Below, in pieces: positions 1 through 64,000 of a stretch of 64,000 nucleotides of DNA (the stretch's first letter is position 1; the number at the start of each line of letters is the position of its first letter). The notes beneath the pieces are model-generated. The model did no database searches. It saw nothing but the letters and a program-made list of their open reading frames with translations, and was not told the DNA's origin. Location: assembly GCA_009377585.1 (NCBI GenBank), contig WHTS01000011.1, positions 1-64,000 on the forward strand. The letters are read 5' to 3'. Both the position numbers and the translations under genes were made by a program. The DNA is from Betaproteobacteria bacterium (GTDB taxonomy: Bacteria > Pseudomonadota > Gammaproteobacteria > Burkholderiales > WYBJ01).

Positions 1-124
1 CGTGGCTGTCACCCATCCCGGTGTCGGAGTGGATGGCGGTGAAGTTCAGGCCAGAATGCATTTTTCCCCGCTCTCCCTAGCGCTACGTTCTTCAAAGAGC
101 TACGAGCAATAGTTAACAACTTCG
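1..124. other. window edge downstream of pheT, no certain gene
   Basis: Nothing certain can be called. On the minus strand an ATG at 61 opens a frame that runs off the edge and begins MHSGLNFTAIHSDTGMGDSH, with a purine-rich stretch upstream; I do not recognise it. On the plus strand a frame entering from the edge stays open to a TAG at 110-112, so a convergent gene end is equally possible. An inverted repeat AGTTAAC (111-117) / GTTAACT (124-130) spans the pheT stop codon. The ihfA gene that usually follows pheT in gamma- and betaproteobacteria is not recognisable here. Confidence 0.25.
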
Positions 125-2479
125 TTAACTTCGAAGCACAGCCCCATGTTTTTGTTGGAGAACCTTGACGATATGCCGCATCTGGTCATCGACTTCCGCA
201 TCCGTCAAAGTTTTTTCAGTATCTTGCAATAACACTCGGAAAGCAAGACTTTTTCTACCCTCGAGAATGCCTTCTCCAGCATACACGTCGAACAGCGTGA
301 CGGCACTCACCAGAGGCCTTCCCGCGTCGACAATCGCGCGCTGCAGGAGCGCTGCCGAAAGCGTTTCATCCACGACCAGCGCCATATCCCGACGCACCGG
401 CTGCAAGCGTGACAGGGGACGATACGCGGGGAGCGAACGCGCGCAGATCGCATTCAGATCGAGCTCGAAGCCGACGCTTGCCGCGGGCAGCTCGTACTTC
501 TGCTGCCAGCCGGGATGCAGCGCACCGATCCAGCCGACCGGCTCGGCGCCGAGCAGCACGCGGGCGCATTGCCCGGGATGGAATGCCGGATGCTGCGCGG
601 GCTCGAAGCGCAAGCTCTCATGAGCGATCACGGCCTCGAGATCGGCTCGGATGTCGAAAAAATCGACCTCGCGGCTGCGTTCGCCCCACTGTTCCGGATG
701 TGCGTTGCCGTAGCAAAGCCCTGCCAGGCGCTCACTTTGCCGCAAGCCGGCACCGTCGCGCTCGAAGCAGGTCGCGACCTCGAATACGCGGATACGCTCC
801 TGCTTGCGGGCGATATTGAATCGTACGCACTCGACCAGGCTGCCGAGCAAGGTACTGCGCATGACGCTCATCGGGCTCGCGATCGGATTCAGCACGGCGA
901 CGGGTTCGGCGGCTGCGGCGAAATCGGCCTCGAGCTGACGGCCGACGAAGCTGAAAGTCACCACTTCGAAGTAATCGCGCGCCGCGAGCGCGCGCTTGAC
1001 GGCGCGAGTGGGCACCGCCCGCTCGGGCACCGGCAGCATCGGAGCCGACGCAACCGGCAGCGTCGGGGGAATGTTCTCGTAGCCGTGAACCCGGGCGATC
1101 TCCTCGATCAGGTCTTCCTCGATCTCGATGTCGAAGCGGTGGCTCGGCGCGGTCACCTGGAGCGTTCCGGCTTCTGGCGCGACTCCGAGTCCCAGACGCC
1201 GCAGAATCTCTTCGATGCGTGCCGCACCAAGCTCGATGCCAAGCACGCGCTGAACGCGCTCGGTACGCAGCTTCACCGCGTTTCGCGCCGGCAGCGTTCC
1301 CAGCGCCTCGGTCACCGGGCCCGCCTCACCGCCGCAGATCTCCAAAATCAATGCGGCTGCGCGTTCGATGGCGTCGCGCGCGAGCTCGAAATCCACCCCG
1401 CGCTCGAAGCGGTGCGCGGCATCGCTCGCGATCTCCAGGCCGCGCGAAGCCATCGCCACGGTGGCCGGATCGAAGTAGGCGCTTTCGAGGAAGACCGCGC
1501 GGGTGGCATCGGACACCCCGCTCGCCTCGCCTCCCATCACGCCGGCCAGGGCGAGCGCCTTGTGCTCGTCCGCGATCACCAGGTGCGCGGGGTCGAGCGC
1601 GATGTCGCGGCCGTCGAGCAGCTTCATCCACTCCCCGGGGCGGGCGAGCCGCACGTGGATGCCGCCCTGCAGCTGCGCCAGGTCGAAGGCGTGCAACGGT
1701 TGCCCGAGCTCGAGCATCACGTAGTTCGTGACATCGACGATGGCGGAGATCGGGCGCAAGCCGCAGCGTTCCAGCCGGCGGCGCAGCCACCCGGGACTCT
1801 GGGCGCGGGGGTTTACCGCTGCCATCACGCGGCCGCAATAGCGCGGACACGCCGGGCCTGCTTCGAGCTGCACCGTGCGTTCATCGGACAGCGTGGTGGG
1901 TGCGGTAAGGATTTCGGGCGATCGGAAGGGCTTGCCGGTCAATGCCGCGACCTCACGCGCGAGGCCGAGGATGCTCAGGCAGTCGCCGCGATTGGGCGTG
2001 AGCTTGAGCGTGAAGAGCCAGTCGTCGAGATCGAGGTGCTCTCGCACGTCCGCCCCGAGGGCGGCCTGCACGTCGAGCTCGAGCACGCCGCTATGGTCAT
2101 CGCCCAGGCCCAGCTCGCGCGCCGAGCACAGCATGCCGGAGGATTCCACGCCACGCACCTGCACGCGCTCGACTGCCAGTGCGGGCAAGCGGGCGCCCGC
2201 GCGCGCGCAGGCAACGCGCATTCCGGATCGAACGTTCGGCGCACCGCAAACGACCTGCAGGGTCTCCGTGCCGGTATCGACGCGGCACACGCTCAACCGG
2301 TCGGCGGACGGATGGCGCTCGAGCGCGGCGACGTTCGCAACCACGACGCCGGAAAACGCCGGCGCGACCGGCTCGCGCACCTCGACTTCGAGGCCGGCCA
2401 TCGTGAGCAGGTCCGCGAGCGCCTCGCTGGTGAGCCCCGGATCGATCAGGCTGCGCAGCCAGTTTTCTGAAAATTTCAT
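125..2479 (-). CDS. pheT: phenylalanyl-tRNA synthetase beta subunit
   Basis: This is the beta chain of the cytoplasmic alpha2beta2 enzyme that charges tRNA-Phe. At 784 residues it has full family length. It starts MKFSENWLRSLIDPGLTSEA, then an EMAP/tRNA-binding fold (about 39-150), the B3/B4 editing module (about 210-380), the B5 domain (about 400-470) and a C-terminal ferredoxin-fold anticodon-binding domain (about 690-784, with LQPVRRDMALVVDE). The ATG at 2477-2479 is the family start. It lies 59 nt after pheS on the same strand and is the last recognisable gene of the operon that starts at thrS. No truncation is seen. Confidence 0.97.
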   Translation of the reverse strand: MKFSENWLRSLIDPGLTSEALADLLTMAGLEVEVREPVAPAFSGVVVANVAALERHPSADRLSVCRVDTGTETLQVVCGAPNVRSGMRVACARAGARLPALAVERVQVRGVESSGMLCSARELGLGDDHSGVLELDVQAALGADVREHLDLDDWLFTLKLTPNRGDCLSILGLAREVAALTGKPFRSPEILTAPTTLSDERTVQLEAGPACPRYCGRVMAAVNPRAQSPGWLRRRLERCGLRPISAIVDVTNYVMLELGQPLHAFDLAQLQGGIHVRLARPGEWMKLLDGRDIALDPAHLVIADEHKALALAGVMGGEASGVSDATRAVFLESAYFDPATVAMASRGLEIASDAAHRFERGVDFELARDAIERAAALILEICGGEAGPVTEALGTLPARNAVKLRTERVQRVLGIELGAARIEEILRRLGLGVAPEAGTLQVTAPSHRFDIEIEEDLIEEIARVHGYENIPPTLPVASAPMLPVPERAVPTRAVKRALAARDYFEVVTFSFVGRQLEADFAAAAEPVAVLNPIASPMSVMRSTLLGSLVECVRFNIARKQERIRVFEVATCFERDGAGLRQSERLAGLCYGNAHPEQWGERSREVDFFDIRADLEAVIAHESLRFEPAQHPAFHPGQCARVLLGAEPVGWIGALHPGWQQKYELPAASVGFELDLNAICARSLPAYRPLSRLQPVRRDMALVVDETLSAALLQRAIVDAGRPLVSAVTLFDVYAGEGILEGRKSLAFRVLLQDTEKTLTDAEVDDQMRHIVKVLQQKHGAVLRS

Positions 2480-2538
2480 GTCGCAAGCATTCGTATTCCA
2501 CTCGGGACGTCCAGCTCTTGCCGCGCCCCGGACGGCGC

Positions 2539-3564
<1,026 letters not shown>

Positions 3565-3603
3565 CTAATGAAATCAAGCGTTCCCGGCGGTGTCCTGGTC
3601 GAC

Positions 3604-3672
3604 GTCATCCCCGTGAAAACGGGGATCCAGAAATCGTCCACCGTCCTGGACTCCCGCCTGCGCGGGAGTGAC
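3604..3672. repeat. paired dRS3-like inverted repeats between rplT and pheS
   Basis: Two 20-nt palindromic units each have a 6-bp stem and an 8-nt centre: ATCCCC-N8-GGGGAT (3607-3626) and ACTCCC-N8-GGGAGT (3650-3669). They face each other, and the outer flanks (GTC...CCAG and CTGG...GAC) extend the inverted symmetry over the whole block. The 6-8-6 architecture matches the dRS3 repeats described in Neisseria (ATTCCC-N8-GGGAAT). The block sits inside the operon, so it would be transcribed and fold between rplT and pheS. Confidence 0.7.
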
Positions 3673-3732
3673 GACAGGCGGGATGACCAGGCGCAAGCCG
3701 GCAACGAGCCGAGGAGCGCTCGGCGAAAGTCG

Positions 3733-4110
3733 CTACGCTGGCGCGGCGGGCTGCGCGGGCAAGCTCGCTTTCGCCGACTGCGCGAGCTTGGTAAACGCCG
3801 CCGGATCGTGCACCGCGAGATCGGCCAGCACCCGCCGGTCGACGTCGATCGCCGCGCGCTTCAACCCGTTCATGAACGTGCTGTAGGTCAGTCCCGCCTC
3901 GCGCGCCGCGGCGTTGATGCGGGCGATCCAGAGGCTACGGAACTGGCGCTTGCGCTGGCGCCGGTCGCGATACTGATACTGGCCGGCTTTCATCACGGCC
4001 TCGTTCGCGACCCGGAAGACGTTCTTGCGCCGGCCGCGGTAGCCCTTGGCCTGATTCAGAACCTTCTTGTGGCTGGCTCGGCTGGTGACGCCGCGCTTGA
4101 CTCGTGGCAT
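3733..4110 (-). CDS. rplT: 50S ribosomal protein L20
   Basis: L20 binds 23S rRNA early in assembly of the large subunit. The protein has 125 residues against the usual 117-119. The start [20 protein letters not shown] and the basic N-terminal helix are typical, as is the RNA-binding core with [20 protein letters not shown]. The few extra residues are a proline/alanine-rich tail ([12 protein letters not shown]), a harmless terminal extension. It lies 12 nt after rpmI, and the two are translated from one transcript. Confidence 0.97.
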
Positions 4111-4122
4111 GGCGGCGTCTCC

Positions 4123-4320
4123 TTATGCGTACGGCAGCATCGCGCGCACCGACTTCTTGTCGGCGGCGTGGACCTCGGTGGTCCCGCGCAATTGACGCTT
4201 GCGCTTGGTGGACTTCTTGGTAAGGATGTGACGCAGGTACGCCTGGCTGCGCTTGACGCTGCCGCCCGCGCGCACCTTGAAGCGCTTGGCAGCGCCGCTC
4301 TTGGTCTTGAGTTTCGGCAT
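4123..4320 (-). CDS. rpmI: 50S ribosomal protein L35
   Basis: L35 is a small basic large-subunit protein. Its 65 residues, starting [20 protein letters not shown], are full length. It lies between infC and rplT as in most bacteria. In E. coli, L20 represses rpmI translation through a leader RNA; here the 142-nt spacer after infC carries a tandem direct repeat (4360-4396) that could belong to such a structure, but no pseudoknot was modelled. Confidence 0.97.
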
Positions 4321-4359
4321 GACGACTCCTGATTATGACATGGCGATCGGTGGCCCCGC

Positions 4360-4396
4360 GGAGCGTTGTGAACCGTCGGAGCGCTTGTGAACCGTC
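4360..4396. repeat. tandem 18/19-bp direct repeat in the rpmI leader
   Basis: GGAGCGTTGTGAACCGTC (4360-4377) is followed at once by GGAGCGCTTGTGAACCGTC (4378-4396), which differs by one inserted base. Both lie in the untranslated spacer between infC and rpmI, read from the minus strand. The direct repetition is seen in the sequence. A role in L20 autoregulation or as a ribosome or protein site is only a possibility. Confidence 0.7.
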
Positions 4397-4462
4397 CACC
4401 ACTTGTTATATGAGCGGGACCGATTTCCGTGTCCCGGCTCGCTTGCATCGGCCCGCGCCTTG

Positions 4463-5053
4463 TCAGGCGGGGGTCGGTTTCGATCGTGCCGCAGCTTGTT
4501 CCGGCGCCGGGTCCGCTTTCGCCACGGGCTTGGGCAATACTTTCTTGGGCGACAGCACCATGATCATCTGCCGGCCTTCCATCTTGGGAAACTGCTCCAC
4601 CACCCCGTGGGGCTCGAGATCGTCGCGTATCCGCTGCAGCAAGCGGATGCCGAACTCCTGGTGCGCCATCTCCCGGCCGCGAAATCGCAGCGTCACTTTG
4701 GTCTTGTCACCCTCGTCGAGGAACCGGATCAGGTTTCGCAGCTTGATCTGATAGTCGCCCTCGTCCGTTCCCGGACGAAACTTCACTTCCTTGACGACGA
4801 TCTGCTTCTGCTTGAGCTTGGCCTCGTGCCGCTTCTTGCTCTCGCGGTACTTGAACTTGCCGTAGTCCATCAGACGGCACACGGGCGGCGCTGCGCCTGG
4901 TGCGATTTCCACCAGATCGACCTCTGCCTGCTCGGCCATCTGTTGCGCGGTAGCGATCGGCACGACGCCGATCTGCTCTCCGTTGACCCCGATCAGCCGG
5001 ACTTCCGACGACGTGATCTCGCTGTTGATCCTTGCCTCTCGTTCCTGTGCTAT
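4463..5053 (-). CDS. infC: translation initiation factor IF-3, ATA start
   Basis: IF-3 binds the 30S subunit, proofreads initiator tRNA and the start codon, and prevents premature 50S joining. The first ordinary start codon (GTG at 4961-4963) would cut off the conserved N-terminal strand. The frame continues upstream through [20 protein letters not shown], which is classical IF-3 sequence, to an ATA at 5051-5053. An AGGAG at 5062-5066 lies 8 nt before that ATA. This gives 196 residues. IF-3 genes are known to use rare start codons (AUU in E. coli) so that IF-3 limits its own synthesis; ATA is a rarer variant of that logic. The C-terminal domain has [12 protein letters not shown]. The start is 21 nt after the thrS stop. 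Confidence 0.93.
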
Positions 5054-5066
5054 TGCGGTGACTCCT
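5054..5066 (-). promoter_or_regulatory. infC ribosome binding site that decides the ATA start
   Basis: Read on the minus strand, AGGAG (5062-5066) is followed by 8 nt and then ATA. No ATG, GTG or TTG lies at a workable distance from this site in the infC frame, so it supports ATA as the true initiator. Confidence 0.8.
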
Positions 5067-5074
5067 GTCGATTG

Positions 5075-6994
5075 CTATTCGGCCGTGCGGCTCCGGCTCG
5101 CGATCTCTGCCTGCAAGCGCGCGATCAATGCCGGCAACGGCATCGCGCCGAGATCCTCGCCCTTGCGATTGCGCACGGCCACCGTGGATGCGGCCCGCTC
5201 CTTCTCGCCGAGAATGAGCTGATAGGGCAGCTTCTGCAAACTATGCTCCCGGATCTTATAGTTAATTTTCTCGTTCCTCAAGTCGATGTGGACACGCAGA
5301 CCGGCCTCGCGCAGGCGCCTTGTCACTTCCTCGGCGTACTGTGCCTGGGCGTCGGTGATGTTCATGACCACCAGTTGCACCGGTGCGAGCCAGAGCGGGA
5401 AGGCGCCGCCGCAATGCTCGATCAGCATGCCGATGAAGCGCTCGAGCGAGCCGAGGATCGCCCGATGCAGCATCACCGGGATGCGGCGGGTGTTGTCCTC
5501 GGCCACATATTCGGCCCCCAGCCGGCCCGGCATGGAGAAATCGACCTGGATGGTGCCGCACTGCCAGACGCGAGCCAGCGAGTCCCTGAGCGAGAACTCG
5601 ACTTTCGGGCCGTAGAAGGCGCCCTCGCCCGGCAACCGCTCCCAGGCCACCTTGTGCTCGTCCAGAGCCTGGGCGAGCGCCGCTTCGGCCTTGTCCCAGG
5701 CGGCATCGTCGCCCACGCGCTTCTCCGGCCGGGTCGCCAGCCGGTAGACGATGTCGCCGAAGCCGAAATCGGCGTAGACCTCGATCAGCAGGCGGATGAA
5801 CTCGGCCACCTCGTCCTGGATCTGGTCCTCGGTGCAGAAGATATGAGCGTCGTCCTGGGTGAAACCACGCACGCGCATGAGGCCATGCAGCGCACCGGAG
5901 GGCTCGTTGCGATGACAGGAGCCGAACTCGGCCAGGCGCAGCGGCAGATCGCGGTAGCTGTGCAGGCCGCTGTTGAAGATCTGGACGTGGCCCGGACAGT
6001 TCATCGGCTTCACGGCATAGTCGCGCTTCTCCGACTCGGTCGTGAACATGTGCTCGCGGTAGTTCTCCCAATGGCCCGAGCGCTCCCACAGCACCCGGTC
6101 CATCACCAGCGGGGTGCGCACTTCCTGGTAGCCGTGACGCCGCAAGACCTCCCGCAGGTACTGTTCGATGCCCTGCCACAGCGACCAGCCCTTCGGATGC
6201 CAGAACACCATCCCGGGCGCTTCCTCCTGCAGGTGGAAGAGATCCAGCTGGCGGCCAAGCCGCCGGTGATCGCGCTTCTCCGCCTCCTCCAGCCGATGCA
6301 GATAGGCGTCCTGGTCTTCCTTCTTCGCCCAGGCGGTGCCGTAGATCCGTTGCAGCATCTCGTTGCGGGAATCGCCTCGCCAGTAAGCGCCGGCGAGCTT
6401 CATGAGCTTGAAGACCTTGAGCCGCCCGGTGGAAGGCACGTGTGGTCCACGGCAGAGGTCGGTGAACTCGCCCTGGCCGTATAGCGATATCGGCTCGTTG
6501 GCCGGGATCGCGGCGATGATCTCGGCCTTGTAGTGCTCGCCGAGGTTGCGGAAATACGCAACCGCCTCGTCGCGCGGCATGAGCCTGCGCTCCACCTTGA
6601 GATCGCGCTTGGCGATCTCCTGCATGCGCTTCTCGATCGCCTGCAGGTCCTCGGGGGTGAAGGGCCGCTTGAACGAGAAGTCGTAGTAGAAGCCGTCCTC
6701 GATCACCGGACCGATGGTCACCTGGGCGTCGGGGAAGAGCTCCTTGACCGCGTGCGCGAGCAGGTGCGCGGTGGAGTGGCGCAGGATTTCCAGCCCGTCG
6801 GGGTCGCGATCGGTGACGATAGCGACCTCGGCATCGCGCTCGACGCGGTACGAGGTATCGACGATCTTGCCGTCGACGCGACCGGCCAGCGCGGCACGGG
6901 CGAGACCGGCACCGATGGATTGCGCGACTTCGCCCACGGTGAGGGGTGCGGGAAAGCTGCGGATCGAGCCGTCGGGCAGTCGGATGTCAGGCAT
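5075..6994 (-). CDS. thrS: threonyl-tRNA synthetase
   Basis: This class II enzyme charges tRNA-Thr. The start is taken at [14 protein letters not shown] (6994), giving 639 residues, the normal length; GGGGAG lies about 8 nt upstream, whereas the longer upstream frame adds an atypical leader. Domains are TGS (about 1-60), the editing domain (about 65-225, with [16 protein letters not shown]), the catalytic core (about 240-540, with MNCPGH) and the anticodon-binding domain (about 540-639). It heads the thrS-infC-rpmI-rplT-pheS-pheT operon. An intrinsic terminator with an alternative antiterminator pairing lies just upstream. Confidence 0.97.
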
Positions 6995-7026
6995 TGGGAG
7001 GCTCCCCAGGGGGACAAAATGCGGAC

Positions 7027-7054
7027 AAAAAAAAGCGCGGTCGAGCCGCACTTT
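7027..7054 (-). terminator. intrinsic terminator between tRNA-Val and thrS
   Basis: On the minus strand, AAAGTGCGG (7046-7054), a 5-nt loop CTCGA and CCGCGCTTT (7032-7040) form a 9-bp stem with one G-T pair, followed by an uninterrupted run of eight T (three shared with the stem). It ends 32 nt before the thrS start codon. It may end the tRNA-Val transcript, act as the switch of a thrS attenuator, or do both. Confidence 0.85.
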
Positions 7055-7075
7055 CTTCCGTCACAAGCTCGACCG
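7038..7075 (-). promoter_or_regulatory. candidate antiterminator in the thrS leader
   Basis: CGGTCGAGC (minus strand, 7067-7075) is perfectly complementary to GCTCGACCG (7038-7046). The second arm is the loop plus part of both arms of the terminator at 7027-7054, so the two hairpins exclude each other. That is the layout of a transcription attenuator. The signal that chooses between them is unknown; no T-box elements are seen. Confidence 0.55.
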
Positions 7076-7147
7076 TATCAGCTTCGCTGCCCGATGCACG
7101 TTCGGCGATCCACGCACGCTATCCCTGGAAATTGACCGCGACCGATG

Positions 7148-7224
7148 TGGTAGGCGCGAGTGGACTCGAACCACTGACCCCCACCATGTCAAGGTGGTGC
7201 TCTAACCAGCTGAGCTACGCGCCT
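7148..7224 (-). tRNA. tRNA-Val (anticodon GAC)
   Basis: Cloverleaf of 77 nt on the minus strand with CCA encoded. The acceptor arm AGGCGCG pairs with CGCGCCT; the anticodon stem-loop is CCACC-TTGACAT-GGTGG with anticodon GAC; the T arm is AGTGG-TTCGAGT-CCACT. It decodes GUC and GUU. It lies upstream of thrS in the same direction, a common betaproteobacterial order. No integrase is nearby, so there is no sign that it serves as an attachment site. Confidence 0.97.
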
Positions 7225-7235
7225 GCGAGCGCGGG

Positions 7236-7263
7236 ATTGTAGCAAAAGCCCCCAACCATTCAA
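7236..7263 (-). promoter_or_regulatory. sigma-70 promoter of tRNA-Val
   Basis: On the minus strand, TTGAAT (7258-7263), a 16-nt spacer and TACAAT (7236-7241) form a near-consensus promoter. The GC-rich CCCGCGC after the -10 box is the type of discriminator found in stringently controlled stable-RNA promoters. The tRNA begins 11 nt after the -10 box. Confidence 0.8.
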
Positions 7264-7354
7264 ACCGCTTCCTGCGTGCGCGCATAGAATGGCAGGCTCG
7301 TCCCGCTCGAGCCCGCCTTATCGACCCAATCGAGCGCGAACTTGAGGAGCGAGC

Positions 7355-7642
7355 ATGGCCGCATACGTGATTGCCGAAGTCGAGGTCACCGACCCGCAAG
7401 TATTCGAGCAGTACCGGCGCGAAGTGCCGGCCACGCTCGCCGCCTTCAATGGACGCTTCGTCGTGCGCGGCGGCGCGTGCGAAACCCTGGAAGGCGACTG
7501 GCAACCCAAGCGCCTGGTCGTGCTCGAGTTTCCCGATCGCACAGCAGCCAAGGCCTGGTGGAGTTCGCAAACCTACGCGGCGCCGAAGGCGCTGCGGCAA
7601 CGCTCGGCGACGACGCAATTGCTGATCGTCGACGGCGTTTGA
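7355..7642 (+). CDS. DUF1330 family protein
   Basis: A 95-residue soluble protein of the DUF1330 family, a ferredoxin-like alpha/beta barrel of the dimeric type whose biochemical role is not established. It begins MAAYVIAEVEVTDPQVFEQY and has the family's FNGRFVVRGG and RLVVLEFPDRTAAKAW segments. GAGG lies a few bases before the ATG. It is a single-gene unit between tRNA-Val (divergent) and relA (convergent). Confidence 0.85.
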   Translation: MAAYVIAEVEVTDPQVFEQYRREVPATLAAFNGRFVVRGGACETLEGDWQPKRLVVLEFPDRTAAKAWWSSQTYAAPKALRQRSATTQLLIVDGV

Positions 7643-7759
7643 ATGACAGCACCGCGGTGCTGCACGCCATCCTTCGGGCGTCTCCTGCGAGAAGGAGCCT
7701 CGTTGTTCCCTGAGAGCCGGGGAACCTGAAACTCTCCTCCTTTTCAAGCGGGTGCGGGC

Positions 7760-7782
7760 GCGACAATGTCGCGGACGGGGTG
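7760..7782. repeat. single copy of the 54-bp-array core
   Basis: A 23-nt stretch starting GCGACAATGTCGCG and ending GACGGGGTG is identical to the core of the tandem array at 59610-59767. It contains the palindrome CGCGACAATGTCGCG-type centre. It lies just after the relA stop codon. Confidence 0.75.
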
Positions 7783-7793
7783 GTTCTCGTGGC

Positions 7794-9983
7794 TCAGCGC
7801 CGCCTGGCGCTCACCATTCCCGGCACCTGAGCGAGCAGCCCGAGCACGCGCGCAAGCTGCGCGGTATCGGCGACCTCGACCGTGAACCCCATGCGCGCAT
7901 CGGTATCGCGCGATCCGGTGTTGGCCGCAAGAACATTGATGCGTTCGCGGGCGAGCGTATCCGACACGTCGCGCAGCAGCCCCGTGCGATCGGTCGCGTG
8001 CAGCTCGATGTCGACCGGGAAGGCGCCGCCGTCCGAGTCGCCCCACTGCGCGGCGATGAGACGCTCGGGCGGCATGGTGCGCAAGTTCACGCAACCTGCC
8101 CGATGGATGGTCACGCCGCGGCCACGAGTCACGAATCCCACGATCGCATCCGGCGGCGCCGGCTTGCAGCACTTGGCCGGCACGGTCAGCAACTTGTCGA
8201 CGCCCACCACGAGGATGCCGCTGCCCCCTGGCGCAGCGCGCGACTTGTGTGTGACGAGCTCGGGGGCGCTCGGCTCGGCCGTGGCCGCTTCGGGCTCGCG
8301 CATGGCGGTCCGCATCTGGCGCGCGTTCACTTCGCCGCGTCCGACCGCCGCAAGAAATTCCGCCAGGCTCGCGAAGCCCGCGCGCTCGGCCACGGTTTCG
8401 AGCTTGAGCGCGGTCAACCCGAGCCGCTGCAGCTCCTTGTCCACCACCGCGCGGCCCTGCGCGATGGCCGCTTCCAGATTCTGCGCGTTGAACCACTGGC
8501 GCACTTTCACGCGCGCGCGATGGCTTGCGATGAAGCCGAGCGACGAATTCAACCAGTCGCGGCTCGGTCCACCCTGCTTGGCCGCGACGATCTCGACCGA
8601 CTGGCCATGCACGAGCGGCGTGTGCAACGGCACCATGACGCCGTCGACCCGTGCGCCGCGGCAGCGATGGCCCAGATCGGTGTGCACGGCGTAGGCAAAG
8701 TCGACCGGCGTGGCGCCCTTGGGCAGGTCGATCACCTTCCCCAGCGGTGTGAGCACGTAAACCGTGTCGTCGAACAACCCCGCTTTGAAATGCTCGGCGA
8801 GCGAGCGGCCGTCGGCCAGTTCCTCCTTCCATTCGAGCATCTGCCGCAGCCAGGCCACCTTTTCGTCGTAGCGGCCGTCGCTGCGCGTGCCCTCCTTGTA
8901 GCGCCAATGCGCAGCGATGCCGAGCTCGGCCTGCTGGTGCATCTCGTAGGTGCGGATCTGCACCTCCAGCACCCGCTCGCCGGGACCGATCACCGCGGTG
9001 TGCAGCGAGCGGTAGTCGTTGCCCTTGGGCTTGGCGATGTAGTCATCGAATTCCTGCGGCAGCGGCGTCCACAGGCTCTGCACGATGCCGAGCACCGCGT
9101 AGCAGTCCTTCACGTCGCCCGCAAACACGCGCAGCGCATTGACGTCGTGCAAGTCCTCGAAGGCGAGCCGCTTGCGCTGCATCTTCTTGTAGATGCTGTA
9201 GATGTGCTTGGGCCGGCCGCTGATCTCGCAGGCGATGCCGGCGCGCGCGAGCTCGCTCGAGAGCTTGTCGCGCGCATCGTCGATGAAGCGGCTGCGCTCG
9301 ACGCGCTTCTCGTCCAGCATGCGCGCGATGCGCTTGTAGAGCTCGGGTTCGGTGATACGGAAGGCCAGGTCCTCCAGCTCCCACTTGAGCTGCCAGACCC
9401 CCAGACGATTGGCGAGCGGCGCGAAAATGTCGAGCGAAAGGCGCGCGGCGGCCCGGCATTGCGCGTCGTCCCCGCCCCTGACGAGATAGCGCAGGCTTTG
9501 CGTGTGGCTCGCCAGCTCGAGCAGCACCACGCGAAAATCCTGCACCATGGCGAGCAGCATCTTGCGCAGTCCCTCGAGCTGCGCGTCGGCCTGCGTGCCG
9601 GGTGGCACCGCGACGCCGAGGTGTTCGATCTGCGCCATGCGCGCAGCTCCCTCGACCAAGGCGAGCACCTCGGCACCGACTTTCTCGCGCATGCGCTCGC
9701 GCACTCGTGCAGCCGCAGGCGGCAAATCGATCAGCAGAGCGGCCGCGACCGACTCGTGATCCATCGGCATGCCTGCGAGCATTGCTGCCGTCCCGAGCGC
9801 GTGTTCGAGCGTACCCTCGCCGCTCGGGCGCGTGCGCTCGGCCAGCTCAGCCCGCGCGATGGCGAGCGCGCGCTCGATGACGCGCTGCGCGTCGGCGCCG
9901 TAGCGCGCGCCGAATTGGGCAAGCCACGCTTGCCGATCGTGCAGCGAAAACTCGGCCGTTGTCTGCAGATTTGCTTCAACCAC
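7794..9983 (-). CDS. relA: GTP pyrophosphokinase RelA
   Basis: RelA makes (p)ppGpp on stalled ribosomes. The 729 residues comprise a degenerate hydrolase domain (about 45-165) in which the catalytic His-Asp pair is missing (AAALLIDLPP at the expected place), the synthetase domain with EFDDYIAKPKGNDYRSLHTA (311-330), a TGS domain (about 400-460) and a C-terminal ACT domain (about 650-729). The acidic EFDD marks monofunctional RelA; bifunctional SpoT/Rel enzymes have RxKD there. Hence synthetase-only activity is inferred. The start is GTG at 9981-9983, overlapping the upstream gene by 8 nt. Confidence 0.95.
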   Translation of the reverse strand: MVEANLQTTAEFSLHDRQAWLAQFGARYGADAQRVIERALAIARAELAERTRPSGEGTLEHALGTAAMLAGMPMDHESVAAALLIDLPPAAARVRERMREKVGAEVLALVEGAARMAQIEHLGVAVPPGTQADAQLEGLRKMLLAMVQDFRVVLLELASHTQSLRYLVRGGDDAQCRAAARLSLDIFAPLANRLGVWQLKWELEDLAFRITEPELYKRIARMLDEKRVERSRFIDDARDKLSSELARAGIACEISGRPKHIYSIYKKMQRKRLAFEDLHDVNALRVFAGDVKDCYAVLGIVQSLWTPLPQEFDDYIAKPKGNDYRSLHTAVIGPGERVLEVQIRTYEMHQQAELGIAAHWRYKEGTRSDGRYDEKVAWLRQMLEWKEELADGRSLAEHFKAGLFDDTVYVLTPLGKVIDLPKGATPVDFAYAVHTDLGHRCRGARVDGVMVPLHTPLVHGQSVEIVAAKQGGPSRDWLNSSLGFIASHRARVKVRQWFNAQNLEAAIAQGRAVVDKELQRLGLTALKLETVAERAGFASLAEFLAAVGRGEVNARQMRTAMREPEAATAEPSAPELVTHKSRAAPGGSGILVVGVDKLLTVPAKCCKPAPPDAIVGFVTRGRGVTIHRAGCVNLRTMPPERLIAAQWGDSDGGAFPVDIELHATDRTGLLRDVSDTLARERINVLAANTGSRDTDARMGFTVEVADTAQLARVLGLLAQVPGMVSARRR

Positions 9984-10749
9984 CGCCTGCTCCGTGCTTC
10001 AAGCCACCATACTGACGGTACAACAGAGCCGCGCCCCAGGCCAGCCCGGCCACGAGCAGCAGCGTCCCTAGCCGGTCCGCGCCCAGCGCGAGCGCGCGCT
10101 CATGCTCGATAAGACCGAGATCGAGCAAAATGTTCTCCCAATCGTGCATGCCCGGGCGGTCGCGGCCGGTGCCCCCGCCCAGCAGCATGAGGTCGAGATC
10201 GCGCGCGTCGTTGATGTACGGAGCGACATCCATGACGCTTTGGCCCAGCCACCACAGGGCGATGGATGCGCCGAACGCATCGCGGGTCTTCAGCAACAGG
10301 ACAATGCCCGCGATGGCCGGCATGAGCAGCTGTCCCAAGGTGCCGCCCAGCACCATCATGAAGTGGCCGAACGGCATGAAGACGACGTGCCCCGCCTCGT
10401 GGAAGACGAGGTTGACGCGGTGCAGGAACGATTCGCCGATCTCGTTGCTGCGAAGGTCGAGCGAAATGAAATAGATGCCCCAGACGAGGAAAGCCACGTA
10501 GAGCGCGCAACGGCCGTAGAAGGCAATCGGATCGACCCGCTCCGTTGCCGGCAGGAAAATCGCCGCAAGCGACGGCGAATCGGACTCCGCCTCGGACTCG
10601 AGCTCGCTCGAAGCGCTGCGCGGGATCCGCTCCTGACCGAGAACGCGCTGCGCCCATTTAGCGAAAACCAGCCCGCACGAGGAACACACCGCCTGCGCGT
10701 TCGCTCCCGACGCCCTCGGCTGACCGCACTTGGGACATTTCAGCACCAT
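9976..10749 (-). CDS. zinc-ribbon membrane protein with HEAGH motif
   Basis: I do not recognise a named family. The 257 residues start with a zinc ribbon (CPKCGQ near 5-10, CSSCG near 22-26), followed by a serine/glutamate-rich linker. Four or five hydrophobic segments follow. The motif HEAGH (in NLVFHEAGHVVF) fits the HExxH zinc-metalloprotease signature and sits at a membrane boundary as in M50 site-2-protease-like proteins. A second metal ligand was not identified, so peptidase activity is a guess. Its stop overlaps the relA start by 8 nt, implying translational coupling. The protein ends in a glycine-rich tail. Confidence 0.8.
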   Translation of the reverse strand: MVLKCPKCGQPRASGANAQAVCSSCGLVFAKWAQRVLGQERIPRSASSELESEAESDSPSLAAIFLPATERVDPIAFYGRCALYVAFLVWGIYFISLDLRSNEIGESFLHRVNLVFHEAGHVVFMPFGHFMMVLGGTLGQLLMPAIAGIVLLLKTRDAFGASIALWWLGQSVMDVAPYINDARDLDLMLLGGGTGRDRPGMHDWENILLDLGLIEHERALALGADRLGTLLLVAGLAWGAALLYRQYGGLKHGAGGG

Positions 10750-10802
10750 CGCTCCAATTCTATTGAATCCGCATTGGATGACTATCCAATGCGGACACGA
10801 CG

Positions 10803-10842
10803 CTCCCCTCTCCCCTCGGGAGAGGGGCGGGGGGGTGAGGGC
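10803..10842. repeat. dispersed CTCTCCC/GGGAGAG hairpin repeat
   Basis: CCCCTCTCCCCTCGGGAGAGGGG (10805-10827 as stem-loop) followed by a G-rich GGGGTGAGGG tail. Similar units occur at 17871-17973, 33030-33066 and 33155-33212, always outside genes. Confidence 0.7.
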
Positions 10843-10891
10843 CGAGCGGTGCCGCTAGCAGCACCGAGCTCGATATCGCCCGCATCCACCG

Positions 10892-10897
10892 TACAAT
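10892..10897 (+). promoter_or_regulatory. -10 box TACAAT close to the tag start
   Basis: TACAAT ends 5 nt before the tag ATG at 10903, so transcription from it would start at or next to the start codon and give a leaderless mRNA. No clear -35 box is seen. Confidence 0.4.
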
Positions 10898-10902
10898 GCA
10901 TC

Positions 10903-11550
10903 ATGGCCGATCCGACCCGCTGCGCCTGGGCGCAAAAAAACGCGCAGCTCGGCGCCTACCACGACCGCGAGTGGGGCGTGCCGCTGTACGATTCGCGCAA
11001 ACTGTTCGAGCTGCTGCTGCTCGAAGGCGCCCAGGCCGGCCTTTCCTGGGACACGATCCTCGCCAAGCGCGAAGGCTATCGGCGCGCGTTCGACTGCTTC
11101 GATCCGGAAAAGATGGCCCGTTACCGGCCCGCCAAGCTGAAGGCGCTCATGGCCGATGCCGGCATCGTGCGCAATCGCCTGAAGATCGAGGCAGCGGTCG
11201 CGAACGCGCGCGCCTATCTCGACTTGCGTGCCGCCGGAACGGACCTTTCCCGCCTGCTGTGGTCGTTCGTCGACGGCGTGCCGATCGACAATGCACGCAA
11301 GCGCACCGACCAGGTTCCGGTCACCACGCCCATATCGGACGCGATCAGCAAGGAGTTGAAGCGCCGCGGCTTCCGCTTCGTCGGCTCGACCACGATGTAC
11401 GCCTTCATGCAGGCGGCGGGCCTCGTGAACGACCACCTGACGAGTTGCTTTCGCTATGCGGAGACCGGCGGGCGCGAAACGGGCGGCGGCGCTAGTCCCC
11501 TTCGGGCGCATCCTGCCAGTAGCGCCGGCGGCGCTCGCGCTCGGCCGTGA
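10903..11550 (+). CDS. tag: DNA-3-methyladenine glycosylase I
   Basis: Tag excises 3-methyladenine from alkylated DNA. The 215 residues show the family's zinc site: Cys7 (RCAWA), His20 (YHDREWG), His178 and Cys182 (NDHLTSCFRY). The acidic pocket region FELLLLEGAQAGLSW is present. The start MADPTRCAWA is chosen because residues before it are not family-like. The last 25 or so residues (after YAETGG) are a low-complexity extension that exists because the reading frame runs 59 bp into the 3' end of convergent comEC. Confidence 0.94.
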   Translation: MADPTRCAWAQKNAQLGAYHDREWGVPLYDSRKLFELLLLEGAQAGLSWDTILAKREGYRRAFDCFDPEKMARYRPAKLKALMADAGIVRNRLKIEAAVANARAYLDLRAAGTDLSRLLWSFVDGVPIDNARKRTDQVPVTTPISDAISKELKRRGFRFVGSTTMYAFMQAAGLVNDHLTSCFRYAETGGRETGGGASPLRAHPASSAGGARARP

Positions 11551-13852
11551 TCTGCCAGCTCGGATCGGCGATCTCGAATTCGAGCGCGCCCTGGCGATCG
11601 GAGCGCAGGATCCGGCTGCCGATCTGCTGGTAGCGTTCGACGACTTCAGGCCGCGGATGGCGAAACCGGTTGCGATAGCCGGCGCTGAAGACCGCCACGT
11701 CGGGGTGCACGGTCGCGACGAATTCCGGCGTGGACGATGTGATGCTGCCGTGATGCGGTGCGACCAGGATTTCGGCACGGACCGATACGCCTCTGTGGAG
11801 CATCTCGTGCTCGGAGCGCGCCTCGATGTCGCCTGCGATCAGCACACGGGTCGCGCCAATCGTCATGCGCAGCACGCAGCTGCGGTCGTTGGCCTTCAGA
11901 CGCAGCGCGTCGTGGCCGACCAGCGGATGCAGCATCTCGAACCGCACGCCGTCCCATTCCCAGCGCTGTCCCGCAAGGCAGGGCCCCGATTCGCGCGCAG
12001 CCGCATGCAGACCGTGATCGCCGGGCAGCGACGAAGCGAGCCATCCGACCGGCACGGCAGCCAATACCGAGGCCGCGCCGCCGGCGTGGTCGGCGTCTGC
12101 GTGCGACACGATCATGCCGTCCAGCCGCCGCACGCCGCTGGCGCGCAGGTAGGGCACGACGATGCGGATGCCGCTGTCGGCGTCCGGCGCATATGCGGGG
12201 CCCGCATCGTAGAGCAGCGCATGGCGATGCGTGCGGATGACGATCGCGAGCCCTTGTCCCACGTCCAGCACGATCATTCGCACCGACCCGGACGGCGGCG
12301 GTGGCGGCAGCACCAGGAACAGCGGCAACAGGCCGGCCGCGCCGATCCAGCGGGCGGGAAATCCGCGCGGCAGCAGGATCCATCCAATGCCGCACAAGGC
12401 CACTGCCACGCTCCAGGGCGGCGGCGCATGCTGCTGCCATACGCTTTCGGGCATTGCGGCCAGCCATTCCAGGCCGGCCATGGTGAGCGCCATCGCGGCA
12501 TGGGCAAGCTGCAGGATGAAATCGAACGGCAGCGCGGCACCCAACAAAGCTGCCGGAACGACCACCAGGCTGATCGCCTGAATGGCGAAAGCATTGGCAG
12601 CCGGCGACACCAGCGAGATCTGTTGGAACATGGCGAGCAGCAGCGGCACGAGCCCTAGCGTAACGGCCCATTGAGTACGGGCCCAGGCCAGCGCCCAGTG
12701 CGGCGGACGCAACGAGCCCACGGCCACATAGAGAATTACCCCGACGGCGCCGAACGAAAGCCAGAATCCGGGCGCCATTACCGCCCACGGATCGAGCACA
12801 GTGACAACGAGCAGGGCAGCCGCGAGCACCGAGGCCGCCGACGAGATTTGCCCCAGCCAAAGCACTGCTGCCATGACGCCCAGCATGTACACCGTGCGCT
12901 GCGCCGGAATCGCGAAACCGGCGATCGCCGCATAGCCAACGGCCGCGACCAATCCGGCGAGCACCGCGGCGCGGCGCGCGGGCAGGCGCAACGCGAGCCA
13001 CGCTACGTGCCGCCACAACGCATACACCAACATGAATGCGAGCGCTGCGATCATGGTCACGTGCAGGCCCGAGATGCTCATCAGGTGATTGACGCCGGTG
13101 CGCGTGAACACGGTCCATTGCGCGGCCGGGATCGCGTGCTGGTCGCCCATCACGAGCGCGGCAATCACGCCGGCATAGGGTTCGTCCTCGAGCCCGCGCA
13201 GAATCCGGCTACGAATGTGCTCGCGCAGGCGCTCGACGGCATAGGAAGGCGCCGCGACGAACTCGTCCAGCCGACGCGGCAGTTCCTGCACGCGCACATA
13301 TCCGGTCGCGCGAATGCCGCGCTCCAGCAGCCAGGCCTCGTAGTCGAAGCCGTGTGGGTTCGCCGTGCCGTGCGGCCGTCGCAGGCGCAGACTGAACTGC
13401 CAGCGCTCGCCCGCACGCACCGCGGGCAACGCGACAGGGCCGTCGTCGCGCCGCCAGACGCCGTACCAGGAGACGAGCACGTGGCGCGGCACCACCGCGC
13501 CCGGCGTGAGCATCTGCTCCACGTCGAAGCGGAAACGAACGCCACGCTCGAACGGCTGCGGCAAGCCGGCAACGACCCCGACCACCCGCACGTCGCGCCC
13601 CTCCCAGGCGACCGGTAATTCCTCGGCGAGCCGGACATGGGCGCACCCTGCCGCCCAGAAGAAGCCCAGCGAGCCGGCGGCGAGACACAGCGCCACGCGA
13701 TTCAGGACGCGCGGCGCAGCGCGCATCCGCTGCAGAATCGCCAGGACGAGCAGCGGCGCCGCGAGCCATCCTGCCAGCAAGGGCGGCGGCAAGTGCGGCT
13801 GGATCTGCAGCAGGGCCACGCCCGCCACGAATGCCACGGTCGGCAGGACCAA
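11492..13852 (-). CDS. comEC: ComEC/Rec2 DNA uptake channel
   Basis: ComEC moves single-stranded DNA across the inner membrane during natural transformation. The 786 residues have hydrophobic N-terminal segments and an OB-like DUF4131 region (about 20-190), the polytopic Competence domain (about 225-490, with NHLMSISGLHVTMIAALAF) and a C-terminal metallo-beta-lactamase-like domain (about 525-745) with the metal motif SHADADHAGGA. All parts appear intact and the length is normal. No other competence genes are in the window. Its end overlaps the end of convergent tag by 59 bp. Confidence 0.95.
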   Translation of the reverse strand: MVLPTVAFVAGVALLQIQPHLPPPLLAGWLAAPLLVLAILQRMRAAPRVLNRVALCLAAGSLGFFWAAGCAHVRLAEELPVAWEGRDVRVVGVVAGLPQPFERGVRFRFDVEQMLTPGAVVPRHVLVSWYGVWRRDDGPVALPAVRAGERWQFSLRLRRPHGTANPHGFDYEAWLLERGIRATGYVRVQELPRRLDEFVAAPSYAVERLREHIRSRILRGLEDEPYAGVIAALVMGDQHAIPAAQWTVFTRTGVNHLMSISGLHVTMIAALAFMLVYALWRHVAWLALRLPARRAAVLAGLVAAVGYAAIAGFAIPAQRTVYMLGVMAAVLWLGQISSAASVLAAALLVVTVLDPWAVMAPGFWLSFGAVGVILYVAVGSLRPPHWALAWARTQWAVTLGLVPLLLAMFQQISLVSPAANAFAIQAISLVVVPAALLGAALPFDFILQLAHAAMALTMAGLEWLAAMPESVWQQHAPPPWSVAVALCGIGWILLPRGFPARWIGAAGLLPLFLVLPPPPPSGSVRMIVLDVGQGLAIVIRTHRHALLYDAGPAYAPDADSGIRIVVPYLRASGVRRLDGMIVSHADADHAGGAASVLAAVPVGWLASSLPGDHGLHAAARESGPCLAGQRWEWDGVRFEMLHPLVGHDALRLKANDRSCVLRMTIGATRVLIAGDIEARSEHEMLHRGVSVRAEILVAPHHGSITSSTPEFVATVHPDVAVFSAGYRNRFRHPRPEVVERYQQIGSRILRSDRQGALEFEIADPSWQITAERERRRRYWQDAPEGD

Positions 13853-14053
13853 TCGAGCGCCTCCGGAATCGCAGTCACGATAGCGGACCGCGACTCGAAT
13901 CGCCCTCGGCCATTAGGCATAGCTCCACGGCACCACGCGACATACATCATCCCGATCGAGGCGCAGCAGATCGATCGTCGCAGTGCGCACCACGGCCGGC
14001 GCTACAATCGCTCGCTCCGGCCGACTGACCGTTCGTGATTCCACGCATACCTC

Positions 14054-14260
14054 ATGAGCTCGCCGCGTTACTGGTCCACCGCGACTCGCGCCTTGGCAAG
14101 CTGCGATCCCGTGCTCGCGCGCCTGATCGAAAGTCATCGCGCCTTCCAGGTCGGCAGCCGCGGCGACGCCTTCCAGACGCTCGCGCGTGCCATCGTCGGC
14201 CAGCAGATCTCGGTGAAAGCGGCGCAAAGCGTCTGGGAACGATTCGTTGCCGCTGGGCAT
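14054..14260 (+). pseudogene. alkA-type DNA glycosylase, N-terminal remnant
   Basis: The frame from ATG 14054 reads as the N-terminus of a betaproteobacterial DNA-3-methyladenine glycosylase II: DPVLARLIESH, then RGDAFQTLARAIVGQQISVK and AAQSVWERFVAA. After about 68 residues the similarity stops within a codon or two. The rest, including the helix-hairpin-helix and catalytic Asp region (over 100 residues), is absent; the frame then runs on as arginine-rich non-homologous sequence. The downstream membrane-protein gene begins just after the break. Confidence 0.75.
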
Positions 14261-14318
14261 GATCCACGCCGAAAGCGGCCCTCATACCCCAGGCGACCCG
14301 GGCATGACCCACGCCGAA
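14255..14318. repeat. 19-bp direct repeat, 45-bp offset
   Basis: GGGCATGATCCACGCCGAA (14255-14273) and GGGCATGACCCACGCCGAA (14300-14318) differ at one base and are exactly 45 bp apart, so both ATGs (14259 and 14304) are in one frame. The repeat lies at the alkA break and covers the start of the next gene. Confidence 0.75.
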
Positions 14319-14639
14319 TTCGTCGCGGCTTGGCGCGAAGGCAGGATCGCCGTCGCCATCGATTCGGCCGCTGCGGCCGCTTTCCTGTCGGCGCGCCTGC
14401 TGTTGCCCTTCGTCGCAATCGCGATCATCGGTGGCGGGATCGCGTTGGTGTTGTGTGGCTGGATCTGGACCGGCATCGCCGTCGGCGCGGCCGGCATCGT
14501 CGTGCCGAGACTGATCAAACGAGGCGCGCGCCGCTTCCTCCTCAACCAGATCGCGACCGATGCCGATCTGTACGCCGCCGGCGTCGCAGCCGGGATCATC
14601 GGCATCGAAGCCAACGACGACCCGGGCCGGCCGGCCTAG
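14304..14639 (+). CDS. small two-TM membrane protein
   Basis: Function unknown. The 111-residue protein starts MTHAEFVAAWREGRIAVAID and has two adjacent hydrophobic segments (about 33-50 and 53-72: LLLPFVAIAIIGGGIALVLC and TGIAVGAAGIVVPRLI), then a basic KRGARRFLL and a short soluble tail. I recall similar hypothetical proteins in Burkholderiales, but no function. An in-frame upstream ATG at 14247 or 14259 would add up to 19 residues from the duplicated segment; the later ATG is preferred because the sequence looks native from there. Confidence 0.65.
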   Translation: MTHAEFVAAWREGRIAVAIDSAAAAAFLSARLLLPFVAIAIIGGGIALVLCGWIWTGIAVGAAGIVVPRLIKRGARRFLLNQIATDADLYAAGVAAGIIGIEANDDPGRPA

Positions 14640-14660
14640 GCCGAACGCGGTAATGATGGT

Positions 14661-14727
14661 CCGGAAAGTGGCTGACAAGTCGCTTTCCGCAATGCGCTCC
14701 CCCTCCCTCCGGAGGTTGGGGATGAGG
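14661..14727. repeat. dispersed repeat CCGGAAAGTG..CTGAC, copy 1
   Basis: Begins CCGGAAAGTGGCTGACAAGT and passes through CGCAATGCGCTCC into a C/T-rich hairpin and GATGAGGG. Related copies lie at 32989-33066 and 41365-41427. It lies in the 254-nt spacer before the hydrolase gene, which otherwise shows nothing recognisable. Confidence 0.7.
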
Positions 14728-14893
14728 GAGCGAGCTGCAAGGCATTTGCCGGAAGCTCGCGAGCCTGGCGGCCATGCCGCGGTCGCGCAGACCGTCACGG
14801 ATGGTTATCATGCCGCATGCCGGGCGACGGGGATGCCGCGCGCTCGGTGGTTCAGACCGCATCCGATCGTCATGCATACCGGAGGGGACCATC

Positions 14894-15826
14894 ATGAAGA
14901 TTCTCTACTTCGACGATTTCAAGCTGGGCATTCTCAAGGGCAACGACGTGGTCGACGTGAGCTCGGTGGTGCAGGACATCCCGCACGTCGGGCCGCACGA
15001 TCTCATCAGCGGGCTGATCGAGCGTTTCGACGCCTACAAGGGCCGACTGGAGCAGGCGGTGGCGAAGGGCAGCGGCAAGCCGCTCGGCAGCGTGCGCATC
15101 CGTCCTCCGCTGCCGCGCCCGGTAACCATCGACTGCATGGCGGTCAACTACATGGAGGACGGCACCCGCTCGGAGCCGGCGCCGATCAACGCCTTCCACA
15201 AGGCGCCGAGCGCGATCATCGGCAATGGCGACACCATGGTACTGCCAGACGTGCCCGCCGCCTTGTTCGAAGGCGAGGCCGAGCTCGCAGTCGTGATCGG
15301 CAAGCGCGCCTCGAACGTGAAGCAGGCCGATGCAATGAAGTACGTGTTCGGCTACATGAACTTCATCGACGGCTCGGCGCGCGGGCTGCCGCCGAGCGGG
15401 AACACGTTCTACCAGATGAAGTCGCGCGACACCTTCGCCCCGATCGGTCCGTGCATCGTCACTGCGGACGAGGTGTCCGATCCGCACAAGCTGCAGATCC
15501 GGCTGTGGGTGAACGGGGAACTGAAGCAGAACTTCAACAGCGACGACATGGCCCACAAGATCCCGCGCTGCATCGAGTGGGTGACCTCCATCCATGCGCT
15601 GGAGCCGGGCGACATCCTGGCCACGGGTACCAACCACCGCGGCTTGAGCGGTTTCCAGAACGGCGACAAGATCGAGCTCGAGTGCGAAGGCATGGGGCGG
15701 CTCACCTTCAACGTGCGCGACGATTTGAAGCGCACCTGGTCGCGCGAGACGCGCCTCGATCGCCAGGAGAAGAAGCTGGAAGGATTAACGCCGCAGCTGA
15801 CCGGGAAGTACGCAAAGAACGCCTGA
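14894..15826 (+). CDS. fumarylacetoacetate hydrolase family protein
   Basis: A 310-residue enzyme of the FAH fold, which acts on C-C bonds of acyl-pyruvate-like or ring-cleavage products using a divalent metal. The start MKILYFDDFKLGILKGNDVV is preceded by GGAGGGG. The metal ligands fit E-x-E in FEGEAELAVVIGKRA and a downstream Asp in NFIDGSARG; GDILATGTNHRG near the C-terminus is the family's GD-IxTGTP segment with a His replacing the usual Pro. It stands alone, convergent with lolD, so its substrate cannot be inferred from context. Confidence 0.85.
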   Translation: MKILYFDDFKLGILKGNDVVDVSSVVQDIPHVGPHDLISGLIERFDAYKGRLEQAVAKGSGKPLGSVRIRPPLPRPVTIDCMAVNYMEDGTRSEPAPINAFHKAPSAIIGNGDTMVLPDVPAALFEGEAELAVVIGKRASNVKQADAMKYVFGYMNFIDGSARGLPPSGNTFYQMKSRDTFAPIGPCIVTADEVSDPHKLQIRLWVNGELKQNFNSDDMAHKIPRCIEWVTSIHALEPGDILATGTNHRGLSGFQNGDKIELECEGMGRLTFNVRDDLKRTWSRETRLDRQEKKLEGLTPQLTGKYAKNA

Positions 15827-15836
15827 CGAACCTCGC

Positions 15837-16547
15837 CTAAGCCGGACGCAGCACCCCGTCCTCGAGGCGAAGGATGCGTCCGGTGCGCTCGGCGATCGAC
15901 GCGTCGTGGGTCACGATCACGAGGCTCGCGCCGCTCGCGCGGTTCAAATCCAGCATGAGGCTGAACACCGATTGCGCAGTCTGACGGTCCAGATTCCCGG
16001 TCGGCTCGTCGGCCAGGATGCAGGCCGGGCGCGTAACCAGGGCCCGAGCCACCGCGCAACGCTGGCGCTCCCCGCCCGAAAGTTCGCCCGGCCGGTGTTC
16101 CAGCCGATGACCGAGGCCCACCTGCTCCAGCATCGAAGCCGCCTGCGCGCGCGCTTGCGACGGCGCCATGCGGCGGATGAGCAGCGGCATGGCCACGTTC
16201 TCCACCGCGGAGAATTCAGGCAGCAGGTGATGGAACTGGTAGACGAAGCCGAGCGAGCGGTTGCGCAGCTCCCCGCGTGCAGCCGCGCTGAGGCTCGAGA
16301 GCGCCTGGCCCAGCACCGAGATGTCGCCCCCGCTGGCATCGTCCAGCCCGCCGAGCAGATGCAGAAGCGTGCTCTTCCCCGAGCCCGATGCGCCGACGAT
16401 CGCGACCGTTTCCGCGGCCGCGACCGACAGGTCCACGCCCAGCAGCACCGGTACCTGCAATCCGCCCTGGTGGTACGTCTTCCTCAAGCCCCGGCATTCG
16501 ATCACCGGGGCTGCCGCAGCGATCGGCGGCGCCACCGCCTTATTCAT
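15837..16547 (-). CDS. lolD: lipoprotein-releasing ABC transporter ATPase LolD
   Basis: LolD powers extraction of outer-membrane lipoproteins from the inner membrane. The 236 residues contain Walker [10 protein letters not shown], a Q-loop ([12 protein letters not shown]), the signature LSGGERQR, Walker [12 protein letters not shown] and the H-loop VTHD. The Q-loop FHHLLPEF is characteristic of LolD/MacB-type ATPases. Its start overlaps the lolC stop by 8 nt, so the two are co-translated. Confidence 0.95.
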
Positions 16548-17784
16548 AGCGCAGCGCCTCGGCCGGATTCACGCGCGCGGCACGCCAGCTCGGATAGAGC
16601 GTCGCGGCGAGCGTGAGCACCAGCGACACCGAGGCGATCACGGCCACGTCGGGCCATTGCAGGTCGGAAGGCAGATCGCTGATGTAGTACACGTCCTTGG
16701 CGAGGAAGCGGATGCCGAAGACCTGCTCGATGAAAGGCACGACGACATCGATGTTGAGTGCGAGCAGCACGCCCGCCGCCACGCCGACCAAGGTGCCGAT
16801 CACACCCATCAGCGCCCCCTGCACCATGAAGATCTTCATCACGCTGCGCGGCGCCGCGCCGAGCGTGCGCAGGATGGCGATGTCGGCCTGCTTGTCGGTC
16901 ACCGCCATCACCAGCGCCGAGACGATGTTGAACGTTGCCACCGCCACGATCAGCGTGAGGATGATGAACATCACGCGCTTCTCGATCTCGACCGCGCGAA
17001 AGAAGTTCGCATGGCTGCGCGTCCAGTCGGCGACGTAGGTCTCGCCCGGAAGATTCATGGCGAGCTCGCGCGCGACGCGCGGAGCCGCCATGAGATCGTC
17101 GAGTCGCAGCCGAACGCCCGACACCGCATCGCCCAGGCGATAGAGCCGCTGCGCATCTTCGATGTGGATGTAGGCGAGTCCGAAGTCGTACTCGTACATG
17201 CCGACTTCGAAGATGCCGACGACGCGAAACTGGCGCAGCCGCGGCAGGATGCCGGCCGGGGTCACCTGGCCTTGCGCAGCGATCAGCACCACCGTCTCGC
17301 CGGGGCGCACCGTCATCGCACGCGCAAGCTCGGCGCCGAGGACGATGCCGAACCCGCCCGGCTCGAGCGCGTCCAGGCTGCCGACTTTCATGTGCTTGCC
17401 GACCTCGGCCACCTTGAACTCGGCCGCCGGATCGATGCCGCGAATGACCGCGCCCTGCACGCTCGATCCGAACGAGAGCATCGACTGTGCCATCACGAAC
17501 GGCGCGGCGGCAACCACGTCGGGGTGGCTTTGCGCCTGCTGCAGCACTTCGCGCCACGGCAACAGGCGATTGCCCACGCCGCTCACCTGCACGTGCGAGG
17601 CCACGCCGAGGATGCGCGCGCGCAGCTCCTTCTGGAACCCGTTCATGACCGACAGCACCACGATCAGCGCCATCACTCCCAGCGCGATGCCGAGCATCGA
17701 GATGAGCGCGATGACGGAGATGAAGTGATTGCGGCGCTTGGCCCGCGTATAGCGCAGGCCGATGAAAAGCTCGAAAGGCTGCAA
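16540..17784 (-). CDS. lolC: lipoprotein-releasing ABC transporter permease LolC/E
   Basis: A 414-residue inner-membrane subunit of the Lol release complex. It has one N-terminal membrane helix (about 22-50, in [20 protein letters not shown]), a large periplasmic domain (about 50-265) and three C-terminal helices (about 270-400). The MacB-type core and [20 protein letters not shown] segment fit LolC/LolE. Only one permease gene is present beside lolD; in such organisms a single LolF-like protein or a distant second gene could complete the complex. A 40-bp hairpin repeat lies upstream. Confidence 0.93.
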
Positions 17785-17870
17785 GCTGGCGTGCCGGACG
17801 AAAGAGCACGGCAGTGTAACCGAGGATCGGCTGCTTGCGTAACGCGCAGGCCGTTGCCGAGCGCATGCTT

Positions 17871-17973
17871 GTCTTCCCTCTCCCTTCGGGAGAGGGATCG
17901 AGGGTGAGGGAAATTGGGCGTCGTGCTACGACTTCCCTCACCCCCAGCCCCTCTCCCGAAGGGAGAGGGGAGT
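17871..17973. repeat. large inverted repeat upstream of lolC
   Basis: Two copies of an approximately 40-bp element (17873-17912 and 17933-17972), each itself holding CTCTCCCTTCGGGAGAGGG, face each other with about 20 nt between. The arms differ at only a few positions, so the block could fold as one long stem or two short hairpins. It separates divergent lolC and the rpfE-like gene. A near copy in inverse orientation is at 33155-33212. Confidence 0.8.
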
Positions 17974-18039
17974 TAGAACGTTGACGCTCGCAAGGTGCCC
18001 CCCTATAGTCGGGCGCCATGCCGCGGTCCGACGCCTGCC

Positions 18040-19005
18040 ATGAAAATCGATTTCTTGATCGATGCCTGCTCGCAGCCGTCCGCTGCCGAGGCGCGGCACG
18101 CGACGCTGGAGCGTTTCATCGCGCGTGGCGACCCGATTCCGTTCGATGCCGCGGATCTCGAAGCGTGTCTGCAGGCGCTGTTCGACCTGCCGCGCGAGCG
18201 GGGGCTTCCGGCGGCGCCCTTGAGCCTGCTCGGCGATGGCATCGAACCGGGCGGCGATGAGTGGCTGCGGCTCGACCCGGTGCATCTGCGCGCCGACCGC
18301 TCCCGCCTGCTGCTCGTGCCGTTGCCGCCGGACGACGTCACGCCTGCCGAAGCCGAGATGCTGCAGGCGGCGCTCGAAGCGCATTTCGCGCAATCCGGCT
18401 TCCAGCTCGTATCGGGCGCGGCCGGGCGCTGGTACGTGCGCTCGCCCCGGCCGCTCGAGCTGCGAACGCAGCCGCCGCAGACGTGCGCCGGCGCACTCGA
18501 CGAGCAGCATCTGCCTGCCGGCGCCGACGGCGCCGAATTCCGTCGCCTCGTGACCGAAGCGCAGATGCTGCTGCATGACCTGCCGATGAACGCAGCGCGC
18601 GAAGCGAGCGGCAAGCTTCCGATAACTGGCGTCTGGCCGTGGGGCAACGGCCGCATGCCCGCAATCGGACGCTCGCGCTACAGCCACGCCTACAGCGACG
18701 ATCCGGTCGTGCGCGGGATCGCGCGCGCGAGCGGTGCGGAAGCCGCAACGTTGCCCGCCGACGCCACCGCATTGACGCACCTGCCGCCCGACGCAGCGTT
18801 GCTCGTGGTCTGCCCGGCAGCCGGCACGCCCCTCGCGGACATCGAGCGCAACTGGATCGGCCCGTTCGCAAAGCAGATCGAAGCAGGCGCGCTCGCCGAG
18901 TTACGCCTGCTGTTGCTCGGCTCGGGTCGCTCGATCGGGCGCGGCATCACGCGCCAGTGCCTGCGCCGCTGGTGGCGCCGCGCGAGGCCGCTTGCCCATG
19001 CCTAG
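18040..19005 (+). CDS. RpfE-like / phosphoglycerate-mutase-related protein
   Basis: A 321-residue protein of the family annotated as RpfE-type regulator or cofactor-independent phosphoglycerate-mutase-like protein (COG4255). Activity is unproven. It starts MKIDFLIDACSQPSAAEARH; the distinctive segment ITGVWPWGNGRMP in the C-terminal half is typical of the family. The neighbours support the assignment: recJ overlaps its 3' end and prfB and lysS follow, the same order as part of the rpf region of Xanthomonas, where rpfE lies near recJ. A TATAGT at 18004-18009 could be its -10 box. Confidence 0.8.
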   Translation: MKIDFLIDACSQPSAAEARHATLERFIARGDPIPFDAADLEACLQALFDLPRERGLPAAPLSLLGDGIEPGGDEWLRLDPVHLRADRSRLLLVPLPPDDVTPAEAEMLQAALEAHFAQSGFQLVSGAAGRWYVRSPRPLELRTQPPQTCAGALDEQHLPAGADGAEFRRLVTEAQMLLHDLPMNAAREASGKLPITGVWPWGNGRMPAIGRSRYSHAYSDDPVVRGIARASGAEAATLPADATALTHLPPDAALLVVCPAAGTPLADIERNWIGPFAKQIEAGALAELRLLLLGSGRSIGRGITRQCLRRWWRRARPLAHA

Positions 19006-20695
19006 CATCGTCACGCGCGAGTGCTGCCCGATCGCGACGGCGACGTTGCGCGAAGCCGGCATCGACCCGTTGCTCGCGCGCATCTATGCCGCGCGCGGCG
19101 TGCGCGAGCCGGCGGAAGTGCACTATCCGCTCAACGCGCTGCTGCCGGTCGATCAGCTGCTGAACGCGCGTGCGATGGCGCTCATCCTCGCCGACGCCAT
19201 CGGTGCGGGTAAACGCCTGCTGATCGTCGCCGATTACGACGCCGACGGTGCCACGGCGTGCGCGGTGGGCTTGCGCGGATTGCGCGCGCTCGGTGCCCAG
19301 GCCGACTACCTGGTGCCGAATCGTTTCGAATATGGCTACGGCCTCACCCCGGAGATCGTGCGCCTGGCCGCCAGCCGCAACTCACCCGACATCATCATCA
19401 CGGTCGACAACGGCATCGCCAGCGTCGACGGGGTTGCCGAGGCAGCGCGGCTCGGCATCGAGGTGCTGGTGACCGATCACCATCTGCCGGGCGCCGAGCT
19501 TCCCGCCGCACGCTGCATCGTCAATCCGAACCAGCCGGGCTGTGCGTTCCCGAGCAAGCACCTGGCCGGTGTGGGCGTCATGTTCTATGTGCTGGCCGCG
19601 CTGCGCGCCGAATTGCGCCGGCGCGGCGCATTTGCATCGCAACCGGAACCGAACCTGGCCAAGCTGCTCGACCTGGTGGCGCTCGGAACCGTGGCCGATG
19701 TCGTCGTCCTCGATACCAATAATCGCATCCTGGTGCATCACGGCTTGAAGCGCATCCGCGAAGGGCGCGCGCATGCAGGCATCAGGGCGCTCTACCAGGT
19801 CGCCGGACGGGACTTCCAACGCGCCGGTGCCTACGATCTCGGATTCCTCCTGGGCCCCCGTCTCAATGCAGCCGGACGGCTCACCGACATGCGCCTGGGC
19901 ATCGAATGCTTGCTGAGCGACGATGAAACACAGGCTCTCCAGATGGCGCGCGAGCTGGACCGGCTCAATACCGAGCGGCGCTCGATCGAAGCTGATATGC
20001 ATCAGAGCGCGCTCGACGAGCTGATCGACAGCGCCGTCGAAGACCGCTTCAGCCTTTGCCTTTACCGCGACGACTGGCATCAGGGCGTGGTCGGCATCCT
20101 CGCCTCGCGCTTGAAGGAGCGCTTTCACCGCCCTGCCATCGCCTTCGCGCGCGGTGCCGACGGCACGCTCAAGGGTTCGGGACGCTCGATCGCCGGGCTG
20201 CATCTGCGCGATGCGCTCGATCTGGTGTCGAAGCGCGCACCGGCACTCATCCTGCGCTTCGGCGGACATGCCGCGGCCGCCGGGCTCACGATCGCGGAGC
20301 GCGATCTGGCGAGCTTCAGCGCGGCCTTCGAGGCCGTCTGCCGCGAGCGCCTTGCCGCGTCCGATCTCGCGCAAACCATCCAGACCGACGGCATGCTGGC
20401 AACCGGGGAGCTCGCGCTCGCTTCGGCGCTGACGCTCACCCGGGAGGTATGGGGCCAGGGTTTCGCCCCGCCGCTCTTTCATGGCGAGTTCGTGGTGCGA
20501 AGCCAACGCGTGGCGGCACAGAAGCATTCGCGCCTGGTGTTCGAAGGACCCGGGCGAGGGATCGATGCGATCCTGTTCGGCTTCGCCGAGCCGCTGCCGC
20601 AGCGGCTGCATGCGGTCTATCGGCTCGGCATCGACGAGCTCAACGGGGCGCGCCGTGTGCAGCTCACCATCGAGCATTGGCAGCCCGCGGACTGA
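18998..20695 (+). CDS. recJ: single-stranded-DNA-specific exonuclease RecJ
   Basis: RecJ is the 5'-3' single-strand exonuclease of recombination and mismatch repair. The 565 residues carry the DHH-family metal motifs VADYDADGATA (about 72-82), VDNGI (about 135-139) and VTDHHLPG (about 157-164), then the DHHA1 domain (about 350-450, with GSGRSIAGLHL and RFGGHAAAAGL) and an OB-like C-terminus. The ATG at 18998 overlaps the upstream gene by 8 nt; a TTG 6 nt earlier is less likely. The length is normal. Confidence 0.96.
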   Translation: MPSIVTRECCPIATATLREAGIDPLLARIYAARGVREPAEVHYPLNALLPVDQLLNARAMALILADAIGAGKRLLIVADYDADGATACAVGLRGLRALGAQADYLVPNRFEYGYGLTPEIVRLAASRNSPDIIITVDNGIASVDGVAEAARLGIEVLVTDHHLPGAELPAARCIVNPNQPGCAFPSKHLAGVGVMFYVLAALRAELRRRGAFASQPEPNLAKLLDLVALGTVADVVVLDTNNRILVHHGLKRIREGRAHAGIRALYQVAGRDFQRAGAYDLGFLLGPRLNAAGRLTDMRLGIECLLSDDETQALQMARELDRLNTERRSIEADMHQSALDELIDSAVEDRFSLCLYRDDWHQGVVGILASRLKERFHRPAIAFARGADGTLKGSGRSIAGLHLRDALDLVSKRAPALILRFGGHAAAAGLTIAERDLASFSAAFEAVCRERLAASDLAQTIQTDGMLATGELALASALTLTREVWGQGFAPPLFHGEFVVRSQRVAAQKHSRLVFEGPGRGIDAILFGFAEPLPQRLHAVYRLGIDELNGARRVQLTIEHWQPAD

Positions 20696-20729
20696 ATCGC
20701 GGCGCCGCCTGCGGTATACTCGCCGACTG

Positions 20730-20787
20730 AGTGAAGTGTGAAGGGTGAATGAGCGAAACGTGACGGAGCCTCCCTTCACGCTTCACT
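20730..20787. repeat. 16-bp inverted repeat in the prfB leader
   Basis: AGTGAAGTGTGAAGGG (20730-20745) is the reverse complement of CCCTTCACGCTTCACT (20772-20787) except for one base. The arms enclose 26 nt. It would fold in the RNA between recJ and prfB; it is not followed by a T run. A TATACT at 20715-20720 could be a -10 box for prfB. Confidence 0.65.
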
Positions 20788-20839
20788 TTTCACTTTTCAC
20801 TCATCTGCGCCATTGCCCCGGACTTCTGCCTGCTGACCC

Positions 20840-21944
20840 ATGGAACCCGAGCGCGTCAACGCCATCGCTTCGCACATCCAGGACCTCTCCCGCCGAGCGG
20901 GCGAGCTGCGGAGGTATCTTTGACTTCGATACCAAGCGCAAGCGCCTGGCCGAAGTCAGCGCGCTGATCGAAGACCCGGCGATCTGGTCCGATCGCCAGC
21001 GCGCCCAGGATCTGGGCAAGGAACGCAAAGTCCTGGAAGACACCGTCGGCTCGCTCGAGCGCATTGATGCGAGCCTGCGCGATGCCGAAGAGCTGTACGA
21101 GCTCGCGCGCGCCGAGGACGACGATGCGACCCTCGGCGCCGTCGATCGAGATCTGGACAGTGTCGGCGCTACGGTCGAGAACATGGAATTCCGCCGCATG
21201 TTCTCCCATCCGATGGACCCGAACAACTGCTTCCTCGACATTCAGGCCGGCAGCGGCGGCACCGAGGCGCAGGACTGGGCGCAGATGCTGGAACGCATGT
21301 ACCTGCGCTACTGCGAGCGCAAGGGCTTGTCGGTCGAAGTGCTGGAAGAGTCGCCGGGCGAAGTCGCCGGCATCAAGAGTGCGTCGCTGAAGGTGAGCGG
21401 CGATTATGCCTACGGCACGCTGCGCACCGAGACGGGTGTCCACCGCCTGGTGCGCAAGTCGCCCTTCGACGCCAACGCGCGCCGCCACACCTCGTTCGCC
21501 AGCGTGTTCGCGTATCCGGAAGTCGACGAGACCATCGAAGTCGAAATCAATCCGGCGGATCTCAGGGTGGACACCTTCCGCGCCTCGGGCGCCGGCGGCC
21601 AGCACGTCAACAAGACCGATTCGGCCATCCGCATCACGCACCTGCCGACCAACATCGTCGTCCAGTGCCAGAACGACCGCTCGCAGCATCGCAACCGGGC
21701 CGAAGCGATGGCGATGCTCAAGTCGCGCCTGTACGAGCTCGAGCTGCGCAAGCGCAACGAGGAGCGCCAGGCCATGGAGGACGCCAAGACCGACATCGCC
21801 TGGGGCCACCAGATCCGCTCGTACGTGCTCGATCAGTCGCGCATCAAGGATCTGCGCACGAATGTCGAGATCGGCAACACCCAGGCCGTGCTCGACGGCG
21901 AGCTCGATGTCTTCATCGAGGCCAGCCTGAAGCAGGGCGTCTAG
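20840..21944 (+). CDS. prfB: peptide chain release factor 2 with programmed +1 frameshift
   Basis: RF2 ends translation at UGA and UAA. The first 27 codons from ATG 20840 ([20 protein letters not shown]...) end at an in-frame TGA (20921-20923). The site reads CGG AGG TAT CTT TGA C, matching the classical RF2 signal: a Shine-Dalgarno-like GGAGG just upstream, slippery CTT and UGA-C. After +1 slippage the frame continues at GAC (20922) with [12 protein letters not shown] to 21944. The coding parts are 20840-20920 and 20922-21944, 367 residues in all. The GGQ motif is in [14 protein letters not shown] and the stop-recognition region is intact. The gene is not a pseudogene. Confidence 0.97.
20909..20924 (+). 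promoter_or_regulatory. RF2 programmed frameshift site
   Basis: CGGAGGTATCTTTGAC holds an internal SD-like GGAGG, the slippery CTT and a UGA followed by C. When RF2 is scarce, slow termination at the UGA allows +1 slippage and RF2 synthesis, a well-established autoregulation. Confidence 0.95.
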
Positions 21945-21979
21945 ACCTGAGCCGCGCCGGCCGTACGCGACAATTCGTA

Positions 21980-23512
21980 ATGAACAACTCCGCGAGATCA
22001 TCGATGCCAACCGAACACCCCCCCCAGGACGAAAACCACGTCATCGCGGAGCGGCGCGCAAAGCTGAAGAGCTTGCGCGAGGCCGGCTTGGCCTATCCCA
22101 ACGACTTCGTGCGCAATCATCTCGCTGTCGATCTGCTCGAGAAGTACGGCAACTACGATCGCGACAGCCTCGATCTGAATCCGGTCGAAGTTCAGGTTGC
22201 CGGCCGACTGATGCTGCGCCGGACCATGGGCAAACTCTCCTTTGGCGATCTGCAGGACATGAGCGGCACGATCCAGGTCTTCGTCGCCGACAATTTCCCC
22301 GGCAAGGCAGAGCACGAATGCTTCAAAAAGCAGGTCGATATCGGGGACATCGTCGGCATCGATGGGGTGCTGTTCAAGACGCAAAAGGGCGAGCTCACGG
22401 TGCGGGTGCGCAAGCTTCGTCTACTGGCAAAGTGCCTGCGGCCGCTGCCGGAGAAGTGGCACGGGCTCTCGGACCAGGAGACGCGCTATCGGAGCCGTCA
22501 CCTGGACCTCATCACCAACGATGATTCGCGCCTGCGCTTCGTGCAGCGCTCACGCGCGATCCAGGCCGTGCGCCAGTACCTGCTCGACCGGCGTTATCTG
22601 GAGGTCGAAACGCCGATGATGCAGCCGATCCCGGGCGGCGCGGCGGCGCGTCCGTTCGTCACGCACCACAATGCGCTCGACATGGAGCTGTACCTGCGCA
22701 TCGCGCCCGAGCTGTATCTCAAGCGCCTGGTGGTCGGCGGCTACGAGAAGGTGTTCGAGATCAACCGCAATTTCCGCAACGAAGGCATCTCGACCCGGCA
22801 CAACCCCGAATTCACGATGCTCGAGTTCTATTGCGCCTATCGCGACTATCGCTACCTGATGGCGTTCACCGAGGAAATGTTCCGTTACGTCGCGCAAAGC
22901 GTGCTTGGGACGAGCGCTTTCCAGTACCAGGGGCGCGAGATCGATTTCGCCAAGCCGTTCGACCGCTTGACCGTGACGGGCGCCATCCGCAAATATCATC
23001 CCGAATATCCCGAGGCGCAGCTCGCGCAGCGGGAATTCCTGCTCGCGGAGCTGCAGAAGATCGGCGCTGCGCACCGGCCCACGGACGGCGTCGGCGGTCT
23101 GCAGTTGAGCCTGTTCGAGGCAAGAGCCGAGGAATTCCTGTTCGAGCCCACCTTCATCATCGACTATCCGGCCGAGGCCTCGCCGCTCGCGCGCCGCTCG
23201 GACAAGCATCCGGAGTCGACCGAGCGCTTCGAGCTCTACATCGCGGGGCGCGAGATCGCCAACGGCTTCTCGGAGCTGAACGATCCCGAGGACCAGGCCG
23301 AGCGATTTCGCGAACAGGCGCGGCAGAAGGCCGCGGGCGACCACGAGGCGATGCATTACGACGCTGACTACATTCGCGCCCTCGAATACGGGCTGCCACC
23401 GACCGCCGGCGAAGGGGTGGGAATCGACCGGCTGGTGATGCTGCTCACCGATACGCCGAGTATCCGCGATGTGATCCTGTTTCCGCTGCTGCGTTCCGAG
23501 GACGCCGGATGA
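21980..23512 (+). CDS. lysS: lysyl-tRNA synthetase, class II
   Basis: The enzyme charges tRNA-Lys. From ATG 21980 it has 510 residues; a second ATG at 22004 gives 502, nearer the E. coli length, and neither has a strong ribosome site. The OB-fold anticodon domain (about 70-165) is followed by the class II core, with motif 2 [20 protein letters not shown] and motif 3 [20 protein letters not shown]. It follows prfB by 35 nt, a conserved pair. Its stop codon is the first base triplet of a tandem 17-bp array that leads into the next gene. Confidence 0.96.
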
Positions 23513-23593
23513 ACGACGCTACGTTCTGAACGATGTTGCGTCATGAATGATGTTGCGTCATGAACAACGCCACCTCATGAACGATTCTGCGCC

Positions 23594-23611
<18 letters not shown>
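23510..23611 (+). repeat. six tandem 17-bp units joining lysS and the AACS gene
   Basis: Six consecutive 17-nt units begin at 23510, 23527, 23544, 23561, 23578 and 23595. The best-conserved form is TGAACGATGTTGCGTCA. The first unit begins with the lysS TGA and the last encodes the first residues of the next protein (MNDAAL). Because most units end in A and the next begins with TG, they regenerate ATGA start/stop overlaps; since 17 is not a multiple of 3, successive ATGs fall in different frames. It looks like repeated slippage duplication of the original stop/start junction. Confidence 0.9.
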
Positions 23612-25549
<1,938 letters not shown>

Positions 25550-25557
25550 GCGCTACG

Positions 25558-26370
25558 CTACCAGATGACCCACCAGGGCGTGTCCCGAGTCACCCCGCCA
25601 TTCAGATACTTGCTGTTCGGAAAATTCTTGTTCATCACGCGCTCGGCGTCGTTGCGTAAATCCACCAGACCCATCGCGTCGTACGCCTTCACCATGATGA
25701 GCAGGCCCTCCTCGTTGGCGGGCGCCTGCGGATAAGTCAGCAGCGCGGCCTGCGCACGATTGGCCGCGGCCACGTAAGCGCCGCGCTTGAGGTAGTAGCG
25801 GGCGACGTGAACCTCGTGCGAGGCCAGCGCGTTCACCAGATACGCCATGCGCGCCTGCGCGTCTTCGCTGTACTTGCTGTTCGGATAGCGCTGCACCAAA
25901 TCCTTGAACGACTCGAATGCGTCGCGCGCAGCCTTCGGATCGCGCTCGGTCAAGTCCTGCTGGCTGATGATGTGCATCAGCCCGAGGTCGTCGTTGAAAT
26001 TGGCGAGCCCCTTGAGGTAGTAGGCGTAGTCGACGTTCGGATGGTTGGGATGAAGCTTGATGAAGCGATCCGCGGCGGCGATGCACAGGGCCGGCTCGCC
26101 TTCCTTGAAATGCGCGTAGGCAACCTCGAGCTGCGCCTGCTGCGCGTAGCGTCCGTACGGATAACGCGCTTCCAGTTTCTCGTAGAGCTTGATGGCCTCG
26201 GCGTAGCTGCGCTCCATCAGATTGGCGCGCGCCTCGGAATAGAGCTTCGACACCGACCAGTCCTTGGTCTCGTCGATCTCTTCCCCGAATTTGAACGTAC
26301 CGCAGCCCGCCAGGAGCAGTACGCTCAAGAGGGCTACACTACGCACGCTTCGAATCACGGATGCAGGCAT
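25558..26370 (-). CDS. bamD: outer membrane assembly lipoprotein BamD
   Basis: BamD is the essential lipoprotein of the Bam complex that folds outer-membrane beta barrels. The 270 residues begin with a lipoprotein signal ending LLLAGCGTF (lipidated Cys23), followed by five TPR-like repeats (for example ARYPYGRYAQQAQLEVAYAH and RYPNSKYSEDAQARMAYL). The length is normal. It is divergent from rluD with 59 nt between start codons, a conserved arrangement in proteobacteria. Confidence 0.95.
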   Translation of the reverse strand: MPASVIRSVRSVALLSVLLLAGCGTFKFGEEIDETKDWSVSKLYSEARANLMERSYAEAIKLYEKLEARYPYGRYAQQAQLEVAYAHFKEGEPALCIAAADRFIKLHPNHPNVDYAYYLKGLANFNDDLGLMHIISQQDLTERDPKAARDAFESFKDLVQRYPNSKYSEDAQARMAYLVNALASHEVHVARYYLKRGAYVAAANRAQAALLTYPQAPANEEGLLIMVKAYDAMGLVDLRNDAERVMNKNFPNSKYLNGGVTRDTPWWVIW

Positions 26371-26429
26371 GCAATTGACCTCACGGGACGTCGGACGCGC
26401 AAGCCGGCGTGGCGTGCCCGGCTGTGGCG

Positions 26430-27383
26430 ATGGCCACGAATTATAAGACAGAGGACCCAGCCAGTCTGGAGCTGACCGTCCCCGGCGAGCTGGCCGGTTT
26501 GCGCCTGGACCAGGCGCTCGCCCGGCTCCTGCCGCAGCATTCGCGCAGCCGGATCAGCGGCTGGATGCGCCTGGGCGAAGTCCACGTAAGCGGTGCCGTG
26601 GCCAAGCCCAAGCAGAAAGTCTGGGGCGGCGAGCACGTCCGCGTCGCTGCCACGCCGGCGCCCGAGGCGCTCGCGCACCGGCCGGAGCCGCTTGCCCTGG
26701 CGATCGCACACGAGGACGACGCGCTCATCGTCATCGACAAACCGGCAGGGCTGGTAGTCCATCCGGGCAGCGGCAACTGGAGTGGTACGCTGTTGAACGC
26801 GCTCCTGCATCACTGCCCGGCGCTCGCGCAAGTGCCGCGAGCGGGCATCGTGCATCGGCTCGACAAGGACACCAGTGGCCTCATGGTGGTGGCCAAGACG
26901 CTCGCCGCGCAGACCGGGCTCGTGCGTCAGATCCAGCGCCGCTCGGTCGGGCGCATCTACCAGGCAATCGCGCACGGCGATATCGTTGCGCCCGGATCGG
27001 TCGATGCGCCGATCGGCCGTCATCGCGTCCAGCGCACCCGCATGGCGGTCGTGGCCGGCGGGCGCGACGCGCGCACGCACTATGCGCCGCTGGAACGCTT
27101 CGGCCACGCCACCCTGGTCGAATGCGTGCTCGATACCGGCCGCACCCACCAGATCCGCGTTCATCTCGCTGCCATCGACCATCCCCTGCTGGGCGATCCG
27201 GTGTACGGGCGCCGGCGCGAATCGCCGGCCGAGCGCATCGCCGCAATCGGCCGTCAGGCTTTGCATGCGGTACGGCTCGAGCTCGAGCACCCGGTGAATG
27301 GCCAGCGCATGCGGTTTCGCTCCGCGCTGCCGCCCGATCTGGAAGGCGCGCTCGAACGGCTGCGTGCGGCACACGCGCAATGA
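26430..27383 (+). CDS. rluD: 23S rRNA pseudouridine synthase RluD
   Basis: RluD makes pseudouridines 1911, 1915 and 1917 in helix 69 of 23S rRNA. From ATG 26430 it has 317 residues: an S4 RNA-binding domain (about 15-75, with LRLDQALARLLPQHSRSRIS) and the synthase core with the catalytic motif GIVHRLDKDTSGLMVVAK. RIHLAAIDHPLLGDPVYG near the C-terminus is also typical. A GTG at 26409 would add seven unlikely residues. Its TGA overlaps the pgeF ATG by 4 nt. Confidence 0.95.
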   Translation: MATNYKTEDPASLELTVPGELAGLRLDQALARLLPQHSRSRISGWMRLGEVHVSGAVAKPKQKVWGGEHVRVAATPAPEALAHRPEPLALAIAHEDDALIVIDKPAGLVVHPGSGNWSGTLLNALLHHCPALAQVPRAGIVHRLDKDTSGLMVVAKTLAAQTGLVRQIQRRSVGRIYQAIAHGDIVAPGSVDAPIGRHRVQRTRMAVVAGGRDARTHYAPLERFGHATLVECVLDTGRTHQIRVHLAAIDHPLLGDPVYGRRRESPAERIAAIGRQALHAVRLELEHPVNGQRMRFRSALPPDLEGALERLRAAHAQ

Positions 27384-28126
27384 TGCGGCCTGCCGACTGG
27401 ATCGTGCCCGACTGGCCCGCATCTTCCCGCGTGCGTGCCTTCATCACCACGCGCGCGGGCGGGGTGAGCGCTGGCCCCTATGCGACCTTCAATCTGGGCG
27501 ACTTGACTGCAGACGATCCCGACGCGGTGCGGGCGAACAAGGCGCGGCTGGATACCCTGCTGCCCGGTCCACCCCGCTGGCTGCGGCAGGTGCACGGTGC
27601 GCGCGTCGTGCACGCTGACGACCTGACGAGCGCGGTGCAAGCCGATGCCGCGTACACCGCTACGCCCGGCGTCGTCTGCGCCGTGAAGATCGCCGATTGC
27701 ATGCCGGTGCTGATCGCCGATGCGGCCGGCACGGTCGTGGCGGTCGCCCATGCCGGATGGCGCGGGCTCGCCGCCGGCGTATTGGAGAACACGGTCGCCG
27801 CGCTGCCGGTCGCGCCCGCTGCGCTCATGGCCTATCTCGGCCCGGCGATCGGGCCGAGCGCGTTCGAAGTGGGCGACGAAGTGCGCGCAGCGTTTTGCGC
27901 TGTCGATGCGGCCGCCGCGGAGGCGTTCCGGCCATTGCGACCGGGCAAGTGGCTCGCCGACCTGTTCCGGCTGGGGCGTGAGCGCCTTGCCCACTGCGGC
28001 GTCACGCACGTTCATGGCGGCGGGCTTTGCACTTACTCCAATCCCGAGCGCTTCTATAGCCATCGCCGCAACCCCGTCACCGGGCGTATGGCCGCGCTGA
28101 TCTGGATCGGCGAACGCGGCGCCTGA
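27380..28126 (+). CDS. pgeF: peptidoglycan editing factor PgeF (laccase-domain protein)
   Basis: A 248-residue protein of the YfiH/PgeF family. Members have been described both as copper or zinc-dependent purine nucleoside-active enzymes and as a factor preventing misincorporation of L-serine in peptidoglycan; which applies here is not shown. The conserved metal-site residues are visible in QVHGARVVH, IADCMPVLI, AHAGWRGLAAGVLE and GLCTYSNPERFYSHRR. Two ATGs in tandem (27380 and 27383) could serve. The overlap ATGA with rluD indicates translational coupling. Confidence 0.93.
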   Translation: MMRPADWIVPDWPASSRVRAFITTRAGGVSAGPYATFNLGDLTADDPDAVRANKARLDTLLPGPPRWLRQVHGARVVHADDLTSAVQADAAYTATPGVVCAVKIADCMPVLIADAAGTVVAVAHAGWRGLAAGVLENTVAALPVAPAALMAYLGPAIGPSAFEVGDEVRAAFCAVDAAAAEAFRPLRPGKWLADLFRLGRERLAHCGVTHVHGGGLCTYSNPERFYSHRRNPVTGRMAALIWIGERGA

Positions 28127-28135
28127 TGCAACCCG

Positions 28136-28141
28136 TATAAT
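28136..28141 (+). promoter_or_regulatory. -10 box TATAAT upstream of the ZIP gene
   Basis: A perfect TATAAT just after the pgeF stop codon, about 98 nt before the ZIP start. No convincing -35 box is seen. Confidence 0.4.
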
Positions 28142-28238
28142 CCGCCGTTTCCCAGAGAACCACCGAGAGTGGCATGCGCGCCGCGCGCGCTTGGCCTTCG
28201 TCCTTTTCAAACCAACACGCGACTCAGGAACCGACAGC

Positions 28239-29015
28239 GTGCCCATACTCGGTTGGATCGTCCTAACCTGCGTGGCGGGCGGCGTGCTGTCGGCGCTGGC
28301 CGCGGGCGCGTTCGCCTTGCGCGTGAGTGCCGCCCGCGTGCCCATGCTGATCAGCTTCGCGGTCGGCGCGCTGCTGGGCGCGGTATTCCTCGACATCCTG
28401 CCGCACGCCTTCGGCGAAGCGCAGAACGTGCGCACCATGGCGGCCACCGTGCTGGGCGGGATTCTGCTCTTCTTCGTCCTGGAGAAGCTGGTGCTGTGGC
28501 GCCATTGCCACGAGGAACGATGCGAGGCGCACGATCCCGATCGACCCGCCGACGACCATGGCCGCAGCGCCCTCATGATCACGATCGGCGACACGGTGCA
28601 CAATTTCGTCGACGGCATCCTGATCGCAGCCGCCTTCCTGGCCGACGTGCAGATCGGCATCGTCACGGCGCTGGCCATCATCGCGCACGAGGTGCCGCAG
28701 GAGGTGGGCGACTTCCTCATCCTGCTCAACTCGGGCTACAGCAAGCGCAAGGCGTTCGCAGTCAACATGCTGACCAGCGTGGCGATGGTGGTCGGTGGGC
28801 TCGTCGGCTATGCGGCGCTGTCGACGCTGGAACAATGGATTCCCACCCTGCTCGGCCTGGCTGCGGCCAGCATGTTGTACGTATCGGTGGCGGACCTCAT
28901 TCCCGGTTTGCACAAGCGCCCCGAGCTGCATCACTCGATTGCGCAGATCGTGCTGATCGGGATCGGCATCGCGACCATCGGGCTCGCGCATGTCGCGTTC
29001 CAGCATGTCCACTGA
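28239..29015 (+). CDS. ZIP family metal transporter
   Basis: A predicted zinc or other divalent-cation transporter of 258 residues. The GTG start at 28239 has CAGGAA 8 nt upstream and gives VPILGWIVLTC, an N-terminal membrane helix. Eight hydrophobic segments are suggested. Helices IV and V carry the metal path: HNFVDGILIAAAF and AHEVPQEVGDF. A loop rich in His, Cys and Asp (WRHCHEERCEAHDPDRPADD) is a likely cytoplasmic metal sensor or buffer. The 3' end overlaps the first codons of phaC. Confidence 0.88.
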   Translation: MPILGWIVLTCVAGGVLSALAAGAFALRVSAARVPMLISFAVGALLGAVFLDILPHAFGEAQNVRTMAATVLGGILLFFVLEKLVLWRHCHEERCEAHDPDRPADDHGRSALMITIGDTVHNFVDGILIAAAFLADVQIGIVTALAIIAHEVPQEVGDFLILLNSGYSKRKAFAVNMLTSVAMVVGGLVGYAALSTLEQWIPTLLGLAAASMLYVSVADLIPGLHKRPELHHSIAQIVLIGIGIATIGLAHVAFQHVH

Positions 29016-30792
29016 AACGCGAGCTTCCGGCGACCCGGCATCCGCAGGCGATGGCGCAACCGCCGCGGCAACCGTTGCGGCAAGAGGCGCCGCCCTGGGC
29101 GCGGCTGAGGCACGCTTCTGCGCCGATTGGCTGCAGGGCGCTAGCGCCGCACCCGAATTCGCCGCGCTGTTTCGCTCGCTCATTGCTGGGCTCAGCCGCG
29201 ATCCCGAGCGCATGCAGGCGCTGCAGCAGCGCCACTACGCCGAGCGGCTCGCGTTGTGGCGCCATTTCGCCGCGCCCGGCCTGGCCGGCCCGGAGCTGCC
29301 CGAACCCGACCCCGATCCGCGTTTCCGCGCGCGCGAGTGGCGCGAGATCGCCTGGTTCGATTATCTGCGCCGGTCCTACGGCCTCACGACCCGCTGGCTG
29401 CGCGACCTGATCGCACTCGCCGACGTCGACGCTTCCACCCGCCGCAGGCTCGAGTTCTACGCGCAACAGTTCGCCGATGCGGCTTCGCCCTCGAACTTCG
29501 CCGCGACCAATCCGGAGGCGCTGCAGCTCGCATTCGCCACCAGCGGAGAAAGCCTGGCCCGGGGACTCGCGAACCTGCTACAGGACGCCGCCAAGGGGCG
29601 CGTGTCGATGAGCGACGAAAGTGCCTTCGAGGTCGGACGCAATGTCGCGGTGACGCCCGGTGCGGTGGTCTATCGCAACGAGTTGATCGAGCTGCTGCAA
29701 TACCGGCCGCTCACTGCCCAGGTGCACCGGCGCGCGCTTCTGATCGTGCCGCCCTGCATCAACAAGTACTACATTCTCGACCTGCGCCCGGAAAACTCGT
29801 TCGTGCGCTACGCGGTGGAAAACGGGCTCACCGTTTTCATGCTGTCATGGCGCGACGTAGCGGCATCGTGCGCGCATCTCGCCTGGGACGATTACATCCA
29901 AGACGGCGTGGTGCGCGCGATCGCAGTGGTCCGGAGCATCAGCGGCGAAGCGCGCTTGAATGCGCTGGGCTTCTGTGTCGGCGGCACGCTGCTTGCTGCC
30001 GCGCTCGCCGTCCTGCGCCGCAAACGCCGGCGCCCGGCCGCCTCGCTCACCTTGCTTGCGAGCCTGCTCGACTTTGCCGATCCCGGGGACATCGGCGTCT
30101 ACATCGACGAGGCCTACGTGTGCGCGCGGGAGCGCGAGCTCGGGACCGGGGGCATTTTCCCCGGCAGCCGCCTGGCCAGCGCATTTGCGAGCCTGCGCGC
30201 CAACGATCTCGTCTGGCGCTACGTCGTGGACAACTACCTCAAGGGCCGCACGCCGGCGCCGTTCGATCTGCTGTACTGGAACAGCGACAGCGCCAACCTG
30301 CCGGGCCCCATGTACGCGTACTACCTGCGGCACATGTATCTGGAGAATGCGCTGCGCAGCCCAAACGCGCTCAGCATGTGCGGCGTGCCGGTCGACCTCG
30401 GCCGCATCGACCTTCCGACTTATGTGCTCGCGGCCGAAGCCGATCACATCGTGCCCTGGCGCAGCGCCTATGCGAGCGCGCGCCTGCTCGGCGACGAGGT
30501 CACCTTCGTCCTCGGCGGCAGCGGCCATATCGCCGGGGTCGTGAATCCGCCGCAACCGCCGCGGCGCAATTACCGCACAGGCGCGTTCGGAGCCGACGAT
30601 CCCGAACGCTGGTTGAGCGCTTCCCAGGCGCACCCCGGCAGCTGGTGGCCGCACTGGGCTGCGTGGGTGAAGGCGCGTTCGGGTGCGCTCGCCGCTGCGC
30701 CACGCCAACCGGGAAACGCGCGTCATGCCGAGATCGAAGCGGCGCCGGGCCGCTATGTGCGCGCATCGGCCGAGCGCACGGCAAGCGCCTGA
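28990..30792 (+). CDS. phaC: poly-3-hydroxyalkanoate synthase, class I
   Basis: PhaC polymerises 3-hydroxyacyl-CoA into PHA at granule surfaces. With 600 residues it fits class I. The lipase-box-like GFCVGGT places the catalytic Cys at 329; the later partners are an Asp in AAEADHIVPWRSAY and His in GGSGHIAGVVNPP. The conserved PPCINKYYILDLRPENSFVR is intact. The N-terminal 40 residues are alanine-rich. Start could be 28990 or the in-frame ATG at 29005, both overlapping the ZIP gene. The usual phaA and phaB partners are not adjacent. Confidence 0.94.
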   Translation: MSRSSMSTETRASGDPASAGDGATAAATVAARGAALGAAEARFCADWLQGASAAPEFAALFRSLIAGLSRDPERMQALQQRHYAERLALWRHFAAPGLAGPELPEPDPDPRFRAREWREIAWFDYLRRSYGLTTRWLRDLIALADVDASTRRRLEFYAQQFADAASPSNFAATNPEALQLAFATSGESLARGLANLLQDAAKGRVSMSDESAFEVGRNVAVTPGAVVYRNELIELLQYRPLTAQVHRRALLIVPPCINKYYILDLRPENSFVRYAVENGLTVFMLSWRDVAASCAHLAWDDYIQDGVVRAIAVVRSISGEARLNALGFCVGGTLLAAALAVLRRKRRRPAASLTLLASLLDFADPGDIGVYIDEAYVCARERELGTGGIFPGSRLASAFASLRANDLVWRYVVDNYLKGRTPAPFDLLYWNSDSANLPGPMYAYYLRHMYLENALRSPNALSMCGVPVDLGRIDLPTYVLAAEADHIVPWRSAYASARLLGDEVTFVLGGSGHIAGVVNPPQPPRRNYRTGAFGADDPERWLSASQAHPGSWWPHWAAWVKARSGALAAAPRQPGNARHAEIEAAPGRYVRASAERTASA

Positions 30793-30860
30793 CGCAACGC
30801 CATGGGAGCCATTGCGGCGTGCGCCTTGAACTCAAGTCAAATCAGATGGTACAGTCTGAG

Positions 30861-30910
30861 GCACCACGCTTGTGCACCATGCTTGTGCATTGCATTTTGT
30901 GCGTTGCATC
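30861..30910 (+). repeat. TTGTGCA direct repeats upstream of phaR
   Basis: GCTTGTGCA occurs at 30868-30876 and 30881-30889, followed by TTGCAT-like elements to 30908. They lie about 90 nt before the phaR start. PhaR is known to repress its own gene in Cupriavidus, so these TGC-rich repeats are candidate operators; binding here is inferred. Confidence 0.45.
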
Positions 30911-30997
30911 ATCCGGCCCGCATAGGCTTGCTATTCAGCGCCTCCCGGCTCCCCCTCCCTATTCGGCATGGCCGCTCGCGCCAGCCCGAGGAACCCC

Positions 30998-31579
30998 ATG
31001 AGCGAACAGCGCATCATCAAGAAGTATCCCAACCGGCGCCTCTACGATACCGCGACCAGCAGCTACATCACGCTCGCGGACGTGAAGAAGCTGGTCGTGG
31101 AGAACGTCGACTTCAAGGTCGTCGACGCCAAGTCGGGCGAGGACCTGACCCGGCCGATCCTGCTGCAGATCATCCTCGAGGAAGAGGCGTGCGGGGCGCC
31201 GATGTTCTCTTCCGACATGCTGTCGCAGATCATCCGTTTCTATGGCAACGCCATGCAGGGCATGATGGGCGCCTTCCTGGAGAAGAACATCCAGACCTTC
31301 ATGCAGATCCAGCAGCGGCTGCAGGAGCAGTCGCGCAACGCGATGCTCAACCCCGAAGCCTGGACCGACTTCGTGAAGATGCAGGGGCCCACGATCCAGG
31401 GCCTCATGACCAACTATCTGGAGCAGAGCGCGAGCGCCTTTCTGCAGATGCAGCAGCAGCTGCAGCAACAAACGCGCGATGTGTTCTCCCGCATGCCGTT
31501 CGGAGCCTACCCCGGCAATCCTTTCTCCACCGCCGCCAACAGCCCGGACAAGCCCAAGAACGACGACGATTCCAAGTAG
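30998..31579 (+). CDS. phaR: polyhydroxyalkanoate synthesis repressor PhaR
   Basis: PhaR binds both PHA granules and DNA, and represses phasin genes and itself until polymer accumulates. The 193 residues start [18 protein letters not shown], the hallmark PHB/PHA accumulation regulator DNA-binding domain (about 1-60), followed by the second domain (about 65-110, [20 protein letters not shown]) and a glutamine-rich amphipathic tail ([14 protein letters not shown]) likely for granule binding. GAGGAA lies 4 nt before the ATG. The ATG 30 nt earlier is less likely. Confidence 0.95.
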
Positions 31580-31664
31580 CGCGCGCATCCGTCTTCGCGC
31601 GCGATTGCGCGCACCACTGCTCAGCGTTCGAAGTCCCGCAGATCCATCCGAATTCCGTATCGCC

Positions 31665-32984
31665 ATGACCGTCGCTGCCCCGCGCGTGGGTTTCGTCTCG
31701 CTCGGTTGCCCGAAGGCCACTTCGGATTCCGAGCGCATCCTCACGCAGCTGCGTGCCGAGGGCTACGCCGTCTCGCCCACGTATCAGGACTCGGATGTCG
31801 TGATCGTGAACACCTGCGGCTTCATCGACGCCGCGGTCGAGGAATCGCTGCAGGCGATCGGCGAAGCCCTGCAGGAGAACGGCAAGGTGATCGTCACCGG
31901 CTGCCTCGGGGCGAGAGCCGAGGTCGTGCGCAGCGCCCATCCCTCGGTGCTGGCGGTGACCGGCCCGCACGCGCTCGAAGCGGTGATGAGCGCGGTGCAC
32001 GCCGAGCTGCCGCGGCCGCACGATCCGTACACCGACCTCGTGCCGCCGCAGGGCATCCGCCTCACGCCGCGCCACTACGCCTATCTCAAGATCGCGGAAG
32101 GCTGCAATCACAAGTGCACCTTCTGCATCATCCCCTCGATGCGCGGCGGGCTCGTCAGCCGCCCGCTCGGCGAAGTGATGCGCGAGGCCGAAAACCTGGT
32201 TCGGGCCGGTGTGAAGGAACTGCTGGTCATCTCGCAGGACACGAGCGCCTACGGGGTCGATGTGCGCTATCGAACCGGGTTCTGGGACGGGCGTCCGTTG
32301 AAGACGCGCATGACCGAGCTCGCTGGCGCGCTGGGATCGCTCGGCGCATGGGTGCGGCTGCACTATGTCTATCCCTACCCGCACGTCGACGAAGTGATTC
32401 CGCTCATGGCGCAGGGTAAGGTCCTGCCCTATCTGGATGTGCCTTTCCAGCATGCGAGCCGGCGCATCTTGCGGCTCATGAAGCGCCCGGCCGATGCCGA
32501 GAACACGCTGGAACGAATCCGCCGCTGGCGCGAGATCTGTCCGGCGCTCACGCTGCGCAGCACGTTCATCGTCGGCTTTCCCGGCGAAACCGAGCAGGAG
32601 TTCGAGGAGCTGCTGGCGTTCCTGCGCGAGGCGCAGCTCGATCGGGTCGGCTGCTTCGCCTATTCGCCGGTCGACGGCGCAGCGGCCAACGCGCTGCCCG
32701 ATCCGGTGCCGGAAGCCGTGAAGGAAGAACGCCGCAGCCGTTTCATGCGCGTGCAGGCGCAGATCAGCGCGCAGCGCCTGAAGGCCAAGGTGGGTAGCAC
32801 GTTCAGCGTGCTGGTCGATGCGATCGAGGGCGGCCGAGTTATCGCCCGCAGCCATGCCGACGCCCCGGAGATCGACGGCACCGTGATCGTTTCGGGGGCG
32901 CGCAATGCCCGCGTCGGCGACTTACTCGAGGTTCGGATCACCCGCGCCGGCCCGCACGATCTTTGGGCACGCGCCGCTTATTGA
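31665..32984 (+). CDS. rimO: ribosomal protein S12 methylthiotransferase RimO
   Basis: RimO is the radical-SAM enzyme that methylthiolates Asp88/89 of ribosomal protein S12. The 439 residues have the UPF0004 domain with Cys15, Cys51 and Cys80 ([27 protein letters not shown]), the radical-SAM cluster CNHKCTFC (Cys147, 151, 154) and a TRAM domain (about 375-439). The start [20 protein letters not shown] is the family start. The length is normal. Confidence 0.96.
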
Positions 32985-32988
32985 GCAT

Positions 32989-33136
32989 CCGGAAAGTGCC
33001 TGACAGCCGCTTTACGCAATGCGCCCCCCTCTCCCTTCGGGAGAGGGGCCGGGGGGTGAGGCCGGGAATTCGCGGACCATGGTCCGCGCCGGCCGAACGG
33101 CATCGGTCTGCATGCCGATGCGCGCCCTGCAAGGGA
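32989..33136. repeat. composite dispersed repeat after rimO
   Basis: Two modules abut. The first (32989-33066) begins CCGGAAAGTGCCTGACAGCC, contains CGCAATGCGC and a CTCTCCC/GGGAGAG hairpin, and ends GTGAGGCCGGG; relatives are at 14661 and 41365. The second (about 33049-33135) is centred on the palindrome GCGGACCATGGTCCGC and continues through CATGCCGATGCGCGCCCTGC; a near-identical inverted copy is at 62762-62848 with about three differences in 85 bp. Confidence 0.85.
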
Positions 33137-33154
33137 GGGAGGTCAGCGCGCAAT

Positions 33155-33212
33155 TTTTCCCTCACCCTCGATCCCTCTCCCTAAGGGCCCAAAGGGAGAG
33201 GGAAGACAGGCA
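33155..33212. repeat. dispersed CTCTCCC hairpin repeat, inverse copy
   Basis: Read on the minus strand it starts TGTCTTCCCTCTCCCTTTGG and ends GAGGGATCGAGGGTGAGGGA, matching 17868-17912 with a short insertion in the hairpin loop. It lies just downstream of the NHL-repeat gene stop. Confidence 0.75.
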
Positions 33213-33229
33213 TACCCATCGGCAGGGTA

Positions 33230-34138
33230 TCAGCGCTTGACCAGAGTCTGCACGCGCCAGTTGAGCGGATCGGCGATGTAGAGCGCGGACTCGTCGTTGG
33301 CTGCGGCGATGAAGTGCGCTTCGCCGTACTGGTTGGGCCCCTTGCCCTGGCCGCCGGCAATGCCCAGCACCTTCCCGTTGAGATCGAGCTTCATGATCTT
33401 GCCGGCATGACCGTGGGCCAGGAACATGTGGCGCTGATCGTGGCACATGCACAGCCCGCACGGCGTGCCGGGATGGCGCGACTCGCGCACGAAATTGCCT
33501 TCGCGATCGAACACCTGGATGCGCTCGTTGGAGCGATCGGCGACGAAGAGCTGCCCGTCCGCCGTCATGACGACCGAATGCGGCACTCGAAACTGTCCCG
33601 GCGCGCTGCCCTCGCCGCCCCAGGTCTTGACGAAGCGTCCGTCCGGATCGAACATGAGCAGGCGCGATTCGCCCTTGCCGTGGCCTTGCGAGACATAGAT
33701 CTCGCCGTCGGGCCCGAACGCGATGTCGTTCGGCTCGTCGAAGCAGCGCAGGTGACCCGCCTGGTGCCACTCGGTGCTGCTGTCCTTCACGCCCAGCACC
33801 ATCACGAAGCGCCCGTTCGGATCCATCTTGACCACGATGTTGGAGGCGCCGTCGGTGGCCCAGATGTAGTCCTGCGCATCGATGCGCAAGCCGTGCGGGC
33901 GCGTGAAGACACCTTGCACGAGCGTGCGCAGGTAGCTGCCCTCGGCATCGAACTCCAGCAGCGCCTGGGCGCTGCGATGGAACACGAAGATGTGGCCCCT
34001 GGAGTTGACCGCGACGCTGGAGCAGGCGCCGAAATTGGTCCCGACCGGCAGCTTGAAGATATCCGGCACCGGCTCGTATCCGAGCGGCGGCGCTGCGATG
34101 GCTGGATCGTCCTTAGGCTGCGATCGATCGGCGCTCAC
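33230..34138 (-). CDS. NHL-repeat peptidyl-hydroxyglycine lyase-like protein
   Basis: A predicted beta-propeller of 302 residues related to peptidyl-alpha-hydroxyglycine alpha-amidating lyase; the bacterial substrate is unknown. The start is GTG at 34136-34138 with GGGAGGG 7 nt upstream. NHL-type blades recur: GVFTRPHGLRIDAQDYIWAT, CFDEPNDIAFGPDGEIYVSQ, FRVPHSVVMTADGQLFVADR. The HGL, ND and PHS positions resemble the lyase's metal-site residues. No secretion signal is seen from this start, so it is probably cytoplasmic, unlike the eukaryotic enzyme. Confidence 0.8.
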   Translation of the reverse strand: MSADRSQPKDDPAIAAPPLGYEPVPDIFKLPVGTNFGACSSVAVNSRGHIFVFHRSAQALLEFDAEGSYLRTLVQGVFTRPHGLRIDAQDYIWATDGASNIVVKMDPNGRFVMVLGVKDSSTEWHQAGHLRCFDEPNDIAFGPDGEIYVSQGHGKGESRLLMFDPDGRFVKTWGGEGSAPGQFRVPHSVVMTADGQLFVADRSNERIQVFDREGNFVRESRHPGTPCGLCMCHDQRHMFLAHGHAGKIMKLDLNGKVLGIAGGQGKGPNQYGEAHFIAAANDESALYIADPLNWRVQTLVKR

Positions 34139-34321
34139 GTCATGTCCCTCCCCGGGTGTATGCGGCTCGCGAAGGATACGCTGTTGCGGACGCAAGCGTC
34201 CAGGCGCGCAGGCGCGCAAGGAATCGCGCGAAGGGCGCGCGCAGGGGCGCGCCAAAGATGCTGGGCTAGCTAAAGCATCGGGCGAACGCGTTGCGTGAAG
34301 GGTAGCGCGCGAAGATGCCGC

Positions 34322-37300
34322 TCAGGCCGCTTCGCGCAGCGCCGCCGATACTTTTCGGTATTCGTTCTCGAGCGCTTCGAGCAGGCCCTCGGCGCCGGCC
34401 AGCCGCTCATCGCGGGCGCTCGATTCGAGCTGCTTGCACAGCACGGCGAGACGCGACGCACCCAGATTCGCGCTGGAGGAACGCAGGCTGTGCGCCGCGC
34501 GTGCCAGCGCGTCGCTGTCCTGCGCCTGCGCCGCACGCTTGAGCTCGGATAGCAGCCGGGGCGATTCCTCGTGATAGGCGCCGACGATGCGCGCGACCAG
34601 CTGCGGCTGACCCGGCCGCTGCAGCTCGCGAATCGCATCCAGCGCGGCCGGATCGAGCACCGGCCCTTCGACCGCGACCTCGCCCCGGTGGGCGGCGTCG
34701 GTGCTGGTTCCCTCGTCGTCGCGCGGCTGCACCCAGCGTTCGAGCAGCTCGCGCAGCTGGTCCTGGCTGAACGGCTTGGCGAGATAGTCGTCCATGCCCG
34801 CTTGCAGGCAGCGCTCGCGATCGCCTCGCATCGCATTGGCGGTGAGCGCCACGATCGGCAGCCGCCGCGGCGCAGGTTGGCCATCGGCGGCCGGCAACTC
34901 GCCCGCCGCTTCGCGCTCGCGGATCGCGCTAGTGGCGGCGAAACCGTCCAGCTCCGGCATCTGGCAGTCCATCAGCACCAGGTCGTAATAGCGCGCGGCT
35001 GCCTCCGCAACCGCTTCGCGCCCGTTGCCCGCACAATCGGCCGCGCAGCCGAGCGCTTCGAGCATGGCGACGCCGATCTCGCGATTGACGAAATTGTCCT
35101 CCGCCAGCAGCACGCAAACGCCGCGAAAGATGGTTTGCGGGCGTGCTTGCAATTCGGGCGCAGGGTTGTCCGCCATGCCGAAAACGCCTCGAACGGTGCG
35201 GGCCAGTTGCGGAAACGAAACCGGCTTCACCAGATAGGCGTCGACGCCGGCGGCGCGTGCCTCGGTGATCTCGCCGGCGCAATCCGGCGAGCTCAGCATG
35301 ACGGTCTTGAGGCCGCTCAGGGCGGGTTCGCGGCGGATCTCCTCGACCAGCCGCACACCGTCCATCCGCGGCATCCTGCGGTCGACCAGCGCCAGGTCGT
35401 ATGCCGAGCCGGACGCAGCCGCCGTGCGCAACAGCTCGAGCGCGCGCTCGCCGTTGTGCGTGGCATCGAGCCGCATTCCCATGACGCTCAGCTGATGTTC
35501 GAGGATCGAGCGGTTGGTCGGGTTGTCCTCGACGATCAGCGCTCGCAGGCCGGCGAGTTGCGCATCGCGCAACGGTCGATTCGCGCCCGCCGCGGCTGCG
35601 CCCAAACACAGCGTGAACCAGAACGTGGAGCCTTCGCCCGGCCGGCTCTGCGCTCCGATCGCGCCTCCCATCATCTCGGCGAGCTGCTTGCTGATCGCCA
35701 GGCCGAGCCCGGTGCCGCCGAAGCGACGCGTCATCGAGGCGTCGGCCTGGGTGAACGCGGTGAACAGTCTCTGGATCGTTTCGTCGTCCATGCCGATGCC
35801 GGTATCGCGCACGCTGACGTAGATACCGCATTCGCCCTCCTCGGGGGGCGTGCGCAGCATTTCCGGCGGCGCGGGCCGCACCTCGACCGTGACCGAGCCG
35901 CGCTCGGTGAACTTGGCGGCGTTGCCGACGAGGTTGGTCAGGATCTGACGGATGCGTAACGGATCGCCGACGAAGGCATGCGGCAGCGCCGGATCGAAGT
36001 CGCACACGAGCCGAACCTTTTTCGCCTGCGCTGCCTCCGCCAGCAGCGCGATCACCTCGCCGCAAAGCTCGTGCAGATCGAACTCGGCGCGATCGAGCTC
36101 GAGCCGGCCGGCCTCGATCTTGGAAAAATCCAGGATGTCGTTGATGATGCCGAGGAGCGCATTGCCGGAGCGATGGATGGCATCCGCGAACCGGCGCTGG
36201 CGTTCGTCCAGATGCGTGCCGAGCAGAAGCTCGGCCATCCCGAGCACCCCGTTCATCGGCGTGCGAATCTCGTGGCTCATCGAGGCGAGGAAACGCGACT
36301 TGGTCCTGTCCGCGTTTTCGGCCGCGTCCTTGGCCGCTCGCAGGTCTTCCTCGGCTGCCTTGCGATGCGTCACCTCGGTCGCGAGCAGGTAATAGCCCTT
36401 GAAGATACCGGCGTCGTCGAGCTCGGGCAGCAGCTCGATATCCGCATAGCGATCCTGTCCGCCGGCACCCGCGGCATGGCGCTCGTAGCGAATCCGCTTG
36501 CCTTTGCGCAGCCGCAGCAGCTCGATCGGTGCAAGCCCGTGCAGGCCATGCTCCGGGTCCGGACCGATATCGGCGTGTCCGGCGTTTTGCCGCACTTCGC
36601 CCGTCTTGCGCCCGATGATGTCGTCCTGCTCGCAGCCGACCCATTGCGCGAACGCCTTGTTGACGAAGCCGTAGCGCTCTGCCGCGTCGACATAGGCGAT
36701 CATCGCCGGGACGTTGTCCATGATGAGCGCCAGGCGCCGCTCGCTCGCCCGCTGGCGGGAGCTGACCACCCGGTTCTGCACCCAGACCGCAGCCACGACG
36801 CTGCCGATCAGCAGTGCGACCCCGATGACCACCAGGCGCTGCAGGCCCGGATCGATCGGTGCGATGGCATCGCCGACGGGCTGCGCAGAGGTACATACGC
36901 CGGCGTACATCGCCGTGTAGTGCATGCCTGCGATCGCAAACCCCATGAACAGGGCCGCGGCGACCTTCAATGCGTCATTGCGCAAGGACGTGGTGGCAGC
37001 CCCGATCCGGAATACCAGCCATAGCGCGACCGTGGAGCACACGATCGCATTCAGGACCGAAAGCGTGAACCAGCCCCGGCTGTAGGCGAGCATCGCCTCC
37101 ATATGGATGGCGGCCATTCCGGTGTAGTGCATCGTCACCACGCCCAGGCCCATCAAGATGCCGCCACCGAGCAGGCGCGCGGTCGGCAGGGCTTTTCGGC
37201 TCACCAGGCTCAGAGCGAACCCGGACAGCACGATCGCGACCGCCAGCGAGGCCAGGGTGATCGAGACGTCGTAGGCCACGGGCAGCGGCAGCCGCCACGC

Positions 37301-37543
37301 CAGCATGCCGATGAAATGCATGCCCCAGATGCCGGACCCCATCGCGGTCGCGCCCCCGGCCAGCCAGGCGAGCGCACTGCCCCGCAGCCGGCTGCTCTGA
37401 TGTACACGGGCCGTGAAGTCCAGCGCGGTATACGCGGCAAATGCAGCCACGACATACGACAGGGCGACCAGCTCCGGAGCGTATTCGGCTTGCAGAATGG
37501 TGCCCTGCAGCGGCCCATCCATGAAAGTCAGGAAATTCTTCAC
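34322..37543 (-). CDS. MHYT-domain hybrid sensor histidine kinase
   Basis: A 1073-residue multidomain sensor. The N-terminus is a seven-helix MHYT domain with MHFIGM (75-80), MHYTGM (138-143) and MHYTAM (207-212), a proposed copper-binding sensor for O2, CO or NO. Then come a PAS domain (about 265-395), HisKA with His424 in SMSHEIRTPMNG, an HATPase (about 525-645, with DTGIGM and GGTGLGL), receiver 1 (Asp721, Lys773), receiver 2 (Asp859, Lys923) and an Hpt domain (His1018 in RAAHSLRSSSANLGA). All phosphorelay residues are present, so the relay to the Hpt is complete within one chain. No response regulator or diguanylate cyclase is adjacent. Confidence 0.93.
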   Translation of the reverse strand: MKNFLTFMDGPLQGTILQAEYAPELVALSYVVAAFAAYTALDFTARVHQSSRLRGSALAWLAGGATAMGSGIWGMHFIGMLAWRLPLPVAYDVSITLASLAVAIVLSGFALSLVSRKALPTARLLGGGILMGLGVVTMHYTGMAAIHMEAMLAYSRGWFTLSVLNAIVCSTVALWLVFRIGAATTSLRNDALKVAAALFMGFAIAGMHYTAMYAGVCTSAQPVGDAIAPIDPGLQRLVVIGVALLIGSVVAAVWVQNRVVSSRQRASERRLALIMDNVPAMIAYVDAAERYGFVNKAFAQWVGCEQDDIIGRKTGEVRQNAGHADIGPDPEHGLHGLAPIELLRLRKGKRIRYERHAAGAGGQDRYADIELLPELDDAGIFKGYYLLATEVTHRKAAEEDLRAAKDAAENADRTKSRFLASMSHEIRTPMNGVLGMAELLLGTHLDERQRRFADAIHRSGNALLGIINDILDFSKIEAGRLELDRAEFDLHELCGEVIALLAEAAQAKKVRLVCDFDPALPHAFVGDPLRIRQILTNLVGNAAKFTERGSVTVEVRPAPPEMLRTPPEEGECGIYVSVRDTGIGMDDETIQRLFTAFTQADASMTRRFGGTGLGLAISKQLAEMMGGAIGAQSRPGEGSTFWFTLCLGAAAAGANRPLRDAQLAGLRALIVEDNPTNRSILEHQLSVMGMRLDATHNGERALELLRTAAASGSAYDLALVDRRMPRMDGVRLVEEIRREPALSGLKTVMLSSPDCAGEITEARAAGVDAYLVKPVSFPQLARTVRGVFGMADNPAPELQARPQTIFRGVCVLLAEDNFVNREIGVAMLEALGCAADCAGNGREAVAEAAARYYDLVLMDCQMPELDGFAATSAIREREAAGELPAADGQPAPRRLPIVALTANAMRGDRERCLQAGMDDYLAKPFSQDQLRELLERWVQPRDDEGTSTDAAHRGEVAVEGPVLDPAALDAIRELQRPGQPQLVARIVGAYHEESPRLLSELKRAAQAQDSDALARAAHSLRSSSANLGASRLAVLCKQLESSARDERLAGAEGLLEALENEYRKVSAALREAA

Positions 37544-37683
37544 TGTTTCTCCGACCGAATCCAGGCCCTGGTGATATGTGTGATGCGCGCGCGACTATGG
37601 GATCGGGCGCTAAGGCACTGAATCGGCACGATGCCGGAGATCTTTAGCGGCGCGGCGAATCCCTCGCCAGCGCGATCAGTCGA

Positions 37684-39636
37684 TCATCGAACCGAAGCCG
37701 GCACGGCGTGCAGCGCGAGCAGGAACTCGGCCGCTTCGGCACCCTCGCGCGTGCGGCGCATCGGCGGCAGGCTGGCGAGAATGCGCCGCCCGTAGCCGCG
37801 GGTGAGCAGGCGCGGATCGCACAGCGTCATCACGCCGCGATCCGATGCGTCGCGAATGAGGCGTCCCACCCCTTGCTTGAGCGTCAGCGCCGCTTCCGGC
37901 AACTGGTAGTCCAGAAAGCCACTGCCGCCTTCACGCTCGAGCCGCTCGATGCGCGCGGCGAGCACCGGGTCGTCGGGCGGCGCGAACGGAATGCGGTCGA
38001 TCGCAACCAGGGACAACGCCTGCCCGCGCACGTCCACGCCTTCCCAGAACGAGTGGCTGCCGACCAGTACGGCATTGCCGAGGCTGCGAAAGCGCTCCAG
38101 CAGCTCGCTGCGCGAACCCTCGCCCTGGGCCAGGAGCGGAAAATCCAGACCCTCGCGGGCAAACGCTTCCCCGAGGAGCCGCCGCGCCTCGCGCATCGCC
38201 CGCAGTGAGGTGAACAGACAGAACGTGCGTCCCCCGGCGGCCCGGATGAGGGGCACGAGCGCCTCGACCACCGCGGCCGTGTAGTGCGGCGTATTGGGCT
38301 CGGGCAGGTTGCGCGGCAGATAAAGCAGTGCCTGCTGCTCGAAATCGAACGGGCTCGGCCAGCACGCGGTGGTGCATGCGTCGAGCCCCAGGCGGCCGCA
38401 GAAATGATTGAAGTCGCTCCCGACCGAAAGCGTGGCCGAAGTGAAGATCCATGCGCGCGCGCCGCCTTCGACCTGACGGCGGAAGATCGAGGCAATCGAA
38501 AGTGGGGTTGCATTCAGCGCCGCCGACTGGGCGAAGACCTCGAGCCAGCGCACCTGTTCGGCGCTGTCGCCCTCGCGCCAGCGCTGCAGCCGCTCCGATA
38601 GCGAAGCCGCACGGCTGCGGCAATGATCGATATCGGCCGAGCGCTCGGCCTGGGCCGCGAGCAGGTCGGTGAGCGTCTCGAGCGCCTTCTGCGCCGCGTC
38701 GAGCGCGGTTGCGAACGTGCTGCGCTGCGCGATCGCTCGCGCCGGAACGCGCCCCGGCGCCTCGCCACACTCGAGCCGCAAATCGCGCGCCGACTTCTCC
38801 AGCGCCTGAGTCGCGGGTAGCAGCGGCGCGAAGTCGCGGGCGTGCGTGAGCGCTGCCGCCCGGGCATCGCGCGCGAGCTCCAGCAATTGCGCGGTCGAAA
38901 CGCTCTCGCCGAAAAACAGGCTCGCGGTCTCCGGCAGCTGGTGCGCCTCGTCCAGGATCACGGCGTGACTCGCGGGCAACAGCTCGCCCGCCCCTTCGTC
39001 GCGCAGCACCAGGTCGGCGAAGAACAGATGATGGTTCACCACCACGATGTCGGCCTCCAGCGCCCGCTTGCGTGCTTCCATCACGAAGCACTCCTTGTAT
39101 TGCGGACAGTCCGAGCCGAGGCAGTTCTCCCGGGTGGAGGTTGCGTGCGACCACGCGGAAGCGTCTTCGGGGACTTCGGCCAGCTCGCTCTTATCGCCGC
39201 TGCGCGAGCGCAGCGCGAATGCGGCGATCGCGTGCAAATGACGCACGCCGTCGCGGCTCGCGAAGCGGCCTTCGCTGCGAGCCCGGTCGAGATGATGGCG
39301 GCACACGTAGTTGGCGCGGCCCTTCAGAAGCGCCACGGTAACGGGCACGTTCAGCGCCGCGCGCACCATCGGGATGTCGCGGTGGTAGAGCTGATCCTGC
39401 AGCGTCTTGGTGCCGGTGGAGATGATCACCTTCGCCCCGGAGAGCAGCGCGGGAACCAGGTATGCGAACGTCTTGCCGGTCCCCGTGCCCGCTTCGGCCA
39501 CCAGGACACCGTAGTTGCGCATGGCCTCGTCGACCGCGTGCGCGAACGCGATCTGGCCCTCGCGCGGGCGGTAGCCGGCAACGGCGCGCGCAAGCGCTCC
39601 GTCGGAAAGGAAGACGTGGTCGATGGGATCGGACAA
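37684..39636 (-). CDS. DinG/YoaA family ATP-dependent DNA helicase
   Basis: An XPD-like superfamily 2 helicase of 650 residues. Walker A is GTGTGKT (50-56) and the DEAH box is at 229-232 (ILDEAHQL). Four cysteines placed as in the iron-sulphur domain are Cys112, Cys172, Cys177 and Cys183 (NCLGSDCPQYKEC), so a 4Fe-4S cluster is expected. The C-terminal helicase motifs include LVGSHSFWEGVDVRG and QGVGRLIRDASDRG. The lack of extra exonuclease domain fits DinG/YoaA, with YoaA perhaps closer by length. It is divergent from phoD. Confidence 0.92.
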   Translation of the reverse strand: MSDPIDHVFLSDGALARAVAGYRPREGQIAFAHAVDEAMRNYGVLVAEAGTGTGKTFAYLVPALLSGAKVIISTGTKTLQDQLYHRDIPMVRAALNVPVTVALLKGRANYVCRHHLDRARSEGRFASRDGVRHLHAIAAFALRSRSGDKSELAEVPEDASAWSHATSTRENCLGSDCPQYKECFVMEARKRALEADIVVVNHHLFFADLVLRDEGAGELLPASHAVILDEAHQLPETASLFFGESVSTAQLLELARDARAAALTHARDFAPLLPATQALEKSARDLRLECGEAPGRVPARAIAQRSTFATALDAAQKALETLTDLLAAQAERSADIDHCRSRAASLSERLQRWREGDSAEQVRWLEVFAQSAALNATPLSIASIFRRQVEGGARAWIFTSATLSVGSDFNHFCGRLGLDACTTACWPSPFDFEQQALLYLPRNLPEPNTPHYTAAVVEALVPLIRAAGGRTFCLFTSLRAMREARRLLGEAFAREGLDFPLLAQGEGSRSELLERFRSLGNAVLVGSHSFWEGVDVRGQALSLVAIDRIPFAPPDDPVLAARIERLEREGGSGFLDYQLPEAALTLKQGVGRLIRDASDRGVMTLCDPRLLTRGYGRRILASLPPMRRTREGAEAAEFLLALHAVPASVR

Positions 39637-39780
39637 GGAGACGTTTCGATTCGCACGCTAATTGACTCCGGCCTAGTTTACCGTGAACGCCCGCGGGCGC
39701 CTCCGCCGGAAGTCATAGTCACGAAAACGCCATGCTGGATCGGGTACCATGACGTTGCCCACTCCGAACAACGACATACC

Positions 39781-41352
39781 ATGACTTCCGAACGTGCACC
39801 CTCGGCCTTGCGCCGCCGCCTGCTCGCGGCCGCCTGGTCGCTGGCCGCGGCCGGCGTGCTTGCACCCTCGAGCGCACGCCCGGCCCGGGCGGCGCGGTTC
39901 GAAAAATGCCCTTTTACACTCGGCGTCGCTTCGGGCTGCCCTCGTCCGAACGGCATAGTCCTGTGGACGCGGCTCGCACCCGACCCGCTCCATGCCGGCG
40001 GCATGTCTGCGGAGGCCGTCGACGTGCACTGGGAGCTCGCCCGCGACGAAGGCTTCCGCGACATCGTCCGGCGTGGCACCGAGCGTGCCACGCCCGAGAC
40101 CGCCCACAGCGTGCACATCGAACTGCGCGACCTGAACCCCGATCGGTTCTATTGGTACCGCTTCGCCGCGGCCGATGCCGTGAGCCCGGTCGGGCGCACG
40201 CGCACTGCGCCGGCGGCCACGGCGGCCGTGCAGCGCATGCGCTTCGCGTTCGCCTCCTGCCAGCAATTCGAGCAGGGCTACTACGGCGCTTATCGCCACA
40301 TGGCAGCGGAAGACCTCGACCTGGTCGTATTCCTCGGCGACTACATCTACGAATCGAGCTGGGGCCGCAACCACGTGCGCATGCACTCCGGCCCGGAGGC
40401 CACCACGCTCATCGGTTATCGCAACCGGCACGCGCAGTACAAGACCGACCCCGATCTGCGCGCCATGCACGCGCAAGCGCCGTGGCTCTTCACCTGGGAC
40501 GACCACGAGGTCTCCAATGACTACGCCGACACCCAGGGCCAGTACCTGCAGGCGGACTTCGTCGAGCGCCGCGCCGCGGCCTATCGGGCCTACTACGAGC
40601 ACATGCCGCTCGAGCGCGCCATGCTGCCGCGCGGCCCCGCCATGCGGCTTTACGAGCGCTTCGCATGGGGCCGGCTCGCCAGCTTCCACATGCTCGACGA
40701 CCGCCAATACCGGCACATCCAGGTCTGCCCCAACCCCAATCGCGGCGGTGGCTCCAGCGTGGTCGACGATATCGCCTGCCCGGAGCGCAATGACCCCGAG
40801 CGTTCGCTCCTCGGCCCGGCGCAGGAAAAGTGGCTGCGCGACGGGCTCGACGCCTCGCCGGCGCGCTGGAACATCCTCGGGCAGCAATCGTTCATGGCGC
40901 AGCTCGATCGCACCCCGGGCCCCGGGGTCACGCACTGGACCGACTCCTGGGACGGCTATCCGGACGCGCGCAAGCGCCTGCTCGACTTCGTCGCCGAGCG
41001 CAAGCCGGGCAACGTGCTGGTGATCGGCGGCGACGTGCACAGCCACTGGGTGTGCGATCTCAAGCAGGACTTCGCACGACCCGAGGCGCCCACGGTGGCG
41101 ACCGAATTCTGCGGCACGTCGATCAGCTCGCAGGCCTGGGCCCAGGCGCGCAACGCCGCCCTGCTGCCCGACAATCCGCACGTCCGGTTCGTGAGCAGTG
41201 AGCGGCGCGGCTATGTGGTGATGGACGTCACGGCGCAGTTCTGCCAGGTGCGCCTGCGCGGGATCGAGAACGAGAAGCTGCAAGACACCGGCATTGCGAC
41301 GCAGGCGAGCTTCGTGGTCGAGGACGGCCGGCCGGGCGCGCAGCGGGAATGA
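39781..41352 (+). CDS. phoD: PhoD-type alkaline phosphatase/phosphodiesterase
   Basis: A secreted Ca/Fe-dependent phosphoesterase of 523 residues. The N-terminus RRRLLAAAWSLAAAGVLAPS is a likely Tat signal. The N-terminal PhoD domain (about 40-140, VASGCPRPNGIVLWTRLAPD) precedes the metallophosphatase core with ASCQQFEQGYYGAYRHMA, FLGDYIYE, WDDHEVSNDYA and IGGDVHSHWVCDL, which hold the metal ligands. The ATG at 39781 is the family start. The gene stands alone; no Pho box was identified. Confidence 0.92.
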   Translation: MTSERAPSALRRRLLAAAWSLAAAGVLAPSSARPARAARFEKCPFTLGVASGCPRPNGIVLWTRLAPDPLHAGGMSAEAVDVHWELARDEGFRDIVRRGTERATPETAHSVHIELRDLNPDRFYWYRFAAADAVSPVGRTRTAPAATAAVQRMRFAFASCQQFEQGYYGAYRHMAAEDLDLVVFLGDYIYESSWGRNHVRMHSGPEATTLIGYRNRHAQYKTDPDLRAMHAQAPWLFTWDDHEVSNDYADTQGQYLQADFVERRAAAYRAYYEHMPLERAMLPRGPAMRLYERFAWGRLASFHMLDDRQYRHIQVCPNPNRGGGSSVVDDIACPERNDPERSLLGPAQEKWLRDGLDASPARWNILGQQSFMAQLDRTPGPGVTHWTDSWDGYPDARKRLLDFVAERKPGNVLVIGGDVHSHWVCDLKQDFARPEAPTVATEFCGTSISSQAWAQARNAALLPDNPHVRFVSSERRGYVVMDVTAQFCQVRLRGIENEKLQDTGIATQASFVVEDGRPGAQRE

Positions 41353-41364
41353 GCTTGGTCGATT

Positions 41365-41427
41365 CTCCGCAAATTGCCTGACGAGTCGCTTCCGGGCTGC
41401 GCTCCCCTCTCCCTCCGGGGTGAGGGA
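41365..41427. repeat. dispersed repeat related to 14661 and 32989, copy 3
   Basis: CTCCGCAAATTGCCTGACGA leads through GAGTCGCTTCCGGGCTGCGC into CCTCTCCCTCCGGGGTGAGGG. It is the most diverged of the three copies and fills the convergent spacer between phoD and the ABC transporter. Confidence 0.65.
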
Positions 41428-41434
41428 GGGCTCG

Positions 41435-42439
41435 CTAGTCCGGTTCGCCGGCGAAATGGCAGGCCGCGTGATGGCCTTCATCGAGCTCGCGCAACGCCGG
41501 CGCCTCGACCCGGCAACGCTCCGCCTGGCGCGGACAACGACCGAAGAAGCGGCACACGTTCGGATCGGGATCGATCGGGCTCCTCGGTTCGCCGGGCAGC
41601 AACCGGCGCCCGGCGGGCGTACCGCCGAAGACCGGGATCGCCTGCAGCAACGCACGCGTGTACGGATGCGCCGGTGCTTCGAAGAGGCTCGCAGTGGGCC
41701 CTTGCTCGACGATGCGGCCGAGGTACATGACGAGCACGCGGTCGCACACCATGCGCACGACATTGAGATCGTGCGAGACGAACAGATAGCTCATGGCGAG
41801 CCGCTGCCGCAGTGTGTCCAGTAGCTTCAGGATGGTCGCCTGCACCGACACGTCGAGCGCCGCGGTCGGCTCGTCGAGCACCAGCAATTGCGGGCGCAAT
41901 ACGATGGCGCGCGCGATGCCGACGCGGGCCTTCTGGCCCCCCGAGAGCTGGTGCGGAAGCCGGCTCAGGAGCTCCAGCGGCAGTCCCACCTGCTCGGCGG
42001 CTTCGCAAACGCGATTGGCGATGGTGGCGGCATGGCGCAGATCGCTCAGGCGCCGCAGCGGCTCGGCAATGATCGCAAATGCGCTCTGGCGCGGATCGAG
42101 GCTGTCGGTCGGGTCCTGGAACACCATCTGGATCTTCGGCCGCAAGCCCGATGCGGAAAATCGCCTGGCCGGAATGAAGCCGATGTTGCGGCCCTGGAAG
42201 ATGATGTCGCCCTCGCTCGCGTCGAGCATGCGCGTGATAAGCCGCACCAGCGTCGACTTGCCGCAGCCGGACTCGCCGACGAGACCGACGCTTTCTCCCG
42301 GCACGATGGTGAAACTCACGCCATCCACGGCGTGCAGGCTCGATACCGGCCGCGGCCCGCGGCGCTTCAGCCACTCGCGCACGGACGCCTTGCCGACCGG
42401 GAAGCGCTTCTCGAGCGAGACGACTTCGAGCAGGTTCAT
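41435..42439 (-). CDS. oligopeptide-type ABC transporter ATPase (OppF/DppF)
   Basis: The second nucleotide-binding subunit of an Opp/Dpp-family importer, 334 residues. Start MNLLEVVSLEKRFPVGKASV at 42439 overlaps the preceding ATPase gene by 4 nt (ATGA). Motifs are Walker A GESGCGKST, Q-loop MVFQDPTDSLDPRQ, signature LSGGQKARVGIARA, Walker B LLVLDEPTAALD and H-loop VSHD. The C-terminal Opp/Dpp extension has the cysteine pattern VCRFFGRCPRQAERC found in OppD/OppF that bind an iron-sulphur cluster. It is the last gene of the transporter operon. Confidence 0.93.
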   Translation of the reverse strand: MNLLEVVSLEKRFPVGKASVREWLKRRGPRPVSSLHAVDGVSFTIVPGESVGLVGESGCGKSTLVRLITRMLDASEGDIIFQGRNIGFIPARRFSASGLRPKIQMVFQDPTDSLDPRQSAFAIIAEPLRRLSDLRHAATIANRVCEAAEQVGLPLELLSRLPHQLSGGQKARVGIARAIVLRPQLLVLDEPTAALDVSVQATILKLLDTLRQRLAMSYLFVSHDLNVVRMVCDRVLVMYLGRIVEQGPTASLFEAPAHPYTRALLQAIPVFGGTPAGRRLLPGEPRSPIDPDPNVCRFFGRCPRQAERCRVEAPALRELDEGHHAACHFAGEPD

Positions 42440-43437
42440 AGCGGATTGAGGCAGCGCACTTCGTGTCGCTCGCCGACCGCGCGCGCTCGCAACTGCGTGC
42501 TGGTACACGCTTCGAACGCGCGCTCGCAGCGCGCATGGAAGCGACAGCTCGGCAGATCGCCGCGGCGCAGGTCGGGCAGGTTTCCGGGAATCGAGCAGAG
42601 CGAGTCGAGCGTTCGCCGCGGACCCGGGATCGAGGCGATCAGCTTCTCCGTATACGGAGGCCGCGGACGCGCGAACAGCTGCGCGCACGGCGCCGTTTCC
42701 ACCACGTGACCCGCGTGCATCACCACGATCCGGTCGCAATACTCCGAGGCCAGCGCCAGATCGTGCGTGATCAGGATCGCCGCCATGCGCCGCTCGCGCG
42801 CCAGCTCGCGCAGGAGCCCCATGATCGCGGCCTGGGTGGTCACGTCGAGCCCGGTGGTCGGCTCGTCGGCGATCAAGAGCGAAGGCTTGCAGGCAGCCGC
42901 GAGCGCGATCATGACACGCTGGCATTGGCCGCCCGAGAGCTCGAACGGATAGGCCGAATAGCGCCGCTGCGGATCGGGGATGCGTACCTCGGCGAGGCAC
43001 TCGATCGCCCTTTGCCGCAACTGTCCCGGCAGCGCCGTGGTATGCGCCCGCAGCACGTCCTCGAGCTGCCGGCCGACCGTGCGGATCGGGTTCAACGCCG
43101 TGCGCGGATTCTGGAAGATCATGGCGATCTCGCGCCCGCGCACCTCCTGCAGCGTGTACTCATTGGCAGCAAGCATGTCGAGGCCGCCGAAGCGGATGCT
43201 CCCGGCCGTGATGCGCGCCGCCGGGTCGAGGATGCGCAGGATGGCGAACGCGAGCACCGACTTGCCCGAGCCGGACTCGCCCACGATGCCCACCGTTTCG
43301 CCCTTGCCCACGTCCAGATCGACGTTCTCGAGCGCGTGCACGCTGCCGGAGCGGGTACGAAACTCCAGGCTCAGCTCGTGCACCGCAAGCAACGGCGGAG
43401 CGGTAGCGCTCAAGGGAAAGTCGTTCGCTTCGCTCAC
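42436..43437 (-). CDS. oligopeptide-type ABC transporter ATPase (OppD/DppD)
   Basis: The first nucleotide-binding subunit of the same importer, 333 residues from a GTG at 43435-43437, which overlaps the permease stop by 4 nt. Motifs are Walker A GESGSGKS, signature ELSGGQCQRVMIALA, Walker B LLIADEPTTGLD and H-loop ITHD; the Q-loop is IFQNPRTALNPIRT. The C-terminal CRFHARCERAFEAC is the Opp/Dpp cysteine motif. The cysteine in the signature (GGQCQ) is common in this family. Confidence 0.93.
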   Translation of the reverse strand: MSEANDFPLSATAPPLLAVHELSLEFRTRSGSVHALENVDLDVGKGETVGIVGESGSGKSVLAFAILRILDPAARITAGSIRFGGLDMLAANEYTLQEVRGREIAMIFQNPRTALNPIRTVGRQLEDVLRAHTTALPGQLRQRAIECLAEVRIPDPQRRYSAYPFELSGGQCQRVMIALAAACKPSLLIADEPTTGLDVTTQAAIMGLLRELARERRMAAILITHDLALASEYCDRIVVMHAGHVVETAPCAQLFARPRPPYTEKLIASIPGPRRTLDSLCSIPGNLPDLRRGDLPSCRFHARCERAFEACTSTQLRARAVGERHEVRCLNPL

Positions 43438-44339
43438 GTTCGCCCCCGCGGGTCCATCATGTCGCGCAGCCCATCGCCGAGCAGATTGAAGCAGAACACC
43501 GCCAGCATCAGCGTCGCGCCGGGAAACAGCGCCACCCACCACTCGCCGGAGATGATGAAAGTCGCGCCTTCGGCCACCATCACGCCCCACTCGGCATCGG
43601 GCGGGCGCACGCCCAGACCGATGAACGACAATCCGGCCGCGTTCAGGATGGCCCACCCCATGTTGAGCGAGATCTGCACCATCATCGGCGGCAGCACGTT
43701 GGGAAAGACGTGCAGGGCGAGCACCTGCGCGTCGGAATTGCCCGCCAGGCGCGCGGCCTCGACGTAGCCCGCGTTGCGGCGCACGTTCACCTCGGCGCGC
43801 GCGACCCGGATGTAGAACGGCAGGTTGATGATCGCCGTGGCCAGCACGATGTTGGCCACGGTGTTGCCCAGCGCCGCGACGATTCCCATCGCCAGCACGA
43901 ACAGCGGAAACGCCATGATGGTGTCGGCGAGTCGGCCGATGAGGCGGTCGGCCCAGCCGCCATGGAAGCCGGCGATACAGCCGAGCAGCGAACCGAGCGC
44001 GAACGAAGCAGCCACGGCGGACACGGCGATGCCGAAGTCCAGTCGGGTCGCCACGGCGATGCGCGACAGGATGTCGCGCCCGAGCGCATCGGTGCCGAAC
44101 CAGTGGCTGCGCGACGGCGGCTGCAGTGCGGACTGGGTATTGGATGCGAGCGGATCGTACGGCGCGATCCAGGGTCCGAACAGCGCCAGCACGACGAAGC
44201 CCAGAAAGAGTACGAACGCGCCCAGCGTCACCGGGTTCTCGGTCGCGACATAGCGCACGTGGCGCCAGGTCGCACGCCAGCCCGGGGTGGCGGCGGCCGC
44301 AACAACCGCGGCCGCTAGGGTCGATGCGCGCATGTCCAT
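43434..44339 (-). CDS. oligopeptide-type ABC transporter permease (OppC/DppC)
   Basis: An inner-membrane permease of 301 residues with about six helices. The N-terminal OppC-type segment (PWIAPYDPLASNTQSALQPP, then HWFGTDALGRDILSR) is diagnostic of DppC/OppC. The coupling loop reads YVEAARLAGNSDAQVLALHV (EAA motif). It starts 16 nt before the permease B stop on the map, that is, just downstream of it, and runs into the ATPase genes with 4-nt overlaps. Confidence 0.93.
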   Translation of the reverse strand: MDMRASTLAAAVVAAAATPGWRATWRHVRYVATENPVTLGAFVLFLGFVVLALFGPWIAPYDPLASNTQSALQPPSRSHWFGTDALGRDILSRIAVATRLDFGIAVSAVAASFALGSLLGCIAGFHGGWADRLIGRLADTIMAFPLFVLAMGIVAALGNTVANIVLATAIINLPFYIRVARAEVNVRRNAGYVEAARLAGNSDAQVLALHVFPNVLPPMMVQISLNMGWAILNAAGLSFIGLGVRPPDAEWGVMVAEGATFIISGEWWVALFPGATLMLAVFCFNLLGDGLRDMMDPRGRT

Positions 44340-44355
44340 GTCGAAGCCCCCGCGC

Positions 44356-45369
44356 TCAGCCTTCGAGGCTCGCCCGCGGATCGATCACCCCGTAGAGCAG
44401 ATCGATGATGAGATTGAGCGCCACGTAGACCAGCGCCATCGTCAGCACGAAGCCCTGCACCGGGGCATAGTCGGAAGCGACCAGCGCCTCGATTACGTAG
44501 GAGCCGATGCCGGGCCAGGCGAACACCTTCTCCACCAGCACGTTCGATCCGAGCAGGAAGGAGAACACCATCCCGAGCGTCGTCACCACGGGCAGGAGCG
44601 CATTGCGCAACGCATAGGTGTACAGGACTTTCGCGCGCGAAAGCCCCGACGCGCGCGCCGTGCGGATGAAATCCGACGACAGCACCCCCAGCATCGATGC
44701 GCGCGTCATGCGCATGATCGGCGCCATCACGAACAACCCCAGCGTGATCGACGGCAGCAGCAGCTGGGAGGCGGCAGCGCCGAACAGCTCGAAGTCGCGC
44801 GCGAGCAGGCTGTCGATGAGATAGAGACCGGTGAGGTGCGGCGGCGGCGAGAACGCCACGTCGATGCGTCCCAGGGGCGAGGGCGCGATGCCGAGCAGGA
44901 AATAGAACACGTAGGCGAGGAGCAAGCCGGTGAAGAAGGTCGGCAGCGATACGCCGGCCGTCGCCAGCATGCGGCACAGGTGATCCAGCCACGAGCCGGG
45001 CCGGGTCGCGGCCAGGATGCCGAGCGGAACGGCGACCGCGAGCGCGAGCGCCAATCCGCACAAGGTGAGCTCCAGCGAGGCTGGCAGGCGCGTGGCGATC
45101 TCCTGCAGCACCGGCTGGCCGGTCGAGAGCGATGTGCCGAGGTCGCCGCGCGCGAGCTCCTTCAGGTACAGCCCGAACTGGTGCAGCAGCGACTTGTCGA
45201 GCCCGAGATGGACGCGAATCTGCTCGATCGCTTCCTGGGTCGCCGCCGGACCGGCGAAATAGGCGGCGGGATCGCCGGGGAGCGCGCGTGTGAGCACGAA
45301 CGTGACGATCACCACGCCGATCACGTTCGGGATGGCGCCGAGCAGGCGCTCGCCGATCAACCTCGTCAT
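44356..45369 (-). CDS. oligopeptide-type ABC transporter permease (OppB/DppB)
   Basis: An inner-membrane permease of 337 residues with about six helices. It begins MTRLIGERLLGAIPNVIGVV and has the DppB/OppB hallmark RALPGDPAAYFAG (PGDP box) and the loop FIRTARASGLSRAKVLYTYA. The DP-R-loop and C-terminal LLYGVIDPRAS are typical. It follows the broken substrate-binding-protein gene and is otherwise intact. Confidence 0.93.
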   Translation of the reverse strand: MTRLIGERLLGAIPNVIGVVIVTFVLTRALPGDPAAYFAGPAATQEAIEQIRVHLGLDKSLLHQFGLYLKELARGDLGTSLSTGQPVLQEIATRLPASLELTLCGLALALAVAVPLGILAATRPGSWLDHLCRMLATAGVSLPTFFTGLLLAYVFYFLLGIAPSPLGRIDVAFSPPPHLTGLYLIDSLLARDFELFGAAASQLLLPSITLGLFVMAPIMRMTRASMLGVLSSDFIRTARASGLSRAKVLYTYALRNALLPVVTTLGMVFSFLLGSNVLVEKVFAWPGIGSYVIEALVASDYAPVQGFVLTMALVYVALNLIIDLLYGVIDPRASLEG

Positions 45370-45402
45370 GGCCTCACCACGCCTCGTTTCCCCTGCGACA
45401 TG

Positions 45403-46141
45403 TCAGGCCTTGGCGATATCGCGATAGTCGGGCTGCAGGTGGAACCAGTAGCGATAGCCGCGAATGTTCTTTTGCATCGCGACGTCGCAATTGGGCTGGG
45501 CGATCGGAATGCGCGGCACGTCCGCGAAGGCCAGGGCGATGAAACCCTGCACGTCTTCCCGATAGCGCCTGGGGTCGGACTCGAAGCGCGCCGCATCGAT
45601 CAGCTTGTCCATCGCCGGATTGCGATAGCTCATGGTGTTGAACACCGCGTTCTGGCCGTGATAGCACCAGAAGAAGAAGTACTTGCTCCGGCTTCTCGAT
45701 CGAGCCCGCCTTCATCTGGAAGGTGGGAAAACCGCCGACGCTGACCATGCGCTCGAACGACCACTTCACATCGCGCGCAGTGACCGGCGCGCCGTCGTGA
45801 AACTTTGCGTCCTTGCGCAGCTTGAAGGTGGCCGACATCCCTCCAGATGCCACTTGCCAGATTTCGGCGAGCTCGGGCTCGAGCCTGGTGTGGTCGTACA
45901 TCGAGCTGCCGTCAGGCATCTGCTTGCGCCCGAACGTGAGCAGCCGGTCGTAACAGACCCAGGACACGCCATAAGCCGGCCGGTTCGCCCCGACGGTATG
46001 GATGTCGAGGGAATTCGGACCCGTTTCGTTCGCAACGACCAAGAGCTCCTTGCGCCGATCGCTTTGCGCCCGCAGCGGCAACGGCACCACGAGACCGGCG
46101 GCCGCGGCTGCGGATCGCGTCATGAATTCGCGTCGTTTCAT
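45403..46141 (-). pseudogene. ABC transporter substrate-binding protein, internal deletion
   Basis: The N-terminal part, from MKRREFMTRSAAAAAGLVVP (Tat-like signal) to about residue 155 (FPTFQMKAGSIEKPEQ), is a normal SBP_bac_5 domain. The C-terminal part, KYFFFWCYHGQNAVFNTMSY to QPDYRDIAKA, is also normal but lies in another frame. They meet near 45680-45688. Family members have roughly 500-530 residues; here about 155 plus 95 remain, so some 250-280 residues of the middle are missing and the frames no longer match. The product cannot bind a ligand. It starts immediately after the atzF remnant. Confidence 0.85.
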
Positions 46142-46288
46142 CTACTCTCTCCCAGGTTCGCCAAGGACATGCAACTCATCGTTTCGCCTCGCCGCGCGCG
46201 CACGCGCGAGCCCGTTGCGCCAGCCGCCCCATGCCGTGATGTCGCGCTCGGCGCAGACGCCATGCGGCTCGCATACGAATCCCTTCAC
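46142..46288 (-). pseudogene. C-terminal tail of allophanate hydrolase
   Basis: Starting at VKGFVCEPHG and including RDITAWGGWRNGLARA, this 48-codon piece matches the very end of the C-terminal domain of AtzF-type allophanate hydrolases, where a VKGFVCEP-like segment is conserved. It lies in a different frame from the amidase that ends at 46285. About 90 residues that should join the two are absent. Confidence 0.7.
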
Positions 46289-47691
46289 CGGCCCGTCTCC
46301 TCCGCGAGCGGCGCAGGCAAGGGGTTGCCGCCCAGGCCGGCGGGCACGGCGAGCGCCGCATGCAGGCGCGATCCGAGCATCGCAAGCGCCCGCTCGCTGC
46401 AAGCGGGACCCACGAGGCTCAGGCCGAACGGCAGCCCGTCGCCGCGCATGCCGCCGGGAACGTTCACCGCGGCGAGCCCGAGCAGGTTGACGAAATTGCT
46501 GTAGTAACCGAGCCGAGTGTTCAACTCGAGCGGCTGCTGCTCGATCTCGTCCACGCGATAGATCGTCGGCGCCGCCGGCAATAGCAGGCAGCAGGCACGC
46601 TCCCACAGCCACTCGGTTTCGCGCCGCAGTGTCGCCAGACGATGAAACGCGCTGAACGCCTCGGTTGCGCTGATCGCGCCGGCGGCGCCAAGCGTGATTT
46701 GAATCGCGCCATGAACCGCTTCGGGGTGAGCATCCATGAAGGGCGCGATGGCAGCAGCGCGCTCGGCGATCCACGGACCCTCGTAGAGCATGCGCTGCGC
46801 TTCCATGAACGGCGCAAGATCGACCTCGATCACTTCCATTCCCAGCGCACGGCAGCGCTCGATGCCCGCCCGGTACAGCTCGGCGTAGTCGCGGTCGTCC
46901 CAGAACTGGCACTGGCTGCGGCGCGGAATCGCCACCGCATTTCCGGGTGCGAGGTGTCTCGTCGGCAGATCCCGGCGCGAGAACGGATCCTCGATATCGA
47001 ACCCCGCCACGACGTCCAGGACTTCCAGTGCGTCGGCGCAATCGAGGGCGAAGATCGACACGCAGTCGAGGCTGCGGCATGCAGGCACTACGCCGCGCGT
47101 GCTGACGAGCCCGGGCGTGGGCTTGAGCCCGACGATGTTGTTGAATGCCGCCGGTATGCGGCCCGAACCCGCGGTGTCGGTGCCGAGCGCGAACGCCACC
47201 TGGCCGAGCGCCACGGCCAGCGCCGAGCCCGAGCTCGATCCGCCGCTGATGTAGCGTGTGTCGAAGGCGTTGCGGCAGGCGCCGTACGGCGAGCGCGTGC
47301 CGACCAAGCCGGTCGCGAACTGATCGAGATTGGTCTTGCCGATGACGATCGCACCGGCCGCTTCCAGGCGCTCGATGGCGTGCGCGTGGTGGCGGGCAAG
47401 GTAGACGAATTGCGGGCAGGCGGCGGTGGTCTCCATGCCGGCCACGTCGATGTTGTCCTTCACGGCGAACGGCATGCCGTAGAGCGGCGAACGCGCCGCT
47501 GCCTCCGAGCGCGCAAGCGCGCGGGCACGCGCCAAGGCCTGGTCGCGCGGGACGAGCGAGATCCATATGGGGTTGTCGCGCACGGCCTCGATCCGGTCAT
47601 GGACCGCTTCGATCACGTCGGCCGGCGTGACGCCGTGCGCGTACGCCGCGCGCAGCGTGGGAATCGAAAGCGGACCGTCGTAGGCTGCCAT
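46285..47691 (-). CDS. atzF: allophanate hydrolase-type amidase, C-domain lost
   Basis: An amidase-signature enzyme of 468 residues closely resembling the amidase domain of allophanate hydrolase, which splits allophanate to CO2 and ammonia. The Ser-cisSer-Lys triad is visible: Lys78 (PFAVKDNIDVAG), Ser152 (ISGGSSSGSA) and Ser176 (GTDTAGSGRIP); the spacing of 74 and 24 equals that of AtzF (Lys91, Ser165, Ser189). It stops at AEETGR, where the linker to the C-terminal domain should follow; only the tail of that domain remains out of frame. The amidase domain alone may still be active. No urea carboxylase gene is near. It is divergent from a GntR-family regulator. Confidence 0.85.
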   Translation of the reverse strand: MAAYDGPLSIPTLRAAYAHGVTPADVIEAVHDRIEAVRDNPIWISLVPRDQALARARALARSEAAARSPLYGMPFAVKDNIDVAGMETTAACPQFVYLARHHAHAIERLEAAGAIVIGKTNLDQFATGLVGTRSPYGACRNAFDTRYISGGSSSGSALAVALGQVAFALGTDTAGSGRIPAAFNNIVGLKPTPGLVSTRGVVPACRSLDCVSIFALDCADALEVLDVVAGFDIEDPFSRRDLPTRHLAPGNAVAIPRRSQCQFWDDRDYAELYRAGIERCRALGMEVIEVDLAPFMEAQRMLYEGPWIAERAAAIAPFMDAHPEAVHGAIQITLGAAGAISATEAFSAFHRLATLRRETEWLWERACCLLLPAAPTIYRVDEIEQQPLELNTRLGYYSNFVNLLGLAAVNVPGGMRGDGLPFGLSLVGPACSERALAMLGSRLHAALAVPAGLGGNPLPAPLAEETGR

Positions 47692-47710
47692 GTCAGTATT
47701 GGAACGCATC

Positions 47711-47720
47711 TTGTATACTA
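47711..47720. promoter_or_regulatory. candidate GntR/FCD operator TTGTATACTA
   Basis: TTGTATACTA lies midway between the divergent atzF and gntR starts. It fits the TNGTNNNACNA-type near-palindrome bound by several FCD-subfamily GntR regulators, and includes TATACT, a plausible -10 box for the gntR promoter. Confidence 0.5.
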
Positions 47721-47773
47721 GTTTGCATCCCAGATGTACGCAGGGACCATGCCAACTCGGGCAAGCACTTGAT

Positions 47774-48646
47774 ATGACGAAGAAGAGGAAATCGGGACGA
47801 ACTTCCGCAGGTGCATCGACTGCGCACGCCGGCACCGTCACGGTGCAGAAAAGACGCCACCAGGAAACGCTACGCACTCCGATGAGGCGCGGCCGGCGCG
47901 CAAACGACGCGGCGCCGATGAGGAGCGCTCGGCGCAAAAACGGCGGGGCGCGCACGAAGGCCCCGAATCTCGCGCAGACAGCCTACGAGCGCATCAAGTC
48001 GGACATCTTCGAGTTCCTGCTGCCGCCCGGCGGACGCTTCTCCGAGAACGAGATCGCGGGCCGCATCGGGGTGAGCCGCACGCCGGTGCGCGAAGCGTTG
48101 TCGCGCCTTGCGCGCGACGGCTTCCTGGAGGTCTACGCCAAGAGCGGTTGGCGCGTGCGCCCGCTCGATTTCGAGCGCTTCGACCAGCTCTATGACGTGC
48201 GCGTGATCATGGAGCTCGCCGCCGTGCGCAAGCTATGCGCGGCTGCGCCCGTCGAGGCGCTGGAAGGGCTCAAGAAGATCTGGCTGGTCGGCGCGCGAGC
48301 CCGCCTGCAGGATGGTCACGAGGTCGCGCGGCTCGACGAGGAATTCCATGCCACGCTGGTTGCCGCGACCGGAAATGCCGAGCTCGCCCGCATCCATTGC
48401 GATGTCGCCGAGCGCATCCGCATCGTACGCCGGCTCGACTTCACCCAGGCAGAGCGCATCAGCCGCACCTACGACGAGCATGCGGCGCTGCTGCGCGCGG
48501 TGCTCACCGGCAAGGCGCAGCAAGCCGAGATGCTGATCGCCTCCCACATCGAAGCGAGCAAGCTCGAAGTGCGCAAGATCAGCCTGCACCGGCTGCACCT
48601 GGCGCAGCGCGAAGGCGCCATGCGGGCAGCCGGCGCGCGCGCCTGA
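47774..48646 (+). CDS. GntR-family regulator, FCD subfamily
   Basis: A ligand-responsive DNA-binding protein of 290 residues. The winged helix (about 75-140) has ENEIAGRIGVSRTPVREALS; the FCD domain (about 150-275) has the metal/ligand histidines in LDEEFHATLVAATGN, RTYDEHAALLRAV and LIASHIEASKLEV. Unusual is a basic, low-complexity N-terminal extension of about 65 residues (KKRKSGRTSAG, RRGRRAN, RRKNGGARTK). The divergent amidase/transporter operon is its likely target. Confidence 0.88.
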   Translation: MTKKRKSGRTSAGASTAHAGTVTVQKRRHQETLRTPMRRGRRANDAAPMRSARRKNGGARTKAPNLAQTAYERIKSDIFEFLLPPGGRFSENEIAGRIGVSRTPVREALSRLARDGFLEVYAKSGWRVRPLDFERFDQLYDVRVIMELAAVRKLCAAAPVEALEGLKKIWLVGARARLQDGHEVARLDEEFHATLVAATGNAELARIHCDVAERIRIVRRLDFTQAERISRTYDEHAALLRAVLTGKAQQAEMLIASHIEASKLEVRKISLHRLHLAQREGAMRAAGARA

Positions 48647-49975
48647 TCAGGGCCCCCGGAGCACCGCATCCACGGCGCGCCCCAGCTTGTCGGTCAGCTC
48701 GTCGAGCTGCGCTTCCGACACGATGTAGGGTGGCGCGATCAGCACATGATCGCCGCGCACGCCGTCGAGCGTGCCGCCCATGGGATAGCAGAGCAGCCCC
48801 AGCTTCATGGCCTCGGCCTTGATGCGTGCGTTGATCTTGAGCGCCGGGTCGAACGGCTCCCGGGTGGCGCGATCCTGCACGAATTCCACGCCCCAGAAAA
48901 AGCCCCGGCCGCGGATATCGCCGACGTGCGGGTGCGCCTCGAGCCGGCTGCGCAAACGCGCTTCGACTCCACCGCCGAGTGCGCGCACGCGCTCAACCAG
49001 TCCGCGCTCGACGAAGGCGCGTTGCACGGCGAGTGCCGCCGAACAGGCGAGCGCGTGACCGATGTAGGTGTGCCCGTGCTGGAAGAAACCCGAGCCGTTC
49101 TTGATCGCATCGTGAATGCGTCCTTGCACCAGCGTCGCGCCGATCGGCTGGTAACCCGCACCCAGGCCCTTGGCGATGCAGACGAGGTCCGGCACGATGC
49201 CTTCCTGCTCGCAGGCGTACAGCGTGCCGGTGCGGCCCATGCCGCACATGACCTCGTCGAGGATGAGCAGCACGCCGTGGCGGTCGCACACTTCGCGCAT
49301 CAGGCGAAAGTAATCCGGCACGGCGGGCACGGCGCCGAGCGTCGCACCCACGACCGTTTCGGCAACGAAGGCGATCACGTTCTCCGGCCCGAGCCGCTCG
49401 ATCTCCTGCGACAACTCCGCGGCGAGGCGGCGTGCGTAGCCCTCCTGCGTCTCGTTGCGCGCGCGCTCGCGATATTCGTAGCAAGGCGAGACATGCCGCG
49501 CTTCCATCAGCAACGGCGCGAATTGCTGCCGGCGCCACATGTTCCCGCCCACCGCGAGCGCACCCAGCGTATTGCCGTGATAGCTCTGCCGGCGTCCGAT
49601 CAGGTAGCGGCGGCTCTGCTGCCCGGTCTCGACGAAATACTGGCGCGCGAGCTTGAGCGCCGCCTCGATCGCCTCCGATCCTCCCGAGACGAAGTAGACG
49701 CGCTCCATGCCGGCCGGCGCGCGCGCGATCAGCTCGTCCGCCAACGCTTCCATCGGCTCGGTGGTGAAAAATGACGTGTGGGCGTAGGGCAGCCGGTCGA
49801 GCTGCGCCTTGATGGCCGCGATGATTTCGGGATCGTCGTGGCCGAGGCAGGAGACCGCCGCGCCGCTCGAGGCGTCCAGATAGCGCTTGCCGGCGGAGTC
49901 GATCAGATATGCGCCTTCGCCGCGCACGGCGAGCGGATAGGCGGCGGTGGCGTTGCGGTGAAAGACGTGATTCAT
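48647..49975 (-). CDS. class III aminotransferase
   Basis: A PLP-dependent omega-amino-acid or diamine-type aminotransferase of 442 residues. PLP-binding features are GGSEAIEAALKLAR (98-111), SYHGNTLGALAVGG (131-144), the Asp of ILDEVMCGMGRTG (Asp240) and the Schiff-base Lys269 in CIAKGLGAGYQPIGA. The N-terminus MNHVFHRNATAAYPLAVRGE is typical. Substrate is not predictable. Its stop codon directly abuts the gntR stop (convergent, no spacer), so it belongs to the locus physically but is a separate unit. Confidence 0.9.
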   Translation of the reverse strand: MNHVFHRNATAAYPLAVRGEGAYLIDSAGKRYLDASSGAAVSCLGHDDPEIIAAIKAQLDRLPYAHTSFFTTEPMEALADELIARAPAGMERVYFVSGGSEAIEAALKLARQYFVETGQQSRRYLIGRRQSYHGNTLGALAVGGNMWRRQQFAPLLMEARHVSPCYEYRERARNETQEGYARRLAAELSQEIERLGPENVIAFVAETVVGATLGAVPAVPDYFRLMREVCDRHGVLLILDEVMCGMGRTGTLYACEQEGIVPDLVCIAKGLGAGYQPIGATLVQGRIHDAIKNGSGFFQHGHTYIGHALACSAALAVQRAFVERGLVERVRALGGGVEARLRSRLEAHPHVGDIRGRGFFWGVEFVQDRATREPFDPALKINARIKAEAMKLGLLCYPMGGTLDGVRGDHVLIAPPYIVSEAQLDELTDKLGRAVDAVLRGP

Positions 49976-50037
49976 GGCCGGGATCGGGGATTGGGCGACA
50001 CGAGCCTACCGCAAAGCCCGCGGCCAGCCAATGCGGA

Positions 50038-50356
50038 TCACGGCGGATCAGCGGGAATCGTCTGCAAGGATGCGCGAATTCGCTGCGAGAAATCGGCCGC
50101 GCCGTCGGCCGCCTGCGCAGCCTCGTTGATCAGGGAGCGCTGCCGCAGATCTTCGAACGGCAGCGTCGTGTCGATCCGGCCCGCCGCGATGATTGGTGCG
50201 CGAGCCCACGATGTCGCGCTCGTCGCCCACCACGTAGATCAGCTCGAACTGCTTGAAGAGCGAAGCGAGCGGATTGAAACCTTCGCCCACCTCCGGACGC
50301 GTCTCGATGGAAATCGACAGTGGCGGCGCGTTATCGAAGAGGAAACTCAGGAACGA
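50038..50356 (-). pseudogene. DUF4105 protein remnant
   Basis: On the minus strand FLSFLFDNAPPLSISIETR, then FNPLASLFKQFELIYVVGDE and RDIVGSRTNHRG match the middle of the DUF4105 family. After a frame change, GRIDTTLPFEDLRQRSLINE and FSQRIRASLQTIP to a TGA at 50038 match its C-terminus. The block between (with the family's YLYR and TTNCTT region, about 60 or more residues) and the whole N-terminal half are missing. No start is present. Confidence 0.65.
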
Positions 50357-50617
50357 TTTGCAGCGCCTGGTGCAAGCCTTTCAGATGGCCGCTCGTGGGG
50401 ATTGGTGCACTGCGACCCGACCGAAGCCTCCACCGCACCGCGCCCTATGGAATCGAATTCGATCGGATTCTTGCCATCGACACCGAGGCAAGGTCTCGAT
50501 GCGATAAATTTATCCTAAACATCAAATGCTTACAAAATTTCGGCGAAATTAAGACGAAAGTTGGTCACTTTGCGGCCGTTTACAGGCGTGAAAAAGTTCG
50601 CTTACCATACGCCCGCC
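50357..50617. other. non-coding, AT-rich spacer before the P60 gene
   Basis: No gene is recognised. The stretch 50505-50620 is clearly richer in A and T than the rest of the window. TTTACA (50578-50583), an 18-nt spacer and TACCAT (50602-50607) could form a promoter for the peptidase gene, though this is weak. Confidence 0.35.
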
Positions 50618-51130
50618 ATGAAAAAAATCACAACCGCAGTGGCAATTCTTCTCGGATTTCTAACAGGCGTGCCCAGCAGCGCTGCCGACGTAGCGCACGG
50701 GATACCCGAAGCGCAACCCCAGGCGCAATACCAGGCCACCCACCCGTACATGGAGCGGGCGGGCGAGATCATCTTCTACGCGCTCTCGCTCGTGGGCGTC
50801 CACTACCGCTGGGGCGGTAGTTCGCCGCAGACCGGGTTCGACTGTAGCGGCCTGGTAAACCACGTCTTTCGGCAGATCGCGGGCATGGTGCTACCGCGCG
50901 ATTCGTATGGCATGGCGCGGCTCGGGACGCCGATCGCGCTGGACGAATTGCGCCCGGGCGACCTTGTATTCTTCAATACCAGGCGGCGGCCGTTTTCGCA
51001 CGTCGGCATCTATCTGGGCGAGAGACGCTTCCTGCATGCCCCATCGGCCGGCAAGACTGTCAACATCGTCGACATGACCCAGGCCTACTGGGCCAAGCGC
51101 TACAACGGCGCGCGCCGCATCGGTCTCTAG
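50618..51130 (+). CDS. NlpC/P60 cell-wall peptidase
   Basis: A secreted C40 peptidase that would cleave peptidoglycan stem peptides. The 170 residues begin with a signal peptide (MKKITTAVAILLGFLTGVPS, cleavage near SSAADVA). The catalytic set is Cys76 (TGFDCSGLV), His128 (PFSHVGIYLG) and His140 (RFLHAPS). WGGSSPQTGFDCSGLVNHVF and ELRPGDLVFF are the family signature. No separate wall-binding domain exists. The ATG at 50618 is chosen because it begins the signal peptide. Confidence 0.93.
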   Translation: MKKITTAVAILLGFLTGVPSSAADVAHGIPEAQPQAQYQATHPYMERAGEIIFYALSLVGVHYRWGGSSPQTGFDCSGLVNHVFRQIAGMVLPRDSYGMARLGTPIALDELRPGDLVFFNTRRRPFSHVGIYLGERRFLHAPSAGKTVNIVDMTQAYWAKRYNGARRIGL

Positions 51131-51244
51131 CCTGCTGCTTTCTCGGTTGCTTGCTCGCCTGCTTGGGCGCCGCGGCCCGCCGCACATCATTTGCCCTCCG
51201 ATCTGCCCATGGCCTTTACTGACAATGATTGCACGCTAATCTGT

Positions 51245-51263
51245 TGCGAATCATTCTCATTCG
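51245..51263 (+). promoter_or_regulatory. Fur box upstream of the iron-binding protein gene
   Basis: TGCGAATCATTCTCATTCG reads in reverse as CGAATGAGAATGATTCGCA, close to the Fur consensus GATAATGATAATCATTATC. It overlaps a probable promoter: TACTAT at 51264-51269 as -10. A further half-site AATGAT lies about 20 nt upstream. Iron repression is inferred. Confidence 0.7.
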
Positions 51264-51312
51264 TACTATGCTCCAGCTCGAACAAAACAGAACGCGCCCA
51301 AGGAGCCCCCCG

Positions 51313-52356
51313 ATGTTTTTCGCCCTCCCTCGTTGCATTGCCGGCCGCGCGCTCGCAGCCATTGCGCTGGTCGGCGCCACGTCGTTCGCGCTTGCGCAGG
51401 ACAAAGTGCTGAACCTCTATACCGCGCGCCACTACAAGACCGACGAAGCGCTCTATTCAGGCTTCACCAAGAAGACCGGCATCAAGATCAATCGCATCGA
51501 GGGCGGCGAGGATGCGCTGTTCGAGCGCATCAAGAGCGAAGGCGCGAACAGCCCCGCGGATGTTTTCATCACCGTCGACATCGGCCGCATCTGGCGCGCT
51601 GACCGGGCGGGCATTTTCGAAGCCGTGAAGTCCCCGGTGCTCGAAGCGCGCATTCCCGCCGCGTTTCGCGACCCCAACAATCACTGGTTCGGCTTCTCGG
51701 CGCGGGCGCGCGTCATCGCCTACAACAAGGCCGTGGTGAAGCCGGACGAGATCAAAAACTACGAAGACCTGGCCGACCCGAAGTGGAAGGGCAAGATCTG
51801 CACCCGCTCGGCCTCGCACCCGTACATGCTTTCGCTCATCGCCAGCATGGTCGCTCATCTCGGTGAGCAGAAGGCCGAAGCCTGGGCGAAGGGCGTGAAG
51901 GAGAACCTGGCGCGCGACCCGAAAGGCGGCGATACCGACCAGTTGCGCGCTGCCGCCGCAGGCGAATGCGCCATCGCGGTCGCCAACCAGTACTACTACG
52001 TGCGCCTGATGCGATCGTCCAAGCCCGACGACAAGAAGGTGTACGAACACCTCGCGGTCGTGTTTCCCAACCAGGGCAACCGCGGCACGCACATGAACAT
52101 CTCGGGCGGCGGCATGCTCGAGCACGCGCCGCACAAGGAAGCCGCGCGCCTGTTCCTCGAGTATCTCGCCAGCGACGAAGCGCAGACCTACTTCGCCAAC
52201 GGCAACAACGAGTGGCCGGTGGTGTCGAGCGTGAAGCTCGACAATCCCGAGCTCGAGTCGCTCGGCGAGTTCAAGCTCGACGCGATCAACGCGGCGCGCC
52301 TGGGCGAGAACCAGGCGGCGGCGCAGCGCATCGCCGACCGGGTCGGCTATAAGTAG
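51313..52356 (+). CDS. ferric iron ABC transporter substrate-binding protein
   Basis: A periplasmic Fe(III)-binding protein of the FutA/FbpA type, 347 residues. AGGAG at 51301-51305 precedes the ATG. A signal peptide ends at ATSFALA|QDK. The mature protein starts KVLNLYTARHYKTDEALYSG, and NQYYYVRLM supplies the tyrosine cluster that binds iron; the first Tyr ligand is likely in LYTARHYKTD. A Fur box upstream supports the role. Its permease gene follows convergently and the ATPase gene lies beyond it. Confidence 0.93.
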   Translation: MFFALPRCIAGRALAAIALVGATSFALAQDKVLNLYTARHYKTDEALYSGFTKKTGIKINRIEGGEDALFERIKSEGANSPADVFITVDIGRIWRADRAGIFEAVKSPVLEARIPAAFRDPNNHWFGFSARARVIAYNKAVVKPDEIKNYEDLADPKWKGKICTRSASHPYMLSLIASMVAHLGEQKAEAWAKGVKENLARDPKGGDTDQLRAAAAGECAIAVANQYYYVRLMRSSKPDDKKVYEHLAVVFPNQGNRGTHMNISGGGMLEHAPHKEAARLFLEYLASDEAQTYFANGNNEWPVVSSVKLDNPELESLGEFKLDAINAARLGENQAAAQRIADRVGYK

Positions 52357-52392
52357 CGCCGGGAGCCGGCGTGGACCTTTGGCGGGTCGTCC

Positions 52393-54066
52393 TCAGTGCG
52401 GTCCACGCGACCGGCTCATCTGTCGCGATAGCACGATCAGCGGGATCAAACCGATCGCAACGATGACGAGCGAGGGCGCAGCCGCCTCGCCCAGGCGCTC
52501 GTCCTTGGTCAGGTTGTAGATCTCGACCGCCAGCGTATCGAAGTTGAACGGCCGCATGGCGAACGTGGCCGGCAGCTCCTTCATGACGTCCACGAACACC
52601 AGCAGGCCTGCGACGAGGAGGCTGCTCCAGAGCATCGGCGCATGCACGCGGGCGAGCGTGGCGGCGGGTCCCGCACCGAGGCTGCGGGCGGCATCGTCCA
52701 TCGAGGGCGTGATGCGCGCGAGCCCTGCTTCCACCGACTGGAACGCGATGGCGAGAAAGCGCACCAGGTAGGCATACACCAGCGCGACGATAGTCCCCGT
52801 GAGCAGCAACCCCGTATGCATGCCGAACTGCTCCCGCAGCCAGTCCGCCAGGGCGTTGTCGAGCTTGCCCAGCGGCACCAGGATGCCGACGGCGATCACC
52901 GCGCCCGGGATCGCGTAGCCCAGGGCCGCGATCCGATTGGCTGCCGTCACGACGGGGCTGCGCACCACGCGTCCCGCATAGGCCATGAGCGTGGCTGCAA
53001 CGATCGCCAACACCGCGGTGATCCCGGCCAGTGTGAAGGTATTCCCGATCAGCGAAACCAGGCGCGGGCTCACGACCGCGCCTTCCTCCCAGGCGAGCTC
53101 TGCCAGGATGCCCACAGGCAGCAGAAATCCGAACAGCAGCGGTGCGAAGCAGGCGGCAAATGCGGCCGCCGCGGCGAACCCGTGCAGCGGCTGCGGTGCC
53201 GCTCGGGCCCGCGCGGAAACATTGTGGTAGCGCGCCTTGCCGCGCGAGATGCGTTCCGCGACCAGGACCAGCGCGACAAATGCCAGCAGGCAGCTTGCAA
53301 GCTGGCCCGCGGCAACCGTGTCACCGAGCGAAAGCCACGCGCGATAAATCCCGGTGGTGAAGGTCTGCACGGCGAAGTACGACACCGTGCCGAAGTCCGC
53401 CAAGGCTTCCATCAATGCGAGCGCCGTCCCGGCAACGATGCCGGGACGTGCCAACGGCAACGCGACCCGGAAGAACGTCCCCCAAGGACCGTAGCCGAGC
53501 AGGCGCGCCGTTTCGGCGGCTGCGCGCGACTGGTCGAGAAACGACGCCCGCGCGAGCAGGTACACATACGGATAGAGCGCGAACGACAGCACGGCCATCG
53601 CGCCCCCCAGCGAGCGAATCTCGGGAAACCAGTATTCGCGCGCGCGCCATCCGGTCAGCTCGCGCAGCCACGTCTGCACCGGACCGGTGAACTGCAGCCA
53701 GTCCGTGTAGGCATACGCCATGACGTAAGCCGGCATCGCGAGCGGCAGGATCAGCGCCCATTGCAGGAATTGCCGCCCGGGAAAGCGGTACGCCGTTACC
53801 AGCCATGCCGACAGCACGCCGATGGAGACTACCCCGTAGGCGACGCCGAGGACCAATAAAGCGGTGTTGGCGACATACCCGGGCAGCACCGTATCGACCA
53901 GGTGCTTCCAGGTTTCGCCGCCGTGCGAGAACACGTTGGACAGCACCGCGGCGATCGGCACGAAGATGAGCACCGCAGCCACGATCGCGCTCCAGCCCAG
54001 CGCGCCGAGCGCGCGGTAGGCAGCCGGGCGGGATGCGCGCGGAGCGGATGCGGTGGTGGTCGTCAT
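52393..54066 (-). CDS. ferric iron ABC transporter permease
   Basis: A fused two-domain permease of the FbpB type, 557 residues with about twelve helices. Each half carries an EAA loop: AAAETARLLGYGPWGTFFRV (first) and MDDAARSLGAGPAATLARVH (second). The segments YVMAYAYTDWLQFTGPVQTW and VDVMKELPATFAMRPFNFDT are typical of Fe3+ permeases. It is transcribed towards the binding-protein gene and away from the ATPase gene, so the three parts are separate units. Confidence 0.93.
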   Translation of the reverse strand: MTTTTASAPRASRPAAYRALGALGWSAIVAAVLIFVPIAAVLSNVFSHGGETWKHLVDTVLPGYVANTALLVLGVAYGVVSIGVLSAWLVTAYRFPGRQFLQWALILPLAMPAYVMAYAYTDWLQFTGPVQTWLRELTGWRAREYWFPEIRSLGGAMAVLSFALYPYVYLLARASFLDQSRAAAETARLLGYGPWGTFFRVALPLARPGIVAGTALALMEALADFGTVSYFAVQTFTTGIYRAWLSLGDTVAAGQLASCLLAFVALVLVAERISRGKARYHNVSARARAAPQPLHGFAAAAAFAACFAPLLFGFLLPVGILAELAWEEGAVVSPRLVSLIGNTFTLAGITAVLAIVAATLMAYAGRVVRSPVVTAANRIAALGYAIPGAVIAVGILVPLGKLDNALADWLREQFGMHTGLLLTGTIVALVYAYLVRFLAIAFQSVEAGLARITPSMDDAARSLGAGPAATLARVHAPMLWSSLLVAGLLVFVDVMKELPATFAMRPFNFDTLAVEIYNLTKDERLGEAAAPSLVIVAIGLIPLIVLSRQMSRSRGPH

Positions 54067-54183
54067 CGAGGCGGTTCGCGCAACGGCTGCGGCGAGAGCC
54101 GATTCTACCGTCTCGTTCGCGCATCACGCGCGCTCGACAGCCCGTTGCCCGCGTCGTTTGCCGCGATACGCTCCCCTCGCCCA

Positions 54184-54189
54184 TATAAT
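54184..54189 (+). promoter_or_regulatory. -10 box TATAAT 6 nt before the fbpC start
   Basis: A perfect TATAAT ends 6 nt before the ATG at 54196. Initiation about 7 nt after the box would place the first transcribed base at the start codon, giving a leaderless mRNA. A weak TTGCCG (54158-54163) lies 20 nt upstream of the box. Confidence 0.5.
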
Positions 54190-54195
54190 CCTCGC

Positions 54196-55263
54196 ATGGT
54201 CGCTCCCGCCTCGCCTGCGCTGCTCGTGCTCGATTCGGTTGCGCAGCGCTACGGCGAAGTCGAAGTGCTGCACGCGGTGTCGTTCAGCATCCAGCGCGGG
54301 ACCATCGCCTGCCTGCTCGGCACATCGGGTTGCGGCAAGACCACCGTGCTTCGCTGCATCGCCGGCTTCGAGCCGTTGCGCGGCGGCGAGATCCGACTCG
54401 ACGGTCAGATCGTGAGCCGGCCCGGCTATCTTCTCGCCCCGGAGCAGCGCCGTATCGGCATGGTGTTCCAGGACTACGCGCTGTTTCCTCACCGCACGGT
54501 CGCCGGCAATGTCGGCTTCGGGCTCGGCGCGCTCCCGCGGCGCGAGCGCGAAGCGCGCATTGGCGAGCTGCTCGAAGTCGTGGGTCTCGCCGCTGCGGCA
54601 CGCAAGTATCCGCACGAGCTCTCGGGCGGCCAGCAGCAGCGCGTCGCGCTGGCACGCGCGCTCGCCCCGCGCCCGCAATTGCTGCTGCTGGACGAGCCGT
54701 TCTCCAATCTCGACGTGGATCTGCGCGAACGGCTCTCTGCCGAGGTGCGCTCGATCCTCAAGCAGCAGAACACGACCGCGCTCCTGGTCACGCACGACCA
54801 GCACGAGGCGTTCAGCTTCGCCGACGAAATTGGCATCATGCATGCCGGCAGCATTCAGCAGTGGGACAGCGCGTACGAGCTGTACCACCGGCCCGGCTCG
54901 CGCCTGGTCGCGGATTTCATCGGCCAGGGCGTTCTCCTGCCCGGCGTGGTCCAGGATGCCCACCACATCGGCTGCGATCTGGGCATGCTGGCTTCGTCGC
55001 GTGCGCTCGGCTTCGCGGATGGCGAAAGGGTCGAAGTGCTGATCCGGCCCGACGACGTTCTGCACGACGATGCGAGCACTGCCCGCGCGGAAGTGCTGCA
55101 CAAGGCGTTTCGCGGCGCCGAGTTTCTCTACACGCTGCGCTTGCCGGGCGGAAGCCGGGTGCTGTCGCTGGTGCCGAGCCATCACAATCACGCGATCGGC
55201 GAGCGCATCGGCATCCGGGTCGAGATCGACCATCTGGTCGCGTTCCCGAAGGAAGCTCGGTGA
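54196..55263 (+). CDS. ferric iron ABC transporter ATPase
   Basis: The nucleotide-binding subunit of the iron importer, 355 residues. Motifs are Walker A GTSGCGKTT, Q-loop VFQDYALFPHRT, signature LSGGQQQRVALARA, Walker B LLLLDEPFSNLD and H-loop VTHD, followed by a C-terminal TOBE-like domain (about 240-355) typical of FbpC. No ribosome binding site precedes the ATG; instead a TATAAT box lies 6 nt upstream. The gene is convergent with mltB. Confidence 0.92.
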   Translation: MVAPASPALLVLDSVAQRYGEVEVLHAVSFSIQRGTIACLLGTSGCGKTTVLRCIAGFEPLRGGEIRLDGQIVSRPGYLLAPEQRRIGMVFQDYALFPHRTVAGNVGFGLGALPRREREARIGELLEVVGLAAAARKYPHELSGGQQQRVALARALAPRPQLLLLDEPFSNLDVDLRERLSAEVRSILKQQNTTALLVTHDQHEAFSFADEIGIMHAGSIQQWDSAYELYHRPGSRLVADFIGQGVLLPGVVQDAHHIGCDLGMLASSRALGFADGERVEVLIRPDDVLHDDASTARAEVLHKAFRGAEFLYTLRLPGGSRVLSLVPSHHNHAIGERIGIRVEIDHLVAFPKEAR

Positions 55264-55294
55264 AGACGCAAGCCGGAAACGAATCGGTCGCTGA

Positions 55295-56323
55295 CTACCG
55301 GGCGACTGCTCCCGCGCCCGCGGCGCTCTCGCGGGCATTGCGAATCGCGCGCGCAAGCTGGAACACCGACATCGCGTAGTTCACGCTGCGGTTGTAGCGC
55401 GTGATCATGTAGAAGTTGTTGAGCCCGAGCCAGTACTCGTTGCCGCTACTGCCTTCGAGCACCAGCATCGCCATGGTGTCGGCGCCGATGTCCGCCAACG
55501 GCGTAACGCCCGCCTGCGTCAGCGCCTGGGCGTCGAAGCGCGGTTCGATGCCTTGCTCCGCCAGTACGACGTAACCCTGGCCTTCGACCTTGGCCGGCAC
55601 GGCGATCGGCCGGCCGGCCTGCCAGCCGAAGCTGCGATAGTAGTTGGCGACGCTACCGATCGAATCCGCCGCGCCGTCCCACAGTTTGCGATTCCCGTCG
55701 CCGTCGAAATCGACTGCGTAGTCGCGGAAGCTGGAGGGCAGGAATTGCGGCACGCCCATGGCACCCGCATACGAGCCGCGCATGCGCAGCGGATCGAGCA
55801 CGCCTTCGTGCACCAGCAACAGGAACTGCTCCAGCTCGCCACGGAAGAAGTCCGCCCGGCGCGGAAAATCGAACGCGAGCGTGGTCAACGCATCCAGCAC
55901 CCGATGCGAACCGGTGTAGCTGCCGTACACGGTCTCGACGCCGATCGTGGCGACGACGATCTCGGCCGGAACGCCGTACTCGCGCTCGGCGCGCGCGAGC
56001 AGCTCGGCATGCCGGTTCCAGAAGCGCACGCCGCCGGCAATCCGCTCGGCATTGACGAATGACGGCCGGTAGCGGTGCCAAGGCCGCGGCGTGGCCTGCG
56101 CGGACATCGCGCGCAGGATGTCCGGTTGCACCCGTGCCTGGCGCAGAATCAGGCGCAACTCGGCGCTGCCCATGCCGTGGCGCAGGTTCATGTCCTGCAC
56201 GAACGCCTCGATCTCGGGCCGCAGCGCGCCCTCGGTTTCGAGTGCACCCGCGCGCATCGCGGCGAGCGCCAGCGTACTCAGGAGAACGATACGAACGAGC
56301 AAAGCCGCGCCGCCTCGCCTCAC
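55295..56323 (-). CDS. mltB: membrane-bound lytic murein transglycosylase B
   Basis: MltB cleaves the glycan backbone of peptidoglycan, forming 1,6-anhydromuramic ends. The start is a GTG at 56321-56323 that overlaps the upstream gene's TGA by 4 nt and gives a signal peptide (VRRGGAALLVRIVLLSTLAL, cleavage near MRAGA). The mature part has the SLT_2 fold with the catalytic Glu in ATIGVETVYGSYTG and the GAMGVPQFLPSSFRDYAVDF motif. It has 342 residues. There is no lipobox cysteine, so it may be soluble periplasmic rather than lipid-anchored. Confidence 0.92.
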   Translation of the reverse strand: MRRGGAALLVRIVLLSTLALAAMRAGALETEGALRPEIEAFVQDMNLRHGMGSAELRLILRQARVQPDILRAMSAQATPRPWHRYRPSFVNAERIAGGVRFWNRHAELLARAEREYGVPAEIVVATIGVETVYGSYTGSHRVLDALTTLAFDFPRRADFFRGELEQFLLLVHEGVLDPLRMRGSYAGAMGVPQFLPSSFRDYAVDFDGDGNRKLWDGAADSIGSVANYYRSFGWQAGRPIAVPAKVEGQGYVVLAEQGIEPRFDAQALTQAGVTPLADIGADTMAMLVLEGSSGNEYWLGLNNFYMITRYNRSVNYAMSVFQLARAIRNARESAAGAGAVAR

Positions 56324-57288
56324 TCGGGCTCGTCGACCACGGCGTTGAGCAGAACGCCGATCGACTCGATCTCGCACTCGATGCGATCGCCCGCGACCAA
56401 TGTGCGCTGCGTACCCGGCGACGGCGAAGGCGGCGAGCCGGTCGCGATGATGTCTCCCGGCATCAAGGTCAGCTGCGAAAAGTAGGATACGAGCGTGGTT
56501 ACCGGGTGCACCATGGCGGACGTATTGCCTTCCCGGCGCACGGTGCCGTTCACGCGGGTGCGAACCTGCAGCCGCATCGGGTCGGGCAGCTCGTCGCGCG
56601 TCACCAGCCACGGACCGAGCGGGGCGAAGGTATCGTAGCTCTTACCGATGAGCATGTTGCCGCCGGCCCGTTCGCGTTCGGTCACGTCGCGCGCGGTGAC
56701 GTCGTTGAGAATCGTGTAGCCGGCGACGAATTCCATCGCCTTCTCCGCCGAGACGTGCTTGCACTTGCGCCCGATCACGACTGCAAGCTCGGTCTCGCAA
56801 TCCAGCACTTCGCACACCGCCGGCTTGATGATGTCGCGTCCCGGTCCGACGACCGCCGAGGTGAGCTTGGCGAATGCGCCCGGCACGCCGCCCTCGAATC
56901 CCCGGGGCGGCGCCGGCCGGTAGTTGTCGGTGACGGCAAGCAGCTTCGCCGGCCGCAGCGGCGCGTAGAGCCGGCACTCGGCGAGCGGGATGAAAAGATC
57001 TTCGCCGCGCAAGCCCCGCGCCGCCGGATCCTTGTGCACGAGCTCCGCCATCCAGGCGTAGGTTTCGGCCAGCACCTCCCAGCCCGGTTCGCCGAGGTGC
57101 AGGAACTGCGTGATGTAGGGCGGAACGAAGATTTCGGCCAGCGCTTCGCTCTTGGCATTGCCGCGTTCCTCCAGCAGGAACAGCGCATGCCCGGCACGCA
57201 GGTCCGCCACCATTTCGTCCGCGACCAGGACGCCCATGCGAGCGAGCGCCGCGGGCTCGTGTCTGCGGCTGTAGCGCATCAATCTCAC
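56320..57288 (-). CDS. fumarylacetoacetate hydrolase family protein
   Basis: A second FAH-fold enzyme, 322 residues. The GTG start at 57286-57288 has a perfect AAGGAG 8 nt upstream and gives VRLMRYSRR, the usual N-terminal strand. Metal ligands are in VLDCETELAVVIGRKCKHVS (E-x-E) and YTILNDVTARD (Asp); GDIIATGSPPSPSP is the GDIIATGTP segment. It is probably a hydrolase or isomerase of oxo-acids from ring cleavage. It overlaps mltB by 4 nt and is divergent from the DSD1-family gene. Confidence 0.87.
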   Translation of the reverse strand: MRLMRYSRRHEPAALARMGVLVADEMVADLRAGHALFLLEERGNAKSEALAEIFVPPYITQFLHLGEPGWEVLAETYAWMAELVHKDPAARGLRGEDLFIPLAECRLYAPLRPAKLLAVTDNYRPAPPRGFEGGVPGAFAKLTSAVVGPGRDIIKPAVCEVLDCETELAVVIGRKCKHVSAEKAMEFVAGYTILNDVTARDVTERERAGGNMLIGKSYDTFAPLGPWLVTRDELPDPMRLQVRTRVNGTVRREGNTSAMVHPVTTLVSYFSQLTLMPGDIIATGSPPSPSPGTQRTLVAGDRIECEIESIGVLLNAVVDEPE

Positions 57289-57375
57289 CGCCGTTGCTCC
57301 TTGTCGTTGCGGCCCGGGCGCATGATATTCTGTTTTCGTTCCACCCGGCAGGCACAACGGCTCAGGAGTAGATTG

Positions 57376-58500
57376 ATGGCGAATCGTCCGCCCGCAGACA
57401 TCGGCACACCGCTCTCCGAAGTCGATACGCCCGCGCTGGTGATCGATCTGGACGCGTTCGAACGCAATCTGCAGGCCCTGCCGCGCCTGCTGCAAGGCCG
57501 CCCGGCACGGCTGCGTCCGCATTCGAAGACGCACAAGTCACCAATCATCGCACGCAAGCAGATGGCGCTCGGCGCCGTGGGCGTGTGCTGCCAGAAGGTG
57601 GCCGAGGCCGAGGCGCTGGTTGCAGGCGGCGTCGACGACGTGCTGATCGCCAACGAGGTCGTCGGCGCATCGAAGCTGCGCCGCCTTGCCGCGCTCGCCC
57701 GCCAGGCCCGGATCGCCGTGTGCGTGGACGATGCCGGCAACGTCACCGAGCTCGAAGATGCGGCGGCGGAGTTCGATGCGCAAGTGACGGTGCTGGTGGA
57801 GATCGATGTCGGCGCCAATCGCTGCGGCGTCGCACCGGGCCAGGCGGCGCTCGATCTGGCGCGGGTCGTGACGGCGTCGAAGCATTTGCGCTTCGACGGC
57901 CTGCAAGCGTATCAGGGCTCGGCGCAGCACATCCGCAGCTACGACGAGCGCCGCGGCGCGATCGAGCGTGCGGTCGCAGCCGCCCGCGAGACCAGGCGCC
58001 TGATCGAAGAAGCCGGCATCGCGTGTCCGCGCGTAACGGGCGCGGGCACCGGATCGTTCGCCTTCGAAGCCGCGAGCGATCTCTACACCGAGCTGCAATG
58101 CGGCTCCTATGTCTTCATGGATGCCGACTACAACCGGAACCTCGACGCCGAAGGCAAGGCGCGGCCGCAGTTCGAGCAAAGCCTGTATGTCTGGAGCACG
58201 GTCATGAGCCGCCCGGCGCCCGAGCGCGCGATCGTCGATGCGGGGCTGAAGGCGTTGAGCGTCGACTCGGGCATGCCGGTCGTCCCCGATTTTTCGCAAG
58301 CCGTGTTTGCGCGCGCCTCCGACGAGCATGGCCGCCTCGATGTCACGGGCACGGTCGAGGGGCTGGACGTGGGCGACAAGCTGCGCCTCATCCCCGGCCA
58401 CTGCGACCCGACGGTCAACCTGTACGATTGGTACGTCGGCATCCGCCATAACCGCGTCGAGTGCCTGTGGCCGGTGGCGGCACGCGGTGCGCTGACCTGA
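57376..58500 (+). CDS. DSD1-family PLP enzyme (D-threonine aldolase-like)
   Basis: A fold-type III PLP enzyme with a metal site, 374 residues. Relatives include D-threonine aldolase, 3-hydroxyaspartate aldolase and D-serine dehydratase. The PLP lysine is in RPHSKTHKSPIIARKQ. The C-terminal metal motif is GHCDPTVNLYDWYVGIR (His-x-Cys). DTPALVIDLDAFERNLQ is the typical N-terminus. AGGAG lies 7 nt before the ATG. The following aldo/keto reductase starts 4 nt after the stop, so the pair is probably one operon acting on hydroxy-amino-acid products. Confidence 0.9.
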   Translation: MANRPPADIGTPLSEVDTPALVIDLDAFERNLQALPRLLQGRPARLRPHSKTHKSPIIARKQMALGAVGVCCQKVAEAEALVAGGVDDVLIANEVVGASKLRRLAALARQARIAVCVDDAGNVTELEDAAAEFDAQVTVLVEIDVGANRCGVAPGQAALDLARVVTASKHLRFDGLQAYQGSAQHIRSYDERRGAIERAVAAARETRRLIEEAGIACPRVTGAGTGSFAFEAASDLYTELQCGSYVFMDADYNRNLDAEGKARPQFEQSLYVWSTVMSRPAPERAIVDAGLKALSVDSGMPVVPDFSQAVFARASDEHGRLDVTGTVEGLDVGDKLRLIPGHCDPTVNLYDWYVGIRHNRVECLWPVAARGALT

Positions 58501-58504
58501 TCCC

Positions 58505-59446
58505 ATGGAGCATCGTCACATCGGAAACTCGGGCTTGCGCGTTTCGCTGCTGGGCCTGGGCTGCAACAACTTCGGCTTGCGCATCGATGCCGAAACCTCG
58601 CGCGCAGTCATCCACAAGGCGCTCGATGCCGGCATCACGCTGTTCGATACGGCCGATGTGTACGGCAACCGCGGCGGCTCCGAGACCTGTCTCGGCGAAT
58701 GCCTGGGGCCGCGCCGCAAGGATATCGTCATCGCTTCCAAGTTCGGCAGCCCGATGGATGGCTCGGGCGAGCGTCAAGGCGGCTCGCGGCGCTACATCGT
58801 GCGCGCGGTCGAGGAGAGCCTCCAGCGTCTGCAGACCGACTGGATCGATCTCTACCAGCTGCACCGGCAAGACCCCGAAACGCCGCTCGAAGAGACGCTG
58901 CGGGCGCTCGACGACCTGGTCCGTCAAGGCAAGGTGCGCTACCTCGGCTGCTCCAGCACGCCGGCATGGAAGCTCACCGACATGCAATGGACCGCGCGTC
59001 ACCGCGGGCTCGAACCGCTGGTCGCGTGCGAGCTCGAATACAGCGTGCTCGTGCGCGATGCCGAGCACGAGCACGTGCCCGCGATGCGCGCGCAGGGACT
59101 GGGGCTGCTGCCCTACTATCCGCTCGCGAGCGGCCTGCTGAGCGGAAAATACCGGCGCGATGCACCGCTGCCGGAGGCAGGCCGTATCACCCGCGGCGAA
59201 CGCTACGCCAACCGCTTCCTGACCGATACCAACTGGACCCGGGTGGAAGCGCTGGAAGCTTTTGCCCGCGGCCGCGGCCACACCCTGCTCGAGCTCGCCT
59301 TCGGCTGGCTTGCGGCGCAGCCGGTGGTTCCGAGCGTCATCGCCGGCGCCACCTCGCCCGAGCAGGTGGCGATGAACGTCGCGGCGGTTGGGTGGAAGCT
59401 CGATGCGGCGGACCTGGCGGAGATCGATCGCATCGCTCCGCTCTAA
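58505..59446 (+). CDS. aldo/keto reductase
   Basis: An NADP(H)-dependent oxidoreductase with a TIM-barrel fold, 313 residues. It shows the Asp-Tyr-Lys-His tetrad: Asp51 and Tyr56 region in LFDTADVYGNRGGSE, Lys in VIASKFGSPMD and His in DLYQLHRQDPETP. SVIAGATSPEQVAMN near the C-terminus is the cofactor-binding segment. It follows the DSD1-family gene by 4 nt. Substrate is unknown. Confidence 0.93.
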   Translation: MEHRHIGNSGLRVSLLGLGCNNFGLRIDAETSRAVIHKALDAGITLFDTADVYGNRGGSETCLGECLGPRRKDIVIASKFGSPMDGSGERQGGSRRYIVRAVEESLQRLQTDWIDLYQLHRQDPETPLEETLRALDDLVRQGKVRYLGCSSTPAWKLTDMQWTARHRGLEPLVACELEYSVLVRDAEHEHVPAMRAQGLGLLPYYPLASGLLSGKYRRDAPLPEAGRITRGERYANRFLTDTNWTRVEALEAFARGRGHTLLELAFGWLAAQPVVPSVIAGATSPEQVAMNVAAVGWKLDAADLAEIDRIAPL

Positions 59447-59959
59447 CCGCGCAGCGACGGCTCGGCCAGGGCCTGAGCCGCCGTTCGAAACGCCTGGAAC
59501 GCCTGACCACCCCGCGTCCTTCGACCGCGACCCTCCTCGACGAGGAGGGTAGTGTTCAATCTTCCTCTTCCCCTCCTGGCAAGCTCGACAAGGAGGTAGT
59601 GTTCAGTCTTCCCCTCCTGGCAAGGAGGGGCGGGACGCGACAATGTCGCGGACGGGGTGCATTCCCCTCCTGACCGAGGAGGGGCGGGACGCGACAATGT
59701 CGCGGACGGGGTGCATTCCCCTCCTGACCGAGGAGGGGCGGGACGCGACAATGTCGCGGACGGGGTGGTATCCGAGGACGCACACACGCCTCACCCATCT
59801 CGGACGGACCATCACGCGCTTCTTGACCCTTCCGTACGGCGAGGGGTAATGTGCTACCGGTATTGTCGCGTACGCGATTGCTGCAGGCCGTCCGCCCTAG
59901 GGCGAGGCGGGACCCCGGTAGCCTGGCACCGCCCATTTCCTGAGCCTGAGGAGGCGACG
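59447..59959. other. 513-nt repeat-filled spacer
   Basis: No gene is supported. From about 59540 the spacer holds repeated CCCCTCCTGGCAAG/AGGAGGGG hairpin fragments and then the 54-bp tandem array. The last 190 nt carry no recognised signal apart from the iorA ribosome site GGAGG just before 59960. Confidence 0.7.
59610..59767. repeat. 54-bp tandem repeat array, nearly three copies
   Basis: The palindromic core around CGACAATGTCG recurs at 59638, 59692 and 59746, an exact 54-bp period. Each unit has a hairpin CCCCTCCTGACCGAGGAGGG followed by CGGGACGCGACAATGTCGCG and GACGGGGTG. The first unit has a variant loop (CCTGGCAAGGAGG). A single core copy lies at 7760-7782, and a related hairpin is at 62995-63044. 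No regular unique spacers exist, so it is not a CRISPR. Confidence 0.9.
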
Positions 59960-60451
59960 ATGATCGAGCTCAACGTCAACGGCAAATCGCAGCAGATCGA
60001 TGCCGAACCGGAAATGCCGCTGTTGTGGGCACTGCGCGAGATCATGGGGCTTACCGGCACGAAATACGGCTGCGGCATCGCGCAGTGCGGCGCGTGCTCG
60101 GTGCACATGGAGGGCGAGGTCGTGCGCTCGTGCTCGATCCCTGTCTCGGCTGCGGCCGGCAAGCGCATCGTGACGATCGAAGGCCTGTCGCGCGATGGAT
60201 CGCACCCGGTGCAGCGCGCGTGGGCAGCGCTCGACGTGCCCCAATGCGGTTATTGCCAGTCGGGCCAGATCATGGCGGCGGCGGCGCTGCTGCGCAAGAA
60301 ACCGAAGCCGACCGACCAGGACATCGACGAAGCGATGACCAACATCTGCCGTTGCGGCACGTATCAGCGCATCCGGGCGGCGGTGCACATGGCCGCCGGC
60401 AACACCCGGGTCGGCAGCATCTATTCGGTGGTCGAGCCCGACAACGCCTAG
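59960..60451 (+). CDS. iorA: isoquinoline 1-oxidoreductase-type small subunit (2Fe-2S)
   Basis: The iron-sulphur subunit of a two-subunit xanthine-oxidase-family molybdenum hydroxylase. The 163 residues carry the plant-type ferredoxin cluster [13 protein letters not shown] and the second [2Fe-2S] cluster with CGYCQSGQ and CRCGTY. GGAGG precedes the ATG. It passes electrons from the large subunit encoded 10 nt downstream. The actual substrate (N-heterocycle, aldehyde or other) is not predictable. Confidence 0.93.
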
Positions 60452-60461
60452 GCGAAAGGAC

Positions 60462-62678
60462 ATGACCGTGAACACTTCGCACAGCGCTCGCAGCGTGAAC
60501 CGTTCGCGCCGCCAATTCCTGATCGCCACCACCGCAGCCGGCGGCGGTTTCGCCCTCGGGATCAACAGTATGTTCGGCGCGTCATCCGCGCGCGCCCAGA
60601 TCGCCGCGGAGGCCGCGCCCGAAGTCACGGCCTGGGTCGTGATCAAGCCCGACGACACCACGGTCATTCGCATCGCGCGCTCCGAGATGGGCCAAGGCAC
60701 GCTTACCGGACTCGCGCAGCTAGTCGCCGAAGAGCTCGAATGCGACTGGAAGAAGGTCACCACCGAGCAGCCGACCGCCGGCCAGAACCTCGCGCGCAAG
60801 CGCGTCTGGGGCGCGATGTCGACCGGCGGCAGCCGCGGCATACGCGGCTCCGAGGACTACGTGCGCCGCGGCGGGGCCGCCGCGCGCATGATGCTATTGC
60901 AGGCCGCTGCCAACGAATGGAACGTGCCGGTGGGCGAGCTCAGCGTGGCGGACGGCGTCATCACGCACGCTCAATCCCGCCGCAGCACGAGCTACGGCAA
61001 GGTGGCCGCAGCCGCCTCGCGCCTGACGCCGCCGGACCCGAAGAGTATCCAGCTCAAGGATCCGAAGCAGTGGAAGGTCGCGGGCAAGCCGATGAAGCGC
61101 CTCGACACGGCCGACAAGCTGACCGGCGCGAAGGTCTATTCGATCGACCTGAAGCTGCCCGACATGCTGCATGCGGCCGTCATGGCCTGCCCCGTGTTCG
61201 GCGGCAAGCTCACGAGCTACGACGAGGCCAAGATCAAGGGCCGGCGTGGCGTGCGCGGCGTGGTGCGCATCGACGACGCGACGCTCGCCGTGGTCGCCGA
61301 TACCTGGTGGCGGGCCAAGAGCGCGCTCGATGCGTTGCCCAAGGTGTGGGACGAAGGCAGCCACGCCAAGGTCGACAGCGCCAGTATCGCGGCGCATCTG
61401 AAGGAGGGGTTGAGCGCCAACGACGCCTTCGCCGATATCGACGAGGGCGATGCGCCGAAGGCGATCGCCGCGGCGGCGAAGAAAGTCGAAGCGGTCTACG
61501 CCACGCCGTTCCTCGCCCACGCCACCATGGAGCCGATGAACTGCACGGTGAAGCTCAGCGCCGATCGCGCCGAATGCTGGGTGCCGTCGCAGAATCCGGA
61601 AGCATCGCTCGCGGTGCTCTCGACCTCGTCGGGCCTGCCGCTGGAGAAGTGCGAGGTCTACAAGCACGACCTGGGCGGCGGCTTCGGCCGCCGCGGCGGC
61701 ACGCAGGACTACGTGCGCCAGGCGGTCGCGGTCGCGAAGCAGTTCCCTGGCGTGCCGGTGAAGCTGGCATGGAGCCGCGAAGAAGACCAGGCGCACGACT
61801 TCTACCGCCCGATCTCGCAGTGCAAGCTCGCCGCCGGGCTCGATGCACAAGGCAACCTCACGGCGCTGCACATCCGCGTGTCGGGACAATCGATCAACGC
61901 CTACCTCAACCCCGCGGCGATCAAGGGCGGCAAGGACCGCCGTCAGTTGCAGGGCTACTGGAAGACGCTCGCGGGCGACGCGCAGCTGGGCTACTCGGCG
62001 CCGAACCTGCGCACCGAATACGCGATGCGCAACACGCACGTGCCGGTCGGCCCGTGGCGCGGCGTCAACACCAACCAGAACGGTTTGTATCTCGAGTGCT
62101 TCATGGACGAAGTCGCGAAGGCCGCCGGTAAGGATCCGCTCGAATTCCGCCGCACGCTGATGCAGAACCATCCCAAGCACCTCGCTGTTCTCGAAGCCGT
62201 AGCCAAGCGCGCGAACTGGGGCAAACCGCTGCCCAACGGCATCTATCGCGGGCTCGCGCAGTTCATGGGCTACGGCAGCTATTCGGCCGCGGTCGCCGAG
62301 GTCTCGGTGAGCGGCAAGGGCGAGGTCAAGGTGCATCGCATGGTGCTCGCGCTCGATTGCGGCCACGCCGTCAATCCCGACCAGATCGCGGCGCAGGTGG
62401 AAGGCTCGGTGGCTTATGGCCTCAGCACCTTCCTGAGCGAGTGCTCGGTGGCGAACGGGCGCATCGCCGAGCTCAATTTCCATAGCTATCCGCTGCTGCG
62501 CGTTTCGCAGATGCCCAAGGTCGAGACCGTCATCGTCCCGACCTATGATTTCTGGGGCGGAGTGGGCGAACCGACCATCTGCGTGATCGCGCCTTCGGTG
62601 TTGAACGCGATCTTCGCCGCGACCGGCAAGCCGGTGCGAAGCCTGCCGCTGAAGAATCACGGCATGACGCTCGTCTAA
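60462..62678 (+). CDS. iorB: isoquinoline 1-oxidoreductase-type molybdopterin subunit
   Basis: The molybdenum-cofactor subunit of the same hydroxylase, 738 residues. A Tat signal (SRRQFLIATTAAGGGFALGI) shows export of the folded, cofactor-loaded enzyme to the periplasm, probably with IorA carried along. The N-terminal part follows IorB-type order, with MGQGTLTGLAQLVAEELECD and the cofactor loops GGGFGRRGG and PVGPWRGVN; GVGEPTICVIAPSVLNAIFA near the end holds the conserved catalytic Glu (GEP). No FAD subunit or cytochrome gene adjoins, so electrons may go to a separate cytochrome c. Confidence 0.93.
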   Translation: MTVNTSHSARSVNRSRRQFLIATTAAGGGFALGINSMFGASSARAQIAAEAAPEVTAWVVIKPDDTTVIRIARSEMGQGTLTGLAQLVAEELECDWKKVTTEQPTAGQNLARKRVWGAMSTGGSRGIRGSEDYVRRGGAAARMMLLQAAANEWNVPVGELSVADGVITHAQSRRSTSYGKVAAAASRLTPPDPKSIQLKDPKQWKVAGKPMKRLDTADKLTGAKVYSIDLKLPDMLHAAVMACPVFGGKLTSYDEAKIKGRRGVRGVVRIDDATLAVVADTWWRAKSALDALPKVWDEGSHAKVDSASIAAHLKEGLSANDAFADIDEGDAPKAIAAAAKKVEAVYATPFLAHATMEPMNCTVKLSADRAECWVPSQNPEASLAVLSTSSGLPLEKCEVYKHDLGGGFGRRGGTQDYVRQAVAVAKQFPGVPVKLAWSREEDQAHDFYRPISQCKLAAGLDAQGNLTALHIRVSGQSINAYLNPAAIKGGKDRRQLQGYWKTLAGDAQLGYSAPNLRTEYAMRNTHVPVGPWRGVNTNQNGLYLECFMDEVAKAAGKDPLEFRRTLMQNHPKHLAVLEAVAKRANWGKPLPNGIYRGLAQFMGYGSYSAAVAEVSVSGKGEVKVHRMVLALDCGHAVNPDQIAAQVEGSVAYGLSTFLSECSVANGRIAELNFHSYPLLRVSQMPKVETVIVPTYDFWGGVGEPTICVIAPSVLNAIFAATGKPVRSLPLKNHGMTLV

Positions 62679-62761
62679 TGTGGCGGGGCGGTGCTCGGTT
62701 TTTGCTCCTTGCCGCAGAGGATGTGCGCAAACGGCGGTCATGTGCGAGCAGTGAACCACAC

Positions 62762-62848
62762 CCCTTGCAGGGCGCGCATCGGCATGCAGGCCGATGCCGT
62801 TCGCCCGGCGCGGACCATGGTCCGCGAATTCCCGGCCTCACCCCCGGC
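62762..62848. repeat. inverse copy of the 33-kb GGACCATGGTCC repeat
   Basis: Reverse-complemented, it reads GGTGAGGCCGGGAATTCGCG, then GGACCATGGTCCGCGCCGGG and on through CATGCCGATGCGCGCCCTGC. It matches 33049-33135 over about 85 bp with roughly three differences, including one base length change in a G run. Confidence 0.9.
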
Positions 62849-62994
62849 GCTTCGCGCCACGAGGCCCGATGCGATGCAGCGCTTCGGGCGCTCGCCGGCT
62901 CGGATGTGCGCAGGCACATCCTTCGAAACCCCGGGTCGCTCTCATGAGAGGAGGGGAAAAACCAATCCCCGTGAGCCTCGTTAGAGGAAACCAA

Positions 62995-63044
62995 ATCCCC
63001 TCCTTACCAAGGAGGGGTGCCCGCGCGAGCGGGCGGGGTGGTTT
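62995..63044. repeat. CCCCTCCTTACCAAGGAGGGG hairpin element
   Basis: A perfect 8-bp stem (62997-63017), then CCCGCGCGAGCGGG as a second hairpin and GGCGGGGTGGTTT. It is related to the unit of the 59.6-kb array and ends about 10 nt before the soxX start codon. Confidence 0.75.
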
Positions 63045-63054
63045 GTCGTCCGTT

Positions 63055-63477
63055 ATGCTTCTACCGCTGCTCGCGTTGCTCGGCTGCGCCACCGCCGGCA
63101 ACGGTCTGGTCGACTTCCGCATCGAGGGCGACGCGATCCCGCAACCGCTCGTGGCGGTCGCGTCCGATCCGGCGCAGGGTCGCAAGATCGTCATGGGCCG
63201 CGACGGCAATTGCCTGCTCTGCCACGCGCTGCCTGAAAGCGGCGCGCGCTTCATGGGGAATCTGGCGCCGCCGCTGTCCGGCGTCGGCGCGCGCCTGAGC
63301 CGCGGGCAATTGCGGCTGCAGCTGGTCGATTCGATGCGCCTGAATCGGGATACGATCATGCCTTCCTATTACCGGGTTGACGGATTGAACCAGGTGGCCC
63401 AAGCTTTTCGCGGCAAGCCGATACTCACCGCGCAGCAGATCGAGGACACGATCGCCTATCTGGCGCACTTACGCTGA
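63055..63477 (+). CDS. soxX: SoxX, c-type cytochrome of thiosulfate oxidation
   Basis: SoxX pairs with SoxA to attach thiosulfate to the SoxYZ carrier. The 140 residues hold one haem site, CLLCH (in NCLLCHALPESGARFMGN), with the distal Met probably in NRDTIMPSYYRV. The N-terminus MLLPLLALLGCATAG is short and ends in a lipobox-like LLGC, suggesting a lipoprotein or a simple signal peptide. A hairpin repeat occupies the sequence directly upstream. The stop shares its last base with the soxY start. Confidence 0.88.
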   Translation: MLLPLLALLGCATAGNGLVDFRIEGDAIPQPLVAVASDPAQGRKIVMGRDGNCLLCHALPESGARFMGNLAPPLSGVGARLSRGQLRLQLVDSMRLNRDTIMPSYYRVDGLNQVAQAFRGKPILTAQQIEDTIAYLAHLR

Positions 63478-63938
63478 TGCGAACGCACGCACGACGCCGC
63501 TTCATGACCGCCTTGGCCGGGCTCGGCGCGTTGCCGTTGCTATCGGCAACGCGCGCTCGGGCGGCCGAGAACAACGACCTCGCGCCGTTGATCGACAAGA
63601 TCAGCGGCGGCAAGCCGGTGCGCGAGGGGCGGGTCGTCGTCGATACGCCGCGGCTTGCGGACAATGGCCACTCGGTGCCGTTGAAGTTGAGCGTCGAAAG
63701 CCCCATGACCGCCGCCGACCACGTGGTTGCGATCACGCTGCTCTCGGAGCGCAATCCGCGGCCCGTCATCGCCACCTATCACCTCGGCCCCAAGTCCGGC
63801 AAGGCAATCGTCGCGACGCGCGTGCGGTTGAACGGCACGCAACGCCTGGTCGCGATCGCACAGGTGTCGGACGGTTCGTTCTGGTCGGGAAGCGCCGAGG
63901 TCGTGGTCACGGAGTCGGCGTGCCTGGACGAATCCTGA
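63477..63938 (+). CDS. soxY: SoxY-type sulfur carrier subunit, atypical C-terminus
   Basis: SoxY carries sulfur intermediates on a C-terminal cysteine in the periplasmic Sox cycle. The 153 residues start with a Tat signal (RRRFMTALAGLGALPLLSAT, cleavage near ARAAEN) and the SoxY domain (NGHSVPLKLSVESPMTAADH). Classical SoxY ends in GGCGG; here the end is TESACLDES, with a single cysteine at 149 but no glycine arm. The cysteine is in the expected region. The gene lies between soxX and soxZ, so function in sulfur oxidation is still likely, but the swinging arm differs. Confidence 0.85.
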   Translation: MRTHARRRFMTALAGLGALPLLSATRARAAENNDLAPLIDKISGGKPVREGRVVVDTPRLADNGHSVPLKLSVESPMTAADHVVAITLLSERNPRPVIATYHLGPKSGKAIVATRVRLNGTQRLVAIAQVSDGSFWSGSAEVVVTESACLDES

Positions 63939-63953
63939 GCGGGGGACGCTGAC

Positions 63954-64000
63954 ATGGTTGCGCGTGTGCAGGTACCCAAACAGGCCAAGCGCGGCGAGAT
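63954..64000 (+). CDS. soxZ: SoxZ, 5' end only
   Basis: The frame from ATG 63954 reads MVARVQVPKQAKRGEI before the window ends. The pattern (basic VP-K-AK-GE start) fits SoxZ, the partner of SoxY, and GGGGGA lies about 9 nt upstream. Only 15 to 16 codons are visible, so the call leans on position after soxY. Confidence 0.75.
   Translation, partial: MVARVQVPKQAKRGE

Follow-up and report, generated by a model that had tools for sequence, protein, structure and literature searches.

Organization of the thrS locus

In the 64,000-nucleotide stretch of DNA analysed here (the window), thrS, encoding threonyl-tRNA synthetase, occupies positions 5075-6994 and is 60-92% identical to the ThrS-encoding genes of 60 genomes; this gene and all features described below lie on the minus strand. 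Downstream of it are open reading frames for infC, rpmI, rplT, pheS and pheT (125-5053), which are presumed to share an operon with thrS because the gene order matches the known thrS-infC-rpmI-rplT-pheST arrangement. Upstream, a leader of 153 nt separates thrS from a tRNA-Val (GAC) gene (7148-7224), identified with both ARAGORN and Rfam. A sigma-70-like site, TTGAAT-16-TACAAT (7236-7263), is positioned upstream of tRNA-Val, where it is the sole site of its kind in 6900-7360; it is conserved in all four genomes of the genus and probably marks the start of a tRNA-Val-thrS transcript.

Two further features of the downstream genes were observed. The infC start appears, from its sequence, to be a non-canonical ATA (5053-5051), from which 29 residues run into the listed GTG-initiated frame at 4963-4463; E. 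coli infC likewise has a rare start codon, AUU. The gap between rplT and pheS (3535-3732) contains a palindromic element, CTGGATCCCCGTTTTCACGGGGATGAC (3604-3630), present once in the window and resembling the dispersed repeats of many proteobacteria, and no pheM-like leader was noticed in this gap on inspection by eye.

Terminator and antiterminator elements of the leader

The leader contains an intrinsic terminator (7024-7062), recognized by sequence and by a terminator search, with a full A-rich/U-rich stem of 17 bp. Its core is composed of the 5' arm AAAGTGCGG (7054-7046), the loop CTCGA (7045-7041) and the 3' arm CCGCGCTTT (7040-7032), with the U-run at 7034-7027. Two terminator-like sites were found in the region, compared with 0.4 in shuffled sequences. 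Just upstream of the stem, region 2 (CGGTCGAGC, 7067-7075) would form the 5' arm of an antiterminator; it is the perfect complement of region 3 (GCTCGACCG, 7038-7046), which begins with the final base of the 5' arm of the terminator, takes in the loop and extends three bases into the 3' arm. The terminator and the 2:3 pairing are mutually exclusive, as the first-pass annotation had proposed. When the upstream 85 nt are shuffled, 9 nt complementary to the terminator core are found in only 0.7% of cases, the duplex energy of region 2 against the core is likewise exceptional (p = 0.003 against shuffles), and CGGTCGAGC and GCTCGACCG at the observed spacing are found at a single site in the 6.76-Mb genome.

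A generic, repeated terminator was considered and rejected, since the motif, where present, is confined to the site ahead of thrS: the pattern AAGTGCGG-loop-CCGCRCTTTT is found in 14 of 60 genomes, with all matches directly upstream of thrS by position, and the terminator sequence of the window occurs in its own genome only ahead of this gene. In families f14, f24, f35, f36 and f37 (for example leaders L022, L028, L162, L163 and L172) tRNA-Val and thrS are only about 50-60 nt apart; the GTGCGG...CCGCAC terminator core is kept there, with no space for a leader ORF.

The U-run lies 32 nt from the thrS ATG in the window. In three congeners the distance is only 18-19 nt, which leaves little room for transcription to start past the terminator. 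Initiation of thrS transcripts within 6995-7026, named earlier as an observation that would speak against a switch, is accordingly unlikely. In Cupriavidus metallidurans, a mapped RpoD start is listed for thrS under the locus tag Rmet_R0015, of RNA-gene type (PMC9045368); we read this tag as that of the tRNA preceding thrS.

The leader ORF and its threonine codons

A short GTG-initiated ORF (7078-7113; codons GTG GAT CGC CGA ACG TGC ATC GGG CAG CGA AGC TGA) encodes MDRRTCIGQRS and is preceded at 8 nt by the Shine-Dalgarno sequence AGGGA (7122-7126). The frame, its Arg-Thr pair and a Shine-Dalgarno sequence (GAGG or AGGGA, 8-9 nt from the start) are conserved in all four congeners, the aligned frames in the other three encoding MDRRTCIGQRS, MTRRTCCRHCL and MTLRTCTKH, each followed by a stop codon; the last of these has three Thr codons among nine. 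Judged by these features the ORF is translatable, and presumably it is translated. The first-pass annotation had drawn attention to a GTG-initiated frame ending near the antiterminator arm and had described it as devoid of Thr codons. That frame exists (7117-7061), although it is truncated in the closest congener (G001) by a stop and is not listed in the other two, and it was set aside; the conserved frame is the overlapping one at 7113-7078, which does contain a Thr codon and whose counterparts in relatives carry runs of them. Together, the Thr codon of the conserved frame and these runs point to charged tRNA-Thr as the most likely signal. The window's ORF itself contains a single Thr codon (7101-7099), probably the sensing codon, alongside three Arg codons and one Cys codon, so that threonine specificity is less certain here and the case for a threonine response rests mainly on the relatives.

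Peptides rich in threonine are encoded at the equivalent place in other families (MTPRTTTTICERR, MFKRTTTTRISR, MSFRTTTTGTLNLG and MFRTRTTTQSC); by genus, the leader peptides include MFKRTTTTRISR in Vogesella, MTPRTFTEITSERR in Paraburkholderia and MTPRTLTETTSERR in Burkholderia. On the strength of these named relatives, the order in question is assumed to be the beta-proteobacterial Burkholderiales as GTDB defines it. A set of 81 leaders from 32 families, each with at least 55 nt ahead of a good terminator, was compared with dinucleotide shuffles. At least three Thr in six codons were found in 29 of the 81 leaders against 2.1 ± 1.5 in shuffles, and in 14 families against 1.9 ± 1.4. Threonine is the sole clearly enriched residue in the leader ORFs of this set, and across its families neither arginine nor cysteine is enriched. 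Four of the longer peptides gave no match to an NCBIfam leader-peptide family, and in some families the terminator stands right behind tRNA-Val and the leader ORF is absent.

The Arg-Thr pair, CGA ACG in the window (7099-7104), recurs in 55 leader ORFs from 17 families of the order, which contradicts the earlier suggestion of a lineage-specific mechanism. Arg is encoded by CGA in 52 of the 55 and Thr by ACT in 45, the Thr codon in the window's genus being ACG; in six window genes, CGA accounts for 4.9% of Arg codons and ACT for 5.7% of Thr codons. At the nucleotide level, CGAAC, mostly followed by T and often then by YGCA, is near-invariant in the leader ORFs of these 17 families (7104-7099 in the window). 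In these GC-rich genomes both codons of CGAAC(T), the one for Arg and the one for Thr, are rare, and conservation of the motif exceeds what the amino acids would need. Part of this conservation may serve a protector hairpin between regions 1 and 2: GTTCG, complementary to CGAAC, is found behind the ORF in 8 of the 55 leaders (1.7 expected), and the 1:2 hairpin is clear in some families (genomes G029, G237 and G285) and not significant in the window's genus. It is also conceivable, though doubtful, that the CGA-AC(U) core does more than sense Thr and, as an element of the RNA or of the codon pair, programs the ribosome to pause, in which case one Thr codon would suffice for control.

A second, diverged thrS was observed in one genome (L061 in G034, family f32). 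It is preceded by a much more Thr-rich ORF, ending in RFIVTTTTTTSTAT and a stop codon, behind which lies a strong hairpin without a U-run; the duplicated synthetase, perhaps of a resistance type, may have a separate threonine leader system.

Conservation of the antiterminator pairing

In an alignment of 13 leaders from six families, 91% of the cells of the 2:3 helix are paired, compared with at most 46% in slid controls. Double-sided covariation was absent from this alignment, the changes being one-sided (G-U), so that it provides no compensatory support. The row of one genome (G120) is misaligned in it; aligned by hand, its arm GGTGTG is opposite TACACC, which implies two double changes. We also used an alignment-free swap test, in which the segment behind each leader's ORF is paired with its own and with other leaders' terminators and the energies are compared. 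The leader's own terminator fits better among the 37 leaders that share the window's type (p = 5e-5) and among all 60 leaders (p = 1e-4), and with one leader per family the median p is 0.016 and the worst draw 0.17. The segment upstream of the ORF, used as control, gave p = 0.51, and PRT-type leaders alone gave no signal (p = 0.72). The check for covariation in the upstream arm that had been proposed for this locus thus yields only one-sided G-U changes among the closest relatives and a positive signal in the wider swap test.

Predicted attenuation mechanism and alternative explanations

The whole 153-nt leader is not unusually stable in its overall fold (MFE z = -1.2), and this value is uninformative. 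In the full-length leader RNA the terminator has the greater stability; the decision between the two structures must therefore be taken while the RNA is being transcribed, as in other attenuators. When the RNA is ended at region 3 with a ribosome placed at the Thr codon, all four congeners give the 2:3 hairpin as their best structure; with the ribosome at the leader stop and region 2 masked, folding gives the terminator. Region 2 begins 2 nt past the leader stop, within the footprint of a terminating ribosome. For the textbook distance of 12-15 nt from the A-site codon to the leading edge, the reach of the ribosome is computed as 7068-7065 at the stop, covering region 2, and as 7089-7086 at the Thr codon, leaving region 2 free.

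Based on these elements, we propose that thrS-infC-rpmI-rplT-pheST is controlled by ribosome-mediated transcription attenuation in response to charged tRNA-Thr, a reading to which we assign a probability of about 0.78. RNA polymerase would start upstream of tRNA-Val and transcribe the tRNA and then the short leader ORF with its Arg-Thr motif. With threonyl-tRNA plentiful, the ribosome is predicted to reach the leader stop (7080-7078) and mask region 2 (7075-7067), allowing region 3 to fold into the terminator, so that only tRNA-Val would be produced. With threonyl-tRNA scarce, stalling at the Thr codon (7101-7099) would leave the front of the ribosome near 7088; region 2 would pair with region 3 once the latter is transcribed, and in the absence of the terminator thrS-infC-rpmI-rplT-pheST would be transcribed. 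Four components expected of such an attenuator are found: a leader ORF with a Shine-Dalgarno sequence, a terminator, an antiterminator that excludes it and can be masked at the stop, and, order-wide, over-representation of Thr codons. The parts, their conservation, the threonine enrichment in relatives and the exclusive pairings are read directly from nucleotide sequence, and from them we infer ORF translation, stalling and cotranscription in the window's species, together with the magnitude of the effect. The earlier idea of a switch ahead of the thrS operon, with a translating ribosome choosing the fold, gains support from the conserved ORF, the threonine enrichment and the folding results.

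An alternative is that the hairpin serves only as the terminator of tRNA-Val, with thrS expressed by constitutive partial read-through or from its own promoter and the complementary arm incidental. The tRNA requires a 3' end in any case, and such a role would suit the several families that lack a leader ORF and have just a terminator immediately after tRNA-Val. We consider this unlikely, since conservation of the arm, of the leader ORF and of the Thr codons within it exceeds chance, while the 18-19 nt available in three congeners is too short for a promoter and any earlier start must pass the terminator. The attenuator could instead be of the same build but have drifted in this genus to sense arginine, cysteine or general translation speed through CGC CGA ACG TGC. 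Three Arg codons, one Thr and one Cys in the window's leader, Arg-Thr-Cys in all four congeners and the rarity of CGA would suit this reading, which is nonetheless improbable given that the controlled gene is thrS, that threonine and neither arginine nor cysteine is enriched in leader ORFs across families, and that one congener has the three Thr codons among nine noted above.

It would be still more surprising, indeed very improbable, if the leader held a T-box, a riboswitch or an operator bound by ThrRS. In E. coli, thrS is autoregulated through a tRNA-like operator, and in Firmicutes it is regulated by T-boxes. In the Rfam search of the leader region, however, only the tRNA reached threshold and no T-box match was obtained; weak matches to HPnc0260 were rejected, as they overlap the tRNA on the opposite strand. 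An operator is further disfavoured by the little space between the U-run and the ATG, and the hairpin GTGNCCTTTGGTANGGGTCACCACT, found in most gamma-proteobacterial thrS leaders fetched, is absent from the beta leaders.

Comparison with known systems

Ribosome-mediated attenuators are familiar from the thrL-thrABC, trpL and pheM-pheST systems of enterobacteria. The proposed thrS attenuator resembles these in its short leader ORF with relevant codons, the arm positioned just past the leader stop, the intrinsic terminator and the biosynthetic or synthetase gene downstream. It differs from them in that it would control thrS, is placed behind a tRNA gene, probably within one transcript, and has few Thr codons, always preceded by an Arg codon (CGA-ACN). 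In Streptomyces lividans, a weak threonine leader peptide ahead of thrS has been read as an attenuator (PMC8079986); there too a short ORF precedes thrS, with two Thr codons, but the start is leaderless, there is no clear terminator and the peptide, MKRVRPFLETTPGFVPAR, is unrelated. The attenuator survey of Naville and Gautheret mentions threonyl-tRNA synthetase a single time, where it is given as an E. coli protein subject to autoregulation (PMC2965389). Our search, which covered Rfam and the open-access literature, returned no account of beta-proteobacterial thrS being controlled by threonine attenuation.

The closest functional counterpart is found in E. coli, where ThrRS binds a tRNA-like hairpin operator and represses translation of its own thrS message; gene and purpose are the same, but control is exerted at the translational level. 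Inspection by eye showed an operator-like hairpin just before the ATG at most of the gamma-proteobacterial thrS loci fetched, which we take to be the E. coli-type ThrRS operator, and not in the window or the beta leaders. The best explanation is that the proposed beta-proteobacterial thrS attenuator replaces this gamma-proteobacterial translational operator. If correct, many beta-proteobacteria would control thrS by transcription attenuation through a threonine leader peptide, tying its control to tRNA-Val, IF-3, L35, L20 and PheST, and the small ORFs before thrS in genera including Burkholderia, Paraburkholderia and Vogesella would be explained. Between families the number of Thr codons varies naturally from one to five, and the comparison with E. 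coli would then represent a clean example of regulator replacement at a single gene.
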